DNA from: Pleurocapsa sp. PCC 7327
GTDB lineage: Bacteria > Cyanobacteriota > Cyanobacteriia > Cyanobacteriales > Microcystaceae
Reading direction: 5' to 3'
Length of the DNA: 64,000 bases
Assembly (NCBI RefSeq): GCF_000317025.1
Contig: NC_019689.1
Coordinates: 943,501-1,007,500 of the forward strand
Every line of letters starts with the position of its first letter. The first letter of the stretch is position 1. Position numbers and translations under genes: made by a program. This document shows, one piece after another, positions 1-64,000 of the stretch. A model generated the notes under the pieces. It made no database searches and was not told where the DNA came from. It was given only the letters and a program-made list of their open reading frames with translations.

Positions 1-483
1 ATGTTGACTTTGCACGGACGCACCCGCGCTCAAGGATACAACGGTTCGGCGCGGTGGGACTGGATCGCACGAGTCAAGGAAGTACTCTCAATTCCCGTTA
101 TTGCCAACGGAGATATCGTTTCTGTCGAATTCGCCGTGCGCTGTTTAGAAGAGACGGGTGCTGATGGGGTTATGTGTTCGCGGGGAACCCTAGGGCATCC
201 TTTTTTGGTTGGAGAGATCGATTATTTTTTGAAGACGGGAAACCCATTACCATCACCGACACCCGTCGAACGTCTCGAATGTTCCAAAGAGCATTTGTGC
301 CTTCTGTGGGAATATAAAGGCAAACGAGGGATTTTTCAGTCTAGAAAGCATCTGGCTTGGTATTGTACGGGATTTGCTAATGCATCTGAGTTGCGAGACA
401 AAGTATCTCGGATCGAAACCGTCGAGGAAGGATGCGAGTTGCTCGATCGCGCCATCGCCCGTCTGGTTTGTTTGGAAAAGTAG
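1..483 (+). CDS. tRNA-dihydrouridine synthase, DusB-like (5' partial)
   Basis: This is the C-terminal half of a flavoprotein that reduces uridine to dihydrouridine in tRNA. The visible part has the family segments LTLHGRTRAQGY (FMN/RNA-binding strand), PVIANGDI and GADGVMCSRGTLGHPFL, followed by the helical C-terminal domain. The ATG at position 1 is not a credible start, because full-length enzymes are about 320-350 aa and the catalytic Cys region lies upstream of this part. The gene therefore begins before the window. DusB/NifR3-type is more likely than DusA, and a recognisable dusA lies separately at 56107-57129. Confidence 0.88.
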   Translation: MLTLHGRTRAQGYNGSARWDWIARVKEVLSIPVIANGDIVSVEFAVRCLEETGADGVMCSRGTLGHPFLVGEIDYFLKTGNPLPSPTPVERLECSKEHLCLLWEYKGKRGIFQSRKHLAWYCTGFANASELRDKVSRIETVEEGCELLDRAIARLVCLEK

Positions 484-562
484 TATTTTTTTCCCTTTTG
501 AATGGGACTGACATGCCGAAATCGGGAGCTTACGCTGAAATTTAGGTCAAACGGTAGAAGCT

Positions 563-793
563 ATGCTTGAGTTTGAGAGCGATAATAGAATCTATGGAAA
601 GCCCCGAAAAACTATGAGTCTTAAGGAGATCTTCAAACAGGGTTTAAGAGATGGTTATCTCGATCCAAAGCTCAAAGCAGAAGTGATGCGAATTTGCCAT
701 CCCGATTCAATTTTGTCCGCTGAAGATCGCGTTTATTTAGATCGGTTAATGGGTGCAATTTTAACGGGAGAAATTGCTGGATTATATTTATAA
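563..793 (+). CDS. small conserved-type hypothetical protein
   Basis: A short soluble protein that I do not recognise. It has 76 aa from the ATG at 563, or 59 aa from the ATG at 614. The second start gives MSLKEIFKQGLRDGYL and has a GGAAAG motif about 10 nt upstream, so it is at least as likely. The sequence is helical and charged, without signal peptide or membrane segment. The phrase ILSAEDRVYLDRLMGAI resembles short cyanobacterial regulatory or adaptor proteins, but I assign no function. It lies in the same direction as the genes on both sides. Confidence 0.55.
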   Translation: MLEFESDNRIYGKPRKTMSLKEIFKQGLRDGYLDPKLKAEVMRICHPDSILSAEDRVYLDRLMGAILTGEIAGLYL

Positions 794-939
794 AAATTTG
801 AATGGGAAATTGATACAAAGATAGGATTTCGGGGCAATCTATAAAAAGAAGTTCGCTAGCTCGGATCGATCGCGCCATCATCGGGGTCAGAGAGGGGCTA
901 AGGCTAACAATTTTTTCCTCTTGCAATTAAACCGGACTT

Positions 940-2835
940 ATGAAATCTTGGCTCGGTTGGCGTAACGATAACGGATCTAAATTTCCTGAAGGCACGATCG
1001 CCCGCGATCGCGCAAAAGCTCAAAAGCCCTTCCAATCCTCCATTCCTTTATTCGGCAGCGTTGCCGCCCTTCTATTTTCCCTCGGTTATTGGATTGCTCC
1101 TTCTGCTTGGGCAGCCGAACGCTTAACCGTTCGCGCGGGACTTTTTGAGCACTCAGTCGAAGTAAAGTCCCTGGAACATTTAGCCAAGACGGGAGAAGTG
1201 CCATCCTCGCTAAAATCCTATGAGTTTTTGTTAACCCCTACTATCAAGCAGGCGTTTACTAAGAGCTTACATGTCGATTCGGCTCTAATCGAGCCACTTC
1301 TAGCAGATTTATTTAGCTCTCCCGATGGCGAAAAATTACTCGACCAACTCAGCAAAGCGCTACCGGGAACCGACGCGCAACGGATTAAAGATACCTTCAG
1401 CCTTGCTTTGCACGGAAGAGATGCTCTGAATTTTCTGAGTTTTATACGCGCCTATCCCGACGCAAATCTTACCGTCGATCTTGCCGAGGTGGCTAAGATC
1501 GCCGTGCAACTTAATGCTTCCGCTTGGCAAAATCAAATGATGAGTCCTCGACTAGAACGCGACCTCCGAGTAGAGGCAAATGAAAATGTTCCTCTCGGTA
1601 TAGATCCAACCGTATCGGGTAACGAAGCCGTTTCGATGGTGACGTTGAGGTTGAAAGATGGAACGAGACAGCGCAATATTCCCGTAGACATTTACTACAG
1701 CAGCAATACTCGCGGTCCTTTGGTCGTCATCTCTCATGGATTTGCAGCCGATCGCAAATTTCTCCGCTATCTTGCCCGACATCTAGCGTCCTACGGCATG
1801 ACAGTCGCTGCCCTAGACCATCCCGGTAGCAATATTGCCGTGCTAGTGAAAAAAGCCTTGGGCATGCGAGTCAGTCAGCTATTGCCTGCCTCCGAGTTTA
1901 TCGATCGCCCTCAAGACATCAGTTTCTTACTCGATCGACTAGAGATCCTCAACCGACGCAAAGGTGTCCTGAAAGGTAAATTGAACGTGCGGCAAGTAAC
2001 GGTTATCGGTCACTCCTATGGCGGTTATACGGCTTTAGCCGTCGCGGGAGCAGAACTCAATCCGAAAGCGCTGCGCAGCTTTTGCCAAGCCGTGTCTCTT
2101 CTACAGCGTTCGCCTGCCGACTGGTTGCAATGTGCGGCTTCCGAATTGCCCTACGGAAGACGACAGTTTAGAGATCCCAGAGTCGCCCAAGTTATTGCCT
2201 TCAATCCCATTATCGGCAATCTCTTCGGCAATGATTTGTCTGGGGTAAAGGTGCCGACATTAATGGTTTCTTCATCGGGAGATGGGATCACGCCAACTAT
2301 CTCTCACCAACTGCAACCGTTTCAGCAATTGTCGGGAGAAAAATACCTTCTAGTCGCGATCGGCGCAACTCACATGAGCTTGACGGATATCAGTAACTTA
2401 AATAGTACTGTCGGACAAAGTACTTTAGTGCAAGAGGTGATGGGAAAAGATGCCGAATCGATGCGACAAATGGCAAAGGCGATCGCTTTAGCCTTTGTCG
2501 AACAGCTAACGCCCGCGGCCCCAACCTATCGACCGTTTTTATCGCCTGCTTACGTCCAATCGCTTTCTGACGAGAAAATAACTTTTCGTTTGGCTAGAGA
2601 ACTTCCTCCCACTGTAGATGCTTGGCTGAGCGTTCTTAATTTAGGCAATCGATACGCTGACTCCGACAAATCTGAAGGCAAGCCTTCCATTCTCAAGGCA
2701 ATTCAAGGGTATTTTATTAATGCCAGAGAGATGATATCTCCGCCCGCTTACTGTAGCGGACAATTAGACCGCTTATTTACCGGACTCTTGAACACCTACG
2801 ATAGCGACCGCTATTATTGGGATAGTTTGGCTTAA
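940..2835 (+). CDS. alpha/beta hydrolase with DUF1400-type N-terminal domain, exported
   Basis: A 631-aa predicted secreted or periplasmic serine hydrolase. A signal peptide follows a basic N-terminus and ends near the Ala-rich site PSAWAAE (about residue 60). Residues 65-215 match the helical DUF1400-type region that precedes the hydrolase fold in many cyanobacterial proteins. The alpha/beta hydrolase domain shows PLVVISHGFAADR (oxyanion-hole region) and the nucleophile elbow GHSYGG. A late ATHMSL motif supplies the probable catalytic His. The substrate is unknown; lipase/esterase- or PAF-acetylhydrolase-like activity is a family inference. It appears to be transcribed alone, converging on plsY. 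Confidence 0.82.
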   Translation: MKSWLGWRNDNGSKFPEGTIARDRAKAQKPFQSSIPLFGSVAALLFSLGYWIAPSAWAAERLTVRAGLFEHSVEVKSLEHLAKTGEVPSSLKSYEFLLTPTIKQAFTKSLHVDSALIEPLLADLFSSPDGEKLLDQLSKALPGTDAQRIKDTFSLALHGRDALNFLSFIRAYPDANLTVDLAEVAKIAVQLNASAWQNQMMSPRLERDLRVEANENVPLGIDPTVSGNEAVSMVTLRLKDGTRQRNIPVDIYYSSNTRGPLVVISHGFAADRKFLRYLARHLASYGMTVAALDHPGSNIAVLVKKALGMRVSQLLPASEFIDRPQDISFLLDRLEILNRRKGVLKGKLNVRQVTVIGHSYGGYTALAVAGAELNPKALRSFCQAVSLLQRSPADWLQCAASELPYGRRQFRDPRVAQVIAFNPIIGNLFGNDLSGVKVPTLMVSSSGDGITPTISHQLQPFQQLSGEKYLLVAIGATHMSLTDISNLNSTVGQSTLVQEVMGKDAESMRQMAKAIALAFVEQLTPAAPTYRPFLSPAYVQSLSDEKITFRLARELPPTVDAWLSVLNLGNRYADSDKSEGKPSILKAIQGYFINAREMISPPAYCSGQLDRLFTGLLNTYDSDRYYWDSLA

Positions 2836-2847
2836 CGACAATTAACA

Positions 2848-3498
2848 TCAAGCTTCTTCTTGTAATTTTTGCCCGATCCGAGGTTCGGTTCCGGCAAGGA
2901 GACGACTGATATTGCTTCGGTGACGAACGATTACATATATTCCCGCTATGGCTGCAAATAGAATATAAGGAAGGGGTTGTTTGAGAAAAATCATTAGCAT
3001 ATTAACCGCGATCGCGCCGCCAATCGAACTGAGAGAAACGATTCTCGACAGTACTAAAACGATTAAAAAACTTGCTAACGCTCCCAAAGCCACAACAGGG
3101 TTCATTACTAATAAAATGCCTAAGCCAGTGGCTACAGATTTCCCTCCGCTAAAGTTGAGAAAAATCGATTTACTGTGACCGAAGATCGCCGCTAAACCTG
3201 TGGCAACGATGAGCCAAGGCTGCCAATTGGCAGGAAGAATTTCTGTAGGATAAACCGCATAAAAAAGATCGACCAATGCAACTGCGATCGCTCCTTTGAG
3301 GAGATCGATTAATAAAACCGCGATCCCAGCACCTTTTCCTAGCGTTCTCAGAACATTAGTTGCCCCAGTCGAACCAGAACCATGCTCTCTAATATCGATT
3401 CCTTTGAGATAGCGTCCGGCTAGATATCCAGTCGGAATCGAACCGAACAAATAAGCAACGATTGCGAGTAGTCCGCTGACAAGTATAGAGACAAGCAT
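2848..3498 (-). CDS. plsY: acyl-phosphate:glycerol-3-phosphate acyltransferase PlsY
   Basis: A 216-aa polytopic membrane enzyme that transfers an acyl group from acyl-phosphate to glycerol-3-phosphate, the first step of phospholipid synthesis. The family signatures are visible: SIPTGYLAGR near the N-terminus, GSGSTGATNVLR (substrate-binding loop), and GHSKSIFLNFSGGKSVATGLG. About five to seven hydrophobic segments are present, and the length is normal. It converges with the upstream hydrolase gene with only a 12-nt gap. A GTTAGTGGTTAGT low-complexity patch lies just upstream of its start. Confidence 0.95.
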   Translation of the reverse strand: MLVSILVSGLLAIVAYLFGSIPTGYLAGRYLKGIDIREHGSGSTGATNVLRTLGKGAGIAVLLIDLLKGAIAVALVDLFYAVYPTEILPANWQPWLIVATGLAAIFGHSKSIFLNFSGGKSVATGLGILLVMNPVVALGALASFLIVLVLSRIVSLSSIGGAIAVNMLMIFLKQPLPYILFAAIAGIYVIVRHRSNISRLLAGTEPRIGQKLQEEA

Positions 3499-3552
3499 GG
3501 TGAGTCGTTAGTGGTTAGTCAACCGATGAAAAGATTTACGATTTTAGATTAT

Positions 3553-3573
3553 CCCACGACTAAAGTGCGTGGG
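3553..3573. repeat. hairpin CCCACG...CGTGGG
   Basis: An inverted repeat with 6-bp perfect arms and a 9-nt loop, in the plsY-mnmG spacer. It resembles the short hairpins found at ends of IS200/IS605-type elements and their remnants in cyanobacteria. No transposase lies nearby. The rest of the 240-bp spacer holds HIP1 octamers and nothing else I can identify. Confidence 0.4.
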
Positions 3574-3738
3574 CTTGAAAGTCTTTTAATCGATCGAGAG
3601 TCTTTTGCCACTAATTGATTTCGCGATATCGCAAACGATCGCGCTAAAATCTATAGCAAATCTTCCTCATGGCTATTTTTGATCTCGCGATCGCGCGCTT
3701 TCGTTGACGATTGATAAAGTTCGATAAATCGATAATCT

Positions 3739-5643
3739 TTACACGGATTGATAGCGCGATCGCACTTCTAAATACACCAACAATGCATTAATGTCAGCCG
3801 GATTCACGCCGCCAATTCTGGAAGCTTGACCGATGGTTAAAGGTTTAACTTTGTTTAATTTTTCCCTTGCTTCCATTGACAAAGTGTCAATTTTTATGTA
3901 GTCAAGATCTTTGGGTAATTGGCGATTGGCGTGACGCGCGATTTGGTCGATTTGATTTTGTTGGCGTTGCAGATAACCGGAATATTTAATCTCGATTTCT
4001 ACGCCTTCTTTTTCGGCGGGATCGAGATGGGGATTGCCCAAGCCAAAACGTTCTAAATCGACGTAATGAAAACCGGGACGGCGCAACAGGTCAGCAAGGG
4101 GAATCGAGCCTTTGATTTTTTGTCCGGTTGCCGCCGCGATCGCGATGCCGATTTCATCTTTTTCTTTGACGCGCGTTTCGTGCAGTCGTTCCTTCTCGGC
4201 AACGATATTTGCTTGCTTGCGCTGGAAGATTTCCCAACGACGGTCATCTATCAAACCAATTGCGCGACCTAGTGGCGTGAGGCGTTGGTCGGCATTATCA
4301 GAACGCAAAATCAACCGATACTCAGATCGAGAAGTTAACATGCGATAGGGTTCCCGCAGGTCTTTGGTACAAAGGTCATCAACTAGCGTTCCGATATAGC
4401 TTTCTTCGCGGGGAAAAACGAGCATTTCCCGCCCCCTAACGAATCTAGCTGCATTGATTCCCGCCACGATTCCCTGGGCTGCGGCTTCTTCGTATCCGGT
4501 CGTTCCGTTAATTTGTCCCGCACAGAATAATCCTTCGATTTTCTTAGTCATGAGAGTGGGATAGCACTGCGTCGCAGGCAGATAGTCGTACTCCACCGCA
4601 TAGGCAGGGCGCAGCATGACGCAGTTTTCCAATCCCGGCAGAGTATGCAACATGGCGAGTTGCAGGTTCTCTGGCAGTCCGGTAGAGAATCCCTGGATAT
4701 AAAGTTCGGGAATATCTCGTCCTTCGGGTTCGATAAAGATTTGGTGACTTTCTTTATCGGCGAAGCGAACGATTTTATCTTCGATAGAAGGACAGTAACG
4801 CGGTCCTTTGGAATCGATAAACCCACCATAAATTGGGGAGAGATGCAAGTTATCTCGAATCAGTTGATGGGTTTCGGCAGTTGTGCGGGTGAGATAGCAA
4901 TTCATTTGCTCTCTGTGTACCCAAACTTCTGGATCGAAGCTGAACCAACGGACTTCTTCATCGGGAGGTTGAGGTTCTAATTTGCTGTAGTCAACAGAAC
5001 GCTTATCTACTCGTGCGGGAGTTCCCGTTTTCAGCCTTCCGGTTTCAAAACCCAGACGGTTCAAAGTTTCAGTTAACCCGACGGCGGCAAACTCCCCAGC
5101 GCGTCCTGCTGACATCGATTTACCGCCAACCCAAATGCGACCGCCTAAAAAGGTTCCCGTGGTGAGAATGACGGCTTTGGTTTGGAAGCAAGCGCCAAAG
5201 TAGGTTTGCACGCCGATAACTTCGTCGTTTTTCCCCAATACCAAGTCTGTCGCCATGCCTTCGCGAACGAGCAAATTTTCTTGGTTTTCGACGATATTTT
5301 TCATCACTGCGGCATATTCGCGCTTGTCGGTTTGGGCGCGCAATGCCCAGACAGCAGGTCCTCGCGAGGAGTTGAGAACGCGCTTTTGTAGGTAAGTTCG
5401 GTCTGCCATTTTGCCAATTTCCCCGCCCAGTGCATCGACTTCGTGGGTAAGCTGGGATTTGGCTGGTCCTCCGACGGCTGGATTACAAGGCTGCCAAGCA
5501 ATTTTGTCTAGGTTGAGGGTTAGCATGAGGGTACGACAACCCAGACGGGCGCAAGCGAGGGCAGCTTCGCAACCTGAATGTCCTGCCCCAACTACGATGA
5601 CGTCAAAAGCGTCTTGGAATTCTATCGAGGATGCGATCGTCAT
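3739..5643 (-). CDS. mnmG: tRNA uridine-5-carboxymethylaminomethyl modification enzyme MnmG
   Basis: A 634-aa FAD enzyme (GidA). With MnmE it installs the cmnm5 group on wobble U34 of certain tRNAs. The N-terminal dinucleotide fold reads [16 protein letters not shown]. Further signatures are [12 protein letters not shown], the GTFLGG strand, RLKTGTPAR and [17 protein letters not shown]. The C-terminal helical domain that contacts MnmE and tRNA ends normally near [16 protein letters not shown]. Length is typical. It is transcribed alone on the minus strand, with the next gene diverging. Confidence 0.97.
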
Positions 5644-5763
5644 AGTCTAAGCGTTGGCTCGGCAAATACGTATGTTTATTTTAGCGGCTAGTCGGATTTG
5701 GAAGCATTGTCTTGAGACTCTCTAAGATAGAAGAAGCCAAGTAAGAGAAGACGTTTTCCAGGC

Positions 5764-7149
5764 ATGACAAACATACTAAAGACTAAGATAAGGTCTTTTT
5801 TCTTCGCGCCTTCTTGGTTTTGGATGGCGATCGCTATTTTATTGGCAACATCGTTAGCTTTGCGTTTTTGGGAGTTGGGACGATTTAATCAGCTAGTCTT
5901 CGATGAAGTTTACTACGTTAAATACGCTCAAAACTATCTAAGTCGCACGCCTTTTTTTGACGTTCATCCCCCGCTAGGGAAATATTTAATTGCTTTTGGG
6001 ATTTGGGTTAGCAAGCTTCATTTTTGGAATCCTACAGGTCAGACGACAGCTTTTGGCTATCGCTGGCTAAATGCTTTGACTGGTTCTTTGATTCTGCTAA
6101 TTGTTGCTGGGATCGCCTATCAGTTAAGTTATCGTCGCAGCTACGCTTTTATCGCGGCTTGGTTTGCCTGTGCCGACGGGTTGCTATTGGTTGAGTCTCG
6201 CTATGCTTTTTTGAATATTTATCTAGTTTTTTTCGGATTATTGGCTCAGTGGTGTTTTTTAATAGCTTTAGCCCAGAAATCTCTACTGCGTTGGTTGTAT
6301 CTCGTTTTGGCTGGTATTTTTTTCGGGTGTTCTGCTGCGGTTAAATGGTATGGATTGGGATTTTGGTTGGGAATTGGTGCGGTTTGGGCAAGTGCCCGGA
6401 TCGTTAGCTGGTGGCAACGCGATCGCAAGCTATCATTCAATCAACCTTTTTGGCAGAATTTATCCAAATTCAAATTATGGCCTTTATTGGTCTTTTTGGG
6501 AGTAATTCCAGTCGTCGTTTATTGCTTGCTCTGGATTCCCCATTGGCAACTCGATCGCGATCGCGGATTTTGGGAATTACATCAGAAAAGTTGGACGTTT
6601 CACCAACAACTAGGGAGTAGTTCTCAGATCCATCCCTACTGTTCTCCCTGGTACAGTTGGGTTTTGATGGTTCGTCCGGTGGCGTATTTTTTTGAGAAAT
6701 CGGGAAATTCTGCCCAATCTACCGTTTACGACGTGCATGGCATGGGCAATCCAATTCTATGGTGGCTAGGCACGATCGCAATGCTCATTTTAGTAGGAAA
6801 AATAGCGCAACAAGTATACCCGATTCAGAAAAAACGACAACGGGAGTTTGATTTCTCGATTCCGCTTTATTTGCTGTTGAATTATGGGGCGAACTGGTTG
6901 CCTTGGATGCTGGTGCATCGCTGCGCTTTTCTCTACTACTATATGCCAGCCTCGATTTTTGGTTTTTTGGCGATCGCTTATCTAGTCGATCGATGGCTGT
7001 ATAGCGATAATCTTTGGTGGCGGGCGATCGCTATAAATATTATTTTTTTCATTTTGATGGGTTTGGCTTATTGGTTGCCTATCTATCTAGGTCTGCCTTT
7101 ATCAAGGGAGGCATTTGACCATCGCATGTGGTTTCGTTCTTGGTATTAA
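5764..7149 (+). CDS. phospholipid-carrier-dependent glycosyltransferase (GT39/PMT-like)
   Basis: A 461-aa integral membrane protein with about ten hydrophobic segments. The first luminal loop has the PMT-type acidic motif FDEVYYVKYAQNYL and then DVHPPLGKYLIAFG. This DE plus HPP pattern is typical of protein O-mannosyltransferase-like GT-C enzymes that take a sugar from a polyprenyl phosphate. A second loop has the WxWxL-type segment around SSQIHPYCSPWYSW. The acceptor is unknown. The ATG at 5764 starts right after a spacer shared with the divergent mnmG gene. Confidence 0.85.
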   Translation: MTNILKTKIRSFFFAPSWFWMAIAILLATSLALRFWELGRFNQLVFDEVYYVKYAQNYLSRTPFFDVHPPLGKYLIAFGIWVSKLHFWNPTGQTTAFGYRWLNALTGSLILLIVAGIAYQLSYRRSYAFIAAWFACADGLLLVESRYAFLNIYLVFFGLLAQWCFLIALAQKSLLRWLYLVLAGIFFGCSAAVKWYGLGFWLGIGAVWASARIVSWWQRDRKLSFNQPFWQNLSKFKLWPLLVFLGVIPVVVYCLLWIPHWQLDRDRGFWELHQKSWTFHQQLGSSSQIHPYCSPWYSWVLMVRPVAYFFEKSGNSAQSTVYDVHGMGNPILWWLGTIAMLILVGKIAQQVYPIQKKRQREFDFSIPLYLLLNYGANWLPWMLVHRCAFLYYYMPASIFGFLAIAYLVDRWLYSDNLWWRAIAINIIFFILMGLAYWLPIYLGLPLSREAFDHRMWFRSWY

Positions 7150-7254
7150 AGTTGTTCGCGCTACAACAATTGCGACAAAAACCGGAAATCTTTTATAAGA
7201 ATTCAAAGCGGCGCGTTACCTTTACCGTTACAATAAGCTACTGCATAAACTTAT

Positions 7255-7414
7255 ATCTTGCACCTACCCAACTTATCGCCAGAGAATAAATTCTCAACCC
7301 TAACAGGATAAGTCTGTTTTAACGGACTTATCTCTTCTTGAAGTCAGATTTATCTGACTTTAGCTATCAGCCAAGAAATTTATTTCTTGGTAGGATGAAA
7401 AGCTGGTGCAAGAT
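7255..7414. repeat. hairpin-cluster element bounded by 10-bp inverted repeats
   Basis: A 160-bp non-coding element. It begins with ATCTTGCACC (7255-7264) and ends with its exact reverse complement GGTGCAAGAT (7405-7414). Inside are four separate near-perfect or perfect hairpins: 7282-7295 (arms GAGAAT), 7307-7332 (arms GATAAGTC), 7341-7360 (arms AAGTCAGAT) and 7371-7390 (arms CCAAGAAAT). Related pieces occur at 60703-60759 and 63576-63669. The structure suggests a small mobile or RNA-forming repeat rather than a gene. Confidence 0.7.
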
Positions 7415-7418
7415 CTAA

Positions 7419-7560
7419 GAGGTTGTCCCAAAAGTATAGAATGTCATGTCGAGCGTAGCGATCGCGAAGCGAAACATCTGATTATACCAACTCCAAACAG
7501 AGATTCTTCGTTACGTTCTCCTACACTGGAAATGACAAAATGGACTTTTTAGATGTCCCC
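7419..7560. repeat. candidate dispersed repeat upstream of serA
   Basis: About 140 bp running from GAGGTTGTCCCA to AGATGTCCCC. It contains AATGTCATGTCGAGCG and AGATTCTTCGTTACG segments, a composition common in cyanobacterial dispersed repeats (this is recall, not a search). It carries one HIP1 octamer and no convincing reading frame. It directly follows the hairpin-cluster element, so the 494-bp gap before serA is mostly repeat. The serA promoter should lie in the remaining AT-rich 80 bp. Confidence 0.4.
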
Positions 7561-7643
7561 TAAGTAAAGACAAAAAGAAAAAAATTTATTCTTTTTCTTA
7601 TTGTCTTCAAAGTAATAGATATCAAATTATTATTTAAAGGACT

Positions 7644-9224
7644 ATGGCAAAAGTTCTCGTATCCGATCCTATCGACCAAGTGGGCATTGAGATTCTCTCG
7701 CAAGTTGCCCAAGTAGACGTAAAAACTGGGCTTTCTGCTGATGAATTGATTAAAATTATTCCCGAATACGATGCACTGATGCTGCGTTCTGGTACACGGG
7801 TGACGCAAGAAATCATTGAAGCAGGAACTCAACTCAAGATTATTGGCAGGGCAGGCGTGGGCGTAGACAATATCGACGTTCCAGCAGCGACTCGTCAAGG
7901 CATTATCGTCGTCAACTCTCCCGAAGGCAATACGATTGCCGCAGCCGAACATACCCTAGCGATGATGCTATCCTTATCCCGCTATATTCCCGATGCCAAT
8001 GCCTCTGTCAAAGGGGGAAAGTGGGATCGCAAAAGCTATATCGGTTCCGAAGTGTACAAGAAAACGCTAGGAGTGATTGGTCTAGGGAAGATAGGTTCCC
8101 ACGTCGCAACCGTGGCAAAAGCAATGAACATGAAAATTCTTGCCTACGACCCTTTTATTTCTAAGGAACGGGCAGATCGACTCGGTTGTACCTTAGTAGA
8201 CTTGGATTTTCTCTTTGCCGAAGCCGACTATATCACCTTACACATTCCCAAAACGCCGGAAACCACCCATCTCATCAATGCGGAAACGCTTGCCAAGATG
8301 AAACCTAACGTTCGCATTATCAACTGTGCGCGAGGTGGCATTATTGATGAAGAGGCTTTAGTAGAAGCCATAGAATCGGGCAAAATTGCTGGGGCAGCCT
8401 TAGATGTTTTCGAGCAAGAACCTTTAGGAGAATCGAGATTGCGAGAACTCGGTTCTAAGGTGATTCTTACCCCTCATTTGGGAGCTTCGACAGAAGAGGC
8501 GCAGGTCAATGTCGCGATCGACGTTGCCGAACAAATTCGAGACGTGCTGTTGGGATTGCCAGCGCGATCGGCAGTCAATATCCCGGGACTGACCCCTGAC
8601 GTGATGGAAAAACTCAGACCCTATCTGCGCTTGGCAGAAACGCTGGGCAATCTAGTCGGTCAACTGGCAGGGGGACGAATCGAGCGCTTGACGGTCAAGT
8701 TGCAAGGCGATTTGGCTGAGGTTAACAGCCAGCCAATAGTTATCGCTTCGATCAAAGGACTTCTCTCTCAAGCATTGCGAGAGCGCGTCAATTACGTCAA
8801 TGCCGCAATTGAAGCCAAAGAACGCGGGATTCGCATCATCGAAACTAAAGATGCTTCGGTTCGGGATTACTCCGGTTCGCTTTATTTAGAGGCGCAGGGA
8901 TCGATGGGAGAACATTCGGTCACGGGGGCGCTGTTGAGCAATGGAGAAATCCGCATTACCGATCTCGATGACTTCCCCATCAACGTTCCGCCCAGCAACA
9001 ATATGTTATTTACTCTCCATCGAGATATGCCGGGAATTATCGGCAAAATCGGTTCTCTACTGGGGAGTTTTAACGTTAATATCGCCAGCATGCAAGTAGG
9101 TCGAAAGATAGTTCGAGGCGATGCGGTCATGGCGCTTAGCCTCGACGATCCGCTACCAGAGGGATTGCTATCAGAAATTACCAAAGTCGCGGGTATTCGC
9201 GATGCTTATACGGTCAAGCTTTAA
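7644..9224 (+). CDS. serA: D-3-phosphoglycerate dehydrogenase
   Basis: A 526-aa cytosolic NAD enzyme that oxidises 3-phosphoglycerate to 3-phosphohydroxypyruvate, the first step of serine synthesis. The order is: substrate domain, Rossmann domain with GLGKIGSHVA, catalytic RGGIIDEEAL and the HLGAST histidine motif, an intervening ASB-type domain from about 330, and a C-terminal ACT domain (about 455-526, NNMLFTLHRDMPGIIGKIG). The ACT domain implies allosteric control, usually by serine. This is the long (type I) form. The ATG follows an AAAGGA ribosome-binding site. Confidence 0.97.
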   Translation: MAKVLVSDPIDQVGIEILSQVAQVDVKTGLSADELIKIIPEYDALMLRSGTRVTQEIIEAGTQLKIIGRAGVGVDNIDVPAATRQGIIVVNSPEGNTIAAAEHTLAMMLSLSRYIPDANASVKGGKWDRKSYIGSEVYKKTLGVIGLGKIGSHVATVAKAMNMKILAYDPFISKERADRLGCTLVDLDFLFAEADYITLHIPKTPETTHLINAETLAKMKPNVRIINCARGGIIDEEALVEAIESGKIAGAALDVFEQEPLGESRLRELGSKVILTPHLGASTEEAQVNVAIDVAEQIRDVLLGLPARSAVNIPGLTPDVMEKLRPYLRLAETLGNLVGQLAGGRIERLTVKLQGDLAEVNSQPIVIASIKGLLSQALRERVNYVNAAIEAKERGIRIIETKDASVRDYSGSLYLEAQGSMGEHSVTGALLSNGEIRITDLDDFPINVPPSNNMLFTLHRDMPGIIGKIGSLLGSFNVNIASMQVGRKIVRGDAVMALSLDDPLPEGLLSEITKVAGIRDAYTVKL

Positions 9225-9315
9225 GAAATTGTTATTGATTTGTTATTGTTTGTTGTTTATCGACGTACAAATAAATAACAATGAATAAACAGCGATCGAT
9301 AACCAATCTCCTCCT

Positions 9316-10206
9316 ATGTCAAACAGTTGGTGGGAAATTCAAGTTCTGTGTCATCCAAACATGGAAGAATCCGTTTTTTGGCGGTTGCAAAAGTTTGGGT
9401 GTTCGGGAACCGCGACCGAAAGAAAGGAACAATCCTATCTAATTCGCGCTTATCTGCCTCAAATCAAGGCGCAGGCGCTGGATTTAGCAGCGCTTTCTCT
9501 GTGGCTGCGCCAGGATGCGATGATTCTGAATCTTCCCCAACCGATAACTCGCTGGCAATTGATTGACGAAGAAGATTGGGCGAGTAGCTGGAAACAACAC
9601 TGGCAACCAACGGAGGTGGGCGATCGCATTCTTATCTATCCCGCTTGGTTAACCCCCCCCGAAAACTCAGATAGGATTATCCTGCGCCTCGATCCCGGCG
9701 TTGCTTTCGGCACGGGAACCCACTTAACCACTCAGTTGTGTCTGGAATCGCTGGAGATGCGCATGCTCTATCCCAGCGGCGAAGCGGTGCTGGCCGATAT
9801 TGGCTGCGGTTCTGGCATTCTCGCGATCGCTGCTATCTTAATGGGAGCGCCCAAAGTCTACGCTGTCGATATCGATCCCCTCGCCGTCGAGTCCGCCCGT
9901 CAAAATCGCGCCCTCAATCAAATCGATGCGGATCGCCTGATAATCGAGCAAGGCAGTCTTGAAAAAGTGCTAGAAATGGCTCCTGAAGGCGTTGATGGCG
10001 TTTTTTGTAATATTCTCGCAGAAACGATTATCGAGATGATTCCCCAGTTTGCCAAGCTGATCAAACCTAAAGGCTGGGGAATTCTGAGCGGCATTTTATT
10101 AGACCAAGCTAAATCGGTGATGGAACCTCTCGAAGACAATGGTTGGGTTGTCGCCGCCCTTTGGAAACGTCAAGATTGGGCTTGTCTGAATATTAGACGG
10201 GCTTAG
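9316..10206 (+). CDS. prmA: ribosomal protein L11 methyltransferase
   Basis: A 296-aa SAM-dependent enzyme that trimethylates ribosomal protein L11. The N-terminal substrate-recognition domain is followed by [15 protein letters not shown], the PrmA signature, and by the SAM-binding motif [15 protein letters not shown]. The catalytic-type motif is FCNILAETI, close to the NILA form of the family. Length is normal. It follows serA by 91 nt. Its last 14 nt overlap the 3' end of the convergent cobM gene. Confidence 0.95.
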
Positions 10207-10999
10207 TTATAGGCGGCTGCCATAATTTGTTGCGAAATAGGTGAGAATGTTCGGGATGATAAAGACGCGATCGCGCTTCCTCGCCGATCTCGCCCAAAGC
10301 CGGACTAATGATATAAAGCGTCGTTCTGATTAACGCTTCTTGCCTAGTCGTTTGAGCCATTTTTTCGAGCGGCACAATGCAAATTTTCTCATCCGACCAA
10401 CCAACCCGGAAACAAATAGCAACGGGAGTGTCTGGAGGATAATGCTGTAGTAACTTCTCCTGGGCTGACTCGGCGTGACGAGCAGCCAAATACAGACACA
10501 AACTGGCTTTGTGAGCTGCCAGAGAAGAGAGTTCTTCCGACTCCGGCATCGATGAGGCGCGACCGCCGATACGGGTCAGAATAATCGTCTGTACCAGGTC
10601 GGGTACGGTCAATTCTGCCTCCAATTTAGCAGCGGCAGCTTGGAAGGCGCTAATGCCGGGAATCAGTTCGTAGGGAATATTGGCAGCAGCCAAAGCTCGG
10701 ATTTGCTCGCCAACGGCACTGTAGAGGGTTAGATCGCCCGAATGAATGCGGGCTACAGACAGATTGGCTCTCACTCGTTCGATAGTTAAAGGGATAATTT
10801 CTTCTAAGGTTTTATTGCCCGTGCGAATCAGTTCGGCATTGGAACGGACATCTTGTAAAATTTGTTTGGGAACGAGAGAATCGGCAAACACGATAACATC
10901 AGCTTGCGAGATGATTTTGTGTGCTTTAACTGTTAATAATTCTGGGTCGCCCGGACCCGCACCGATAAAGTAAACGGCAGGTTTGAGAGGATTTGACAT
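10193..10999 (-). CDS. cobM: precorrin-4 C(11)-methyltransferase
   Basis: A 268-aa tetrapyrrole methylase that adds a methyl group at C-11 of (cobalt-)precorrin-4 in cobalamin synthesis. The conserved N-terminal strand reads [17 protein letters not shown]. The SAM-site region [14 protein letters not shown] and the [15 protein letters not shown] motif follow. Length is typical. The gene converges on prmA with a 14-nt overlap, so the two transcripts share an antisense tail. I see no cobalamin riboswitch in the 160 bp upstream. Confidence 0.93.
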
Positions 11000-11176
11000 T
11001 TTCTCGGATCTATGAATGGGGCTTGTAACGGTAAATTAAACTCACAAAAAATTAGCTAGAAACAACGCCAATTCTCGGTTTATCGTTTCTTTATATACCC
11101 TTAATATTTTTATCAAGTTTTTTACTTTTCGTTGTTAGTCTTTATCTAAGCTTTAAAAACATTGGGGATTACCCTC

Positions 11177-11446
11177 ATGCCGCTGAAGCCTGGAGCTTTA
11201 TTAATCGTCATCGGTTGGACAGCTTTGTTAGGAGCTTGCTCCCCACCAGAAGAGGAAAACACTTCTTCGCCAGGAGCGAGCAAGCCTATCACCGAAATTG
11301 TCGAAGTCGATGGCGCACAGAACCCCACGGATGACCAAGAAGTATTTCTGTTAGAGCAACAAACGCAAGAAGGCGAAATTGTTGACTTTGGGAATCCTGA
11401 AAATAGTGGCTTGAGTAAAGCTCCAGAAGAGCAACCTAGCAATTAG
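11177..11446 (+). CDS. small predicted lipoprotein
   Basis: An 89-aa protein starting at ATG 11177. An upstream in-frame TTG at 11162 would add five residues. The hydrophobic segment LLIVIGWTALLGAC ends in a lipobox (LLGAC), so the mature protein begins at Cys and is probably lipid-anchored. The rest is acidic, low-complexity and rich in Glu, Pro and Ser, with no recognisable domain. It lies 94 nt upstream of another small exported acidic protein in the same direction, so the two may share a transcript. Function unknown. Confidence 0.6.
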   Translation: MPLKPGALLIVIGWTALLGACSPPEEENTSSPGASKPITEIVEVDGAQNPTDDQEVFLLEQQTQEGEIVDFGNPENSGLSKAPEEQPSN

Positions 11447-11540
11447 CTTTCGCGGGAGTCTACTGATAAAGACAGCAAACAAGCTGGTCGCTACTAAGCA
11501 TACATCAAAGTATTGAGAGAAAAAAGAGAGGAATTACTCT

Positions 11541-12071
11541 ATGAAATCTCGTTCTCGTATCACTTTTTTCAATCTGTTGGCTAGCCTGCTGGGTGCAACT
11601 GGAGCCAGTATCATGCTCGGTCTGCCCACTCTAGCTCAAATGCCAGAAAGTTCTGGAACCGTGGGATCGCCAACGGAAGCAACAGAAGCTGGAAGCTCGA
11701 CAACTCCAGGCTCTGGCATGGAAGTAGAAAGCGAATCCACTGGAACACCTTCTACTTCAGAAACCGAGACCGAAACCGATCCTTCGGCTACGGAAACCGA
11801 ATCGACCACCGAAGACCCTTCGGCTACGGAGACCGAGACCGAAACCGATCCTTCGGCTACGGAAACCGAATCGACCACCGAAGACCCGAAAATTATGAAG
11901 ACATCTCCGGATGCCGATTCTACTTCTCCTTCGGGTTCCATGGAAGAATCTAGTCCTTCGGGGACGATTGGAGAACCTAGCTCCAGCCCCTCAGAGCCGG
12001 GAACGGGCAGCACGACTTCGCCTAGCGGTACGACCGCGCCTGTAGAAAGCCCTTCAGGAACGGGTCAATAA
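11541..12071 (+). CDS. exported Thr/Ser/Glu-rich repeat protein
   Basis: A 176-aa protein with a strong GAGAGGA ribosome-binding site. A signal peptide (about residues 1-33, ending near PTLAQM) is followed by low-complexity sequence made of T, E, S, P, D and G. Residues about 74-116 consist of almost two copies of a 23-residue unit containing TETETDPSATETE, encoded by a 69-bp tandem DNA repeat. There is no membrane anchor or enzyme motif. It may be a surface- or matrix-associated spacer protein. A strong terminator follows at 12119-12149. Confidence 0.65.
   Translation: MKSRSRITFFNLLASLLGATGASIMLGLPTLAQMPESSGTVGSPTEATEAGSSTTPGSGMEVESESTGTPSTSETETETDPSATETESTTEDPSATETETETDPSATETESTTEDPKIMKTSPDADSTSPSGSMEESSPSGTIGEPSSSPSEPGTGSTTSPSGTTAPVESPSGTGQ
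11763..11887 (+). repeat. 69-bp in-frame tandem repeat (about 1.8 copies)
   Basis: The unit at 11763-11831 is followed by a second copy from 11832. The two are identical over the first 56 nt. The period (69 bp) is a multiple of three, so the frame is kept. The lack of synonymous drift points to a recent duplication. Confidence 0.85.
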
Positions 12072-12118
12072 GTTTCTTGGGTGACTTATCAGTGGAGTAG
12101 CTAGTTTAATATCAATGT

Positions 12119-12149
12119 AGTTCGTGTAGAATTTACGCGAACTTTTTTT
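12119..12149 (+). terminator. rho-independent terminator
   Basis: A stem of AGTTCGTGTA with TACGCGAACT (one G-T-type mismatch) and a 4-5 nt loop is followed by a run of seven T. It closes the 11.2-12.1 kb exported-protein unit. Confidence 0.8.
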
Positions 12150-12322
12150 GTTTTTTGGGATCGAATAACTCAGTAGACCTGTTATGAAAAAGTCAGAAAA
12201 ATCAATTTTCACAGGAACAGGTCTAATGTTAAGAGCGCTTATCGGGCTTCGCTCCCTACGGCAGAGGGCAGTTCTCAGATAGCATCCGGCAAGATTATAA
12301 AATTATTAAGGCAATCCATCCC

Positions 12323-13066
12323 TTAAGCTGCTACGGGCAAGTCCACCTCGCTTTCAACCAGTGCGCCGTCAGTTACTAGCGAGCGACTTTTGCCACCTTT
12401 TTGTAAAAGATCGAGCGTCATCGCCAGCAGCGCCTTCGCTTTGCGAGTTCGCCATTCGTCTACTACTGCATCGACTTGTACCTGTGGTAGGCGACGCTGA
12501 AGTGCTTCGTAGAGATAGCCCGCGTGGCGGGTTTCGTCTTGGGCAACGCTGAGGATTCCCTGCTTGAGAGAGCGACTGCGAGGCTCGTCTTCTGGCAACA
12601 CTGCCGCCATCCTAGCAAAATCTTTACTGGCATCTAATTCTAGGATATAAGTGCTAGCGAGGAAAACAAGCCAATCAATGCGATCGGGTTTGATATCTTC
12701 GCGAGAATATCCTTCATAGTACGCCTCGAAAAAAGGACTTTTTCTTTCTTGTTTGGACGACTTTTCCTGGGGCAATTGTTTGAAATCGATGACTTGTTTG
12801 CCATGCTGTTTGAGGGCGTGGGCAAAGATTTGACCGTGACGCATTTCATCGGACGCATGGCGGGCGAGTTTTTCGGCTAGCCATTCATCGCCTTCTGCTT
12901 GCGCCCGTTTACGGAGCGCTTCTAAAAACGGAACCGACCCGGATTCTGCCAGTTGAAAAGCAGCGAGAAAGTTTGGACGAGTCAGGGGATCGCGCAAATG
13001 GCGAGCTGAAAAGTAAGCAGCAGCACCCGCTCCAATCAAATGTAAAATATTTGTTAAGAAATTCAT
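12323..13066 (-). CDS. ferritin-like domain protein
   Basis: A protein of about 247 aa from the ATG at 13066; the frame can be extended to 13111. A hydrophobic stretch opens the protein (FLTNILHLIGAGAAAYFSA). A four-helix di-iron type core follows, with two ExxH-type motifs, DEMRHGQIF and DETRHAGYL, and paired upstream acidic residues (AESGSV, ILELDASKD). This arrangement is that of ferritin-like/MiaE-like proteins. Oxygenase or oxidative-stress roles are possible, but the substrate is unknown. It diverges from the ABC ATPase gene. Confidence 0.72.
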   Translation of the reverse strand: MNFLTNILHLIGAGAAAYFSARHLRDPLTRPNFLAAFQLAESGSVPFLEALRKRAQAEGDEWLAEKLARHASDEMRHGQIFAHALKQHGKQVIDFKQLPQEKSSKQERKSPFFEAYYEGYSREDIKPDRIDWLVFLASTYILELDASKDFARMAAVLPEDEPRSRSLKQGILSVAQDETRHAGYLYEALQRRLPQVQVDAVVDEWRTRKAKALLAMTLDLLQKGGKSRSLVTDGALVESEVDLPVAA

Positions 13067-13353
13067 AATCTTTATAAAAACTTGCAACAAAACTACACAT
13101 AATCCTATCAAATTATTTTTTTTTCGCGATCTTCTGTGCGATCGCGCTTTCCGAACTTTTGAAGATAGACTTTTTCATGCTAAAAACAATCACTCCTCTC
13201 ATCCTCACATCAACGAAGCGCCCAATATTGATAATTATGAACTTGGTTTTGTGTCAAAATAATTGGCAATCGCTACTTTTGCAAAAGACGAGCATGATGG
13301 CGATCGCCCTCACAATCGAGGATGAAAATTTATTTTCACCCACAGGTCTATTG

Positions 13354-14205
13354 ATGGTCGCTGCTGTTTCTCTGGAAAGGGTAGGTAAAGTCTATAATAA
13401 GATTCCTGTCGTTAACGATCTCTCCTTCGAGATCGAAGCGGGAGAAATGTTTGGGCTTCTAGGACCAAATGGAGCCGGAAAATCAACCACGATTCGGATG
13501 TTGATTACCTTAACCCAACCATCCCAAGGTCGTATCGAAGTGGCGGGTTACGAGATCGATCGCCATCGCGATCGCGTCAAGCAAAATATTGGTGTAGTCT
13601 TGCAACAAATTAGCGTTGATGGGGATCTCTCGGTATGGGAGAATATGGAGTTTCACGGACGAATGCACCACATTCCCAACCCAAAGCGTCAAAAGTCGAT
13701 CGATCGCTGGCTGGAATATGTAGAACTGGCAGATCGCAAGGAATCTCTGGTGAAAACTCTTTCTGGTGGAATGAAACGCCGCTTGCAAATTGCTAGGGCA
13801 CTGCTACATCAACCGCAAGTTCTCTTTTTGGACGAACCCACAGTAGGATTAGACCCGCAAACCCGTCGTCGCCTTTGGGAAATTATTCGCGATCTAAATC
13901 GTCAAGGCATGACAATACTATTGACGACTCATTATATGGAAGAGGCAGAGTTTTTGTGCGATCGCATCGGCATTATGGATGCTGGTCAACTAATCGAGTT
14001 GGGAACGATGGACTATTTTCGTTCTAAGTACGGACGAGGATTGGTGGTTAAGCAAGCGGGCGATCGCTTAGAATACAAGTTTTTTCCTACTCTAGAAGCA
14101 GCGAATGCTTATTTAGAAACCTTGCCAGACAAAACGGGGACAATGACTCGCCTATCTAATTTAGAAGATATTTTTGTCGAACTGACAGGACGTAGACTTG
14201 ATTGA
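13354..14205 (+). CDS. ABC transporter ATP-binding protein (DrrA/CcmA-like)
   Basis: A 283-aa ATPase of the export type, starting at MVAAVSLERV. The open frame extends upstream to 13159, but that part looks non-coding and lacks family similarity. Walker A is GPNGAGKST, the Q-loop is VVLQQISVD, the signature is LSGGMKRR, Walker B is VLFLDEPTVGLD, and the H-loop is LTTHYMEEAE. The family pairs with an ABC-2 membrane permease, which is not adjacent here. The partner must be encoded elsewhere. Confidence 0.9.
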   Translation: MVAAVSLERVGKVYNKIPVVNDLSFEIEAGEMFGLLGPNGAGKSTTIRMLITLTQPSQGRIEVAGYEIDRHRDRVKQNIGVVLQQISVDGDLSVWENMEFHGRMHHIPNPKRQKSIDRWLEYVELADRKESLVKTLSGGMKRRLQIARALLHQPQVLFLDEPTVGLDPQTRRRLWEIIRDLNRQGMTILLTTHYMEEAEFLCDRIGIMDAGQLIELGTMDYFRSKYGRGLVVKQAGDRLEYKFFPTLEAANAYLETLPDKTGTMTRLSNLEDIFVELTGRRLD

Positions 14206-14335
14206 GGGATGGGGACTTTTGAGACGGGGAGACGAGGGGACTGGGAGAGGGGGGACGGGGAAATGGGGAGACAATTAACCACTAGCCACCAACCACTAAC
14301 CACTAACTAATCTCCAATCCAAAATCCAAAATTAA

Positions 14336-14890
14336 ATGACTAGACTAGCAACGAAAATTGAAGCTATTCTTTACCTAAAGGGTCAGCCGCTTTCGGCGAA
14401 TGAGATTGCTCAGTTGGCTGGGTGCGCTCGCGAAGAGGCAGAAGAAGCGATCGTCGAACTGATGTCAGATTACGCTCATCGAGACAGCGCCTTAGAAGTT
14501 ATGGAAACCCCTAGGGGTTATAGCCTTCAATTGCGCTCTGTCTTTGAAAATCTGCTTCAAGTATTGGTTCCGGCAGAATTAGGAACGGGTGCTCTGCGAA
14601 CCCTAGCCGCGATCGCTCTTAAAAGTCCGATTCTCCAAACAGATTTAATCGAATTACGCGGTAGCAGTGCCTATCAACAAATTCAAGAATTAGTAGAATT
14701 AGGCTTTGTCCGAAAACGCCGTCAAGCCAACGGTCGTTCTTATTGGTTAGAAATCACGGATAAATTTCATCAATATTTTGAGATTGACGAAGGCAACGCA
14801 GCAGCTATAACCCGTATCCGACGAAACGTTGAAGAACCATCTCCAGCCATTTCAACAGACGCGATCGCTAAAGTGTTGGGTAATCAGTAA
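14336..14890 (+). CDS. scpB: segregation and condensation protein B
   Basis: A 184-aa protein made of two winged-helix domains that bridge ScpA and SMC in the chromosome-condensing complex. It begins TRLATKIEAILYLKGQPL, the usual ScpB opening. It also has ALRTLAAIALKSPILQTDLIELRG and the second-domain motif LVELGFVRKRRQANGR. Length is normal. The 130 bp upstream are G-rich then CCACTAACC-type low-complexity sequence shared with other spacers of this window. Confidence 0.93.
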   Translation: MTRLATKIEAILYLKGQPLSANEIAQLAGCAREEAEEAIVELMSDYAHRDSALEVMETPRGYSLQLRSVFENLLQVLVPAELGTGALRTLAAIALKSPILQTDLIELRGSSAYQQIQELVELGFVRKRRQANGRSYWLEITDKFHQYFEIDEGNAAAITRIRRNVEEPSPAISTDAIAKVLGNQ

Positions 14891-15228
14891 TCAGTTAATC
14901 CTCATATTCTTCTCTAAATCCTAATTTTTTTAGCAAAATAAGATTAAATTTTACCAATTGCGATCGCTCGCTTGGTTTTATATGCACTTTGGCAATCTAA
15001 CATCAGATAAAAAAGCGATCGCTTTTTGTTGGCGATCGCGATTGTGTGTTGCCATTGCTGCTGTTTTTTTCGGGGAGCACCTCCTTTGCCGATAGGTTAC
15101 GACAACGTGGTTTGATTTAGAGGTTTGGATGGTTTGGGTTGGCTGTCTTCTTTTACTTGCCTCAAAAACCCGTTTTTTATGCTAATTGACTGAATTATTC
15201 ATATTTTTTTACAAATCGTCTCAGTTCT
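14891..15228. other. intergenic region with HIP1 palindromes
   Basis: This 338-bp spacer lies between convergent scpB and mntC. It holds an 18-bp perfect palindrome of A5-HIP1-T5 at 15010-15027 followed by another HIP1 copy, which could fold as a bidirectional terminator. A minus-strand AAAGGAGGTG motif near 15085 resembles a ribosome-binding site, but only a 25-codon frame lies near it at poor spacing. I see no supported gene. Confidence 0.5.
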
Positions 15229-16182
15229 TTATCGAGGTTCTGGAAAATCCGCTTTAAAGGCACTGTATTTTCCTCCCAAGGCTTCTACAATGGCGCGAGT
15301 ATTGGACACCATCATCTTGATATAGCTATCTCCGTCGCTACCCGGTGCGCCGATGGAATCCGAATAGAGTTCTCGCGGTGCTACTTTTACTCCTGCTTCC
15401 TCGGCGACGGCTTTAATAAGAGCAGGATTAATCGTCGTTTCGGCAAAAATAGCCGGAACTTTGGTTTTTTGGATAGAATCTGACAAGTTTTTGACCGTTT
15501 GGGCGCTGGGTTGTTCTTCGGTGCTAATTCCAATTAGCGTACCAGCGATCTTCAATCCGTAGGCGCGAGCATAATATTGAAAGGCATCGTGGGTAGTTAC
15601 TAGCCTGCGTTGATTGTTGGGAATGGTTTGAATCTGTTGAGCGATCCAGCGATCGAGTTGCTGTAGTTCTTTGACCAATTGTGCTGCATTTTGGGTAAAT
15701 TCTTCTTTATCTTCTGGCGAACTTTCGATTAAGCGATCGCGAATTGCATTTACCATAGCAATTACATTTTTTGCATCTCCCCAAACGTGAGGATCGGGAA
15801 CTCTTTTGCCTTCTTTATCCAAATCTAAAGGGGTAACGACCTCTGCAACGGCAACTTTTGTAGCTTTCACCCCTGCGGCATTCATTAATTTAATGAGTCC
15901 GGGTTCTAGATTGTAACCGTTGTAAAAAATTAAGTCTGCTTCTTCAAAAGCGGCGCTGTCTGCGGGAACGGGTTCATAAATGTGAGGATCGGCACCGGGT
16001 TGGAGGATGCCTTTGTGTTTGATTTCATCTGCGCCAACTCGTTGGGTTAAATCCGCAATGATGGTGCTAGTAGAGACGACTTTTGTCGTAGTCTCATTTC
16101 TATCCGATGATTGAGGTTGGCAGCCAAATCCGCAGAATACGATCGATATTATTAAAGCTACTAGCCACGGAGATCTATTCAT
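15229..16182 (-). CDS. mntC: manganese ABC transporter substrate-binding lipoprotein
   Basis: A cluster A-I (TroA/PsaA fold) metal-binding protein of about 317 aa. The start at 16182 is preferred over the longer frame to 16209 because AGAAGGAAATGA precedes it and the regulatory repeats would otherwise be coding. A signal peptide with lipobox FCGFGC anchors it. Probable metal ligands sit in GADPHIYEP (His), DPHVWGD (His), IFAETTIN (Glu) and LYSDSIGAP (Asp). The ligand set without a His-rich loop fits Mn better than Zn. It diverges from mntAB, whereas Synechocystis has one mntCAB operon. Confidence 0.9.
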   Translation of the reverse strand: MNRSPWLVALIISIVFCGFGCQPQSSDRNETTTKVVSTSTIIADLTQRVGADEIKHKGILQPGADPHIYEPVPADSAAFEEADLIFYNGYNLEPGLIKLMNAAGVKATKVAVAEVVTPLDLDKEGKRVPDPHVWGDAKNVIAMVNAIRDRLIESSPEDKEEFTQNAAQLVKELQQLDRWIAQQIQTIPNNQRRLVTTHDAFQYYARAYGLKIAGTLIGISTEEQPSAQTVKNLSDSIQKTKVPAIFAETTINPALIKAVAEEAGVKVAPRELYSDSIGAPGSDGDSYIKMMVSNTRAIVEALGGKYSAFKADFPEPR

Positions 16183-16203
16183 TTCATTTCCTTCTATAGT
16201 TGC

Positions 16204-16243
16204 TTTCATAATCTTCTCATAATTATTTTCATATTTCTTTCAT
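16204..16243. promoter_or_regulatory. four helically phased TTTCAT repeats in the mntC/mntA spacer
   Basis: TTTCAT, TCTCAT, TTTCAT and TTTCAT start at 16204, 16215, 16227 and 16238, with periods of 11, 12 and 11 bp. Direct repeats at one helical turn are the usual target of OmpR-family response regulators. ManR, which represses mnt genes in Synechocystis, is such a regulator. The sites sit just upstream of mntC and about 70-110 bp upstream of the mntA start. The assignment to ManR is inference. Confidence 0.6.
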
Positions 16244-16313
16244 TTTTGCATTATCCTAGTTGAATAAGGCTGTATTGAAGTCTGTAGGCGAGCGATCGGA
16301 GTACTGGATATTT

Positions 16314-17069
16314 ATGAGTAATACTGATGGAATTGTCATCAGCCATTTGGGAGTTTCCTATCGAACGGTCGAGGCGTTGAGGGATATCACCTTACAGATA
16401 AAACCCGGACGGTTAACGGGTGCGATCGGTCCCAATGGTGCTGGCAAAAGTACTTTAATTAAGGCTATGTTGGGTTTGATTCCCATCAATCAAGGTTCGG
16501 TACACTACGATGGACGACCTTTGATAGATTGTTTGGACAAAGTTGCTTACGTACCTCAGCGATCGCAAATTGACTGGACTTATCCTGCTACGGTCTGGGA
16601 TGTGGTAATGATGGGACGAGTGCCGAAAACGGGATGGTTTCGACGTTTTTCTGCTATGAGTCGTCGCCTCGCCGCAGAAGCATTAGAGAGGGTACAAATG
16701 AGTGCTTATCGCGATCGTCCTATCGGTCAACTTTCCGGGGGACAGCAACAGCGAGTATTTTTAGCGCGATCGCTTGCTCAAGAAGCGGATATTTTCTTCT
16801 TTGACGAACCTTTTGTTGGGGTGGATCGCAAAACTGAGGACATTCTTTTTAATATCTTTCACGAATTAGCCAATGCAGGCAAAATTGTTTTAGTAGTTAA
16901 CCACGATCTAGGGGAATCAATTACTAATTTTGATGATTTGATTCTTTTGAATAAAGAATTAATTGCTGTTGGTGCAAGACAATCTGTTTTGAAAGAAGAA
17001 AATCTCTATCGTGCCTATGGAGGTAAGGTGGTTTTCTTTGAGGAAAATCCCTTGCGAGTTGTGGCGTGA
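16314..17069 (+). CDS. mntA: manganese ABC transporter ATP-binding protein
   Basis: A 251-aa ATPase starting at ATG 16314. A TTG at 16260 opens a longer frame without family similarity. Walker A is GPNGAGKST, the signature is LSGGQQQRV, Walker B is IFFFDEPFVGVD, and the switch His is VNHDLGE. It powers import of the metal delivered by MntC. The neighbouring permease and divergent binding protein support Mn(II) as substrate; Zn is an alternative. Its stop lies 52 nt before the permease start. Confidence 0.9.
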   Translation: MSNTDGIVISHLGVSYRTVEALRDITLQIKPGRLTGAIGPNGAGKSTLIKAMLGLIPINQGSVHYDGRPLIDCLDKVAYVPQRSQIDWTYPATVWDVVMMGRVPKTGWFRRFSAMSRRLAAEALERVQMSAYRDRPIGQLSGGQQQRVFLARSLAQEADIFFFDEPFVGVDRKTEDILFNIFHELANAGKIVLVVNHDLGESITNFDDLILLNKELIAVGARQSVLKEENLYRAYGGKVVFFEENPLRVVA

Positions 17070-17121
17070 GTTGAAGAGGAGAGTGTTTTTTTATCTCACG
17101 CAGAGGCGCAGAGGAAGTTTT

Positions 17122-18024
17122 ATGATAGAAACTTTAATCGAACCATTAAGATACAGTTTTATGCAGCGATCGCTGATTGAAGCGATTATTGTTGGTATTA
17201 TCTGTGCGATCGTGGGTAGCTATTTAATGGTGCAGCGCTTGGCTTTATTGGGAGATGCGATAAGTCATTCGGTTTTACCTGGTTTAGCGGTTGCTTTTTT
17301 GTTAGATATTAATATTTTTGTTGGGGCTTTTACTGCTGGATTGCTCGGCACGATTTTAATTAATTTGATTAGAACGCGATCGCCCATTAAAGAAGATGCT
17401 GCTATGGGAATCGTTTTTTCTGCCTTTTTTGCCCTTGGGATTACTTTAATAACGATTATTCAAAAAGATAATAAGATCGATTTCAATCATTTTTTATTTG
17501 GCAATATTCTCGGCGTTACTTTTGAAGATGTTCGCGATACTTTAATCATTGCGATCGTTGTTTTATTAGTGGTGGCAATGCTGTATAAAGAATTGCTCTT
17601 TTATACTTTTGATAAATTAGGCGCTCAAGCAGTAGGATTACCCGTACATCTGTTAGATTTAGGACTAATGATACTAATTGGGCTGACCATCGTCGCCAGT
17701 CTAAAAGCAGTGGGAGTCATACTGGTAATCTCTCTACTGATTACGCCAGCAGCTACCGCTTATTTATTAGTGAATCGCTTGCACCAAATGATGATTTTCG
17801 GGGTGGGAATAGGCATTTTTTCTAGTATCAGTGGCATGTATCTGAGTTATTTTTATAATTTGCCTTCTGGTCCTGCTATTGTTCTAGTTGTATCGGGGCT
17901 ATTTATTCTAGCTTTCTTATTCAGTCCCACTCAAGGAATTCTCACCCATCCCGCTTCTAACTCCAGTCAGTCTTTTCTGTGGCGAGAAGTAAAGCAGTTG
18001 ATGAAAATGCGATCGCAAAAATAA
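17122..18024 (+). CDS. mntB: manganese ABC transporter permease
   Basis: A 300-aa ABC-3 family permease. The ATG at 17122 follows a GAGGAAG ribosome-binding site. The frame extends back to 17011 inside mntA, but that part lacks similarity. About eight membrane helices are visible, beginning SLIEAIIVGIICAIVGSYLM. The ABC-3 motifs LALLGDAISHSVLPG and VGVILVISLLITPAATAYLL are clear. It forms the membrane channel with MntA and MntC. Confidence 0.9.
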   Translation: MIETLIEPLRYSFMQRSLIEAIIVGIICAIVGSYLMVQRLALLGDAISHSVLPGLAVAFLLDINIFVGAFTAGLLGTILINLIRTRSPIKEDAAMGIVFSAFFALGITLITIIQKDNKIDFNHFLFGNILGVTFEDVRDTLIIAIVVLLVVAMLYKELLFYTFDKLGAQAVGLPVHLLDLGLMILIGLTIVASLKAVGVILVISLLITPAATAYLLVNRLHQMMIFGVGIGIFSSISGMYLSYFYNLPSGPAIVLVVSGLFILAFLFSPTQGILTHPASNSSQSFLWREVKQLMKMRSQK

Positions 18025-18569
18025 CTAAATAAAAGATCGCTAAATATTAGTCCAGAGCGAGCTTGCTGATGCGGGGTTTACTGAAAAACTTTGCAAGCAG
18101 GTTAGTTTTGTGTTGCTTGCAAGCTGAAGTCTGAAGCAAGCGATTTTACGAGAGTAAATATTACTGCCTAATTTTAATCGAGAAAAGTACTTTATTAAAA
18201 CTTTACATAAAGCAAACGATATAAGCGAGTGCTATTGCTTGTTTAAGTAGCACATTGATGATAGTAAAAAGACTTGATAAGACTAGATTTTGATTGGGAA
18301 ATTGACAGCTTGAATTGCTTGTATCAATATTTAGCTTCAGTGAAACTGTATAAAGATTCAGTAAAGGATACGAATAAGTATTGACGATCTTAGGTAGAAA
18401 GTAGTGAAAATAGTTATTATCAATCGGTAATTAACTAGAAATTAATTGCACTTAATCTGTATCTCAGGATTTGTCACCATTCATATTTGTGATAAATATG
18501 GACAGGATTTTCGCGATTTTTTCTGGAGTATTACTGATATTTACATTAAATTTTTTTAAAACTAGAACA
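18025..18569. other. AT-rich spacer upstream of PEP-CTERM gene
   Basis: 545 bp without a supported gene. A hairpin with 7-bp perfect arms (GCAAGCA/TGCTTGC) lies near 18096-18123. The downstream half is AT-rich and probably carries the promoter of the next gene. An in-frame extension of that gene back to 18471 exists, but it places a second hydrophobic stretch ahead of the real signal peptide. Confidence 0.4.
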
Positions 18570-19457
18570 ATGATGCGAGCAAGCTTTAACTTTCTTAAAT
18601 ACAGTGCAGCAACTTTTTTGGGATTAGGATTTGCAATTGGGTCTGCTCAAGCTCTTACTATTACTCCAACTAACGATGGTAATACTCTTGCCAATAACAT
18701 TTTAGGTTCCGGGATTTCTATCGTACCAGGTTCTATCAACTACATTGGTGTAAACGGTGCGGCGGGAACTTTCACGAACGGACTATCATCTGGTATTGGC
18801 ATTGACCAAGGTATCATTTTAACTACTGGTCGAGCTACTAATGCAGTAGGACCAAATACTGTGGATAATATTAGCGAAAATAATTCAACTCCGGGGGATG
18901 CCGATCTAAGTACGTTAATCGGTGGAGCTACTACCTATGATGCTAATATCCTCGAATTCGAGTTTGAAAGTGCTGGTGGCGACCTATTCTTTGATTACGT
19001 ATTCGCTTCAGAGGAATACAACGAGTATGTTAATTCTAGCTTCAATGATGTTTTTGGCTTCTTCCTCAATGGAGTAAATATTGCTCTCATTCCTGGAACT
19101 AGCACGCCAGTTGCAATTAACAATGTTAACTTAGGGAGCAATTCAGCTTTTTACAACAACAACGATCCCAGTGACTTAGGAACGCCTACTCCCTTCAATA
19201 TTCAGTACGATGGCTTCACTAAAGTGTTTACAGCACAGGTACTAGGATTAACTCCAGGTAAGCATAAAATTAAACTAGCGATCGCTGACACTGGAGATAG
19301 TATACTCGATTCTGCTGTTTTCATTAAAGCTAGTAGTTTTTCAGATAAGCCTACCGATCCTGGCAAACAAGTTCCCGAACCTGCTTCTGTAATAAGTTTG
19401 CTTACATTGGGTGCGATTGGCATGGGATCGGTCTTAAAAAGCCAAAAAAGCAGCTAA
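18570..19457 (+). CDS. choice-of-anchor L family protein with PEP-CTERM signal
   Basis: About 295 aa from ATG 18570. A signal peptide (SAATFLGLGFAIGSAQA) is followed by an extracellular beta-rich domain of the choice-of-anchor L type, with GIDQGIILTTGRATNAVGPN, DANILEFEFESAGGD and FVFASEEYNEYV-like segments (here YVFASEEYNEYV). The C-terminus is a PEP-CTERM sorting tail: VPEPASVISLLTLGAIG, a hydrophobic helix, then basic residues. Such proteins are processed by an exosortase and released or attached to the envelope. The exosortase gene is not in this window. The function of the domain is unknown. Confidence 0.85.
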   Translation: MMRASFNFLKYSAATFLGLGFAIGSAQALTITPTNDGNTLANNILGSGISIVPGSINYIGVNGAAGTFTNGLSSGIGIDQGIILTTGRATNAVGPNTVDNISENNSTPGDADLSTLIGGATTYDANILEFEFESAGGDLFFDYVFASEEYNEYVNSSFNDVFGFFLNGVNIALIPGTSTPVAINNVNLGSNSAFYNNNDPSDLGTPTPFNIQYDGFTKVFTAQVLGLTPGKHKIKLAIADTGDSILDSAVFIKASSFSDKPTDPGKQVPEPASVISLLTLGAIGMGSVLKSQKSS

Positions 19458-19484
19458 CTGAGAAGTCTAGCCTCAACTAACTGC

Positions 19485-19527
19485 TAACTTAATACTTTTA
19501 TTCTATTTTAAAACTTGTCGCGATCGC
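19485..19527. repeat. 43-nt direct repeat, left copy
   Basis: Aligns to 20141-20183 with 36 of 43 identical positions, including CTATTTTA, AACTTGT and a HIP1 octamer. The two copies are 656 bp apart and bracket the toxin-antitoxin remnant. Confidence 0.65.
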
Positions 19528-19609
19528 CTAATTGTTGAAAGAAAGCGATCGCATCTTCTTTCTCCTGCTCTAACAGATACCAAGGCAGTGCGTTACGCTA
19601 AATATAACC

Positions 19610-19955
19610 TCAAGGAATATTTAGAGCTTTCTTAAGTGCATTTTGGACTAAAATTAAAAGATATGATGGCAAAATGTCTAGCTTTCTTTGCAAAACCGAT
19701 CGAGCGATAGTAGCGATTTTATCTGCCCTAATTAAAGATGTCTTTTTCAAACCTGTTAGAGAAAATTCAGGATGGTCTTCTTTAATTAGTCCCCAAGCCT
19801 CTTGCAAGTTGCGATTGGAAATTTTGGAAAATATTCCTACAATAATCAGTTCTTCTCGATGAGTTGCTAAAACAAGAGCAGGTCTGACTTTAGTTGATGC
19901 AAGATCGCTGAAAGGAAATCTAACTAACCAAATTTCTGCTGCTAGGATTCAACAT
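19610..19955 (-). pseudogene. MazF/PemK-like toxin, frameshifted near the start
   Basis: Read on the minus strand, the frame EIWLVRFPFSDLAS, KVRPALVLATHREEL, and FSLTGLKKTSLIRADKIATI is a clear PemK/MazF-type endoribonuclease that would cleave mRNA. It ends normally near ALKKALNIP. The only well-placed ATG (19955, behind GGAAGGAGA) is in another frame, which hits TAG after 11 codons. In the toxin frame a TGA precedes the conserved part. A one-base shift near codon 7 would restore it, so the gene is probably dead unless an unusual start is used. Confidence 0.7.
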
Positions 19956-20130
19956 TATATATATCTCCTTCCTCGTCGTCCCACTCTTGAAATCCCGTTT
20001 CTGCCAATTGCATCAGAGTTAGAGTTTCTAACTTTTCTTCAAGGTCTTTTAATAGTGCGATCTGTTCTTGTATGGGTAATTGAAAGATTAAAGTTTTAAT
20101 TTCTTCTAAAGTTAGATTGGATTCATAAGT
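19942..20130 (-). pseudogene. antitoxin partner of the MazF-like remnant
   Basis: A minus-strand frame reads NLTLEEIKTLIFQLPIQEQ, ALLKDLEEKLETLTLMQLAE and GFQEWDDEEGDIYNVES, then stops at 19942. Small acidic cyanobacterial antitoxins look like this. The stop overlaps the toxin ATG, the usual coupling. No ATG, GTG or TTG is present at the expected start, and the nearby ATG at about 20125 is in a different frame and stops at once. I read it as decayed, or missing its first codons. Confidence 0.6.
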
Positions 20131-20140
20131 ATCTAATTAG

Positions 20141-20183
20141 TAACTTAATGTTGTAACTCTATTTTAGAACTTGTAGCGATCGC
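20141..20183. repeat. 43-nt direct repeat, right copy
   Basis: Partner of 19485-19527. It starts TAACTTAAT and ends with a HIP1 octamer just before the 3' end of the pentapeptide-repeat gene. Confidence 0.65.
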
Positions 20184-20187
20184 ATTG

Positions 20188-22140
20188 TTACTTCAGATAA
20201 ATCAGTAAGTTTAATCCAGGGATAGTTCGAGAAAGCGTCCACAATAACAAAGCAATATAGAGAATTCCCAAACTCCATTGATACCAAACTATAGTAGAAA
20301 TCGTGCCGGGAAGATGTTGGTCTCGCAAGCGAATATCATTAAATCCCAATTTAATAAAATTATTTAAACTAAAATCGTAGTAATTTAACCAATTCCAGCG
20401 GCGTTCCCAAATTAGAGGTACGTAGCGATCGCGGAAAAAGGGGAAATTAGGAATGACAGGCAATCGAACGATTAATAAACGCAATTGTCGCATACTTCCA
20501 TCTTCAAGAAAATAGGAAGAATGCATTAAATCGTGATAGCGACCTTTGTGATAAAGATAGCTGACTAATCCAAGCGGAATGGGAAACAAAATTACGCTCA
20601 GGCAGGCTAATGTTATCCAAGGTTCTTCTGAAGCTTGAAAAATATTGGTTAGACCGATTATCGTCAGCAAAACCACGCTGGCAATCATACAAATCGTGTC
20701 GTAGCGATTGGGAAGAATAGGAGTAGGAATGCGTCGTCGCCAGCGATCGATCGCCCAAAATAAAACCCCAAAATAACCGATCGCGATAATTCCTACTCCA
20801 AAAACAATACTAAAATTAGTTCCATAACCGCTTAGAAGAATCAGTAAGCTTAAAAAGAGCCAATTGAAAAGATTTCTCATCCATTTCAATTGAAAAACTT
20901 GTTGATAGGGAATTTCAAAAATCTCCTTGCCCAATTGTTGGAGTCTCAGTCTTTCGATTTTGTATTCGATTTGATTGGCGTCGGGAATTTGCTCTAAATT
21001 GCGAAAATTACGAATTAAATTGCGATAAACTGTCTTATTGTCTTCAAGGTTGGATAACGACATAACGCGACCGATAACTCCAGTATCTCCTAGAATTTTG
21101 GCGCGATCTGAATCAAAGGCTAACCCCGAAACATTTAAAGTAGTTTTAGGAGAAAAAAATGCATTACTAAAATCGACTTGTCCTAGAAGTTTTACATCTC
21201 GAAAGTCTATCGAACGATCGAAGCGAGTTGCCCGAAAAGCAATAGATTGTTCAAAAGTTGAATTAACTAAAGAAAGAGATCCAAAAAAGTGACTTTTAGA
21301 AAATAAAATGCGATCGCGCGCATCGATCTGACTAAAATCTGCATCTTTTAGCGACTGAATACGAGTAAAAGTCGCTAATTGAACGAATTCAGATTGGCTA
21401 AAACTAACTTCAGCTTCAAAATGACTGCCTGTAAAATTAGCGCTTTCTAAAAAGCGATCTTGACGAAATTTTGCCCCTCCAAGAAAGACGCTATTGCTAA
21501 AGTTAACCTCTCGTCTAAAAGTCGTTCGGCTAAAATCAGCCGTTCTTGCAAAACGAGTTTCCGACCAATTTCCCTCTTGAGTAAAAGTAGCATCTGTTGT
21601 TTCTACCCGTTGTAAAAAGATTACCTTACTAAAATCTGCTTGACCTGCAAATCGAGAATTATTTAGGATTAAAGGCCCTCGAACAACCGTTACTGAAGTA
21701 ATTTGTTCGCCCGGTTGTGATAAAAAACGTTTATCCTGTTTGAGTTCTTCTTGTTCTATTGGCGTAAATAATGGCGGTAAAGATGCTTGAAAAAGAGGGG
21801 TTAACAGACCTAATTTACTAGCAATAAATTCTCCCTGAATAAAAGAGTCGCTAAAATCTAAACCTAATGGTTGTTTAGAACGATTGAGATGAGTCTGTAA
21901 TTGCTGATAAAATTGTTCTCGAAAAATAGTATTTTCGCTAGTTAAATCGATAATAAAGTTTCGCAGATCGATTGTATAAAATCCTTCGCTAAGGAGGGGA
22001 GAATTGAGGCGTTCTTGCAATAGAGGTAGGGTTAAAGGAACTCTTTCCGATGCGGCTAAAGCTGGAGAAGTCCACAGCAACAGAAACAAAAAGACCCACA
22101 AGCTAACGATTAGCTCGAGCCAATTCCTAATTTTTGTCAT
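20188..22140 (-). CDS. pentapeptide-repeat membrane protein
   Basis: A 650-aa protein with signal peptide (LIVSLWVFLFLLLWTSPALAA). The first part is mixed. Residues about 155-345 carry pentapeptide-like repeats with the A(D/N)FS..F pattern (for example QADFSKVIF, TADFSRTTF, EVNFSNSVF, SANFTGSHF), which would build a right-handed quadrilateral beta-helix outside the cytoplasm. A linker and four or five membrane helices follow (about 425-640), including YGTNFSIVFGVGIIAIGYFG. The exported repeat plus C-terminal membrane domain recurs in cyanobacteria; function unknown. Confidence 0.8.
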   Translation of the reverse strand: MTKIRNWLELIVSLWVFLFLLLWTSPALAASERVPLTLPLLQERLNSPLLSEGFYTIDLRNFIIDLTSENTIFREQFYQQLQTHLNRSKQPLGLDFSDSFIQGEFIASKLGLLTPLFQASLPPLFTPIEQEELKQDKRFLSQPGEQITSVTVVRGPLILNNSRFAGQADFSKVIFLQRVETTDATFTQEGNWSETRFARTADFSRTTFRREVNFSNSVFLGGAKFRQDRFLESANFTGSHFEAEVSFSQSEFVQLATFTRIQSLKDADFSQIDARDRILFSKSHFFGSLSLVNSTFEQSIAFRATRFDRSIDFRDVKLLGQVDFSNAFFSPKTTLNVSGLAFDSDRAKILGDTGVIGRVMSLSNLEDNKTVYRNLIRNFRNLEQIPDANQIEYKIERLRLQQLGKEIFEIPYQQVFQLKWMRNLFNWLFLSLLILLSGYGTNFSIVFGVGIIAIGYFGVLFWAIDRWRRRIPTPILPNRYDTICMIASVVLLTIIGLTNIFQASEEPWITLACLSVILFPIPLGLVSYLYHKGRYHDLMHSSYFLEDGSMRQLRLLIVRLPVIPNFPFFRDRYVPLIWERRWNWLNYYDFSLNNFIKLGFNDIRLRDQHLPGTISTIVWYQWSLGILYIALLLWTLSRTIPGLNLLIYLK

Positions 22141-22294
22141 TGGTCATTGGTCATTTGTCCTTTGTCCTTCGATTTCGGATTGAGGAGTAGTTAGTCGTTA
22201 ATTGTCTTTCCATCCCCCAACTTCCCACACTCCCCACACTCCCCATACTCCCAGTTTCTCTTTCCTTTAGAAAAAAGCCTCTGTCTCCTGTTCC

Positions 22295-22621
22295 CTATTC
22301 CGCCTCCAAAGGAGCCATCGTTAATCCTTCGCGTCTTAATTGTTGGTGGTAGAGTTCGGCTTGTTCTAAGGGACCTACCCAGACGATTGCCTGTCCTTCA
22401 TAATGAACCTGTTCGGTTAAACTCCAAGCACGATCGCTTGTCATTCCCGGAATATACTTAAGCAAGCACCGCGCTACGTGCTCGAAGGTATTGAAATCGT
22501 CGTTGAGAACGATTACCTTATAGTTGGGATAGGGTTGACCAACGACCTGACTGGATTTTTCTGGCGCTACAGTAGGAGCGGTAGTCATTGCTGTAACGAC
22601 TGCTGACACTCTAGCGTTCAT
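22295..22621 (-). CDS. clpS: ATP-dependent Clp protease adaptor ClpS
   Basis: A 108-aa protein from the ATG at 22621; an in-frame GTG lies four codons upstream. It delivers N-degron substrates to ClpAP/ClpCP. The signatures are YKVIVLNDDFNTFEHVARCLLK without its first residues, i.e. VLNDDFNTFEHV, and LTEQVHYEGQAIVWVGPLEQAE. The DDFNTFEHV segment forms the substrate pocket. It resembles the standard cyanobacterial ClpS more than the divergent second copy. Confidence 0.92.
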   Translation of the reverse strand: MNARVSAVVTAMTTAPTVAPEKSSQVVGQPYPNYKVIVLNDDFNTFEHVARCLLKYIPGMTSDRAWSLTEQVHYEGQAIVWVGPLEQAELYHQQLRREGLTMAPLEAE

Positions 22622-22894
22622 AGCTCGAATCACCTAAAAGACTACTTACTATCATTAAAGTTAATTTTTGCCGTTAGTGTAACTATATTTTAAGAAGTGG
22701 ATAAACAGAAAGCGATTTGTCTTTGGCTAAAGTGCGATCGCACGATCTCCTGTTTGCCAAATGCCACGTGGATTCATCTTCTTTGAGGCAAGGCATTTGA
22801 GTTCTTAATCTAAATTTTGGATTATATTGATAGATTTTAATATAGATGCGGACAACTTCCCCCACTCAGAAGCTTGAATTAAGGTAGAGAGAAA

Positions 22895-23863
22895 ATGGCC
22901 CAACAGATTCAAACACAATTTAGTAGCAAGAAGCTGATTAAATTCCTGACCAAGACTATCAAGAAAGCGCTCGTTCAAAAAGGAATTAATCCATCAACTC
23001 GACAGGGAAATAAAGAATTAGCTCTGCTAGTAAGCAAGATTAGCAAAGAGCCTTTTAAGAGTTGGGAGCAAGCTAAAATAGTTGGAGAAAAATTGGGAGA
23101 AATTATCGTAGAAACCTCTCAAAAAAAAGACAAAACATATTTGGATAAAGGAGTAATTAGACAAATAGCTTTTCAAAAGAAGATTCTTTCTTTAGCTGAG
23201 TTTTCTACCGAAGAATCGCAACCAAGCCAGCGATCGCTTGAGGATAATACTGAGGATAATACTTCAGAAGTTGTTGCTAGAGAAGATTCCGGATCGGAAC
23301 AAGTTGCTCGACCAACAGAAACCTTGCAGACAACTGAGGAATTAACCTCTGCGAAAAAAGAAGATTCCGTCTCTGTAGCAGCTCCCAAAAAAGATTCTGC
23401 CCCAATGAGTCTGAAAGATCGTCTGGGAGAAGACATCAAATCAGCTATGAAAGCTAAAGATAAAATTCGTTTAGAAACTGTCAGAAGTATTAAAAAAGCT
23501 TTACTGGAAAAAGAAGTAGCTGTACGTCCGTCAGGACAAGACAGCTTAACAGAAGAACAAGAAATAGAACTCCTAGCTCAACAAGCCAAACAGCGACGCG
23601 ACTCCATCGAACAGTACCGACAAGCGGGACGAAACGACTTAGCAGACAAAGAAGCCCAGGAACTTGCCATTATCGAAACTTATCTACCCAAGCAATTGTC
23701 CGATGAAGAACTGAGCGCGATTCTCGATGAGATCGTTGCTTCAGTAGGCGCGACATCTCCGAAAGATATAGGCAAAGTTATGGGCGTTGCCATGAAACAG
23801 CTGAAAGGAAAAGCAGAGGGAAAAAAAATTCAGGAAATAGTCAAGGGCAAGTTAGGAGGATAA
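22895..23863 (+). CDS. GatB/YqeY-domain protein with long N-terminal extension
   Basis: A 322-aa protein. The C-terminal 150 residues from MSLKDRLGEDIKSAMKAKDK are a complete GatB/YqeY domain, the tRNA-binding-type tail domain also found in GatB, with the ETYLPKQLSDEEL and DIGKVMGVAMKQLKGKA motifs. The first 105 residues form a separate basic helical region (KKLIKFLTKTIKKALVQKG), joined by an acidic Ser/Glu/Thr-rich linker of about 65 residues. Stand-alone YqeY proteins are usually about 150 aa, so the doubled length is unusual. The ATG at 22895 is well placed. Confidence 0.8.
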   Translation: MAQQIQTQFSSKKLIKFLTKTIKKALVQKGINPSTRQGNKELALLVSKISKEPFKSWEQAKIVGEKLGEIIVETSQKKDKTYLDKGVIRQIAFQKKILSLAEFSTEESQPSQRSLEDNTEDNTSEVVAREDSGSEQVARPTETLQTTEELTSAKKEDSVSVAAPKKDSAPMSLKDRLGEDIKSAMKAKDKIRLETVRSIKKALLEKEVAVRPSGQDSLTEEQEIELLAQQAKQRRDSIEQYRQAGRNDLADKEAQELAIIETYLPKQLSDEELSAILDEIVASVGATSPKDIGKVMGVAMKQLKGKAEGKKIQEIVKGKLGG

Positions 23864-23918
23864 TCGAGTCTGGAAAGTTTTTAAATTCATTGGGCGTAGT
23901 TACGCTTGAACTAAATGT

Positions 23919-24221
23919 TTATCGAATCGTGTAGCCGCGTGCTTTTAGACAGGCAGTTAAAGCTTGATTGTAAGCTTGTATGCGCTGTTGTCTCTGGCGC
24001 TGTGCTTGCGGATCTTGAGACTCCTTTTGAGACATAGGCTTGGTAGGATCGAAATCAGTCTGTTCTCTTGCCTGTTGATTGCACTCGCGTAGGTCTTGAG
24101 TCTGTTGCGCTTGGCTTTGTCCTTGTTCGGGATAGATAAAAGATTCTCCATAGCTAACCTCGGCGCCGACTAAAATAGCACCGATAATCGCAAAGATCGT
24201 TGTTGTGAGAAATATTTTCAT
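23919..24221 (-). CDS. small exported protein with two cysteines
   Basis: A 100-aa protein with a signal peptide (IFLTTTIFAIIGAILVGAEVS) and a Gln/Arg-rich mature part. Two cysteines (RECNQQ and TACLKARGY) could form a disulfide in the periplasm. The ending CLKARGYTIR resembles the tail of small bacterial lipoprotein-like proteins of unknown role. No enzyme motif is seen. It converges with the YqeY gene and diverges from the GTPase gene. Confidence 0.55.
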   Translation of the reverse strand: MKIFLTTTIFAIIGAILVGAEVSYGESFIYPEQGQSQAQQTQDLRECNQQAREQTDFDPTKPMSQKESQDPQAQRQRQQRIQAYNQALTACLKARGYTIR

Positions 24222-24361
24222 AAATCGACTCCTAATGATTTATTTCTCAATCTAGCTTCTACAGAAACAGCGATCGATGAGTTAAGAAGTTCCATGCCCC
24301 TCAATTAGTCCTCGAATTAGAGCAAAATAGAGCTAGTAGGCTATCTTTTTTCTATCCAACC

Positions 24362-25723
24362 TTGACTCAAACTCTATCCCATCAAGAAATTCACTATAAC
24401 CAAGCTCGCGCTAGCTTGCAACAAGCCTTGTCCTGGTATTCCAGCTTTCGCCGTCACTGGAATTATCCTCCCAATCCAGAACTGCAAGCATCCGTGCGCA
24501 AAGACTTACAGTCTTTAAAATCTGCCCTAGACAAACTAGAGCAAAAAGTTATTAGGATTGCAGCTTTTGGGTTGGTCAGTCGCGGCAAATCTGCCGTCGT
24601 CAATGCGTTGCTAGGTCAGAAAGTCTTGCAAACGGGACCCCTTCATGGCGTAACTCAATGGCCCCGTTCGGTGCGCTGGACTCCTGCTAGCGGTAAGGTA
24701 CACGTAGAGTTGATCGATACGCCGGGACTCGATGAAATCGAAGGAGAAGCGAGGGCGGAAATGGCGCGAGAAGTGGCGCGTCAAGCTGATTTAATCTTGT
24801 TTATCGTGGCAGGGGATATTACTCGCACAGAATATCAAGCATTATGCGAACTCAGGAAGAGTCAAAAGCCACTAATTCTGGTCTTTAATAAAATCGATCT
24901 TTATCCAGAGGTAGACCGAGAAGAAATTTATAAACAATTACAAGTGTTGGGAACGGGGAGTTCGGATAGAGACGCACCACAAATTTTATCGCCCGATGAA
25001 ATCGTCATGGTAGCGGCAGAACCGCAACCCGTTCCGGTAAGAGTGGAATGGTCAGATGGGAGAGTGACTGAGGAATGGGAAATGCCACCTCCCCAGATTG
25101 ACGAACTCAAAGAGAATATTCTCAAAATTTTAAATCGAGAAGGGCGATCGCTGCTTGCTCTCAATGCTCTTTTTCAAGCCAAAGAAGCTGAAGCCAATAT
25201 TGCTAAAAAAACTCTAGAAATCCGTCAAGAAGAAGCCGAAGCTATTATCTGGAGATATGCCAAATATAAAGCCCTAGCCGTTTCGCTCAATCCCATTGCT
25301 ATTTTGGATTTAGTCGGCGGCATGATGGCGGATTTAGCCCTGATTCGGGCTTTGGCGCGGTTGTATGGATTGCCGATAACCAGTCATGAAGCGGGCAAGC
25401 TGTGGCGAACGATTCTGATTAGTTCTGGCGGATTGTTGATAGGAGAAATTGCTAGTAGTTTCGTGCTTGGAATCGAGAAAAGTACGGCTGCTGCAACCAG
25501 TCTCTTTGAAAGTCCTGCTGCCTTGGCAACCTATGCTAGCACCGCACTGACTCAAGGCGGCATAGCGGGCTACAGTGCTTATAGAATCGGTAAAGCAGCA
25601 CAAGAATATTTAGAAAAAGGATGCAGTTGGGGACCGCTTGGACCAAGTACGGTAATTCGAGAGATCTTCGCTCAAATAGAACCTAATACAATTCTGGCGC
25701 GACTGCGGCAGGAATTGTCTTAA
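24362..25723 (+). CDS. GTPase with C-terminal DUF697-like membrane domain
   Basis: A 453-aa protein starting at TTG 24362; no ATG is near. An N-terminal helical region is followed by a G domain with GLVSRGKSAVVNALLG (G1), DTPGLDEIEG (G3) and NKIDLYPE (G4). After residue about 300 come hydrophobic helices of the DUF697 type (ILDLVGGMMADLALIRALA, then GGLLIGEIASSFVLG). Such Era/YcjX-like GTPases are thought to act at the membrane, but their target is unknown. It converges on cpcT with an 8-nt gap. Confidence 0.82.
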   Translation: MTQTLSHQEIHYNQARASLQQALSWYSSFRRHWNYPPNPELQASVRKDLQSLKSALDKLEQKVIRIAAFGLVSRGKSAVVNALLGQKVLQTGPLHGVTQWPRSVRWTPASGKVHVELIDTPGLDEIEGEARAEMAREVARQADLILFIVAGDITRTEYQALCELRKSQKPLILVFNKIDLYPEVDREEIYKQLQVLGTGSSDRDAPQILSPDEIVMVAAEPQPVPVRVEWSDGRVTEEWEMPPPQIDELKENILKILNREGRSLLALNALFQAKEAEANIAKKTLEIRQEEAEAIIWRYAKYKALAVSLNPIAILDLVGGMMADLALIRALARLYGLPITSHEAGKLWRTILISSGGLLIGEIASSFVLGIEKSTAAATSLFESPAALATYASTALTQGGIAGYSAYRIGKAAQEYLEKGCSWGPLGPSTVIREIFAQIEPNTILARLRQELS

Positions 25724-25731
25724 TAAAGATT

Positions 25732-26346
25732 TCAGACAGGGAATTCGGCTGAAAAATCCTGACGCTTGACGAAGCGATAGGGACCCATCAATGCGCCCCA
25801 AATCGCTTGACCCGTCGTCGGATCGATTCCTTTGTCATGGGTTTTCAGTTCGTCGGGAGTGACTTCAAACCCAAGCGATACTTGATAGGTTTGACCCCCG
25901 TAGGTGAAACGGCAAGGCTTTTCTGAAGCCGGAGATGCTTTAAACTTAAAGCGATCGCGATCTAGTCTCTCTATCTCGACGTTCAGGGTACAACTCGGTA
26001 AAAACTCCACTTGTTCTGGAGTCAGTTGCCGAAGTAATTCCGGCTTACTGCTCGCACCCCGAACGGCATCAAGATCCTTAAACATATAATGCTCTACTCG
26101 GAGGGGAAGAGGATGGGTTTGGCTTTGTCTCAATCGCAGCAAACGCGGGCGATAGGGTTGCTCTAGATTAACAATACTCGCTTGTTCGGCAAAGAGCGTC
26201 AAACTATCTTCCCTAAATAGAGAAGTCGGGCGCAACCACAGGCGCAGATGAACGTACCAAATAGGTTCGGCAAGGGCTTGTTGCCGATTGTCGAATTCAC
26301 CTGCGAGATATCGTCCGAGGGCAGCGAGTTCTGGCGAAAAATTCAT
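25732..26346 (-). CDS. cpcT: phycobiliprotein chromophore lyase CpcT/CpeT
   Basis: A 204-aa bilin lyase. CpcT attaches phycocyanobilin to the second cysteine (about Cys153) of beta-phycocyanin. The family opening LAALGRYLAGEFDNRQQA, the IWYVHLRLW segment, the central FKDLDAVRGAS and the late TYQVSLGFEVTPDELKTHD (eight-stranded barrel) are present. Length is standard. CpeT, the phycoerythrin counterpart, is similar, and no phycobiliprotein gene is nearby to decide between them. Confidence 0.88.
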   Translation of the reverse strand: MNFSPELAALGRYLAGEFDNRQQALAEPIWYVHLRLWLRPTSLFREDSLTLFAEQASIVNLEQPYRPRLLRLRQSQTHPLPLRVEHYMFKDLDAVRGASSKPELLRQLTPEQVEFLPSCTLNVEIERLDRDRFKFKASPASEKPCRFTYGGQTYQVSLGFEVTPDELKTHDKGIDPTTGQAIWGALMGPYRFVKRQDFSAEFPV

Positions 26347-26426
26347 AGAATAATTGACTTGTTATTCTGATAGGTTGTAAGGACTATATAGCTATTATTC
26401 AACCCGCTCTACAACTGATAACTGAT

Positions 26427-27320
26427 ATGACCATTTGGCAGCAGCCAGATCGAACATTTTCAACCACTCCAACGATTGAAACACGCAAGCAAGCGAGTCT
26501 TTTAGTTTTGCTTCTGCCCGCAACGATTTTTTTGCTGATTTTTTTCGTTCTTCCTTTGTTAATCGTACTGGTATATAGTTTCCTCGATCGCGGAACCTAT
26601 GGCGGCGTTAGCTGGACGTTTACCTTCAAGAACTACCAGCGACTTGCTGGAAGCGTGTACTGGACGGTGTTGTGGCGATCTTGTTGGCTGGCTTTGCTGA
26701 CAACTTTCGCTTGCTTGCTGGTTGGCTATCCGCTTGCTTTCTTCATCGCGACTCGTCCCCAACCTTGGCGCAGTATCTGTCTCTTATTGGTTATCGTTCC
26801 TTTCTGGACTAACTTTCTGGTGCGTACTTATGCTTGGATGGTTTTGCTGCGTACCGAAGGGGTCATTAATACTCTTCTCCAGGGTTTGCATCTCATCGAT
26901 AAACCCTTAACGCTGTTGTTTACTCCCTTCGCCGTTGGCATCGGGTTAATTTACGGTTATCTTCCTTTCATGGTTTTGCCTTTGTACGCCGCCATCGAAC
27001 GCTTCAACTTTTCTTTCATAGAAGCTGCCCACGATCTCGGTGCTGGCGATTGGCGTACCTTTTGGCAGGTAATACTCCCCTTAACTCGGCGAGGCATCCT
27101 CGCAGGTTCGCTACTCGTTTTTATCCCTTCTGTAGGGGCTTTTATTACCCCCGATATCTTAGGCGGTGCGAAAACGCTGACGATCGGCAATCTCATTCAA
27201 AATCAATTTCTCAAAGCCCGCGATTGGCCTTTCGGTTCTACCCTGTCTATTTTAATGATGGCAGTAATAATAATTCCGATCCTCTTCTATCTGCGCACGG
27301 CTGAAAAAGACGCTGGTTAA
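26427..27320 (+). CDS. potB: spermidine/putrescine-type ABC permease
   Basis: A 297-aa inner-membrane permease with six predicted helices. The EAA loop reads EAAHDLGAGDWRTFWQVILP, which docks the ATPase. The sequence KQASLLVLLLPATIFLLIFF starts the first helix. It is followed 37 nt later by a PotC-type permease, so the two make the heteromeric channel. The ATPase and binding protein are not adjacent; cpcT lies upstream and ndhA downstream. The substrate (a polyamine) is inferred from family similarity. Confidence 0.88.
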   Translation: MTIWQQPDRTFSTTPTIETRKQASLLVLLLPATIFLLIFFVLPLLIVLVYSFLDRGTYGGVSWTFTFKNYQRLAGSVYWTVLWRSCWLALLTTFACLLVGYPLAFFIATRPQPWRSICLLLVIVPFWTNFLVRTYAWMVLLRTEGVINTLLQGLHLIDKPLTLLFTPFAVGIGLIYGYLPFMVLPLYAAIERFNFSFIEAAHDLGAGDWRTFWQVILPLTRRGILAGSLLVFIPSVGAFITPDILGGAKTLTIGNLIQNQFLKARDWPFGSTLSILMMAVIIIPILFYLRTAEKDAG

Positions 27321-27357
27321 GTATAAGCTTTCTCTCTAATTTATGTAGGGTTAAATC

Positions 27358-28221
27358 ATGAGCGATCGCAAGAGAAAATTCGATTTATTCATTCGGAAAA
27401 TAGGACGAGTAGGACTGTGGTTTAATGCTTTTTTCGGCTTTGCTTTTCTCTACATTCCAATTTTAATTCTAGTCATTTATTCCTTCAATTCATCGCGTTT
27501 CAATGCAGTTTGGCGAGGGTTTACCCTAGATTGGTATCGCAGTTTATTAACGGGAGTAACCGACGGCAGGGCGCAGATTACAGATATCATGATTTGGGAT
27601 GCCGTTAATAATAGTCTTTTAGTTGCCGCAATTTCTACGGTCGTTGCCACCTTTTTAGGAACTATGCTAGCCCTAGCATTAGAGCGCTTTCGCTTTCGCG
27701 GGCAAACGGCTTTAGAAGGTTTGGTTTTGCTGCCTATTATTATTCCCGATATTGCCATGGGCATTTCTTTATTAGTGTTTTTCAGTCTGGTTTTTCAATT
27801 ATTAGAAAATTTAACAGGGATTCGTTTAGTACTGGGATTACCTACCATTATCATCAGTCATATTGCTTTTAATATCTCATTTGTCGTCGTAACGGTCAGG
27901 GCAAAAATTGCAGAATTAGAACCCTCTGTAGAAGAAGCTGCCTGGGATTTAGGAGCCAATGAATGGCAAACCATGCGGCACGTTATTCTACCGTTAATTG
28001 CCCCCGGTATTTTGAGCGCGGCTTTATTGGCGTTTACCTTATCTTTAGACGATTTCGCGATCGCCTTTTTTACTGCCGGCGTGGGAGCAACAACGTTACC
28101 TTTATACGTCTATGGCATGATTAAGTTTGCCGTCACTCCTGCGATTAATGCAGTATCCACCTTGATTTTATTGGCTTCTTTAACTTTGGTAGTTTCTTCT
28201 TTGACTCTACAACGTCGTTGA
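27358..28221 (+). CDS. potC: spermidine/putrescine-type ABC permease
   Basis: A 287-aa permease, partner of the preceding gene. Six helices are visible, beginning FGFAFLYIPILILVIYSFN. The EAA loop is EEAAWDLGANEWQTMRHVI, and the segment LSLDDFAIAFFTAGVG is typical of PotC. The gene ends 211 nt before ndhA. No ATP-binding or periplasmic binding protein follows. Confidence 0.88.
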   Translation: MSDRKRKFDLFIRKIGRVGLWFNAFFGFAFLYIPILILVIYSFNSSRFNAVWRGFTLDWYRSLLTGVTDGRAQITDIMIWDAVNNSLLVAAISTVVATFLGTMLALALERFRFRGQTALEGLVLLPIIIPDIAMGISLLVFFSLVFQLLENLTGIRLVLGLPTIIISHIAFNISFVVVTVRAKIAELEPSVEEAAWDLGANEWQTMRHVILPLIAPGILSAALLAFTLSLDDFAIAFFTAGVGATTLPLYVYGMIKFAVTPAINAVSTLILLASLTLVVSSLTLQRR

Positions 28222-28431
28222 TATATAAACCCTAGAAAAGTTAAACACAGCGATCGCGCTTGACTTTCCATAGAAAGATTCTTATCACATCCATAAGCAG
28301 ATCTTCTGTAGCTATCTACTCTAGTTAAGAACCAGACAACGATATACTAGGCATTGAGAAACGTCTTGACAAGATACCAATCGGGTTAACTGAGTAACTA
28401 ACTGTATTAAAGCTCTATTATCTAAGCAAGC

Positions 28432-29550
28432 ATGAACCCAGGAATTGACCTACAAGGAAGTTTTATCAAATCTCTCATAGACTTAGGAGTCCCTGCTGGT
28501 GTTGCTAAAGCCATCTGGATGCCCCTACCCATGTTTTTAATGATTATCGGGGCAACGGTAGGGGTTTTAGTAGCCGTTTGGTTAGAGAGAAAAATCTCTG
28601 CTGCCGCTCAACAGCGCATCGGTCCCGAATACGCTGGACCGCTAGGCGTCTTGCAGCCCGTAGCAGACGGGATCAAGTTAGTGTTTAAAGAGGATGTCAT
28701 TCCAGCTAAATCCGATCCCTTGTTGTTCACCTTGGGACCCGTTTTAGTGGTTCTGCCCGTATTTCTGTCCTATCTAATCGTACCGTTCGGACAGAATTTG
28801 GTGATTACCGACCTCAACGTGGGCATATTCCTGTGGATTGCTCTGTCGAGCATCGTTCCCATCGGTTTGCTGATGTCTGGCTATGCCTCGAATAACAAAT
28901 ACTCCCTCTTAGGGGGATTGAGAGCAGCCGCCCAGTCAATCAGTTATGAAATTCCCCTCGCCCTGTCGGTATTAGCGATCGCTATGATGTCGAACAGTCT
29001 CAGCACCATCGACATTGTGGAACAGCAATCGGGCTACGGAATTCTCGGCTGGAATATTTGGCGACAGCCTATAGGGTTTATCATCTTCTGGATTGCTGCT
29101 TTGGCAGAATGCGAACGCTTGCCCTTCGATCTCCCCGAAGCTGAAGAAGAATTGGTCGCTGGCTATCAAACCGAATACGCAGGCATGAAATTCGGTCTAT
29201 TTTACGTAGGTTCTTACGTAAATCTCGTTCTCTCTGCACTGGTCTTCGCCATTCTCTATCTTGGCGGTTGGGAATTTCCCATTCCTCTCGATCGCTTGGC
29301 AAGTTGGTTGGGAGTCAGCGAAACCAGTTCCTGGTTGCAGATCGTTACGGCTTCTCTGGGAATTACCATGACGGTTCTCAAAGCCTATTTCCTGATCTTC
29401 CTCGCCATTCTAGTGCGTTGGACGGTTCCCCGCGTTCGCATCGACCAACTCCTCAATTTAGGTTGGAAGTTTCTCCTGCCAGTTTCTCTAGCCAATTTAC
29501 TTTTGACGGCTGCCCTCAAACTCGCCTTTCCCTTTGCGTTTGGAGGGTAG
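28432..29550 (+). CDS. ndhA: NDH-1 subunit 1
   Basis: A 372-aa membrane subunit of the thylakoid NDH-1 complex, which takes electrons from ferredoxin to plastoquinone in respiration and cyclic electron flow. It carries [20 protein letters not shown] and the quinone-site region [19 protein letters not shown]. About eight helices are present. It heads ndhA-ndhI-ndhG-ndhE, the usual cyanobacterial order. A 210-bp spacer upstream presumably carries the promoter. Confidence 0.97.
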
Positions 29551-29587
29551 ATAGAGAATCAGTGACCAATGACAAAGGACAAACGAT

Positions 29588-30193
29588 ATGTTCAACCAAA
29601 TCCTCAAACAAGTCCAGGCATACGCCAAAGAAAGCGTGCAAGCAGCAAAATACATCGGCGAAGGGCTTTCTGTCACTTTCGACCACATGCGTCGCCGCCC
29701 TGTAACCGTTCAGTATCCCTATGAGAAACTGATTCCTTCAGAACGCTTTCGCGGTAGAATCCACTTTGAATTCGACAAGTGCATCTCCTGCGAAGTCTGT
29801 GTCCGAGTTTGCCCGATCAACCTTCCCGTAGTAGATTGGGAATTCGACAAGAGCGTCAAGAAGAAAAAGCTCAAGCACTACAGCATCGATTTTGGCGTTT
29901 GTATCTTCTGCGGCAACTGCGTGGAATACTGCCCCACCAATTGCCTCTCTATGACAGAAGAATATGAACTCGCTTCCTACGATCGCCACGAACTCAACTA
30001 CGATAACGTGGCTCTCGGACGCTTGCCATATAAAGTTACCCAAGATCCGATGGTAACTCCTCTACGAGAGTTGGCATATCTGCCTAAAGGAGTCCTCGAA
30101 CCTCACGATTTACCTTCGGGAAGTCAAAGACCTGGCAAGCGCCCAGAGGAAATCGTTAAAGAGATGGAATCTAACAAAGAAGGTGTGAGTTAA
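29588..30193 (+). CDS. ndhI: NDH-1 subunit I (2x4Fe-4S)
   Basis: A 201-aa peripheral-arm subunit. Two ferredoxin-type cluster motifs, [12 protein letters not shown] and [12 protein letters not shown], bind two [4Fe-4S] centres that pass electrons toward plastoquinone. It begins 37 nt after ndhA; the gap carries a short CAATGACAAAGGAC repeat-like phrase seen in other spacers. The C-terminal tail after the clusters ([14 protein letters not shown]) is typical of cyanobacterial NdhI. Confidence 0.97.
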
Positions 30194-30298
30194 TCGTAGA
30201 TTTGTTGTTGGTTAGGGGTTAGTTCCAGACGCGAAATTTTAGCTCTATATAGCCCAATAACCAACAACAATCGTTCCTACTAAGGAGAATAAAAGACT

Positions 30299-30907
30299 GT
30301 GAATCTAGCTGAAGGCGTTCAAATTGTTTCATTTGGTCTGTTGTCTGTGATGATGCTTGGCGCTGCCTTGGGTGTAGTGCTTTTATCCAATATCGTCTAT
30401 TCAGCCTTTTTATTAGCAGGCGTATTCATTAGCATTGCTGGTATCTATATCCTACTCAATGCTGATTTTGTAGCAGCCGCACAAATTTTAATCTATGTCG
30501 GCGCTATTAACGTGCTGATTATCTTTGCTATCATGCTGGTCAACAAGCGCGAAGAGTTTATTGCCGTCCCCAGACGTTGGATTCGCCAGGGAGCAACGGC
30601 GCTAGTTTGTCTTGGTTTATTTGCGCTGCTGGCGACGATGGTGTTAGTGACTCCTTGGTCGATAGCTGGCACTTCGTCTGCTGCGGTTGAAAGTACGATC
30701 GTAGAAATTGGCAAACATTTCTTCAGCGACTTCTTATTGCCCTTTGAGCTGGCTTCGGTGTTGTTGTTGATGGCAATGGTCGGCGCAATTATTCTCGCCC
30801 GTCGCGATATAATTCCAGAACCTCAAGAACCCACGACAACCCCTTTAACATTACCCGAACGTCCCCGCGAAGTAGCTTCATTAGGTAGCAAGTCTTCGGA
30901 ATTATAA
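30299..30907 (+). CDS. ndhG: NDH-1 subunit 6
   Basis: A 202-aa membrane subunit with five helices. The start is GTG 30299, 10 nt after AAGGAG. The signature [22 protein letters not shown] (given here in part: [19 protein letters not shown]) is the NuoJ/NdhG pi-bulge helix that helps couple redox change to proton pumping. The C-terminus is a Pro/Thr-rich cytoplasmic tail. It lies between ndhI and ndhE. Confidence 0.95.
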
Positions 30908-30963
30908 ATGATGAATTCTCAAAGAAGACTGACGAAGTATCGATAACCATTGAAAGAGGATTT

Positions 30964-31275
30964 ATGCAACTGCAACTGGAATATTGTTTGCTATTGGCTG
31001 CTGCGCTTTTCTGTATCGGGATTTATGGTTTGATTACCAGCCGAAATGCAGTACGAGTTCTTATGTCCATCGAGTTGCTGCTCAATTCAGTGAATCTGAA
31101 TTTGATGGGCTTCTCTAATTTCTTAGATCCTACAGGAATCAAGGGTCAAGTTTTTACTATCTTTGTGATTACGGTCGCCGCAGCAGAAGCAGCAGTCGGT
31201 TTGGCAATTGTACTTGCGATTTATCGCAACCGCGAGACGATCGACATGGAGCAATTTAATCTACTCAAGTGGTAA
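30964..31275 (+). CDS. ndhE: NDH-1 subunit 4L
   Basis: A 103-aa membrane subunit (NuoK-like) with three helices. The family segment [20 protein letters not shown], with its buried Glu, and the second Glu helix [19 protein letters not shown] are complete. It is the last gene of the ndh operon. A shared terminator lies 73 nt downstream. Confidence 0.96.
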
Positions 31276-31348
31276 GAGAAAGGTAAAGGGTAGAAGGAAA
31301 AAGACAAAAGTAAAATTTTTTCCTTTTCACTTTTTCCTGATAAAAAAT

Positions 31349-31382
31349 ACCGCCAACTTTTGGTAAAGAGGCGGTTTTTTTG
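31349..31382. terminator. bidirectional terminator between ndhE and psbJ
   Basis: ACCGCC (31349-31354) pairs with GGCGGT (31370-31375). A run of T follows on the plus strand, and A-rich sequence precedes it, which is a T-run on the minus strand. It can therefore end both the ndhAIGE transcript and the convergent psbEFLJ transcript. Confidence 0.85.
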
Positions 31383-31426
31383 TTGCTCGATGGTGTTAAA
31401 GCAATTAATTTAAAAGGCAATAAACT

Positions 31427-31546
31427 CTACAGAGAAGAGCCTAAACCAGCGTAGGCACCGTAGAAGAAAAGACCTACAACAGCAATGACACCCAAACCAG
31501 CTATAGTGGCAACAACCCACAGCGGAATACGTCCTTCTGCAAACAT
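31427..31546 (-). CDS. psbJ: photosystem II reaction centre protein J
   Basis: A 39-aa single-helix thylakoid protein: [19 protein letters not shown], a hydrophobic helix, then [13 protein letters not shown]. It sits near the QB channel of photosystem II. It is the last gene of psbE-F-L-J. An AGGAGG ribosome-binding site lies just upstream of the ATG on the minus strand. Confidence 0.96.
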
Positions 31547-31598
31547 AATTTTAACCTCCTATTTTTCTCCGATTGAAACTTCAATTATTATCCAATAA

Positions 31599-31718
31599 TT
31601 AGTTGAAGAAATAACTGGAGAATAGGATACCAAGGACTGCAATCAGTAACAAACCCAAGTATAGAGAAGTCCGATTAAGCTCTACTGGTTGTCTGTTGGG
31701 ATTTGGATTTCTCTCCAT
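31599..31718 (-). CDS. psbL: photosystem II reaction centre protein L
   Basis: A 39-aa single-helix protein beginning [20 protein letters not shown] and ending FSSYFFN. It stabilises the QA side and dimer interface of photosystem II. It lies 9 nt after psbF and 52 nt before psbJ. The start has an AGGAGAAAG ribosome-binding site. Confidence 0.96.
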
Positions 31719-31727
31719 GACTTTCTC

Positions 31728-32137
<410 letters not shown>

Positions 32138-32225
32138 TTAAATTTCTCCTCCTATTGTTATCGTTTCAATTCTATAGTTTATACGATCCAAAACCGCCGA
32201 TCGTGCTAACAGCTATAGCCTAATT

Positions 32226-33233
32226 TTAAGCTGTTTCTGCTGGCGGCTCATATCTAAGTAAAACACCTTTTTGACCCAGAATAAATCCTTTCTCAGGGGT
32301 CACAAAGACGATTTTGTAAAGGTTAGAGGGAGTATCCTCTATTTCTCTATCTTTTTGCCAAGTTTTCCCATTATCAAAGCTTACCAGCACATTGCCGCTA
32401 CCGCCACTCACCCAAATTTCTTCGGGGGTTCTGTAGGCTAAATCCAATAAGCCCCAACTGGTTGAGGGTTCAGGATAGATAACTTCTCCCCATTCCTCGT
32501 CTTGACCGTCAGTGCTAGCGAACTGAATTTGACCGCCGCGAGCAAGCAACCACAGCCGTCCGTCCTCGCTATATCCCATTGTCTGCAATCTGCGAGAAGA
32601 GGTGCGATTGTGAGGAGTCCATTCCGTTTGTCCCGGTTCCCAAGTTGAATAGAAGTTTCCTCTGGCGGAAACAGCAACATATTTACCGTCAGCAGAGCGA
32701 GCAATCGTCCGGGCGACCCCCACCGCACCTTCGACTAAAGCTTGCCAGGTACGACCGCCATTGCTAGTTTTATAAATCGCTCCCAGGTCTGTCACCATTT
32801 CTGCCATTTTAGAACCCAGTGCAACAATACCATTTGGCGCACCCGGTAACTTTTCGCTTAGGGGAATACGCGACCAAGACTGACCGCCGTCCTCGGTGTG
32901 CAGCAAAATAGAGGGTTTTCCAGTAATCCAGCCTTCTTGTCCGTTAAAGCTGACGGCTGTAAAGCTGGCTTTTTCTTCTCCCAAGTCTAGTTTTTTCTCT
33001 TGCCAGGTTTTGCCTCCATCAGTTGTTTCAAACAGGGCTGCCTGAGAACCGACCAACCAGCCATGATTTGGGTCGTCGGTAAAAGCTAGATCGGCAAAAG
33101 TCGATTCGGTTTCTAACTGGATAACTGACCAGGGATTGTAACTGGTAGAGGGAACGGTACTACAACTGATACAAAATAAGGAAAACGCAATTAATATGAA
33201 GATTTGTTTCAGCTTTCTCATGAATATGTTCAT
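32226..33233 (-). CDS. ycf48: photosystem II assembly factor Ycf48 (lipoprotein)
   Basis: A 335-aa beta-propeller protein (HCF136 homologue) that binds the D1 precursor during early photosystem II assembly and repair. The lipobox is FCISC, so the mature protein is anchored in the thylakoid lumen or periplasm. Repeated blade motifs such as [27 protein letters not shown] and DNGKTWQKD are the Ycf48/BNR-type signature. The start may be the ATG at 33233 or the one at 33221. It lies between rubA and psbE, as in most cyanobacteria. Confidence 0.95.
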
Positions 33234-33365
33234 ATTCTTAGTCGATAACAGCTAGGAATCGATTTATCGGTTTCTCCCCGGCTAAAATTGTTCGGTAAGA
33301 TTGCATTTAATGCGAAAAATAGGGATATCAATTAAAGGGAGTTGGCAGCGATGCTTGGTTCGAGC

Positions 33366-33713
33366 CTAATTTAAACCGTATAGGCTTAAGAAAAATAAGA
33401 AGGCTAGGGCTAGTCCTCCGAAGATCAAAATATTTTTTTGTCCTGGAGTCAAACGGTTAACACCAAAACCGTAATTGAGATTTTCTTGGAATCCAGAGGG
33501 AGCATTTCTGGCTCCAATGTTGACAAAGGCAGAACGGCTTGCCCCACAGACCGGACAGCGCCAATCGACGGGCAATTCCTCAAATGGCGTTCCGGCAGGA
33601 GTGTTACTTTTACTATCTCCCTTATCTGGCTCGTAAACGTAGCCGCAAGCACGGCATTCATAGCTTGCTAGAGCTTGCTCTGCCAGCGTTTTCTCTACAG
33701 GTCGATCGCTCAT
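33366..33713 (-). CDS. rubA: membrane-anchored rubredoxin
   Basis: A 115-aa protein. The rubredoxin domain has the iron-binding pairs [10 protein letters not shown] and [12 protein letters not shown] linker and one C-terminal membrane helix ([19 protein letters not shown]) follow. RubA acts in early photosystem II (and possibly photosystem I) assembly. It heads rubA-ycf48-psbEFLJ. The 132-bp gap to ycf48 could hold a further promoter. Confidence 0.95.
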
Positions 33714-33840
33714 TGCTAGTACTAAGCAAATCTTAAAATGTCTGTAACAAATTATCGCATATAATCTAACTTTCTTATCTTACTAGGGATTGGTCAGTTG
33801 TCCTTCGTCATTGGTCATAGGTCATTGGGAATTAGTGAGT

Positions 33841-33939
33841 AGTTAGTAGGGGCGGATCAATCTCAAAACGCTAGCGATTTCCCAACAGTTATTGTTAAAA
33901 ACCCGCCCGTACAGTGGTTAGTGGTTAATTGTCTCCCAG
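33841..33939. repeat. 99-bp dispersed repeat, copy 1
   Basis: From AGTTAGTAGGGGCG through AAAACGCTAGCGATTTCCC and CCCGTACAGTGGTTAG to GTCTCCCAG. The reverse complement recurs at 38689-38787 with about 85-90 percent identity by eye. It borders the 3' end of kaiC3. Confidence 0.8.
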
Positions 33940-33957
33940 TCTCCCCGTCTCCTTGCC

Positions 33958-35472
33958 TCACTCCTCAAACAAACCGCTAAGGCGCTCTACCTCATTCTGA
34001 GCTATGTAAATCGGCGCTCCTGCCAGAATTCCAGTCACGTTGCGGAATGGTCTGCCAATATGCATGCCTCGGTTGTCGATCGCAAACTCGCGAATATCCT
34101 TATCGTGCATCGAGCCGCGCATTTTTAGTACTGTAATGCCCCGGCGCATTTCTCCGTACATTTCCACGTAACGCAGCAGGATAATCGAGTCAGTAATAGT
34201 AGAAATGTGTGCCTCTGTAATCGAAGAACCGCCTAAAAGCGTCGGGGTGGTGGACGTAAACAGTCCGCCAATTTCTTTCTGTTTGATAAATGAAGTCAGA
34301 CCAATAATAAATTCCCGAAAGCTTTTGAGGGTGGAAACCCTCTCCAATGCCGAGAGACTGTCTACTGAAACGCGATTGGGTTTAAATTCTTCGATGATCT
34401 CCTTCATGGCGATTAAATGATTTTCCAGGGTAGTCGTTTCGGGATAGCGACAGACAACTTTCAACTTGCCTTCGCGTTCCATCCGCTCGAAATCGACACC
34501 CCAACCGATCGCGTTTCTAAACAATTGCTCTCGGCTTTCCTCAAAAGCAAAAATGAGACACCTTTCCGCACTGTTGGCACCACCTGCCATAAATTCTGTC
34601 ACCATCAGGGTTTTCCCTGTCCCCGTCGCTCCTGAGACGAGGATGATCGAGTCGCGGAAAAATCCGCCGCCGCACATTCTATCCAATTCTTCGCTACCGG
34701 AAGTAATACGGATGTTGGATGATTTCTGTTCGAGTTCGATTGCCGCTAGCGGAATGATCGTAATTCCCCGGTTGCGAATCACGGTAAAAGGAAATTCCCC
34801 CTTTTGGTGGTCGGTTCCCCGATACTTAAGAATTTCGATAGTTCGACGGCGCTTTTCATCGGCAAGGACATTGCGCAAAATAACCACGTTATCTGCGACG
34901 AATTCCTCGACTCCAAAGCGGCTGATTTCGCCGTATTCTTGCGTTCTCTCTGCGGTCATGACAGCAGTAATCTCCAATTCCCGCAGTGCCGATGCCAGCC
35001 TGAACAAATCGCTGCGAACTTGAGCGCTATCGGCTAAGTGGCTGAAAATCGCGCCGAGAGAGTCTAGCGAGATTCGTTGAGCATTGTACTTGCGGATGGC
35101 AAACTCGATCCGCGCAATTAAAGCGCCGAGGTCGTATTCGCCGCTGACCATCGGACGTTCCCCCGGTTGGGGCGAGGCATCGACAAACGCCCATTTTCCT
35201 TCTTCTTCCCATTTTTGAATATCCCAGCCGAAGCCGAGCATATTTCTTCTTAGTGCCTTTGGGGGTTCTTCAAAGGTGACAAAAACGCCATTCTCTCCGC
35301 GCACGATCCCTTCTACGAGAAACTGACAAGCAAAAACTGTCTTGGCACTTCCCGCCGTTCCTGCTACTAAAGTTCCCCGACCTTTGGGAAGTCCCCCCTG
35401 AGAGAGAAAATCGAATCCTGGAATCCCTGTTTCTAATTTCTCGATAAACTCCCGTCCGTTGTTCTGACTCAT
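33958..35472 (-). CDS. kaiC3: circadian clock ATPase/kinase KaiC3-like
   Basis: A 504-aa duplicated RecA-type ATPase (CI about 10-245, CII about 250-495). CII has Walker A GATGTGKT and the adjacent EE pair in AFEESREQL. CI has GTAGSAKT, with Ala where the last Walker glycine is usual, and EE in TFEEPPKAL. The autophosphorylation site is conserved: Ser424-Thr425 in HISTITD. The C-terminal tail that KaiA binds is shorter and differs from KaiC1. Assignment to KaiC3 rests on the KaiA3-like and KaiB neighbours. It is third in the operon, 72 nt after kaiB. Confidence 0.85.
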   Translation of the reverse strand: MSQNNGREFIEKLETGIPGFDFLSQGGLPKGRGTLVAGTAGSAKTVFACQFLVEGIVRGENGVFVTFEEPPKALRRNMLGFGWDIQKWEEEGKWAFVDASPQPGERPMVSGEYDLGALIARIEFAIRKYNAQRISLDSLGAIFSHLADSAQVRSDLFRLASALRELEITAVMTAERTQEYGEISRFGVEEFVADNVVILRNVLADEKRRRTIEILKYRGTDHQKGEFPFTVIRNRGITIIPLAAIELEQKSSNIRITSGSEELDRMCGGGFFRDSIILVSGATGTGKTLMVTEFMAGGANSAERCLIFAFEESREQLFRNAIGWGVDFERMEREGKLKVVCRYPETTTLENHLIAMKEIIEEFKPNRVSVDSLSALERVSTLKSFREFIIGLTSFIKQKEIGGLFTSTTPTLLGGSSITEAHISTITDSIILLRYVEMYGEMRRGITVLKMRGSMHDKDIREFAIDNRGMHIGRPFRNVTGILAGAPIYIAQNEVERLSGLFEE

Positions 35473-35544
35473 TAGTTTCTTGAATAGCGATCGCTTATTA
35501 ATTCTCCGTGCATTTTCTCCTCCTCGTCAATCATTGAGCCACTC

Positions 35545-35835
35545 TCATTTCATCTCCAACTCTTTCGGCAGCAGATCGAGTCCGAGAAGAACTTTTTGAG
35601 TATTCGACATATCGCCGATGATGCGTTGTAGCGGCGGGGGAAGTTGTTTGATCAAGGTAGGAGTGACCAGAATTTTTTCAGCTTCCGCCATGTGAGGCTG
35701 TTCCAAAACATCGATAATCTCGATCGCGTACTGGTCGGCGAGTTCTTCGTGACAGATGCGAAATAAATTGGCGATCGCTCGCTGGGATTTGGGGGAGTTT
35801 CCGGTAATATATAACTTCAGAACGTATTTGCTCAT
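35545..35835 (-). CDS. kaiB3: circadian clock protein KaiB3-like
   Basis: A 96-aa thioredoxin-like fold-switching protein that binds the CI ring of KaiC. It carries VLKLYITGNSPKSQRAI, the ILVTPTLIKQLPPPLQRIIGD core (cited here as ILVTPTLIKQLPPP) and KVLLGLDLLPKEL. It ends soon after that motif and lacks the longer acidic tail of canonical KaiB1. Its ATG overlaps the stop of the upstream gene (ATGA), so translation is coupled. Confidence 0.88.
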   Translation of the reverse strand: MSKYVLKLYITGNSPKSQRAIANLFRICHEELADQYAIEIIDVLEQPHMAEAEKILVTPTLIKQLPPPLQRIIGDMSNTQKVLLGLDLLPKELEMK

Positions 35836-36722
35836 GACTCATTTTCCTGTTCGAGCTGGGGAGAAAATTTAATATTGCTCAAGCCAATATAGTATTTTCG
35901 ATAAAACGAGGTCAGATACCCCATGAGTTCTAAAACCATCAAGCGTCCTTCAGCCACGTAAGCTTGGGCTTTAGCCAGAGGAACGCCTTGATTTTTTTCC
36001 CTCAATGTTTTGGTGTGGATGTCTACAACATCTCTGGGACTGGCTTTGAGGAAGCCCAATTTATCTGCTAAGGCGCGCAAGCGATCGGAGATGTTATGTT
36101 CGACTTTATAGGCGCGTTCTTCTAAAGCGAGATCGAGCAATTTTCCATAAGTTTGCGCGAGTTCCTCAAATATGTCTGGTATGCTTTCTCGCAGGGTTTC
36201 CGATCCAAACATGCGAGCCGTGATACTGGTCTTGGTCGAGTTGGCGCGTCGTTCGAGTTGTTGAAATTCTAGCTCTTGTTCTTTTTGTTGTTGCAAGCGT
36301 TCTAGTTTGGCGAGGTATTCCTGTCTTTCAATGGCTAGGCGGATTTCGTAGACTAGAAAATTGCGATCGAGAGTTTTGGTATGCAAATAGCCATCCGCGC
36401 CTAGCTGAAAGGCTTTAACGACTAATGTTTCATCCTCGCTCTCTGTTTGCAGGATAATTGGCACTTTAGGATATCGCTCTCTGAGCGCTATGAGAGAATT
36501 AATTCCTTTACTGTCAGGCAGCATTAAATTGAGTAAAATGACATCAAAGATTTCCTTGGCTAAGCATTCGATGCCTTGGGAAAGAGTCTTAGCAAAGATC
36601 AGGGTAAAGAACAATCCCTCAGCCAAAGAGCTGCCCTCAGATTCTAGCAGCAATCTCTCAATCAACTTAATGCGATCGCAATTCTCTTCTATCAACAGGA
36701 TTTTACAGAGATTACCGGGCAT
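35832..36722 (-). CDS. kaiA3: KaiA3-like protein: receiver-type domain plus KaiA-like C-terminal domain
   Basis: A 296-aa chimera. Residues 1-125 fold as a response-regulator receiver (KILLIEENCDR, ILQTESEDE, LHTKTLD), but the phospho-acceptor position is Asn65 (LLNLMLPDS). A coiled region (about 135-160, QQQKEQELEFQQLERR) follows. Residues about 180-280 resemble the KaiA C-terminal dimer domain: FEELAQTYGKLLDLA, DVVDIHTKTLRE and LMVLELMGYLTSFYRKYY align with KaiA helices. Synechocystis KaiA3 has this receiver-KaiA architecture and works with KaiB3/KaiC3. It is first in the operon. Confidence 0.82.
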   Translation of the reverse strand: MPGNLCKILLIEENCDRIKLIERLLLESEGSSLAEGLFFTLIFAKTLSQGIECLAKEIFDVILLNLMLPDSKGINSLIALRERYPKVPIILQTESEDETLVVKAFQLGADGYLHTKTLDRNFLVYEIRLAIERQEYLAKLERLQQQKEQELEFQQLERRANSTKTSITARMFGSETLRESIPDIFEELAQTYGKLLDLALEERAYKVEHNISDRLRALADKLGFLKASPRDVVDIHTKTLREKNQGVPLAKAQAYVAEGRLMVLELMGYLTSFYRKYYIGLSNIKFSPQLEQENES

Positions 36723-36959
36723 GCTCTGCTAGTTACCTCGCTACCTAGGGACTAATGCTAATTTCGCCTATTTTTTAGGGTAAACTGATTTTTTAGAGAG
36801 ATTGCGTTCGAGCTAAAAATTAATTTTTTTTGTCAGCACATTTTCGGCAATTAATAAGTTAATAAAAATATAATAGAGATGGCGATCGGATTTTCCAAAT
36901 GTAGGATTCTAATCATTCTCCCCGATCGAGGTCAGCCATAACCGATCGAACGATAGAAT

Positions 36960-38625
36960 ATGAGATAAAAAAGAATTTTAATTGTCGGTGGCGTAGCAGG
37001 GGGAGCCTCTTGTGCAACTCGTTCCCGCCGTCTATCTGAAGAAGCAGAAATTATTATTTTTGAGCGAGGGCCTTTTGTTTCATTTGCCAATTGTGGCTTG
37101 CCTTACTATGTAGGAAATGTCATTGCTGAAGAAAAGAAATTGTTGGTAGCTACTACCGATCTATTTAAGCAGCGTTTTAATATTGAAGTCCGAATTAAAA
37201 ATGAAGTCTTAAGTATCGATCGCCAAAGCAAAAAAATTACGGTCAAAAACCTGACAACTGACGAAATTTATCAAGAACGATACGATGCTTTGGTATTAGC
37301 ACCGGGAGCTTCTCCGATTCGTCCGCCGCTACCGGAGATCGATTTGCCAGGAATTTTTGCCCTACGTACCATCCCCGACAGCCGTCGCATTCGCGATTGG
37401 ATTGCCGAACGTCAAGTCAAACAAGCTGTTGTCGTTGGTGGTGGCTTAATTGGCTTAGAAATAACAGAAAATCTCGTCCATCGAGGCATTGCCGTGACGT
37501 TACTAGAAATGGCATCTCAAGTCATGCCAATCCTCGATCGAGAAATGGTCGTTCCCGTACAAGAGCGTCTGAGAAAGCATGGGGTTCAGTTGTATTTGCA
37601 AGAAGAAGTAACGCAATTCGAGCAACAGGAAAAGAATATTCTCGTTTCGACGCGATCGCAAAAGCAGTATCCCGCTCAGTTAGTGATTATTGCACTTGGC
37701 GTGCGTCCGGAAAGCAAACTGGCTATAGAGGCGGAATTAGAAATAGGAGAAAAAGGCGGAATTCGCGTCAACGAACAAATGCGCACTTCTGACGAGTCTA
37801 TTTGGGCAGTCGGAGACGCAGTAGAAGTACAAGACTATGTTACCAAAGAATGGACGTTAATTCCTTTGGCAGGACCAGCAAACCGCCAGGGAAAGATTGC
37901 AGCCGATGCGATCGCAGGTCGCCCTTCTACCTTTCGGGGCATGGAAGGTACTGCCGTCTGCGGTATCTTTGGGTTAACCGTTGCCAATACGGGAGCTAGC
38001 GAGAAAACTCTAAAACGGCTAGAAATTCCCTATGAGAAAATCTATCTCCATCCCGGTCATCACGTCAGCTACTTTCCAGGTGCGAAACCGATTGACCTGA
38101 AATTGCTTTTTTCTCCCAAAGACGGGCAAATTTTAGGAGCGCAAGCAGTGGGAGAAGAAGGAGTAGAAAAACGTATTGATGTTATATCAATGGCAATTCA
38201 GCGTCACTCTACTGTCTTCGATCTAGAAGAAGCCGAATTGTGCTATGCACCCCAAATTGTGCTATGCACCCCAATTTGGTGCGGCAAAAGATCCCGTTAA
38301 TTTTGCTGGTATGATAGCCGCTAATGCCTTACGAGGCGATGCTCCGATCGCTCAATGGGATGGCTTAGATTTGACCGAAGGCGTATTAGTGGACGTGCGA
38401 GAAGTGGGAGAGTTTGAAACAGGTCACGTCCCTGGAGCAATTAATGTTCCTTTGAGTCAGTTACGCGATCGCCTTCCCGAACTCCCAAAAGATAAAAAAA
38501 TTTTAGTTTATTGCCAAGTCGGTCAACGCGCCTACTATGCTACTCGTATCCTACGATTAAATGGGTTTAATGCTTCCAATTTAACAGGAGGATATAAAAC
38601 TTGGAAAAGTTACCATTTAATGTAG
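36960..38625 (+). pseudogene. CoA-disulfide reductase/rhodanese fusion, disrupted
   Basis: The intact form would be an FAD/NAD disulfide reductase of about 550 aa with a C-terminal rhodanese domain. FAD-binding IVGGVAGGASCATR, the active-site Cys in SFANCGLPYYVG, VVGGGLIGLEI (NAD) and WAVGDAVEV are all in one frame up to 38255. The rhodanese part has the catalytic Cys in VYCQVGQRAYY and resumes from 38275. Two lesions are seen: the ATG at 36960 is followed by TAA as codon 3, and an exact 19-bp tandem duplication at 38237-38274 shifts the frame. Removing one copy restores CYAPQFGAAKDP. Internal starts could still yield truncated proteins. Confidence 0.85.
38237..38274. repeat. exact 19-bp tandem duplication
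   Basis: ATTGTGCTATGCACCCCAA occurs twice head to tail. Nineteen is not a multiple of three, so it breaks the reductase/rhodanese frame. With no base difference between the copies it looks recent, or is an assembly artefact. Confidence 0.95.
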
Positions 38626-38688
38626 TACATCCTCTAGGAAGATTAAGAGGGATAGGGAAACGGGGAGTGGGGGGAGTGTGGAGAGAGT

Positions 38689-38787
38689 TGGGAGACAATT
38701 AACCACCTAACCACTGTACGGACGGGTTTTTTAGAGTAACTGTTGGGAAATCGCTAGCGTTTTTAGATAAACTCGCCCCTACTAACT
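38689..38787. repeat. 99-bp dispersed repeat, copy 2 (inverted)
   Basis: Reverse-orientation partner of 33841-33939. It shares the AAATCGCTAGCG core and the flanking TTAACCAC / CCTACTAACT edges. It lies between the broken reductase and the copper ATPase gene. Confidence 0.8.
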
Positions 38788-38837
38788 AATCCCCAATCCT
38801 TTCATTGAATAACTAATAGAATAACTAATAACTGTTT

Positions 38838-41399
38838 ATGGTACAAACTTCGCCTAAAGCTGGGGAAACGACAACAATTGCAGCTTCTCTAGAAACTGCT
38901 ACGCTGGATGTGACGGGAATGAAATGTGCCGGCTGCGTTAAAGCCGTAGAAAGGCAACTTACTCAAAATCCGGGAGTGGTTTCTGCGTGCGTCAATCTCG
39001 TGACTGAAGTAGCCGTCGTCCAGTACGTTCCAGGAGCCATTCAACCGGAGAATTTAGCCCAAAAGCTGACTGAAACGGGTTTTCCCTCGCGATTGCGTTC
39101 CTCGGCGGCAGGAGGAGCCGGCGAATTAGCTACAAGTGCGGTAGAACGGCGGCAACAGGAAGTAAAGCAACAGCTCCGGAATTTAGCGATCGCGGCTATT
39201 CTATTAGTTTTCTCTAGTCTTGGGCATCTAGACCATATTGGCGGTCCGAAGATTCCCTTTTTTAGCAATATTTGGTTTCATTGGGCGCTAGCAACCCTTG
39301 CATTACTATTTCCGGGGCGTTCTCTCCTAATTGATGGCTGGCGAAGCCTTTGGCACGGAATGCCCAATATGAATACCCTGGTTGGGTTGGGAACGTTTAG
39401 CGCTTATCTGGCGAGTTGCATTGCGCTTCTGTTTCCCCAATTGGAATGGGAATGCTTTTTTGACGAACCCGTCATGCTGTTAGGATTTATCTTCCTGGGG
39501 CGCACCCTAGAAGCTAGGGCAAGAATTCGCGCTCGTTCTGCTCTAGAAGCCCTCGTTGCCCTACAACCGCCCCTTGCCCGTTTGATTGGCGATCCCAGTA
39601 CCGCAGATCCGTCGGGGATTGAAATTCCGGTCGAGCAAGTGCGCGTGGGAGAGTGGGTTTGGGTATTGCCGGGAGAAAAAATTCCCGTCGATGGGGAAAT
39701 TGTCGCGGGTCAATGTTCGGTGGACGAGTCGATGCTGACGGGAGAATCGCTACCCGTGGCAAAACAAGAAGGTAATACGGTAACGGCAGGAACGCTAAAC
39801 CAGTCGGGCGCGATCGCAATTAAAGCTACCCGCATCGGCAAAGATACCACCCTAGCCAAGATTATCGCCTCAGTAGAAGACGCGCAAACCCGCAAAGCCC
39901 CCGTCCAACAGCTAGCCGATACCGTCGCTGGGTATTTTGCCTACGGCGTGATGGCAGTTGCCTCGCTAACTTTTCTATTTTGGGATCTCATCGGCACGAA
40001 ACTCTATCCAGAAGTTCTCATGGCGGGAATGTCTCACGACATGGGACATGAGATGGTCATGTCGCCCTCCCCTTTGCTCTTGAGTTTAAAACTTGCGATC
40101 GCCGTGTTAGTGATTGCTTGTCCCTGCGCCTTGGGATTGGCTACGCCAACAGCGATCTTAGTCGGGACTGGTATTGGTGCCGAACACGGATTGTTAATCA
40201 AAGGCGGAGAGATTTTAGAAAAAGTTCATCAATTAGACGCGATCGTCTTTGATAAAACGGGAACGCTAACTATCGGTCATCCTACCGTTACCGATTGTAT
40301 CCCCCTAACAGAGATTAATGAAGACCGTCTCTTGCAACTCGCCGCAACAGTAGAAAGCGGCACCAATCATCCTCTCGCCACGGCAATCATTGAGGAAGCC
40401 CAAAAACGAGAATTACCTCTCTTAGAGGCTAAAGACTTTTATACCGAAGCTGGACTGGGCATATCTGCTAGCGTTGGCACAGAAGAAGTTTTATTGGGCA
40501 ATGAAGCTTGGATGAGCGATCGCGGCATAGCAATCGACGAAGCAGCCCAGATTCAGGCGCGATCGCTTGCAAAAGCAGGCAAAACCGTTGTTTACCTCGC
40601 CATTGCCGGGAAAGTCGCTGGAATTATTGCCCTTCGAGATCCCCTGCGCCCCGATGCCAAGGAAACCGTAGAACGCCTTCAGCGATTGGGATTGCAAGTT
40701 ATCCTAGTGACTGGCGATCGCGCAGATGTTGCCGGTGCGATCGCACAACAAGTCGGCATTGCTCAAGTCTTTGCCTCAGTTCGTCCCCAGCAGAAGGCAG
40801 AAATTATTAAATCCCTGCAAATGGGAGAACGGAAGTCGGAAGTTAGAAGGCACGGGAATCAGGGGACAAGGGGGAGTGGGGAGAGTGGGGGGACTCCGAA
40901 GAAATTCATCCAAAATCCTTTCATCCCCAATCCAAAATCCGCCGTTCTCCTTGAAAAGGTTCAAGGAGCGTGCGGCGGCTTCGCCAAAATCCAAAATCCA
41001 AAATCCAAGATTGTTGCCATGATTGGAGATGGAATCAATGATGCTCCAGCTTTAGCACAGGCAGATATCGGAATTTCTTTGCACGGAGGAACGGACGTTG
41101 CGATCGAAACGGCGGGCATTGTTTTGATGCGAGAACGATTGCTCGATGTAGTCGAAGCCATCCAATTGAGCCTGGCTACGTTTAATAAAATTCGCCAAAA
41201 TCTGTTTTGGGCTTTGGGATATAATACTCTTGCCATTCCTGTTGCTGCTGGCGTTTTGCTTCCCGGTTTTGGGTTACTGTTGAGTCCGGCATTAGCCGGA
41301 GCGCTAATGGCATTTAGCTCCGTCACAGTCGTGACTAATTCTCTCCTGTTGCGTCGTCAATTCAAAATCCAAACGCGAACTATCTACAAATCAAACTAG
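38838..41399 (+). CDS. copper-transporting P-type ATPase with internal repeat insertion
   Basis: An 853-aa P1B-type ATPase moving Cu(I) across the cytoplasmic or thylakoid membrane (CtaA/PacS group). An N-terminal metal-binding domain has GMKCAGC (Cys30, Cys33). Transmembrane helices, the TGES loop, the transport motif CPC (428-430), phosphorylation Asp472 in DKTGT and GDGINDAPA follow. Between KAEIIKSLQ and KIVAMIGDG, normally almost contiguous, lie 62 extra residues encoded by dispersed-repeat DNA (40821-41006). Without them the length (about 791) is normal. CtaA is favoured by the [12 protein letters not shown] opening; activity with the insert is unknown. Confidence 0.88.
40821..41006 (+). 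repeat. dispersed repeat inserted in frame in the P-type ATPase gene
   Basis: A 186-bp segment (62 codons, no stop). It has a G-rich part (GGGGGAGTGGGGAGAGTGG), then AATCCAAAATCC-type repeats, and a perfect hairpin with arms CTCCTTGAA/TTCAAGGAG (40949-40970). The same phrases (ATCCAAAATCCAAAAT, GGGGAGTGTGG) fill non-coding spacers at 14209-14335, 22200-22260, 38650-38690 and 55960-56095. The composition differs sharply from the flanking ATPase sequence. Confidence 0.85.
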
Positions 41400-41465
41400 C
41401 TATTCGCCTTGGTGTTGCCAATCTTAAATCCCACAATCGCAATGCATAGAATTTAGGATAGCGTG

Positions 41466-41936
41466 ATGACTGGTAAGCCCGTACTCCCTCAAAAAGAACA
41501 TTTTCTCGTTGTTGAAGACGACAAAGGGAGACAAGAAATCCTCTTAAGATACCCGGTTTATTCATTGGGCAGGTCGCAACATTGCGACATTCGTCTGCGT
41601 TCTCAATTTGTTTCGCGCCACCACGCTACTCTGTTCAGGTTCGATCTCGACAACGGCTCTAGTTACTATCGCATTATCGATGGAGACGCCCAAGGAAAAG
41701 CGAGCGCCAATGGAATGTTAGTCAACGGTCGTAAAGTCACTGTTTGCGATCTCAAAGATGGAGACGAGGTGGTTTTCGGACCGCAAGTAGTTGCTGTTTA
41801 TCATTATCGACAACTAGATGAATTTACCACGGCTTCCAATAACGACCCTTTCGATATCACCTTGATCAATCCTGCTATGATGGACAATGACGAAGAGGCG
41901 CTCGATACAGAAAAAGGAACAGAAGGAAGAAGATAG
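41466..41936 (+). CDS. FHA-domain protein
   Basis: A 156-aa cytosolic protein; a GTG one codon earlier is also possible. A single FHA domain fills most of it: SLGRSQHCDIRL, SRHHATLFRF, and the family NG pair in ANGMLVNGRKV. FHA domains bind phosphothreonine peptides, so it probably works with a Ser/Thr kinase encoded elsewhere. The acidic tail (about residues 130-156) has no domain. It converges with the next gene, 4 nt apart. Confidence 0.85.
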   Translation: MTGKPVLPQKEHFLVVEDDKGRQEILLRYPVYSLGRSQHCDIRLRSQFVSRHHATLFRFDLDNGSSYYRIIDGDAQGKASANGMLVNGRKVTVCDLKDGDEVVFGPQVVAVYHYRQLDEFTTASNNDPFDITLINPAMMDNDEEALDTEKGTEGRR

Positions 41937-41940
41937 TCGG

Positions 41941-42288
41941 TTAACTGGTTACATTTTCTATTAATTTCCATTGCGGATTTTCAGCAATCGCCTGTTGGAT
42001 GAGAGCAAACTGTTGCCGACAGCGATTGTTTAGCTGTAATGGAAGTTCATCATTCTTAACAACTAAATTCACCTGTACCTCATCATTAATAGCAGTCGTG
42101 CTGTCAATGAGTACCTCCACCGTCACCAACTTAGAAAAACCGATTTGACCGAGAAATTCGCGTGCCATTATATAATCGACCGCCTGATAAATCACCTCAA
42201 AATGACAAGCTTGCAGAGTTTCGATCATTAGGGGTTGCAGTTTTTCCAGATCGACCTTGACGCGATAGGAGCAGGTATAGCGAGCCAT
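41941..42288 (-). CDS. conserved-type hypothetical protein
   Basis: A 115-aa soluble protein of mixed alpha/beta prediction. It starts MARYTCSYRVKVDLEKLQPL and has alternating strands such as TVEVLIDSTTAINDEVQVNL. I know no function. It lies between convergent FHA and divergent holB genes, and its start is 51 nt from the holB start, so the two may share a divergent promoter. Confidence 0.6.
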   Translation of the reverse strand: MARYTCSYRVKVDLEKLQPLMIETLQACHFEVIYQAVDYIMAREFLGQIGFSKLVTVEVLIDSTTAINDEVQVNLVVKNDELPLQLNNRCRQQFALIQQAIAENPQWKLIENVTS

Positions 42289-42339
42289 AATTACAATTAG
42301 CTAAAAATTCTGACTGTTAGACCCCTTCATTTTGGATCG

Positions 42340-43284
42340 ATGAACTATTTTTCTCAACTCGTAAGTCAACGCCAAGCCGTTGAGTTGCTACAGGAGGCGG
42401 TCGCACGTAATCGCATCGCCCCAGCCTATTTATTTGCCGGTCCTCCAGGGGTAGGACGATCTCTGGCTGCTAAATGTTTCAGTCAATGGTTGCTGAGTCT
42501 CAATCTCTCGCCCGAAAAAAGTGCAATAGCTCAAAAACGCGCTTTAGCTGGCAATCATCCCGATTTATTATGGGTAGAGGCAACTTATCAGCATCAAGGG
42601 CAATTATTGACGACAAAAGAAGCTGCTGCCGCAGGACTCAAGCGCAAAGCTGCCCCCCAAATTCGCATCGAGCAGATTCGAGATATCGCCCAATTTCTCA
42701 ATCGTCCTCCTATAGAAACCTCTCGTTTGCTAGTCGTTATAGAAGAAGCTCAAGCGATGACAGAAGCGGCAGCTAATGCCTTACTCAAGACCTTAGAAGA
42801 ACCCGGACGAGCTACCATCATTTTAATCGCTCCCAGCACTGATGTCCTATTGCCGACCATCGTTTCTCGCTGTCAAAAAATTCCATTTTATCGACTCTCG
42901 CCAGAAGAAATGGAAGAAGTTCTGCGTCGCAATGGTCATGAAGCGATTCTAACTTATCCAGAAATTCTCGCGATCGCTCAAGGAAGTCCAGGAGAGGCGA
43001 TCGCTGCCTTCGCTCAACTACAAGCCATTCCAGAAGCCTTGCGACAACAGCTAAGTCAGTTGCCAGACAGTCCGCTTAACGCCCTAGAATTAGCCAAAAC
43101 TATCGATCGCGAGTTAGACACGCAAGCTCAAATTTGGCTGATCGACTATCTTCAATATATCTATTGGCAAAATTGGCAACAACAAGATTTACTTGAGTTA
43201 CTAGAGAAAGCGCGTCAATGCCTTCTCAATTACGTTCAACCTAGATTGGTGTGGGAATGTACGCTCCTAGAGATGATACTTTGA
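42340..43284 (+). CDS. holB: DNA polymerase III delta' subunit
   Basis: A 314-aa clamp-loader subunit. The AAA+ core shows AYLFAGPPGVGRSLAAK, with Arg in place of the Walker lysine as is common for non-ATP-binding delta'. EEAQAMTEAAANALLKTLEEP and the SRC sensor (TIVSRCQKI) follow. The four-Cys zinc module seen in tau/gamma is absent. It loads the sliding clamp with DnaX and HolA. It ends 25 nt before the repeat that hosts the insertion sequence. Confidence 0.9.
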   Translation: MNYFSQLVSQRQAVELLQEAVARNRIAPAYLFAGPPGVGRSLAAKCFSQWLLSLNLSPEKSAIAQKRALAGNHPDLLWVEATYQHQGQLLTTKEAAAAGLKRKAAPQIRIEQIRDIAQFLNRPPIETSRLLVVIEEAQAMTEAAANALLKTLEEPGRATIILIAPSTDVLLPTIVSRCQKIPFYRLSPEEMEEVLRRNGHEAILTYPEILAIAQGSPGEAIAAFAQLQAIPEALRQQLSQLPDSPLNALELAKTIDRELDTQAQIWLIDYLQYIYWQNWQQQDLLELLEKARQCLLNYVQPRLVWECTLLEMIL

Positions 43285-43308
43285 CAAGCTTAGATAATAA
43301 TTTTGCAA

Positions 43309-43357
43309 GGTATCAACGCCTAGAACTAAAGTTCTAGGCTCAAAGCTCAACTCGATT
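43309..43357. repeat. hairpin repeat, left part, interrupted by the IS
   Basis: Contains the palindrome with arms GCCTAGAACT/AGTTCTAGGC and runs to ACTCGATT at the IS edge. The repeat resumes after the IS at 44530 and continues to about 44575. The uninterrupted copy lies at 60815-60898 in opposite orientation. Confidence 0.9.
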
Positions 43358-44529
43358 GGGAGCATCCACTTTTGGAAGAAACACCCAATCAGACAGCAAG
43401 TAAACCATTAAGATAAGCACAACGAACAGAGAGGATGTGATTGACACTTTCAACATTCCACTGTGCGCCAGAAATTTTGATCCTTAAACCAATTTGTTTA
43501 ATTGCAGATTCAACTGCCCCTGAACCGATAGAACATAATTGTTCAGCCTGATAATAGCTGTAATTGACAATGCGAGGGAGATGTTTTTCCAGATAAGCGA
43601 TGAAATTTTTAGCTTGTTTACCTCGGCAATGATTAAATAGGGTCTTGGCCGCTTCTACCTGACCTTGCCACAACAGAGTTTCCGCAGCTTTGAGTCGCTT
43701 TAAAGAACCACCAACTTTATAAAGATTTTCCTTCAGGTGATACCAATCCAAAATTTCACAGCGAGAAAACTGGTCTTGTCCAAATTCTCTCACCAGATTC
43801 CAGACACCATCATGTCCATCTCCCAAGCAAACAAGAGGGTCTAACAACTGTTGGCTATTGACATAATCAATTAATGATTGGTTGTCATCAAAAAATGCAC
43901 CATAGTAAATCCCTTGCAGACGAACGGTTTTATAGTCTCGCCAGTGGCAGCCTGCTTTCGGTTTACCCCTGAGTCGGACTTTTCCTCCATCTACGCTGAC
44001 TTCTGAAACTGATTGTTTAGCAAGTGGTAGTTGAAAATCTTGTGACAGCACTAGTTGTTGTTGTGTTGAATGACCAACTTTTACTCCTGTCAATGCCTCA
44101 ATCTCGATTTCTGCTTTTTGGTATGATTCGTTAGCTGATAACCTCAAACAGCACTTTTGAAGTAATGGACTTAGGCGAGTTCTTGGCTTTAAACCTAGTC
44201 TAATAAGCTGTTTGGCTTTTAATTTCAGTTCCCCTACTAGGCTTTTTATTTTCCTAGTTTTACCTACTTTTGTTCCAGTTTTTTGTTCGATAAAAAAGGG
44301 CTATTTCTGGGCTGACTAGTTCTAATACTTGACTGCGAACTGTTTTTTCTATGCCTTCAAGGTCTGTCAGCTTACTTTTGTCTGCTTCTTCATACAGCAG
44401 TGTTGACAATTCTTGTAAGCAGGCTTTGATCCGTTCTTGTTTCTCTTGGTTCATTGTCAGCGATCGCACAGGATTATTTCCCTTTACATTTTCCCATAAA
44501 TGGTAAATCTTCCAAAACTGGATGCTCCC
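43358..44529. mobile_element. ISKra4-like insertion sequence, 1172 bp
   Basis: Terminal inverted repeats of 22 bp with one mismatch: GGGAGCATCCACTTTTGG at the left, GGGAGCATCCAGTTTTGG on the reverse strand at the right. The target duplication ACTCGATT is exact on both sides (43350-43357 and 44530-44537). The uninterrupted repeat at 60815-60898 has a single ACTCGATT (reverse strand), confirming the borders. It encodes one disrupted transposase on the minus strand. Confidence 0.95.
43389..44469 (-). pseudogene. ISKra4-family transposase, frameshifted
   Basis: The N-terminal part (from 44469) reads to SPEIALFYRTKNWNKSR and stops. The frame that continues the protein (FIEQKTGTKVGK, TRLSPLLQKCCLRLSANESY, SVDGGKVRLRGKP, LVCLGDGHDGVWNL, ILDWYHLKENLYKVGGSLKR, SGAVESAIKQIGLRIK) is shifted by one base at a run of six T (A on the plus strand, 44292-44297). 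Removing one base restores about 360 aa. The catalytic acidic residues and the C-terminal helices are present. It may be a dead copy, an assembly error, or expressed through slippage. Confidence 0.85.
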
Positions 44530-44719
44530 ACTCGATTAAAATCGACTGAAATTTCTATCGGGTCTTTTTTAGAAATAGTATAAACCAATTATAAGTGTAA
44601 CGACACGATTATTTCATAAATGGTAATGTGAGCGTCTCGCTCATACGCTTTTCAAGATGCTCGCACTATCATCTAATATTTAATTAAAATTAAGACGACC
44701 TATTTAACTCCCATCGTTT

Positions 44720-45142
44720 ATGAAATATCACGTCATCTACGACGGCAATTGCAATCTTTGCGTTACTTTTACTCAACTGCTGGAACAATTCGATCGCGGG
44801 ACAATTTTTGATTACACTCCCATGCAAGATGAAGCTGCTTTGCAACGATTTGGCATTACCCCTGATGACTGCCAGATGGGAATGATCTTAGTTGATGCAA
44901 AAAATTCAGAATGTCGGTGGCAAGGCAGCGATGCAGTAGAAGAAATTACCCGTTTGCTGCCGATGGGAGAGGCATTTATCGCAGCATACCGCGCATTGCC
45001 CGGTGTAAAATGGCTCGGCGATCGCACTTACGAACAAGTTCGAGACAATCGCTATCAGTGGTTCGGAAAACGAGACTCTACTTACTATTCAGCTTATCCG
45101 ATCGGTTGCTCTGTTACTCAAAATCGTCAGGATGCGAGCTAG
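44720..45142 (+). CDS. DCC-family thiol-disulfide oxidoreductase (DUF393)
   Basis: A 140-aa small protein. The opening HVIYDGNCNLCVTFTQLLEQ has the family YDGxCxxC motif, a thioredoxin-like Cys pair. DYTPMQDEAALQRFGI and the MILVDAKNSE strand follow. Members are predicted thiol oxidoreductases of unknown substrate. It overlaps the next gene by 11 nt, suggesting co-translation. Confidence 0.85.
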   Translation: MKYHVIYDGNCNLCVTFTQLLEQFDRGTIFDYTPMQDEAALQRFGITPDDCQMGMILVDAKNSECRWQGSDAVEEITRLLPMGEAFIAAYRALPGVKWLGDRTYEQVRDNRYQWFGKRDSTYYSAYPIGCSVTQNRQDAS

Positions 45143-45971
45143 TGCCAGACGAGCGATCGCAATTTTTTTCTTAGTTACCATCCTATTGGGGTGTAGGATC
45201 GATGGAAAACCTATAGATTTTAACGCTATTGCCGATGGTAACTGGTTTCGTCCTGCGATCGAAACTTCTTGGCAATGGCAGCTTGTAGGAACCGTTAATA
45301 CAAGCTATAACGTTGAAGTATATGACATCGATTTAATTAATGCATCGCCAGAATTAATTGCTAATCTTCACAGCCAAGGAAAAAAGGTAATTTGTTACTT
45401 TTCGGCGGGAACCGTTGAAAATTTTCGACCTGATGCCACTCGATTTAAACCAACCGAAATTGGTAAAGCATTAGATGATTATCCTGACGAACGTTGGTTA
45501 GATATACGCTCTCCCAATGTTGGTAAGATAATCATATCTAGATTGGATCTTGCCGTACAAAAACATTGCGATGGCGTGGAACCAGATAATGTTGACGGTT
45601 ATATTAATAATACGGGTTTTCATTTAACTTATGAGGAGCAACTCGCGTTCAATCGTTTTATTGCTAACGAAGCTCATAAACGGAGTTTGTCGGTTGCACT
45701 AAAAAACGATTTAGACCAAATGCCAGATTTGGTTTTCTACTTTGACTTCAGCATTAACGAACAATGCCACGAGTTTAATGAATGTAATTTATTGCGACCA
45801 TTTATCGAGCAAGGAAAACCGATTTTTAACGCCGAATATAACAAAAAATATCTGCGCGATCGCGTTGAAAGTAAGTCTTTATGCGAACGGGCTTTAGCTG
45901 CTAATATTCGCACATTGATTTTACCAAAAGATTTAGATGATTCTTTTCGCTTTAGCTGCGATGGAGAATAA
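45132..45971 (+). CDS. GH114-type endo-alpha-1,4-polygalactosaminidase-like lipoprotein
   Basis: A 279-aa predicted lipoprotein with lipobox ILLGC after a basic N-terminus. The TIM-barrel features of the GH114/TM1410 group are visible: VEVYDIDLINAS, KKVICYFSAGT, the DERWLDIRSPN strand and the acidic GVEPDNVDGY motif, then SVALKND. Family members cut galactosamine-rich exopolysaccharide. A role in extracellular matrix remodelling is inferred. Only an 11-nt overlap separates it from the DCC gene. Confidence 0.85.
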   Translation: MRASARRAIAIFFLVTILLGCRIDGKPIDFNAIADGNWFRPAIETSWQWQLVGTVNTSYNVEVYDIDLINASPELIANLHSQGKKVICYFSAGTVENFRPDATRFKPTEIGKALDDYPDERWLDIRSPNVGKIIISRLDLAVQKHCDGVEPDNVDGYINNTGFHLTYEEQLAFNRFIANEAHKRSLSVALKNDLDQMPDLVFYFDFSINEQCHEFNECNLLRPFIEQGKPIFNAEYNKKYLRDRVESKSLCERALAANIRTLILPKDLDDSFRFSCDGE

Positions 45972-46354
45972 AACTTAAGCTGCATTCAAGCACCCTTTTA
46001 TTGCAGCTAATAGGCAAAGATGAAGCGGGTAAAGTAGATAAAACCATCTTGCTTTGAGTCCGCGATCGCCACTATAAAAGATTAGAATTAAAGGGGCAAA
46101 AACACCGAATCATTCGATTGAGTCATAAATCTAAATACATATTTTTTAATACTCGACGTATATTTTTCACCTTGCGCTGCTAGCCATATTTATAGGCGGC
46201 AGTAGCTGCAAATTTTGAGTTGCGATCGCGTTCGTCAACTATACTGGCTATGTAATGTCGATCCCCAATGCAGCTTGAATTAAGCAATTACTCGTAAAAT
46301 AAACTCAGGGAGTTTTAAGAAATTGCTTTAGCAAACCGTAGCGCTTGCTTTTCT
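45972..46354. other. 383-bp spacer upstream of the phototaxis operon
   Basis: It holds a weak inverted repeat (AGCTGCA...TGCAGCT, about 45978-46015), two HIP1-like octamers and AT-rich stretches near 46130-46170. No gene is supported. The promoter of pixG presumably lies in the last 150 bp. Confidence 0.4.
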
Positions 46355-47470
46355 ATGCCTCACGGTAAATATCAACCCAAGCAGCTTGGTACCCTTCTAA
46401 ACATCCTCCGCAGTCATCGTGCTAGCGGGACTTTGCACGTAAAAGCAACGATCGCTCTTGACGCGCAAGCGAGATCTCGCGTTTTGGTTTTTCAAGGCGG
46501 CGAAATTACTTACGGTGACTATAGTATCCCCGATCGCCTCTCTTTAGCTAAAAAGCTGACGAAGCAATTTAAGCCCGCCATGAGCGAGATAGCAATCAAG
46601 TTTGCCAGGGAAAAAGCCACCAATTCAACATCGGCAAGGGAACTGTTAGAAGTCTTGTGCAAAATTCGAGTCTTGAGTTGGGAGCAAATCGAATCCTTCG
46701 TTCTCGCTCGAACTGCGATCGCCCTAGAGCAAATTTTACCCTATGCCGGACAATTTCAATTCAATCCAACAGTTGAATTCGACCTGACCTATGGCGAAGC
46801 TCATCGCGGCTTAAATTTGTCTAAGTTAAAGTTTAATATTGCTCGCCGTTATAAAGAATGGTCTTATCTCGCTCCTACTATTCCCTCAATGGAGGCAGTT
46901 CCCCACCTCCTACAAACCGATCTAAAACGACTTCCCTTACCAAAAGTTCGCCAGCATTTGTATCAATGGGTCGATGGTAAGCATACCTTGGTTGATATTG
47001 CCGAAAAGATCGATCGAGATCCCTTGCAACTGGCTCGACTTTATCAAACTTGGGCGCAAATAGGTTGGGTCAGTTTTAAAGAAAATCTTGCTAGCGATCG
47101 CAAAAATCTACCAACCATTCTCTCTGTCGATGATAGCCCAACGATCCAAATGCGGATTTTGCAAGCTTTGGGCGATCGCTATAGAGTTTTATTAGCTAGC
47201 AATGGGTCGGATGGACTCAAGTTGCTCCTGCTCGCTCGAGAACCCGTCTCGCTATTGCTATTGGATATCAACCTGCCAGATATCGACGGATTAGAAATGT
47301 GTCGTACCGTGCGAAGTCTTCCTAAGTTTCGAGACTTGCCTATTGTCATGTTGACAACTAGAAATACTTTGGTTGACAAAATGAAAGGGATAATCGCTGG
47401 AACCAATCGCTATTTAACTAAGCCAATTGAGACAGAGAAATTGCTTAAAGTTGTTAGCGAGTTCGTATGA
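46355..47470 (+). CDS. pixG: PatA/PixG-type response regulator
   Basis: A 371-aa protein. The N-terminal 220 residues form the PatA-type (DUF4388-like) module, beginning LGTLLNILRSHRASGTLHVK. The C-terminal receiver (about 250-371) has TILSVDDSPTIQMRIL, phospho-acceptor Asp in LLLLDINLPD, VMLTTRN and LTKPIE. In Synechocystis the first gene of the positive-phototaxis operon (pixG/taxP1) has this form and is thought to act on the type IV pilus motor. Start ATG 46355 is well placed. Confidence 0.88.
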   Translation: MPHGKYQPKQLGTLLNILRSHRASGTLHVKATIALDAQARSRVLVFQGGEITYGDYSIPDRLSLAKKLTKQFKPAMSEIAIKFAREKATNSTSARELLEVLCKIRVLSWEQIESFVLARTAIALEQILPYAGQFQFNPTVEFDLTYGEAHRGLNLSKLKFNIARRYKEWSYLAPTIPSMEAVPHLLQTDLKRLPLPKVRQHLYQWVDGKHTLVDIAEKIDRDPLQLARLYQTWAQIGWVSFKENLASDRKNLPTILSVDDSPTIQMRILQALGDRYRVLLASNGSDGLKLLLLAREPVSLLLLDINLPDIDGLEMCRTVRSLPKFRDLPIVMLTTRNTLVDKMKGIIAGTNRYLTKPIETEKLLKVVSEFV

Positions 47471-47610
47471 GCGACTGAAGCGAGCGAAGTTCTGCGTCTG
47501 TCGCGCCCTCCCCAGCACAATGTTGAGTAACAATATCTGACAAAATATTTATCGAAGCTCAGCGATACTGTATTTTTGTATTCGAGCGAGTTTTTTGAGC
47601 GAGGTGGGCT

Positions 47611-47976
47611 TTGAATACTGTTTTGGTCGTAGAAGATGGCTTGACTGATACAGAAATCGTTAGCCGATATTTGCAGCAAGCAGGCTTTTTTGTCGTCTGT
47701 GTCAGAAGCGGGGAAGAGGCACAGCAGAAACTCGAACAACAAAAACCCGATTTGATTCTTTTGGATGTTATATTGCCCGGTCAAAGTGGATTTGAACTGT
47801 GTAGAGAACTCAAAACTAATCCCCGCACTAGTCAAATTCCCGTTGTCATGTGCTCGACTAAAAACACGAATGTGGACAAAATGTGGGGCACCATGTTAGG
47901 CGCAGATGCTTACCTGGGCAAACCCGTGCGACAAGAGGAGTTGATCGGAATCGTGCGTCAATTTACCAAAAATTAA
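47611..47976 (+). CDS. pixH: CheY-like response regulator PixH
   Basis: A 121-aa single receiver domain. The start is TTG 47611 behind GAGGTG. It has VLVVEDGLTD (acidic pair), phospho-acceptor Asp in LILLDVILPG, VVMCSTKN and the invariant Lys in YLGKPVR. It lies 140 nt after pixG. PixH-type regulators take phosphate from the CheA-like PixL. Confidence 0.88.
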   Translation: MNTVLVVEDGLTDTEIVSRYLQQAGFFVVCVRSGEEAQQKLEQQKPDLILLDVILPGQSGFELCRELKTNPRTSQIPVVMCSTKNTNVDKMWGTMLGADAYLGKPVRQEELIGIVRQFTKN

Positions 47977-47988
47977 ACAAGTAAGGAA

Positions 47989-48453
47989 GTGCAATCGACA
48001 GAAGAGAAGTTTTTGCAATTTCAGCTAGAAGGAGAAGAATTAGCCCTTCTGCCAGCCGCGATCGCGCCAGAAATTCGCCTAGTTGCAGCCGAGGAAATCT
48101 TACCCGTGCCTCATCTTCCCGACTGGGTTTTGGGAATTTATCAGTGGCGCGATGAAATGCTCTGGCTGATCGATCTGAGTTACTTGTTGGGATATGCTCC
48201 CCTATCGTGGGAGGGTAAGCATTACGCGATCGTCGTTGAGATCGAAACGCGCTCCCTGGGATTGGTCGTTCCCAGAGTGCATGGTATTGAGGAGTACGAC
48301 TGGCAACAATTGCACGATCCCTCAGACGAATTATTCTCGCCGGAGTTAATGCCTTTTTTACAGGGATTTTTTCTAAAAAACGGACAAGAAATTCTCAAAT
48401 TGTTGATTGCAAAGGGAATTTTTCTCGCTTGCTCGCAAAAGCTTATCGAATAG
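47989..48453 (+). CDS. pixI: CheW-like adaptor PixI
   Basis: A 154-aa CheW domain. The start is GTG 47989 behind AAGGAA, 12 nt after pixH. The motifs LGIYQWRDEMLWLIDLSYLLG and LGLVVPRVHGI are typical (the first shown in part: GIYQWRDEMLWLIDLS). It links the PixJ receptor to PixL. Confidence 0.85.
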   Translation: MQSTEEKFLQFQLEGEELALLPAAIAPEIRLVAAEEILPVPHLPDWVLGIYQWRDEMLWLIDLSYLLGYAPLSWEGKHYAIVVEIETRSLGLVVPRVHGIEEYDWQQLHDPSDELFSPELMPFLQGFFLKNGQEILKLLIAKGIFLACSQKLIE

Positions 48454-48671
48454 ATAAAAAATTTCTCTCGCAGCTTCGTAGTTACGGGAACAGTCAAAAA
48501 ACGATATTTGTGGTAAATCTACTCTATTGACTCTAATCCAGGCACGCTCGCAGCCAACTGAGGCAGACAATTCAAACGCCGACTCGCATCAAGCATTGAC
48601 AACACGAGTAAAATCCCTAGCCATTACTGGATCGATACTTGAGGATACCAAGAAGCTTAGAGGACGCACCC

Positions 48672-51600
48672 ATGACAGCTACCCATCAACCAACCCAATT
48701 TAGCGAACCCGATCGCAATTTTGATAACCCGCTTGCCTCAAATGGCGCTCAAATTGACGCTCAGACTTCTTTAGCCGCCGTTGCCGCCGTCAAATCCGTT
48801 CTAGAAGAGTCCGGCTATTTAGAAAAACCCGAACTCAAAGAACGGATAGCACAAATCGAGCAACTTGCTTATTTTTTTCAAGAAAATTTACAAAAAAAAT
48901 CATCCGCAGCAAGGGAATGGTTTAAGCCAGAGCGCACGCTCTTAGCAGAAATTATCGATCGCATTCGTAGAGTTCGAGACTTAAACGAGCTACTCGACCT
49001 TATCGTTGCTTCTATGCGCGAGAAAATAGAAGCCGATCGCGTTTTTGTCTATCGCTTTAGTTCTGACGAGCGAGGCAACGTCTTGGCAGAGTCGAAGGTT
49101 GCGGGTTGGACTCCCTGTCTTGGCGAAGACCTTCCGGCGATCGCCTTTGGCTTGGAGCGAAGAGGAGACTATTTGACTCGGCAAGCTAGCGCGATCGACG
49201 CAGCCTCATTCCAACTCACCCCCTATCAAAGACAATTATTAGAACGATTTCAGATAAAATCCAGTTTGAGCTTGCCGATTTTGGTAGAAGGCGAGGTATG
49301 GGGCTTATTGACAGTCCAGCAATGCTCGGCAGGACGCGATTGGCAAGCAGCAGAAATCGATCTGCTCCACCAAATCTGTCTGGAACTCACCACTAGCCTG
49401 CAACGCGAAGCATTTAGCGCTCGACTGCAAGAGCGAGTCCAAGAAAATCAACTCCTCGCCAAAGTCCTAGAAAAGATCGGCAAAGTCGAGCAGTCCGACG
49501 ACTTGAACGCCATCTTAAAGACAGCGACGCAAGAAACAAGATTATTGCTAAAAACCGATCGCGTAGCGGTTTATCGCTTCGCGCCCGATTGGAGCGGCGA
49601 ATTTATTGCCGAATCAGTAGCGAGTGGCTGGGTTCCTCTGGTTGGCACAAATCCCAGATGGGAAGATACTTACTTGCAAGACACCCAAGGCGGTCGCTTT
49701 CGCGGCAACGAAATCTATGTTCTCGATGATATCTATAAAGCTGGACTATCGGCCTGTCATTTAGACCTGCTAGAGCAATATCAAGCCAAATCCCATGCGA
49801 TCGCCCCTATCTTTCAAGGAAAAAACCTCTGGGGATTGCTAGCTGTCTATCAAAACTCCGCTCCCCGAAACTGGCAGGAAACAGAAATCGGCTTTCTCAA
49901 ACAAATTGCCACTCAGATTAGCACCGCACTGCAACAAGTAGAAACCTTCGAGCAATTGCAAACCCAAACCAACCAGTTGGCAAAGCTTCTAGAACAAGAA
50001 CAAGCCGTCTCCAGAGTCATCGCTCGCATCCGTCAATCTCTCGATCTCGACACCGTCTTTAATACGACCGCTAGAGAGGCGCGACTGCTTCTAGAAGCCG
50101 ATCGCGTAGCGGTTTATCGCTTTAATCCCGACTGGAGTGGAGATTTTGTCGCCGAGTCAGTCGCCAGCGGCTGGATGCCGATTATCGGCAGTCAAGCGAC
50201 ACAAAACCTGCTTAGATGGGCAGATCCTTACTTCCAGGAAACTCAAGGCGGTCGCTTTCGCAACAACGAGCCTTTTATCCTCAACGATATTCACAATACC
50301 GAGCTGACTCCGTGTCATATCGAAGCATTGGAACAATACGAAGCACAATCATGCATCATCGTCTCAATTTTCCAGGGACAAAAGCTCTGGGGACTGCTAG
50401 CCGCCTACCAAAACGACAAACCCAGACAGTGGCAAATGTCTGAGGTAAATTTTTTGGAAAAAATCGCCGCTCGGTTTGGCACCGCACTACAACAAGCAGA
50501 AATCCTCCAACAGGTACAAGCTAAATCGGATCGTCTAGCTCAATTGGTCGAGCAAGAGCAAGCCGTTGCCAAAGTCATTGCTCGCATCCGTCAATCGCTC
50601 GACCTCGACACCATCTTTAATACAACGACCAAAGAAGTGCGATCGCTGCTGAATGTCGATCGCGTGGCGGTTTATCGCTTTAATCCCGACTGGAGTGGCG
50701 AATTTATCGCTGAGTCAGTTACCAGCGGCTGGAGTAAATTAGTCGAGAGGCAGAATCGGATTTCTGGCTTGCAAGAGAGCATTACCGACTGCGCTAGCAT
50801 ACAAAGTTTGATTGCCAGTAGTGGCAACGAGCAAACCAGTCGGACACGGTGGACGGATACCTATTTGCAAGACAATCAAGGCGGTCGCTTGCAAAACAAG
50901 GAAGCTTATGTCCGAGAAGATATTTACCAGGCCGGGTTTCCTGCCTGTTATCTCGAAACTTTAGAGCGATACGATATCAAAGCTTATGCAATCGTCCCAG
51001 TTTTTCTGGGGCAAAAACTGTGGGGAATGCTGGCAGCGTTTCAAAACTCCGGAACTCGTCCTTGGCAAGAGACAGAAATTAAATTTCTCAAGCAAATTGC
51101 CGCTCAGTTCAGCGTTGCTCTGCAACAGGCTGGATATGTCAATACGATTGAGGAACAGTCAAAACAACTCGCCCAAGCGGCAGAACGAGAAAAAAACTTC
51201 GTTCGCTTTTTGGTGAAAATCAATCAAAGAATTATCGAGCAAAGCCAGCAAAAACTTGCGCTAGAGAGTTTGCTGAAAACTAGCGCCCAGGAATTGCGCA
51301 AGCTACTGAAAGTCGATCGCGTGGCGATTTCCCGTTTTACGCCAGATTGGAATCGGGAATTTATCGCAGAAGACATTAGCGCTGGCTGCGTCAGATTGGC
51401 AGGAACAGAAGCTGCCTTGGTAGAAAATCCCGACCTGCAAGACAGTCAAGGCGGTCGCTACCGCGATCGCCAAAACCTCGTCATCGACAATATCGACAGC
51501 GCCGAACTGGCCTCGTTCGAGTCGGAGTGGTTCGAGCAACTAGGGATTAAAGCCTGCGCGATCGCACCGATTTTTGAAGGCGAGCAATTGTGGGGATTAT

Positions 51601-52766
51601 TGGAAATTTATCAAAACAACCACACTCGCCAGTGGCAAGAAAGCGAGGTAGATCTACTCGCTCAAGCCAGCGTACAGTTGGGAGTTGCCATCCAGCAAGC
51701 CGACTATCTCGAACGGGTACAAGCCCAATCCCAACAATTGGCAACTTCGATAGAAAGAGAAAAAGCTCTCAAAGAACAACTTCAGCAACGGGCTAGTCAA
51801 CTGTTAGTTTCGGTTTTGCCTGCTTTGACCGGAGACTTGACAGTCCGTGCCCCGATTACAGACGATGAAATCGGCACGATCGCCGACGCCTATAACGAAA
51901 CCCTGCAATCGCTGCGGAAAATCGTCGTGCAAGTGCAAGCAGTAGCCAAAAAGCTAGCACAAACCGCCCAAGGAAATACGGCAGTGGTTCAAGAATGCGC
52001 CGTTCGAATGGGGAAACAGTTTCAAGACCTCAAAGGAGCGCTCGACCAAATTCAGCAAATGGTCAATCTGACCCGAACTGCCGCCGGGAAAGCCAAACAA
52101 GTCGAAGCAGCGGTTCGCGAGGCAAATCAAATCCTGCAAAAGGGAGACACGACCATGAACCTGACGGTGGGCAGCATCCTGACAATTCGGGAAACCGTCT
52201 CGGAAACTGCCCAGCGAATCAAGCGCCTTAGCGAATCGTCGCAAAAAATTTCCAAGGTAGTACAGTTAATTGGCAACTTTGCCACCCAGACCAACCTGCT
52301 GGCAATGAATGCCGCCTTGGAAGCGACAAGAGCTGGAGAAAACGGACGAGGTTTCGCCGTCGTCGCCGAAGAAGTACGATCGCTCTCCCATCAATCCGCC
52401 GCCGCCACAACCGAAATAGAAGAATTAGTGGCTCAGATGCAAAGCGAAACCGAGGAAGTTGCCAAAGCCATGGAAACGGGAATCGATCGCGTTCTCGAAG
52501 GAACGGGTTTGGTCGATGAAGTCCGCGAAAGTCTCAATGAAATCGTAGCGGCGACAGCCCAGATCGGCAAACAAGTCGAGGATATTCTTCAAGTCGCTCA
52601 CAAGCAGCACGCGCAAGCTGGAGCGGTGACTGGGGCAATCAAAAACATCTGGGCAATCGCCAATCACAATGCCGAAAAATCGAGGCAAATCGCGGAGGCA
52701 TTTCAGGTGTTGCTAGCCCTGTCGCAAGACCTCCAAAAGAGTACCGGACAGTTCAAAGTAGGCTAG
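48672..52766 (+). CDS. pixJ: PixJ-type phototaxis receptor with five GAF domains
   Basis: A 1364-aa chemoreceptor-like protein; the ATG at 48672 follows GAGGA, and an upstream TTG is less likely. Five tandem GAF domains span about residues 105-1045. GAF2 (Cys362, SACHLDLLEQY) and GAF3 (Cys548, TPCHIEALEQY) have the Cys-His pair that binds bilin in cyanobacteriochromes. GAF4 has Cys759 followed by Tyr plus an inserted loop with Cys707. GAF1 and GAF5 lack the Cys. A HAMP-like linker and methyl-accepting domain (tip QTNLLAMNAALEATRAGENG) end it. No membrane helix is seen, so it may be cytoplasmic or peripheral. Confidence 0.9.
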   Translation: MTATHQPTQFSEPDRNFDNPLASNGAQIDAQTSLAAVAAVKSVLEESGYLEKPELKERIAQIEQLAYFFQENLQKKSSAAREWFKPERTLLAEIIDRIRRVRDLNELLDLIVASMREKIEADRVFVYRFSSDERGNVLAESKVAGWTPCLGEDLPAIAFGLERRGDYLTRQASAIDAASFQLTPYQRQLLERFQIKSSLSLPILVEGEVWGLLTVQQCSAGRDWQAAEIDLLHQICLELTTSLQREAFSARLQERVQENQLLAKVLEKIGKVEQSDDLNAILKTATQETRLLLKTDRVAVYRFAPDWSGEFIAESVASGWVPLVGTNPRWEDTYLQDTQGGRFRGNEIYVLDDIYKAGLSACHLDLLEQYQAKSHAIAPIFQGKNLWGLLAVYQNSAPRNWQETEIGFLKQIATQISTALQQVETFEQLQTQTNQLAKLLEQEQAVSRVIARIRQSLDLDTVFNTTAREARLLLEADRVAVYRFNPDWSGDFVAESVASGWMPIIGSQATQNLLRWADPYFQETQGGRFRNNEPFILNDIHNTELTPCHIEALEQYEAQSCIIVSIFQGQKLWGLLAAYQNDKPRQWQMSEVNFLEKIAARFGTALQQAEILQQVQAKSDRLAQLVEQEQAVAKVIARIRQSLDLDTIFNTTTKEVRSLLNVDRVAVYRFNPDWSGEFIAESVTSGWSKLVERQNRISGLQESITDCASIQSLIASSGNEQTSRTRWTDTYLQDNQGGRLQNKEAYVREDIYQAGFPACYLETLERYDIKAYAIVPVFLGQKLWGMLAAFQNSGTRPWQETEIKFLKQIAAQFSVALQQAGYVNTIEEQSKQLAQAAEREKNFVRFLVKINQRIIEQSQQKLALESLLKTSAQELRKLLKVDRVAISRFTPDWNREFIAEDISAGCVRLAGTEAALVENPDLQDSQGGRYRDRQNLVIDNIDSAELASFESEWFEQLGIKACAIAPIFEGEQLWGLLEIYQNNHTRQWQESEVDLLAQASVQLGVAIQQADYLERVQAQSQQLATSIEREKALKEQLQQRASQLLVSVLPALTGDLTVRAPITDDEIGTIADAYNETLQSLRKIVVQVQAVAKKLAQTAQGNTAVVQECAVRMGKQFQDLKGALDQIQQMVNLTRTAAGKAKQVEAAVREANQILQKGDTTMNLTVGSILTIRETVSETAQRIKRLSESSQKISKVVQLIGNFATQTNLLAMNAALEATRAGENGRGFAVVAEEVRSLSHQSAAATTEIEELVAQMQSETEEVAKAMETGIDRVLEGTGLVDEVRESLNEIVAATAQIGKQVEDILQVAHKQHAQAGAVTGAIKNIWAIANHNAEKSRQIAEAFQVLLALSQDLQKSTGQFKVG

Positions 52767-52873
52767 GAACTTGTGAGAAGTAAATGGCGACAGGTGAGTA
52801 GGAGGTTGCCCGATCTCTAATCGCCAACCGCTAGCAAAAATTGCGAATTGTCAATTGTGAATTGCGAATTGAT

Positions 52874-55800
52874 ATGACTGCTGACTCGGAAACCCGCGAT
52901 AGCGCTTACAGACAATTTCTCGAAGAAGCTCCAGAGCTTTTGGGGACGATCGAGCAAAATCTCCTGACCCTGTGCGCCGAGCCAAGGAATCGAAACGTCC
53001 ATAGCGTCATGCGAGCCATCCATACGCTCAAAGGAGCCGCTTCTACAGTTGGGCTGGAGACAATAGTTGCCCTCGCCCATGCCTTTGAAGATATCGTCCA
53101 GAGCTTCTACCATCCCGGCCTGATCGTAGATATAGAATTGTTCTCGATGTTGCTGGCTGGCTTCGATCGCCTGCGCCATTTGGTAACGGCAAAACTGACC
53201 GAAGCCGCGCTCGACGAACGCGAGATCGTCAAAGAAGCCAACGACCTATTCGCACAACTGCGGGCAAGATTGGTCAAGTATTACGGGAAGCAAAACTCGC
53301 TTCTCACGCCTCCAGAGCAAGGAGAGTTCGATCTCGTTCGAGCCATTTTTGAAGTGGGAGTCCAGAAGCGCCTGGAAGCACTAGGGAAAATCCTGCTCAA
53401 AGCCAAGGAAATGGACGAGATAGCGGCTAATCTGCGCTCAGAGCTAGAGCTACTGATAGGATTGGCAGACTCGCTGAATTTGCCGGGATTTGCTCTAATT
53501 GCCAAAACCGCCTTGAGAGCCTTGGAAGTTCGTCCTCAAGAAGCCGCGACGATTGCTAAAGTTGCCTTAGACAATTTGCTCCAGGGACAGGAGCAAGTCC
53601 TAGCGGGCGATCGCGAACGGGGCGGCGAACCGTCTCCAGAGTTGTTAAAAATGGCAGAAGCGCCGCCCCAAGAGACTCATCAGTCTCAAGCCTCGCCATC
53701 GGAGGATATTTGGGAGGAATTGGAACTCGCCCTGGCAGAATTCGAGTCCGAAAAGAGCTTGCCAGCCTCAGATGCCGTCGAGCAGCTAAATTGGGACAGT
53801 TTAACCGAGTTAACCGAGAGCTTGGGCGATTCCTCGGAACAAGCCGAACCAGCGCTCTTGCTAGAGCAACTCTGGAACGAGAGCGCGAACGCCCAGCCCG
53901 CCTCCGAACCCGAACGGGCAGAAGAATTGGCTCAAAGCCATGCGATCGCCACTCCAGAACCACTGCCAGACCCCCCCGTACCCCAGAGCGTGCGAGTGAA
54001 ACTAGAAGGCTTGAAGCGCATCGATCGCGCCTTGGGAGAAATCCAAGTTTATAATAACCGCCAATCGTCGGATCGCGATCGACTCCAGCGCATCCTGCAA
54101 GACTTAATCGAATCGCAGAAACACCATCAACAGACAATCGAGCGCCTGCGCGATTGGGTTGAAAAAATCGCCAGCAAACGAAAACAGACAGAAGCTTTGC
54201 TCGATCCCTCTCGCCTCGCTTACCAACAACGAGACTCCTATAGCGAGCTGGAATCTCTCGCTCGCAGAGCGCTTGTAGAAACGGGGCACCTACAAGCCGC
54301 CATGGAATCGCTAGAGCAAATCGCCAACAGCTCTCGGCAAGCATCTCAAAAACAGCACCGTTTGGTATCCGACCTGCAAGACGACCTGATCGAAACTCGC
54401 ATGGTTCCCCTGGCAGAGGTGCTCGATCGCTTTCGCCAGACAGTCCGACAATTGGAAAACGTTCACCTCAAACCCGTGCGGTTGCAACTGAGCGGAACCA
54501 ATATTTTAGTGGATAAAGCCATCGCCGAGAAACTCTACACCCCTTTGCTGCACCTGATTCGCAATGCTTTCGACCATGGCATCGAACCGGCTGAAGTGCG
54601 CCGACAACACGGAAAATCGGAAGTCGGTCAGATCGAAATTCGCGCCTATCAACAGGGATGGCAAACCGTCATCGAAGTCAAAGATGACGGTCAGGGATTG
54701 GACTTCGATCGCATTCGCGATCGCGTCGTCGCCCTCAATCTGTTTGAACCCGAAGCTGCCAGCCAATTATCGACCCAGCAACTGTCAGAGCTGCTGTTCG
54801 AGCCGGGATTTTCTACCTCCTCGACAATTAGCAAACTGTCAGGACGCGGCATCGGTTTAGAGACCGTCAAAGCAGAAGTAGAAGCTCTCAATGGGACTTG
54901 CACGGTGCGGTCGGAACCCTATCGGGGCACGACCTTCTCCCTGCGATTCCCCATGACGCTAACCATTGTTAAGTTAACGGTCGTGCAAGCCGGAAAAATG
55001 CTCTACACCCTGCTCTCGGATACGGTAGAAAAAATCCTGCTCCCCAACGAGCGCCAGCTCGTGCGCTCCCAAGGAAGAAAATTTCTCAGCTACCGTTTGG
55101 CGGAAGACCCCATCCTCGTGCCCGTGCATAAACTGTCGGAGCTAATCGCTTATGGGTCGCCCATTGCCCAGAAAGCAAACCGCTCGTCGGCAATTGAAGC
55201 CCAAAAACAAGCAAGCGAGCCTCAAAGCTATCTACTTGTGCTTCGCTACGGGGAAAAACTTATCGGTTTAGAAGTCGATCGCGTTTTTGGCGAGCAAAAG
55301 ACGGCTATCAAACCCCTCGGCAGCGCGATCTCCTCTCCGAATTACGTTTATGGTTGCAGCGTTCTCGATCGCGATCGCCTAGCCCTCGCGATCGACGGTA
55401 GCCTTCTCGTCCAGCAAGCTCAAACCTTGGCAAGGCAAAGCATTAGCGACGCTCCTCACTCATATGGCTTCAAAGCCAATCTACAATCAGCCCTACCTCT
55501 AAGAGACATGCCATTGCTCGCGCCAGAAACTCCGGTTCGGCAAACAGGTCTGTTGCCCTCGCACTGTGCCATCTTGGTTGTTGACGATTCGATTAGCCAG
55601 CGCCAACAAACAGCCTCGCTGCTGCAAAAAGCGGGCTATCGGATCGTGCAAGCGAAAAACGGTCTCGACGCGATCGAACAACTGCAAATGGATCGTCAAA
55701 AAATTCAGTTGGTCATTTGCGATATCGAAATGCCACACCTGAATGGCTTTGAGTTCTTAAGCTACTGTCGCCACCGCGAGGAATGGGCAAAGTTGCCCGT

Positions 55801-55936
55801 TGTGATGTTAGCCAATCGCGGCGGCAGGCAACATCGTAAGATTGCCCTGGGATTGGGCGCGACTGCCTACTTTACCAGACCCTATATAGAATCCGATCTG
55901 CTTTCGACAATAGAGAGCGCGATCGCTCGCTCTTGA
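52874..55936 (+). CDS. pixL: PixL CheA-type hybrid histidine kinase
   Basis: A 1020-aa kinase from ATG 52874. The order is Hpt (His50 in IHTLKGAA), a second Hpt-like helical region, a Ser/Glu-rich linker, dimerisation helices, HATPase (HLIRNAFDHGIEP, DDGQGLD, GRGIGLETVKAEVE), a CheW domain (about 690-850), and a C-terminal receiver (Asp in VICDIEMP). In the receiver the usual Thr/Ser is Ala (VMLANRG) and the invariant Lys is Arg (FTRPY). It phosphorylates PixG/PixH. The last gene of pixGHIJL. Confidence 0.88.
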   Translation: MTADSETRDSAYRQFLEEAPELLGTIEQNLLTLCAEPRNRNVHSVMRAIHTLKGAASTVGLETIVALAHAFEDIVQSFYHPGLIVDIELFSMLLAGFDRLRHLVTAKLTEAALDEREIVKEANDLFAQLRARLVKYYGKQNSLLTPPEQGEFDLVRAIFEVGVQKRLEALGKILLKAKEMDEIAANLRSELELLIGLADSLNLPGFALIAKTALRALEVRPQEAATIAKVALDNLLQGQEQVLAGDRERGGEPSPELLKMAEAPPQETHQSQASPSEDIWEELELALAEFESEKSLPASDAVEQLNWDSLTELTESLGDSSEQAEPALLLEQLWNESANAQPASEPERAEELAQSHAIATPEPLPDPPVPQSVRVKLEGLKRIDRALGEIQVYNNRQSSDRDRLQRILQDLIESQKHHQQTIERLRDWVEKIASKRKQTEALLDPSRLAYQQRDSYSELESLARRALVETGHLQAAMESLEQIANSSRQASQKQHRLVSDLQDDLIETRMVPLAEVLDRFRQTVRQLENVHLKPVRLQLSGTNILVDKAIAEKLYTPLLHLIRNAFDHGIEPAEVRRQHGKSEVGQIEIRAYQQGWQTVIEVKDDGQGLDFDRIRDRVVALNLFEPEAASQLSTQQLSELLFEPGFSTSSTISKLSGRGIGLETVKAEVEALNGTCTVRSEPYRGTTFSLRFPMTLTIVKLTVVQAGKMLYTLLSDTVEKILLPNERQLVRSQGRKFLSYRLAEDPILVPVHKLSELIAYGSPIAQKANRSSAIEAQKQASEPQSYLLVLRYGEKLIGLEVDRVFGEQKTAIKPLGSAISSPNYVYGCSVLDRDRLALAIDGSLLVQQAQTLARQSISDAPHSYGFKANLQSALPLRDMPLLAPETPVRQTGLLPSHCAILVVDDSISQRQQTASLLQKAGYRIVQAKNGLDAIEQLQMDRQKIQLVICDIEMPHLNGFEFLSYCRHREEWAKLPVVMLANRGGRQHRKIALGLGATAYFTRPYIESDLLSTIESAIARS

Positions 55937-55950
55937 TGAGCTGGCAATGA

Positions 55951-56096
55951 AGCAGGGAGTGTGGGGGACAAAGGGACAAGGAGACGGGGAGTGTGGGGAG
56001 ATGGAGAATTCGGAAGTCGGAATTCGGAATTAGAAACAAATTACTACTAACTACTAACCACTAACCACTAACTACTCCCCAATCCAAAATCGAAAT
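55951..56096. repeat. low-complexity spacer repeat
   Basis: A G-rich half (GGGGAGTGTGGGGAGATGG), then GAAGTCGGAATTCGGAA, then TACTAACCACTAACC and CCAATCCAAAATC. The same modules occur at 14209-14335, 22145-22265, 33780-33957 and 38640-38830, and inside the ATPase gene. Confidence 0.7.
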
Positions 56097-56106
56097 TTTT
56101 TCCTTG

Positions 56107-57129
56107 TTATCTTGAATTGAGAACTTTTGCCAAAGCCTCCCGCAGCACTTGAGAATCGGCGCCGGGGAGATGGGCATTTTCGCTGATGTGTCGCTTCCAT
56201 GCTTTAGAACCCGGTTGTCCGGCAAAGAGTTCGAGCATGTGTCGGCTGATGGCGTGGAGCTTCCAGCCTTTTTTGAGCCAATAATCAATGTAGGGAAGCA
56301 TAGATTCGACGACTTCGCGACGGGTGGGAGGAGTCACCTTCTCGCCATAAATATCGCGATCGACCGTAGCAAATAGGAAAGGGTTATCGTAAGCAGCACG
56401 CCCGATCATGACGGCATCTACCGATTTAAGCTGCTCTCGAACTTCGGCTAGGGTGGTAATTCCGCCATTGATCTCGATAAACAGATGGGGAAACTCTCGC
56501 TTGAGACGATGGACGTCCCCGTAGCGCAGCGGGGGCATGGTGCGGTTTTCCTTAGGACTCAAGCCTTGCAGCCATGCTTTGCGGGCGTGTACGGTAAAGC
56601 GACGGCAACCCGCCTCCGAAACGATGCGGACGAAGTTAGCCATATCTTCGTAGCGATCGCGATCGTCAATGCCAATGCGATGCTTGACAGTCACGGGCAA
56701 ATCGACTGCTTTTTGCATGGCTTCAACCGCCCGCGCTACCTTCTCTGGCTGTGCCATCAAACACGCTCCAAAATTCCCTTCCTTAACCCTAGAGCTAGGA
56801 CAGCCAACATTGAGGTTAATTTCATCGTAACCCCTATCTTCGGCAATCCGAGCGCATTCGGTTAAGTCTTTCGGGTTATCGCCACCGAGTTGCAGAGACA
56901 GGGGCTTTTCTTCGGGAGAAAAACCCAAGAGTTTATCGCGATCGCCTCTCAAAATGGCTGCCGTGGTTATCATCTCGGTATAGAGTAGAGTACGGCGAGT
57001 AATCTGGCGCATAAAATAGCGAAAATGGCGATCGGTTCGCTCCATCATCGGGGCGACGCTGAGAGGATTGCCGCTGGAGTTTCTTTGTCCGTTATCGTCG
57101 AGCATCATGGAATGGACAGTATATGCCAC
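56107..57129 (-). CDS. dusA: tRNA-dihydrouridine(20/20a) synthase
   Basis: A 340-aa flavoenzyme reducing U20 and U20a in the tRNA D-loop. It has LSVAPMMERTDRHFRYFMR (partly VAPMMERTDRHFR), the catalytic Cys in NLNVGCPSSRV, TVKHRIGIDD, FTVHARKAWLQGLSP and VMIGRAAYDNPF. The C-terminal helical domain is complete. The start may be 57129 or an internal ATG at 57108; the first overlaps the divergent gene by 7 nt. Confidence 0.95.
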   Translation of the reverse strand: MAYTVHSMMLDDNGQRNSSGNPLSVAPMMERTDRHFRYFMRQITRRTLLYTEMITTAAILRGDRDKLLGFSPEEKPLSLQLGGDNPKDLTECARIAEDRGYDEINLNVGCPSSRVKEGNFGACLMAQPEKVARAVEAMQKAVDLPVTVKHRIGIDDRDRYEDMANFVRIVSEAGCRRFTVHARKAWLQGLSPKENRTMPPLRYGDVHRLKREFPHLFIEINGGITTLAEVREQLKSVDAVMIGRAAYDNPFLFATVDRDIYGEKVTPPTRREVVESMLPYIDYWLKKGWKLHAISRHMLELFAGQPGSKAWKRHISENAHLPGADSQVLREALAKVLNSR

Positions 57130-57533
57130 AAGGTCCTAACTTTATCGTCACATTTCTTTATTATTTCGCCACTACAACCCTAATCGTGCTTCTACTCGCA
57201 TCACAGGGAATGGGAATGAGTTTGGAATCGAGATTTCTCTATCAGTTGGGCACGTTATGCGGATTAGTAGCCGGAATACTCGGAGCCTACTTCAATCGTA
57301 GCGCGACCATTTCAATCACTTTTCAAAACCCAAAAGCCTTTAGGAAGCAGTTAGACACAGCCCTCGCCCAAATGGGTTTCGATCGACAAACCCAGCTCGA
57401 CAATTTCGTTGTCTATGGAAAATCTGCCCTAAAAACGATGTTTGCTGGCAAAATCTTGGTCAAAATCGACGAAAACTCGGCAACAATTATCGGTCGTTCC
57501 AGCAATCTCAAGCAGCTCAAGCAGCTTATCTGA
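57123..57533 (+). CDS. membrane protein of unknown function
   Basis: A 136-aa protein with two N-terminal helices (FLYYFATTTLIVLLLAS and LGTLCGLVAGILGAYFN) and a small soluble C-terminal domain of beta/alpha type ending NLKQLKQLI. It starts within 7 nt of the dusA start on the other strand. I recognise the form as a frequent cyanobacterial hypothetical protein, without function. Confidence 0.65.
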   Translation: MPQGPNFIVTFLYYFATTTLIVLLLASQGMGMSLESRFLYQLGTLCGLVAGILGAYFNRSATISITFQNPKAFRKQLDTALAQMGFDRQTQLDNFVVYGKSALKTMFAGKILVKIDENSATIIGRSSNLKQLKQLI

Positions 57534-57603
57534 TAGTTATTTTCTCTGGCGGGGTACTCTTAGACTAGAGAAATACAATTTCCGCGTCAATATCCAGTCA
57601 GTT

Positions 57604-57993
57604 ATGTCTACTACTATCGATAAATTAGAGCCTGCTGGCAAAGCCGAGGTTATCCTCTACATGCCTTACTATCCCAAAGATAAACATGCCATCCTGCCCT
57701 ATGCGCTGACCTTATATTCCAAAGGCTATCTAGAAGGACGGCGCCACATTGAAGGAGGTGAAGGGATTCCTTTTGTTGCTACCTGGTTCGTTTCCAAACT
57801 TCCAGCTGAATTGACTCGCTGTCGATTGCAATTTGAGGGACAGGCAGAATTAAGCTATGAGATAACTATCTCCAATTCAGAATTTGTCAATTTTCTAATG
57901 GATGCCATCACACTTTTTAAAGAAGGGGGTTCGGCGGATTTTCCCCAAGCCTTTTACCGAAAACTGCTACGTTTTGATGTAGCTGAAGTATAG
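57604..57993 (+). CDS. EbsA-like type IV pilus-related protein
   Basis: A 129-aa soluble protein starting at ATG 57604; an open frame extends back to 57442 through the previous gene. The segments AEVILYMPYYPKDK, ILPYALTLYSKGYLEG, IEGGEGIPFVATWFVSKLPA and FYRKLLRF match my memory of EbsA, a cyanobacterial factor for type IV pilus assembly and biofilm self-suppression. That match is from recall, so the symbol is left blank. The phosphotransacetylase-family gene follows 30 nt later. Confidence 0.55.
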   Translation: MSTTIDKLEPAGKAEVILYMPYYPKDKHAILPYALTLYSKGYLEGRRHIEGGEGIPFVATWFVSKLPAELTRCRLQFEGQAELSYEITISNSEFVNFLMDAITLFKEGGSADFPQAFYRKLLRFDVAEV

Positions 57994-58023
57994 TGGATCT
58001 ATCCATGGCTAAGGAGTAAAGAC

Positions 58024-59103
58024 GTGGCAAAATCTGCCAAATATCTTTTGATTGGGTCGATTGAAGCTTGTAGCGGCAAAACGGGAATTATCTTGGCAAT
58101 TGCCCGTCAGTTACAAGAAAAGGGAGTATCGATCGCTTATGGAAAACCTATAGGAACCTGTTTGAGCGATTTAGCCGCCGAGAACGAAGAAAACGAAGAA
58201 GGAGACATACAGGCGATCGCCAATCTGCTGAGGCTATCTGAAAAACAAGTGCGCTCGCCGTTGTTATCCCTCGATGAAAAAACGATCGAACAACGCCTGC
58301 AAGGCGAAGATGCTATAGATTATCCTCAGTTGTTAAAACACTACATCCAACAGCTTGAAGGAGATTTAGTTTTTTTGGAGGGAGGGGGAACGCTTTTAGA
58401 AGGGAGTATCTTTGGTCTGTCTGTCAAGCAAATGGCTCATAATGCCGATGCTTCCGTGTTATTAGTATCTCGCTACACTTCTCCTCTCGTTACAGATAAT
58501 CTTTTAGAAGCGAAAAAAGAACTCGGCGATCGCTTGTTAGGAGTTTTAATCAATGATATCTCCAGCGATCGATTAGAAAAGGTACAAAATTGCGTCAAAC
58601 CGTTTCTAGAGAGACGAGGAATTGCCGTTTTCGGAACGTTACCCAGTAGCAGTTTGTTGCGCAGCGTCAGCGTTAGAGAAATTGCGCGTCAATTAGAGGC
58701 TCAAGTCTTGTGCCGTCCGGATCGGTTGGACTTTATGGTAGAAAGTTTAACCATTGGGGCAATGAACGTCAATGCTGCCTTAGAATATTTTCGCCAAGGA
58801 AAAAATAAAGCAGTCGTCACGGGCAGCGATCGCACCGACTTGCAACTAGCGGCTTTAGAAACCTCAACCAGTTGTCTCATTCTCACGGGTAACGCACCGC
58901 CTCAACCCCTCATTCTCAGTCGCGCCGAAGACTTGGAAATCCCTATTTTGGCCATCGATCTCGATACGTTAACAACGATAGAAATTATCGATCGCGCTTT
59001 TGGTCGCGTGCGCCTTCAGGAACCAATTAAAGTCGAATACATTCAGAAATTGATGGCAGAATATTTTGATATGGAGCGATTTCTGAAAGAGTTGGGCATA
59101 TAG
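58024..59103 (+). CDS. BioD-like/DRTGG phosphotransacetylase-family protein
   Basis: A 359-aa protein with a GTG start at 58024. The N-terminal P-loop domain ([13 protein letters not shown]) is of the BioD/CobQ-like type (about 1-205). A DRTGG-type domain follows (about 215-335, [16 protein letters not shown] and [15 protein letters not shown]). This pair equals the N-terminal half of long Pta proteins, without the catalytic transacetylase domain. A regulatory or nucleotide-sensing role is likely. Confidence 0.8.
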
Positions 59104-59119
59104 TGTATGGAATCCAGCT

Positions 59120-59260
59120 TTAATTATTAGCTCGATTAACACTATTTTGGCAATTTTTTGCTATTGCTTCTAGCAGTTGATTCCTCGTAAAAGGTTTAAT
59201 CAAATAATCGTCGGGATTCAAAACCATGCCCAAACGATAGCCAGTTAAGTCTATTGGCAT
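59120..59260 (-). pseudogene. response-regulator receiver fragment
   Basis: Minus-strand codons give GMVLNPDDYLIKPFTRNQLL, then a short tail to a stop at 59120. This is the last third of a receiver domain with the invariant Lys (LIKPF). The acidic pair and phospho-acceptor parts are missing upstream, where HIP1 octamers occur instead. It looks like the residue of a deleted gene. Confidence 0.7.
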
Positions 59261-59359
59261 TGCCGATCGCGATCGCTTTCTGGAAATAAGGGATCTCCTC
59301 GAAGGTTAAGATAAAGAGTGATTCTGGATCGTTACGCTTTCCGAGTTTATCAAAAGGTT

Positions 59360-60583
59360 ATGCAAACGCTGGACAGTTCTATACAAGCTACTACGAATTC
59401 TGCTCCTGAATTTGACACGGTAATCCACAGACGCAAAACTCGTCCTGTCAAAGTCGGAGATGTCACCATTGGCGGTGGCTATCCGGTCGTGGTGCAGTCT
59501 ATGATTAACGAAGATACCTTAGACATAGATGGTTCGGTGGCTGCCATTCGCCGCTTACACGAAATTGGCTGCGAGATTGTCCGCGTTACCGTGCCCAGTA
59601 TGGCTCATGCTAAGGCAATGGCAGAAATCAAAGACAAACTCACCAAAACCTACAAGCCAGTGCCCCTCGTAGCCGACGTTCACCACAATGGCCTGAAAAT
59701 CGCCCTCGAAGTTGCCAAACACGTCGATAAAGTGCGGGTTAATCCGGGGTTGTATGTCTTTGAAAAGCCAAAAGCCAATCGCACTGAATATACGCAAGCA
59801 GAATTTGATGAAATTGGCGAAAAAATTCGAGAAACCCTAGAGCCTCTAGTGATTTCTTTGCGCGAACAAGGAAAAGCGATGCGAATCGGGGTAAATCATG
59901 GATCTCTAGCCGAGAGGATGCTATTTACTTACGGCGACACCCCAGAAGGAATGGTAGAGTCTGCCATAGAATTTATCAGAATTTGCGAATCCCTCGATTT
60001 CAAGAACCTCGTTATTTCTCTAAAAGCCTCTCGCGTTCCTGTCATGCTAGCTGCCTATCGCTTAATGGTCAAGCGCATGGACGAGTTAGGCATGGACTAT
60101 CCCCTCCATCTAGGTGTAACCGAAGCGGGAGACGGCGAATATGGTCGGATTAAGTCAACTGCTGGCATTGCTACGCTACTAGCTGAGGGAATTGGAGATA
60201 CCATTCGCGTCTCTCTTACAGAAGCGCCAGAGAAAGAAATTCCAGTTTGCTACAGCATTCTGCAAGCGCTGGGACTGCGGAAAACTATGGTGGAATACGT
60301 GGCTTGTCCGTCCTGCGGTCGTACTTTATTCAACCTAGAAGAAGTCTTGCATCAAGTGCGAGAAGCAACCAAACACCTTACGGGATTAGATATTGCCGTC
60401 ATGGGATGTATCGTTAACGGTCCCGGAGAAATGGCAGATGCAGACTACGGCTATGTAGGCAAACAAGCCGGATATATTGCTCTCTATCGCGGACGAGAAG
60501 AGATCAAACGAGTTCCTCAAGACAATGGGGTGGAGGAATTAATTAATCTCATTAAAGCCGATGGTCGTTGGGTAGATCCTTAG
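59360..60583 (+). CDS. ispG: 4-hydroxy-3-methylbut-2-enyl diphosphate synthase (ferredoxin)
   Basis: About 407 aa from ATG 59360; a GTG at 59318 adds 14 residues. It catalyses the sixth step of the MEP isoprenoid pathway, converting MEcPP to HMBPP. The TIM-barrel part has [17 protein letters not shown] and [11 protein letters not shown]. The [4Fe-4S] ligands are the two Cys in CPSCGRTLF and one in GCIVNGPGE. Plants and cyanobacteria use ferredoxin as donor. Confidence 0.95.
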
Positions 60584-60702
60584 CGATCGCAATTTGCAAG
60601 AAGTCTATTGCCAAATCCCTTTCGCTTTCTTTGAGTCGGCGTTGCTAGATCGACAGATAAATTGTTATTAGTCGCGTCCGTTATCAGTAAGCCTCATATG
60701 CC

Positions 60703-60759
60703 GCCAAGAAATAAATTTCTTGGCGTACAGCCCAAGTCCATTAAAACTGAGATCTTGCA
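60703..60759. repeat. hairpin-repeat piece related to 7255-7414
   Basis: A perfect hairpin with arms GCCAAGAAAT/ATTTCTTGGC (60703-60724). It is followed by AGTCCATT and GAGATCTTGCA, the reverse complement of TGCAAGATCT seen at 7408 and 63580. With the next repeat it fills most of the 337-bp gap between ispG and the IS. Confidence 0.7.
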
Positions 60760-60814
60760 TCATTTTCAACAACTGCTATTGTAATGAATTTCCTGGCCGA
60801 GCAAAAAAGTCTCC

Positions 60815-60898
60815 TAAAGAAGACCCGATAGAAAATTTCAGTCGATTTTAATCGAGTTGAGCTTTGAGCCTAGAACTAAAGTTCTAGGCGTTGATGCT
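60815..60898. repeat. uninterrupted hairpin repeat (empty site of the ISKra4-like element)
   Basis: From AAGAAGACCCGATAGAAA through TTTTAATCGAGTTGAG and the palindrome with arms GCCTAGAACT/AGTTCTAGGC to GTTGATGCT. The reverse complement equals the sequence that flanks the IS at 43309-43357 and 44530-44575 once the IS and one ACTCGATT are removed. Confidence 0.9.
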
Positions 60899-60920
60899 TA
60901 AAGTGGCTAATGCGACTGTT

Positions 60921-62302
60921 CTGACGGGGAGACAACCACGCTAGACTATACTCTGTATGCGTTTCATAGCTCTTAAACCTTTTTGATAAAATGGCAGCTT
61001 ATTGAGAGCAGTTTTCATTAACTTTTCGACCCAATGCCAACATATATCCATGGATAACACCCAAGTAGTGCCGTATAATCCCGTCCAAAAGTAACTAGGT
61101 CTAGGTCGATTTTGACCTTCAATTTTAAGACGATTAATATCCTCTTGATACCGAGTATTTCTAATATTTAGACCCACTAAAAAACTCGCAGTCTAGGCGC
61201 TCGCTATTAAGAAAATTAAATTAGTAAGACGTTGAATATTAGCTTGACTTCCTTCCAAATTATAACCCCCAGATTTACAATCTCGAAACATAGCTTCTAT
61301 GCCGCCACGAGATGCAAATATTTTTATGACCTCTTCTTGATTCTCTAGATTAGTAAGCAGATACCAAGGGTTAGGTAGTTGTTTATTATTGTATTTTCTT
61401 TTTTAATAAATTACTACATTAAATCTATCTTGCTTATTTTCTTCTGTGACTAAAACTTTAGAGTATAAGACTCGCGAGCCGGGTTTAATATCTAAAGAAT
61501 CAAGAGATTGGTATTTCTTGTATCTAGGTTTAATTTTGGTATTCTTATTTAATCTCAGAATAAAAAATATCTTCTTTTTAGTAAGCCAGAGGACAAAGGC
61601 AGTACTTCTATATTCTCTATCACCTATTACTACTAGCTTATACTCTTTTAGTAAACGAAGTATCGGTCTAATTGTAGCTACTTGCTCATAAAAATTGCTG
61701 CTACCTTTCTTGGATAAGAGTAACCAATAAATTGGTAATGCTCTTTTTTTCCAAATCACACTTACCATTGAAATATTATTAGTTTTCTATTGTGTGCGAT
61801 CGATAGTTAGGATTAAGCGCTCTCCCTTTTTGAACTGGCTAGAAATTATCTTTTTTATTAAAGGAAACCAAAGTAATGGCAAGCTTAATCTAGGTAAAGA
61901 TAAAAATCTTTGTATTTTTTTCCTTCGGCTTTCACATTTAATGGGATAAGGAAAGCTAGATGCGAGCCTCTCAATTCTGACTTGACGATGTACTTGTAAA
62001 AGCCAAACTAGAATTTGTAATGTTAAGAATTCAGATGATGGTAGATAAGTTTTGAGATAATCAAGATCAAATTGAGGTAACATTATTTTGATTTAAACTG
62101 TCTCATCAATCAAATAGGAGACAGTTATTCTTAATCATTTCTCGCCTCATAATTGAAAATAATCAGAATAATTTAAGAATTCTGCTAATTTTCTGAATTT
62201 TGCCGTTGAATATTACGTCAATTCCACTGATATTTTGACTGAGTGACAAAATCTGATAAATCCCTTGCTATCTAAGCTTTCTGGCGGTTGTCTCCCCGTC
62301 AG
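60921..62302. mobile_element. IS4-family-type insertion sequence, 1382 bp
   Basis: Ends are inverted repeats CTGACGGGGAGACAACC at the left and its complement at the right. The immediate flanks (GCGACTGTT and AAATTAGAA) show no target duplication of its own. The transposase is on the minus strand and carries three in-frame stops. A shortened copy lies at 63353-63571. Confidence 0.9.
60941..62083 (-). pseudogene. IS4-type transposase with three nonsense codons
   Basis: One continuous frame of 381 codons. The first catalytic Asp is in LILTIDRTQ, the second in VVIGDREYRS. The Glu sits in FASRGGIEAMFRDCKSGG, a YREK-type motif with Phe for Tyr. TAG (61787-61789), TAA (61403-61405) and TAG (61193-61195) interrupt the frame, but no frameshift occurs and all motifs survive. 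It is a recently inactivated copy. The DDE chemistry and IS4 YREK motif support the family. Confidence 0.88.
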
Positions 62303-63246
62303 AAATTAGAATCCAACCACAGTTTTGGGATGAAATCGTAATGACCTGCTTGTCCGGCAGGATATTTTCCCGCTTCTACTCGTTCGATAATATGAGGTAG
62401 AGCTTGAATAAACCTCGGACTGCGCTCTTTTGGATGCAACGTCCAAGCGTTTGGATTCGTTAGCATACCTCGAACATAATCAGTTTGTTCTAATTTTTTC
62501 GATATCATAATTTCCCAAGAATCTAACGAGCCTTTTCCAGTCACGTTACTATAAAGAGTTTTCATCGGTACGGGTAAACGATTGAGAAACTGCCGTCGAT
62601 AGGAACGCCAGATCTTCGGTAAGGGGAGCAGCTGTTTGAACCGTTCGCAGTTAATCAGATAAACTCGACTGCCAAAAAACTTGAATTTGTAAAATCCATC
62701 TAAGTCTTTCTCATAAGGGCAACTTTGGTAGATTGTCCCGTCTTCTGTAGGTGGTCCAACGAGAGGTCTGACAAACATTAAGTTGGGATGTCGTTGCATC
62801 AGATCTATTCCTTTCTCCACCCAGCTATAACCAGGTTTCTGATAAAGCATCATGTCGCTGTCAAAGTGCAACATGTAGTCACTTTTGCATTCTTCGATGG
62901 GAAAAATTGAGCCGAGGATAGGATACCCCTTATAGTTGTGGGTAAAACGAATCGGACTGCCAAAATGTTGGCGATAAACTTGGTTTCGATAGTCTCGATC
63001 GTAATTGATATCGACGACGCGATCGACTACACTAGCCTTTAGTAGCTGTTCCGTACAATCCCGTAACTGTTGCATCGTTCCGATTCCAGGACGACTCGCT
63101 TTCTCCCCCATTAATGGCGCTGTATCTACAGCTAAGACCTTTTCTTCAAAGGGAAAGTTGCTCATCCTCGCTAGATGAGGAATCGTATGGATCATGAAGG
63201 CAACATCAGTTCGCGCTACTAAAATCCAAAGAGAACAGTTTTTCAT
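62299..63246 (-). CDS. glycosyltransferase-like protein (GT-A type)
   Basis: A 315-aa cytosolic protein. The metal-binding DxD motif lies in DYMLHFDSDMMLYQKPG. FVRPLVGPPTEDGT, FFGSRVYLINCERF and SLDSWEIMISKKLE fit a GT-A glycosyltransferase. The donor and acceptor are unknown. The stop codon (TGA) lies inside the right inverted repeat of the IS4-type element, so the original C-terminus may be cut or altered. The gene sits between that IS and its short derivative. Confidence 0.75.
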   Translation of the reverse strand: MKNCSLWILVARTDVAFMIHTIPHLARMSNFPFEEKVLAVDTAPLMGEKASRPGIGTMQQLRDCTEQLLKASVVDRVVDINYDRDYRNQVYRQHFGSPIRFTHNYKGYPILGSIFPIEECKSDYMLHFDSDMMLYQKPGYSWVEKGIDLMQRHPNLMFVRPLVGPPTEDGTIYQSCPYEKDLDGFYKFKFFGSRVYLINCERFKQLLPLPKIWRSYRRQFLNRLPVPMKTLYSNVTGKGSLDSWEIMISKKLEQTDYVRGMLTNPNAWTLHPKERSPRFIQALPHIIERVEAGKYPAGQAGHYDFIPKLWLDSNF

Positions 63247-63352
63247 TTGTTTTTCAACTATTCGATCGCAAATGCGGTAATTATATTTGCCAATTTAGTT
63301 GAAAAATGTATCTCTTCGATCCGTCGCTTAACAAAGGAGCAAAGAGACGAGG

Positions 63353-63571
63353 CTGACGGGGAGACAACCACGCTAGACTATACTCTGTAACAGTTATTCT
63401 TAATCATTTCCCGCCTTATAATTGAAAATAATCAGAATAATTTCAGAATTCTGCCAATTTTCTGAATTTTGCCGTTGAATATTACGTCAATTCCACTGAT
63501 ATTTTGACTGAGTGACAAAATCTGATAAATCCCTTGCTATCTAAGCTTTCTGGCGGTTGTCTCCCCGTCAG
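63353..63571. mobile_element. 219-bp MITE-like internal-deletion derivative of the IS4-type element
   Basis: It equals IS positions 60921-60957 joined to 62121-62302 (37 + 182 = 219 bp), with about four base differences. Both terminal inverted repeats are intact, so transposase in trans could move it. It has no coding capacity. Confidence 0.93.
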
Positions 63572-63575
63572 GCGA

Positions 63576-63669
63576 CTGGTGCAAGATCTGAGTTAAAATG
63601 GACTGAATCCCGCTCTCAGTCTTCTTTAGAAGACTTACACTATTAGCCTGCCAATCAAAATCAATTGGC
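63576..63669. repeat. third piece of the GGTGCAAGATCT hairpin-repeat family
   Basis: CTGGTGCAAGATCTGAG and AAAATGGACT are followed by hairpins AGTCTTC/GAAGACT (63618-63635) and GCCAAT/ATTGGC (63650-63669). The last hairpin lies just past the 3' end of the response-regulator gene and may serve as its terminator. Confidence 0.65.
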
Positions 63670-63679
63670 GGGCAAGTTT

Positions 63680-64000
63680 TCATTCAGACGGCAAGATAAC
63701 GGTTTCTAGCCAAAACTCTTCAATTCCTTGGACAATTTTAAAAAGTTCGGCAAGATTGCGAGATTTAGAGATGTAACAATTGACATTCGAGTCGTAGCTT
63801 TGAAAAACGTCGTCCTCATTTCTTGAGGTAGTCAAGACGACCACGGGAATGCGTCTTAGATGGGGATCGGCTTTGATTTCTGCTAGAACTTCTCGACCAT
63901 CCTTTCTTGGCAAATTTAGATCGAGCAAAATGAGGTCGGGACGCGGTGCGTTAGCATACTCTCCCTCTCGGCGCAAATATGCCATGGCATCCGCCCCATT
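63680..64000 (-). CDS. Rcp1-like response regulator (5' end outside window)
   Basis: A single receiver domain; the coding frame is open through the window edge, with [20 protein letters not shown] at the visible start. The phospho-acceptor Asp is in [29 protein letters not shown] gives the Thr and CYISKSRN the Lys. This form ([17 protein letters not shown] and the NCYISK segment) is typical of Rcp1-like partners of phytochromes. The kinase gene would lie upstream, beyond the window. Confidence 0.88.

Follow-up and report, generated by a model that had tools for sequence, protein, structure and literature searches.

Gene content and layout

The window analyzed here, a 64,000-nucleotide stretch of the genome of Pleurocapsa sp. 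PCC 7327, contains three neighboring minus-strand genes at positions 33958–36722 that resemble kaiA, kaiB, and kaiC, and that raise the question of whether this strain carries a second KaiABC-type oscillator beside its canonical one. The initial annotation had read the genes as such a set, and the open reading frames (ORFs) and Pfam matches agreed with that reading. The features of the locus are as follows.

35832..36722, minus strand: kaiA3, 296 amino acids (ORF list, Pfam, structure model, profile)
35545..35835, minus strand: kaiB3, 96 amino acids (ORF list, Pfam, tree)
35473..35544, minus strand: spacer between kaiB3 and kaiC3, 72 nt
33958..35472, minus strand: kaiC3, 504 amino acids (ORF list, Pfam, NCBIfam, tree)
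35338..35361, minus strand: CI P-loop of KaiC3, residues 38–45
36723..37022, minus strand: region upstream of kaiA3, presumed to bear the promoter

The start codon of kaiB3 overlaps the stop codon of kaiA3 by four bases, ATGA, as had already been noticed (sequence: GAGTCATGAGCAAA). Gene order, this overlap, and the short gap before kaiC3 fit a single transcript, and the three genes are probably cotranscribed. Six consensus promoter matches were found between positions 33700 and 37100, a number within the shuffle range (mean of 4.3, s.d. of 2.0), and the promoter and terminator scans of the locus revealed nothing above chance or shuffles. The region upstream of kaiA3 appeared mostly similar by eye in Hydrococcus rivularis. 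An ORF of 20 codons between kaiB3 and kaiC3, noticed by eye and ending in TAATG at the kaiC3 start, was considered as a candidate leader peptide and rejected as a chance occurrence, given that Hydrococcus lacks its first ATG and that no counterpart was seen by eye within up to 60 nt before kaiC3 at the other 19 loci.

Canonical kaiA, kaiB, and kaiC genes, for which the initial annotation had suggested a search, are present in this order on the minus strand elsewhere in the same genome (G000, contig C1, 4713074–4715523); a third full-length KaiC was not found in the genome, which consists of one contig of 4,986,817 bases. The set in the window is therefore an additional system, as in Synechocystis. 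The two sets share the order A-B-C, the KaiC Ser-Thr pair, and the KaiA C-terminal domain family. They differ in that their KaiC proteins are 56% identical and their KaiB proteins 56%, the tail of the canonical KaiB is charged, and the canonical KaiA matches PF07688 at an E value of 2.7e-64, whereas kaiA3 is absent from the PF07688 matches.

Classification of KaiC and KaiB

The third protein is a double-domain KaiC (Pfam E value of 5.4e-123) that passed both NCBIfam circadian KaiC models. In a tree of 45 KaiC proteins, from which partial KaiC reads of shorter loci and short RadA-like matches were kept out, it fell within a 30-row KaiC3 group with support of 99/98. This group comprised 22 rows linked to kaiA3B3, including that of the window, and eight unlinked rows from genomes with kaiA3B3 elsewhere, and it was separate both from 12 KaiC1-type rows (97/86), among them the canonical KaiC of the same genome, and from three KaiC2-type rows (100/100). 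The phylogeny therefore bears out the earlier reading of the protein, placing it with neither KaiC1 nor KaiC2, and on this basis we assign the third gene to kaiC3, with the class names resting on gene neighborhood, identity levels, and named loci of Crocosphaera and others, and with the tree anchored by these named loci and by genomes with a Synechocystis-like split layout, Synechocystis PCC 6803 itself not being a named row.

The conserved phosphosite pair mentioned in the initial annotation corresponds to Ser424 and Thr425, in the sequence AHISTITDS; the Ser is kept in all 45 KaiC rows, and the next residue is Thr in 42 of them and Ser in the other three. The corresponding passage of Köbler et al. 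(2024, Nat Commun 15:7674, PMC11372060) gives Ser423 and Thr424 as the sites of Synechocystis KaiC3. The P-loops read GTAGSAKT in the CI domain and GATGTGKT in the CII domain. The CI P-loop thus lacks the Gly before Lys, as do those of 29 of the 30 KaiC3 rows (GTAGSSKT in 15, GTAGSAKT in 13, and GSAGSAKT in one), with one row keeping it (GSAGSGKT); all 12 KaiC1-type rows have GTSGTGKT. The CI Walker A motif is called conserved in passages of two papers (PMC5520375, PMC6989803), the latter of which also describes ATPase activity for Synechocystis KaiC3. The missing Gly counts against the explanation that we favor below, although it is common to almost the entire KaiC3 group.

The second protein is a KaiB (Pfam E value of 2e-29) that passed one NCBIfam KaiB model (112.1 versus 110 bits) and failed another, TIGR02654 (103 versus 145.3). 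It ends in LLPKELEMK, without the long acidic tail, in agreement with the initial annotation; the C-terminus of its canonical counterpart in this genome reads REREEKDLEK. A frameshift hiding an acidic tail was considered and found to be unsupported, with the KaiB3 proteins of relatives terminating no more than a few residues away from this point. In the KaiB tree, built from a short alignment with few columns and containing some long branches, the 40 KaiBs adjacent to kaiA3 (that of the window and 39 others) formed one group with support of 88/87, corresponding to 88% of bootstrap trees and a single change. The group was separate from 10 canonical-type KaiBs (nine adjoining a canonical kaiA and the tenth, from G312, adjoining a KaiC1-type KaiC), from three KaiC2-adjacent KaiBs, and from five KaiB domains in longer frames. 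The tree thus supports assignment of the second gene to kaiB3, distinct from KaiB1 and KaiB2, in line with the earlier reading. A further KaiB-like domain, distinct from KaiB1 and KaiB3, lies near the end of a 266-amino-acid frame of the same genome (L010; G000, contig C1, 4202069–4202296, minus strand); it is also distinct from the frame at 4155985, which we take to be SasA-like.

A receiver-KaiA chimera

The first protein, which had been described as a chimera of a receiver and KaiA, consists of a receiver domain (residues ~4–135), a long linker helix, and a KaiA-like four-helix C-terminal domain (residues ~182–282). The N-terminus matched Response_reg (PF00072) in Pfam with an E value of 1.5e-13, and the receiver elements are present in the structure model. 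Full-length KaiA3 gave no KaiA match in Pfam at E ≤ 1; for the C-terminal 148 residues, KaiA was the only family matched, with an E value of 0.066 that is below the family cutoff. Given that the best 50 of 1606 Foldseek matches of the full-length model, those listed, were receiver-containing proteins, the C-terminal domain was modeled alone. The model of residues 174–284 had a pLDDT of 94.4, and the Foldseek search of this model against the PDB yielded KaiA at all of ranks 1 to 8, with probabilities of 0.97–1.00 and a best E value of 0.037, none reaching 0.001.

A C-terminal profile built from 24 sequences, including that of the window, placed three KaiA chains at the top of the PDB (E values of 0.0094, 0.022, and 0.025), followed by an unrelated chain at 0.34. 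Applied to 30 canonical KaiA proteins, the same profile gave 9.9–19.4 bits, with 28 of the 30 proteins scoring above the best of the shuffles (10.2 bits) and two not; this control comprised 600 shuffles of the same canonical KaiA proteins, 413 of which were scored, and replaced shuffles of other, shorter proteins, the best of which had given 8.8 bits. In plain sequence, the C-terminal part resembles KaiA weakly: hhalign returned a P value of 0.003 and a probability of 10.5, and the receiver half did as well against the KaiA N-terminus (P = 0.0043). At E ≤ 0.001, nothing in a viral library matched. Taken together, structure first and then the profile and sequence tests, these results in our view establish the C-terminus of KaiA3 as a homolog of the KaiA C-terminal domain, and both the chimeric architecture and the KaiA-like fold proposed earlier are upheld.

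The phospho-acceptor position of the receiver, residue 65, is Asn instead of Asp in the window protein, which thus lacks the phosphorylatable Asp65. We aligned 46 KaiA3 proteins (that of the window, 30 from named loci, and 15 others) and dropped four identical rows; six further loci with the gene, degraded loci, and distant domains were left out of this set. Among the 42 distinct sequences, position 65 was occupied by D in 25, S in 10, N in five, G in one, and E in one. Asp65 is therefore lost in 17 of 42 sequences, nine of which, all with Ser65, belong to the Microcystis group. The KaiA3 tree required seven switches between Asp and other residues, at least five of them forced by well-supported branches; losses are not distinguished from regains in this number, and one join of long branches is suspect. 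The relevant passage of PMC11372060 describes D65 as conserved except in Pleurocapsa and Microcystis, and our count extends this remark without overturning it. Given that the same paper keeps proteins without D65 in the family, Asp65 is not a defining feature of KaiA3.

With Asn at the phospho-acceptor position, the receiver of this strain is most likely a pseudo-receiver with a structural or protein-binding role, and not a phosphorylation-gated input, and the phospho-input would accordingly have been lost in the strain. The N-terminal domain of canonical KaiA likewise has no phospho-acceptor. Asn65 deprives the protein of a feature published for most KaiA3 proteins, and in this respect counts against the favored explanation.

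Occurrence in relatives

In their account of gene order, Köbler et al. (PMC11372060) state that kaiC3 usually comes after kaiA3B3 and that, among cyanobacteria, Synechocystis and Microcystis depart from this rule; the earlier remark on the separate kaiC3 of Synechocystis is thus consistent with the published text. We found that kaiB3 directly follows kaiA3 on the same strand at all 30 named loci, as in the window, and that kaiC3 comes next at 20 of them. At the other 10 (seven of Microcystis together with L053, L068, and L069), kaiC3 was not found in the ~4–5 kb downstream. With starts chosen by script, the overlap between kaiA3 and kaiB3 was exactly four bases at 11 of the 30 loci, and the gap between kaiB3 and kaiC3 ranged from 43 to 550 nt across the 20 loci. 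The distance from kaiA3 to kaiB3 was 367 nt at L067, 61 nt at L070, and between –8 and +12 nt at 28 of the 29 named loci other than L067.

The named locus most similar to that of the window is L042 of Hydrococcus rivularis NIES-593, which has the same gene order, flanks similar by eye, identities of 93% for KaiA3, 100% for KaiB3, and 99% for KaiC3, and also Asn65; it differs in its kaiB3-kaiC3 spacer, which is 132 nt compared with 72 nt in the window. The system described in PMC11372060 shares with the window the receiver-KaiA chimera, KaiB3, KaiC3, and the order A3-B3-C3, and the differences, the adjacent kaiC3 and the replacement of D65 by Asn, apply to Synechocystis only. The set is real, correctly named, already known in type and gene order, and ordinary. 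The initial annotation had taken the adjacency as the mark of a special compact clock, a view that did not hold: kaiC3 usually follows, both in the published description and in 20 of 30 relatives, and canonical kaiABC is also present. With the adjacency already in print, the central novelty of that annotation had been published.

A sample of 386 genomes of the phylum gave matches to the KaiA3 C-terminal domain in 29 (E ≤ 0.001). Among these 29 are the genome of the window itself, two copies that are degraded, four cases in which the domain belongs to a longer or PAS-type protein, and one match to a cysteinyl-tRNA synthetase–like frame that we read as chance. At L037, L038, L039, and L040 (G240, G321, G325, and G236, each ~2 Mb), a KaiA3-type C-terminal domain ends PAS-type proteins, a call made by Pfam for L037 and by eye for the other three. 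These domains scored 65.6–98.1 bits with the KaiA3 C-terminal profile, well above the canonical KaiA proteins. No full-length KaiC was found in these four genomes, with G236 having no match and the others one short match each, and the domain may thus be used outside a Kai clock. At L035 and L036 (G268 and G183, each ~3 Mb), we observed degraded kaiA3 remnants with stops; both genomes keep a KaiC1-type KaiC and gave no KaiC3-type match, and they may have shed a second clock.

A probable second oscillator and its alternatives

We consider it very likely, by analogy with Synechocystis, that the kaiA3-kaiB3-kaiC3 cluster specifies a second oscillator of the KaiABC type, in addition to the canonical one. 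KaiC3 would form hexamers and autophosphorylate on Ser424 and Thr425, and a KaiA3 dimer would bind KaiC3 through its four-helix C-terminal domain and promote this phosphorylation. KaiB3 would bind phosphorylated KaiC3 and counter KaiA3, with the result that KaiC3 would dephosphorylate and the cycle would take about a day. The receiver with Asn at its phospho-acceptor position would act as a pseudo-receiver in the strain. The Synechocystis KaiA3, KaiB3, and KaiC3 proteins are described as cycling in vitro (PMC11372060), and the analogy suggests that those of Pleurocapsa also form complexes and oscillate.

The same gene set might instead function as an hourglass or as a modifier of the canonical clock of the same cell, with KaiC3 phosphorylation responding to KaiA3 and KaiB3 or to ATP/ADP and not cycling alone. 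Such a role would suit a genome with canonical kaiABC and a KaiA3 receiver without a phospho-acceptor, but none of the three proteins is truncated and their sites are conserved, the Synechocystis proteins cycle in vitro as noted, and the conservation in Hydrococcus argues for a kept function; we regard this role as rather unlikely. Far less probable is the idea that KaiA3 serves as an output response regulator, sensing the state of KaiB3-KaiC3, and not as a KaiA-like activator: no DNA-binding family was matched in Pfam, the C-terminal domain has a predicted KaiA fold, the phospho-acceptor position is Asn, and Synechocystis KaiA3 is reported to promote KaiC3 phosphorylation (PMC11372060). Promoter and terminator scans no better than chance would even be compatible with three unrelated neighbors that share no function and resemble a kai cluster by accident. 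This notion is contradicted by the conserved synteny, with the same order in 20 of 30 named relatives, as well as by the ATGA overlap and the published co-occurrence of the genes (PMC11372060), and it can be practically dismissed.

With a second oscillator as the preferred reading, the strain supplies an intact and clean example of a two-clock genome whose kaiA3, kaiB3, and kaiC3 genes all lie together, and it otherwise confirms published work. We tentatively suggest, in a call that falls just short of even, that KaiA3 receivers have repeatedly become pseudo-receivers, with Asp lost some five to seven times, the present case included; that the second clock often operates without phosphorelay input; and that, together with the Gly-less CI P-loop, the KaiA3B3C3 clock is tuned unlike the Synechocystis model. 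The loss of D65 here and its retention in some relatives offer natural comparisons for probing a possible gating role of the receiver in the second clock.
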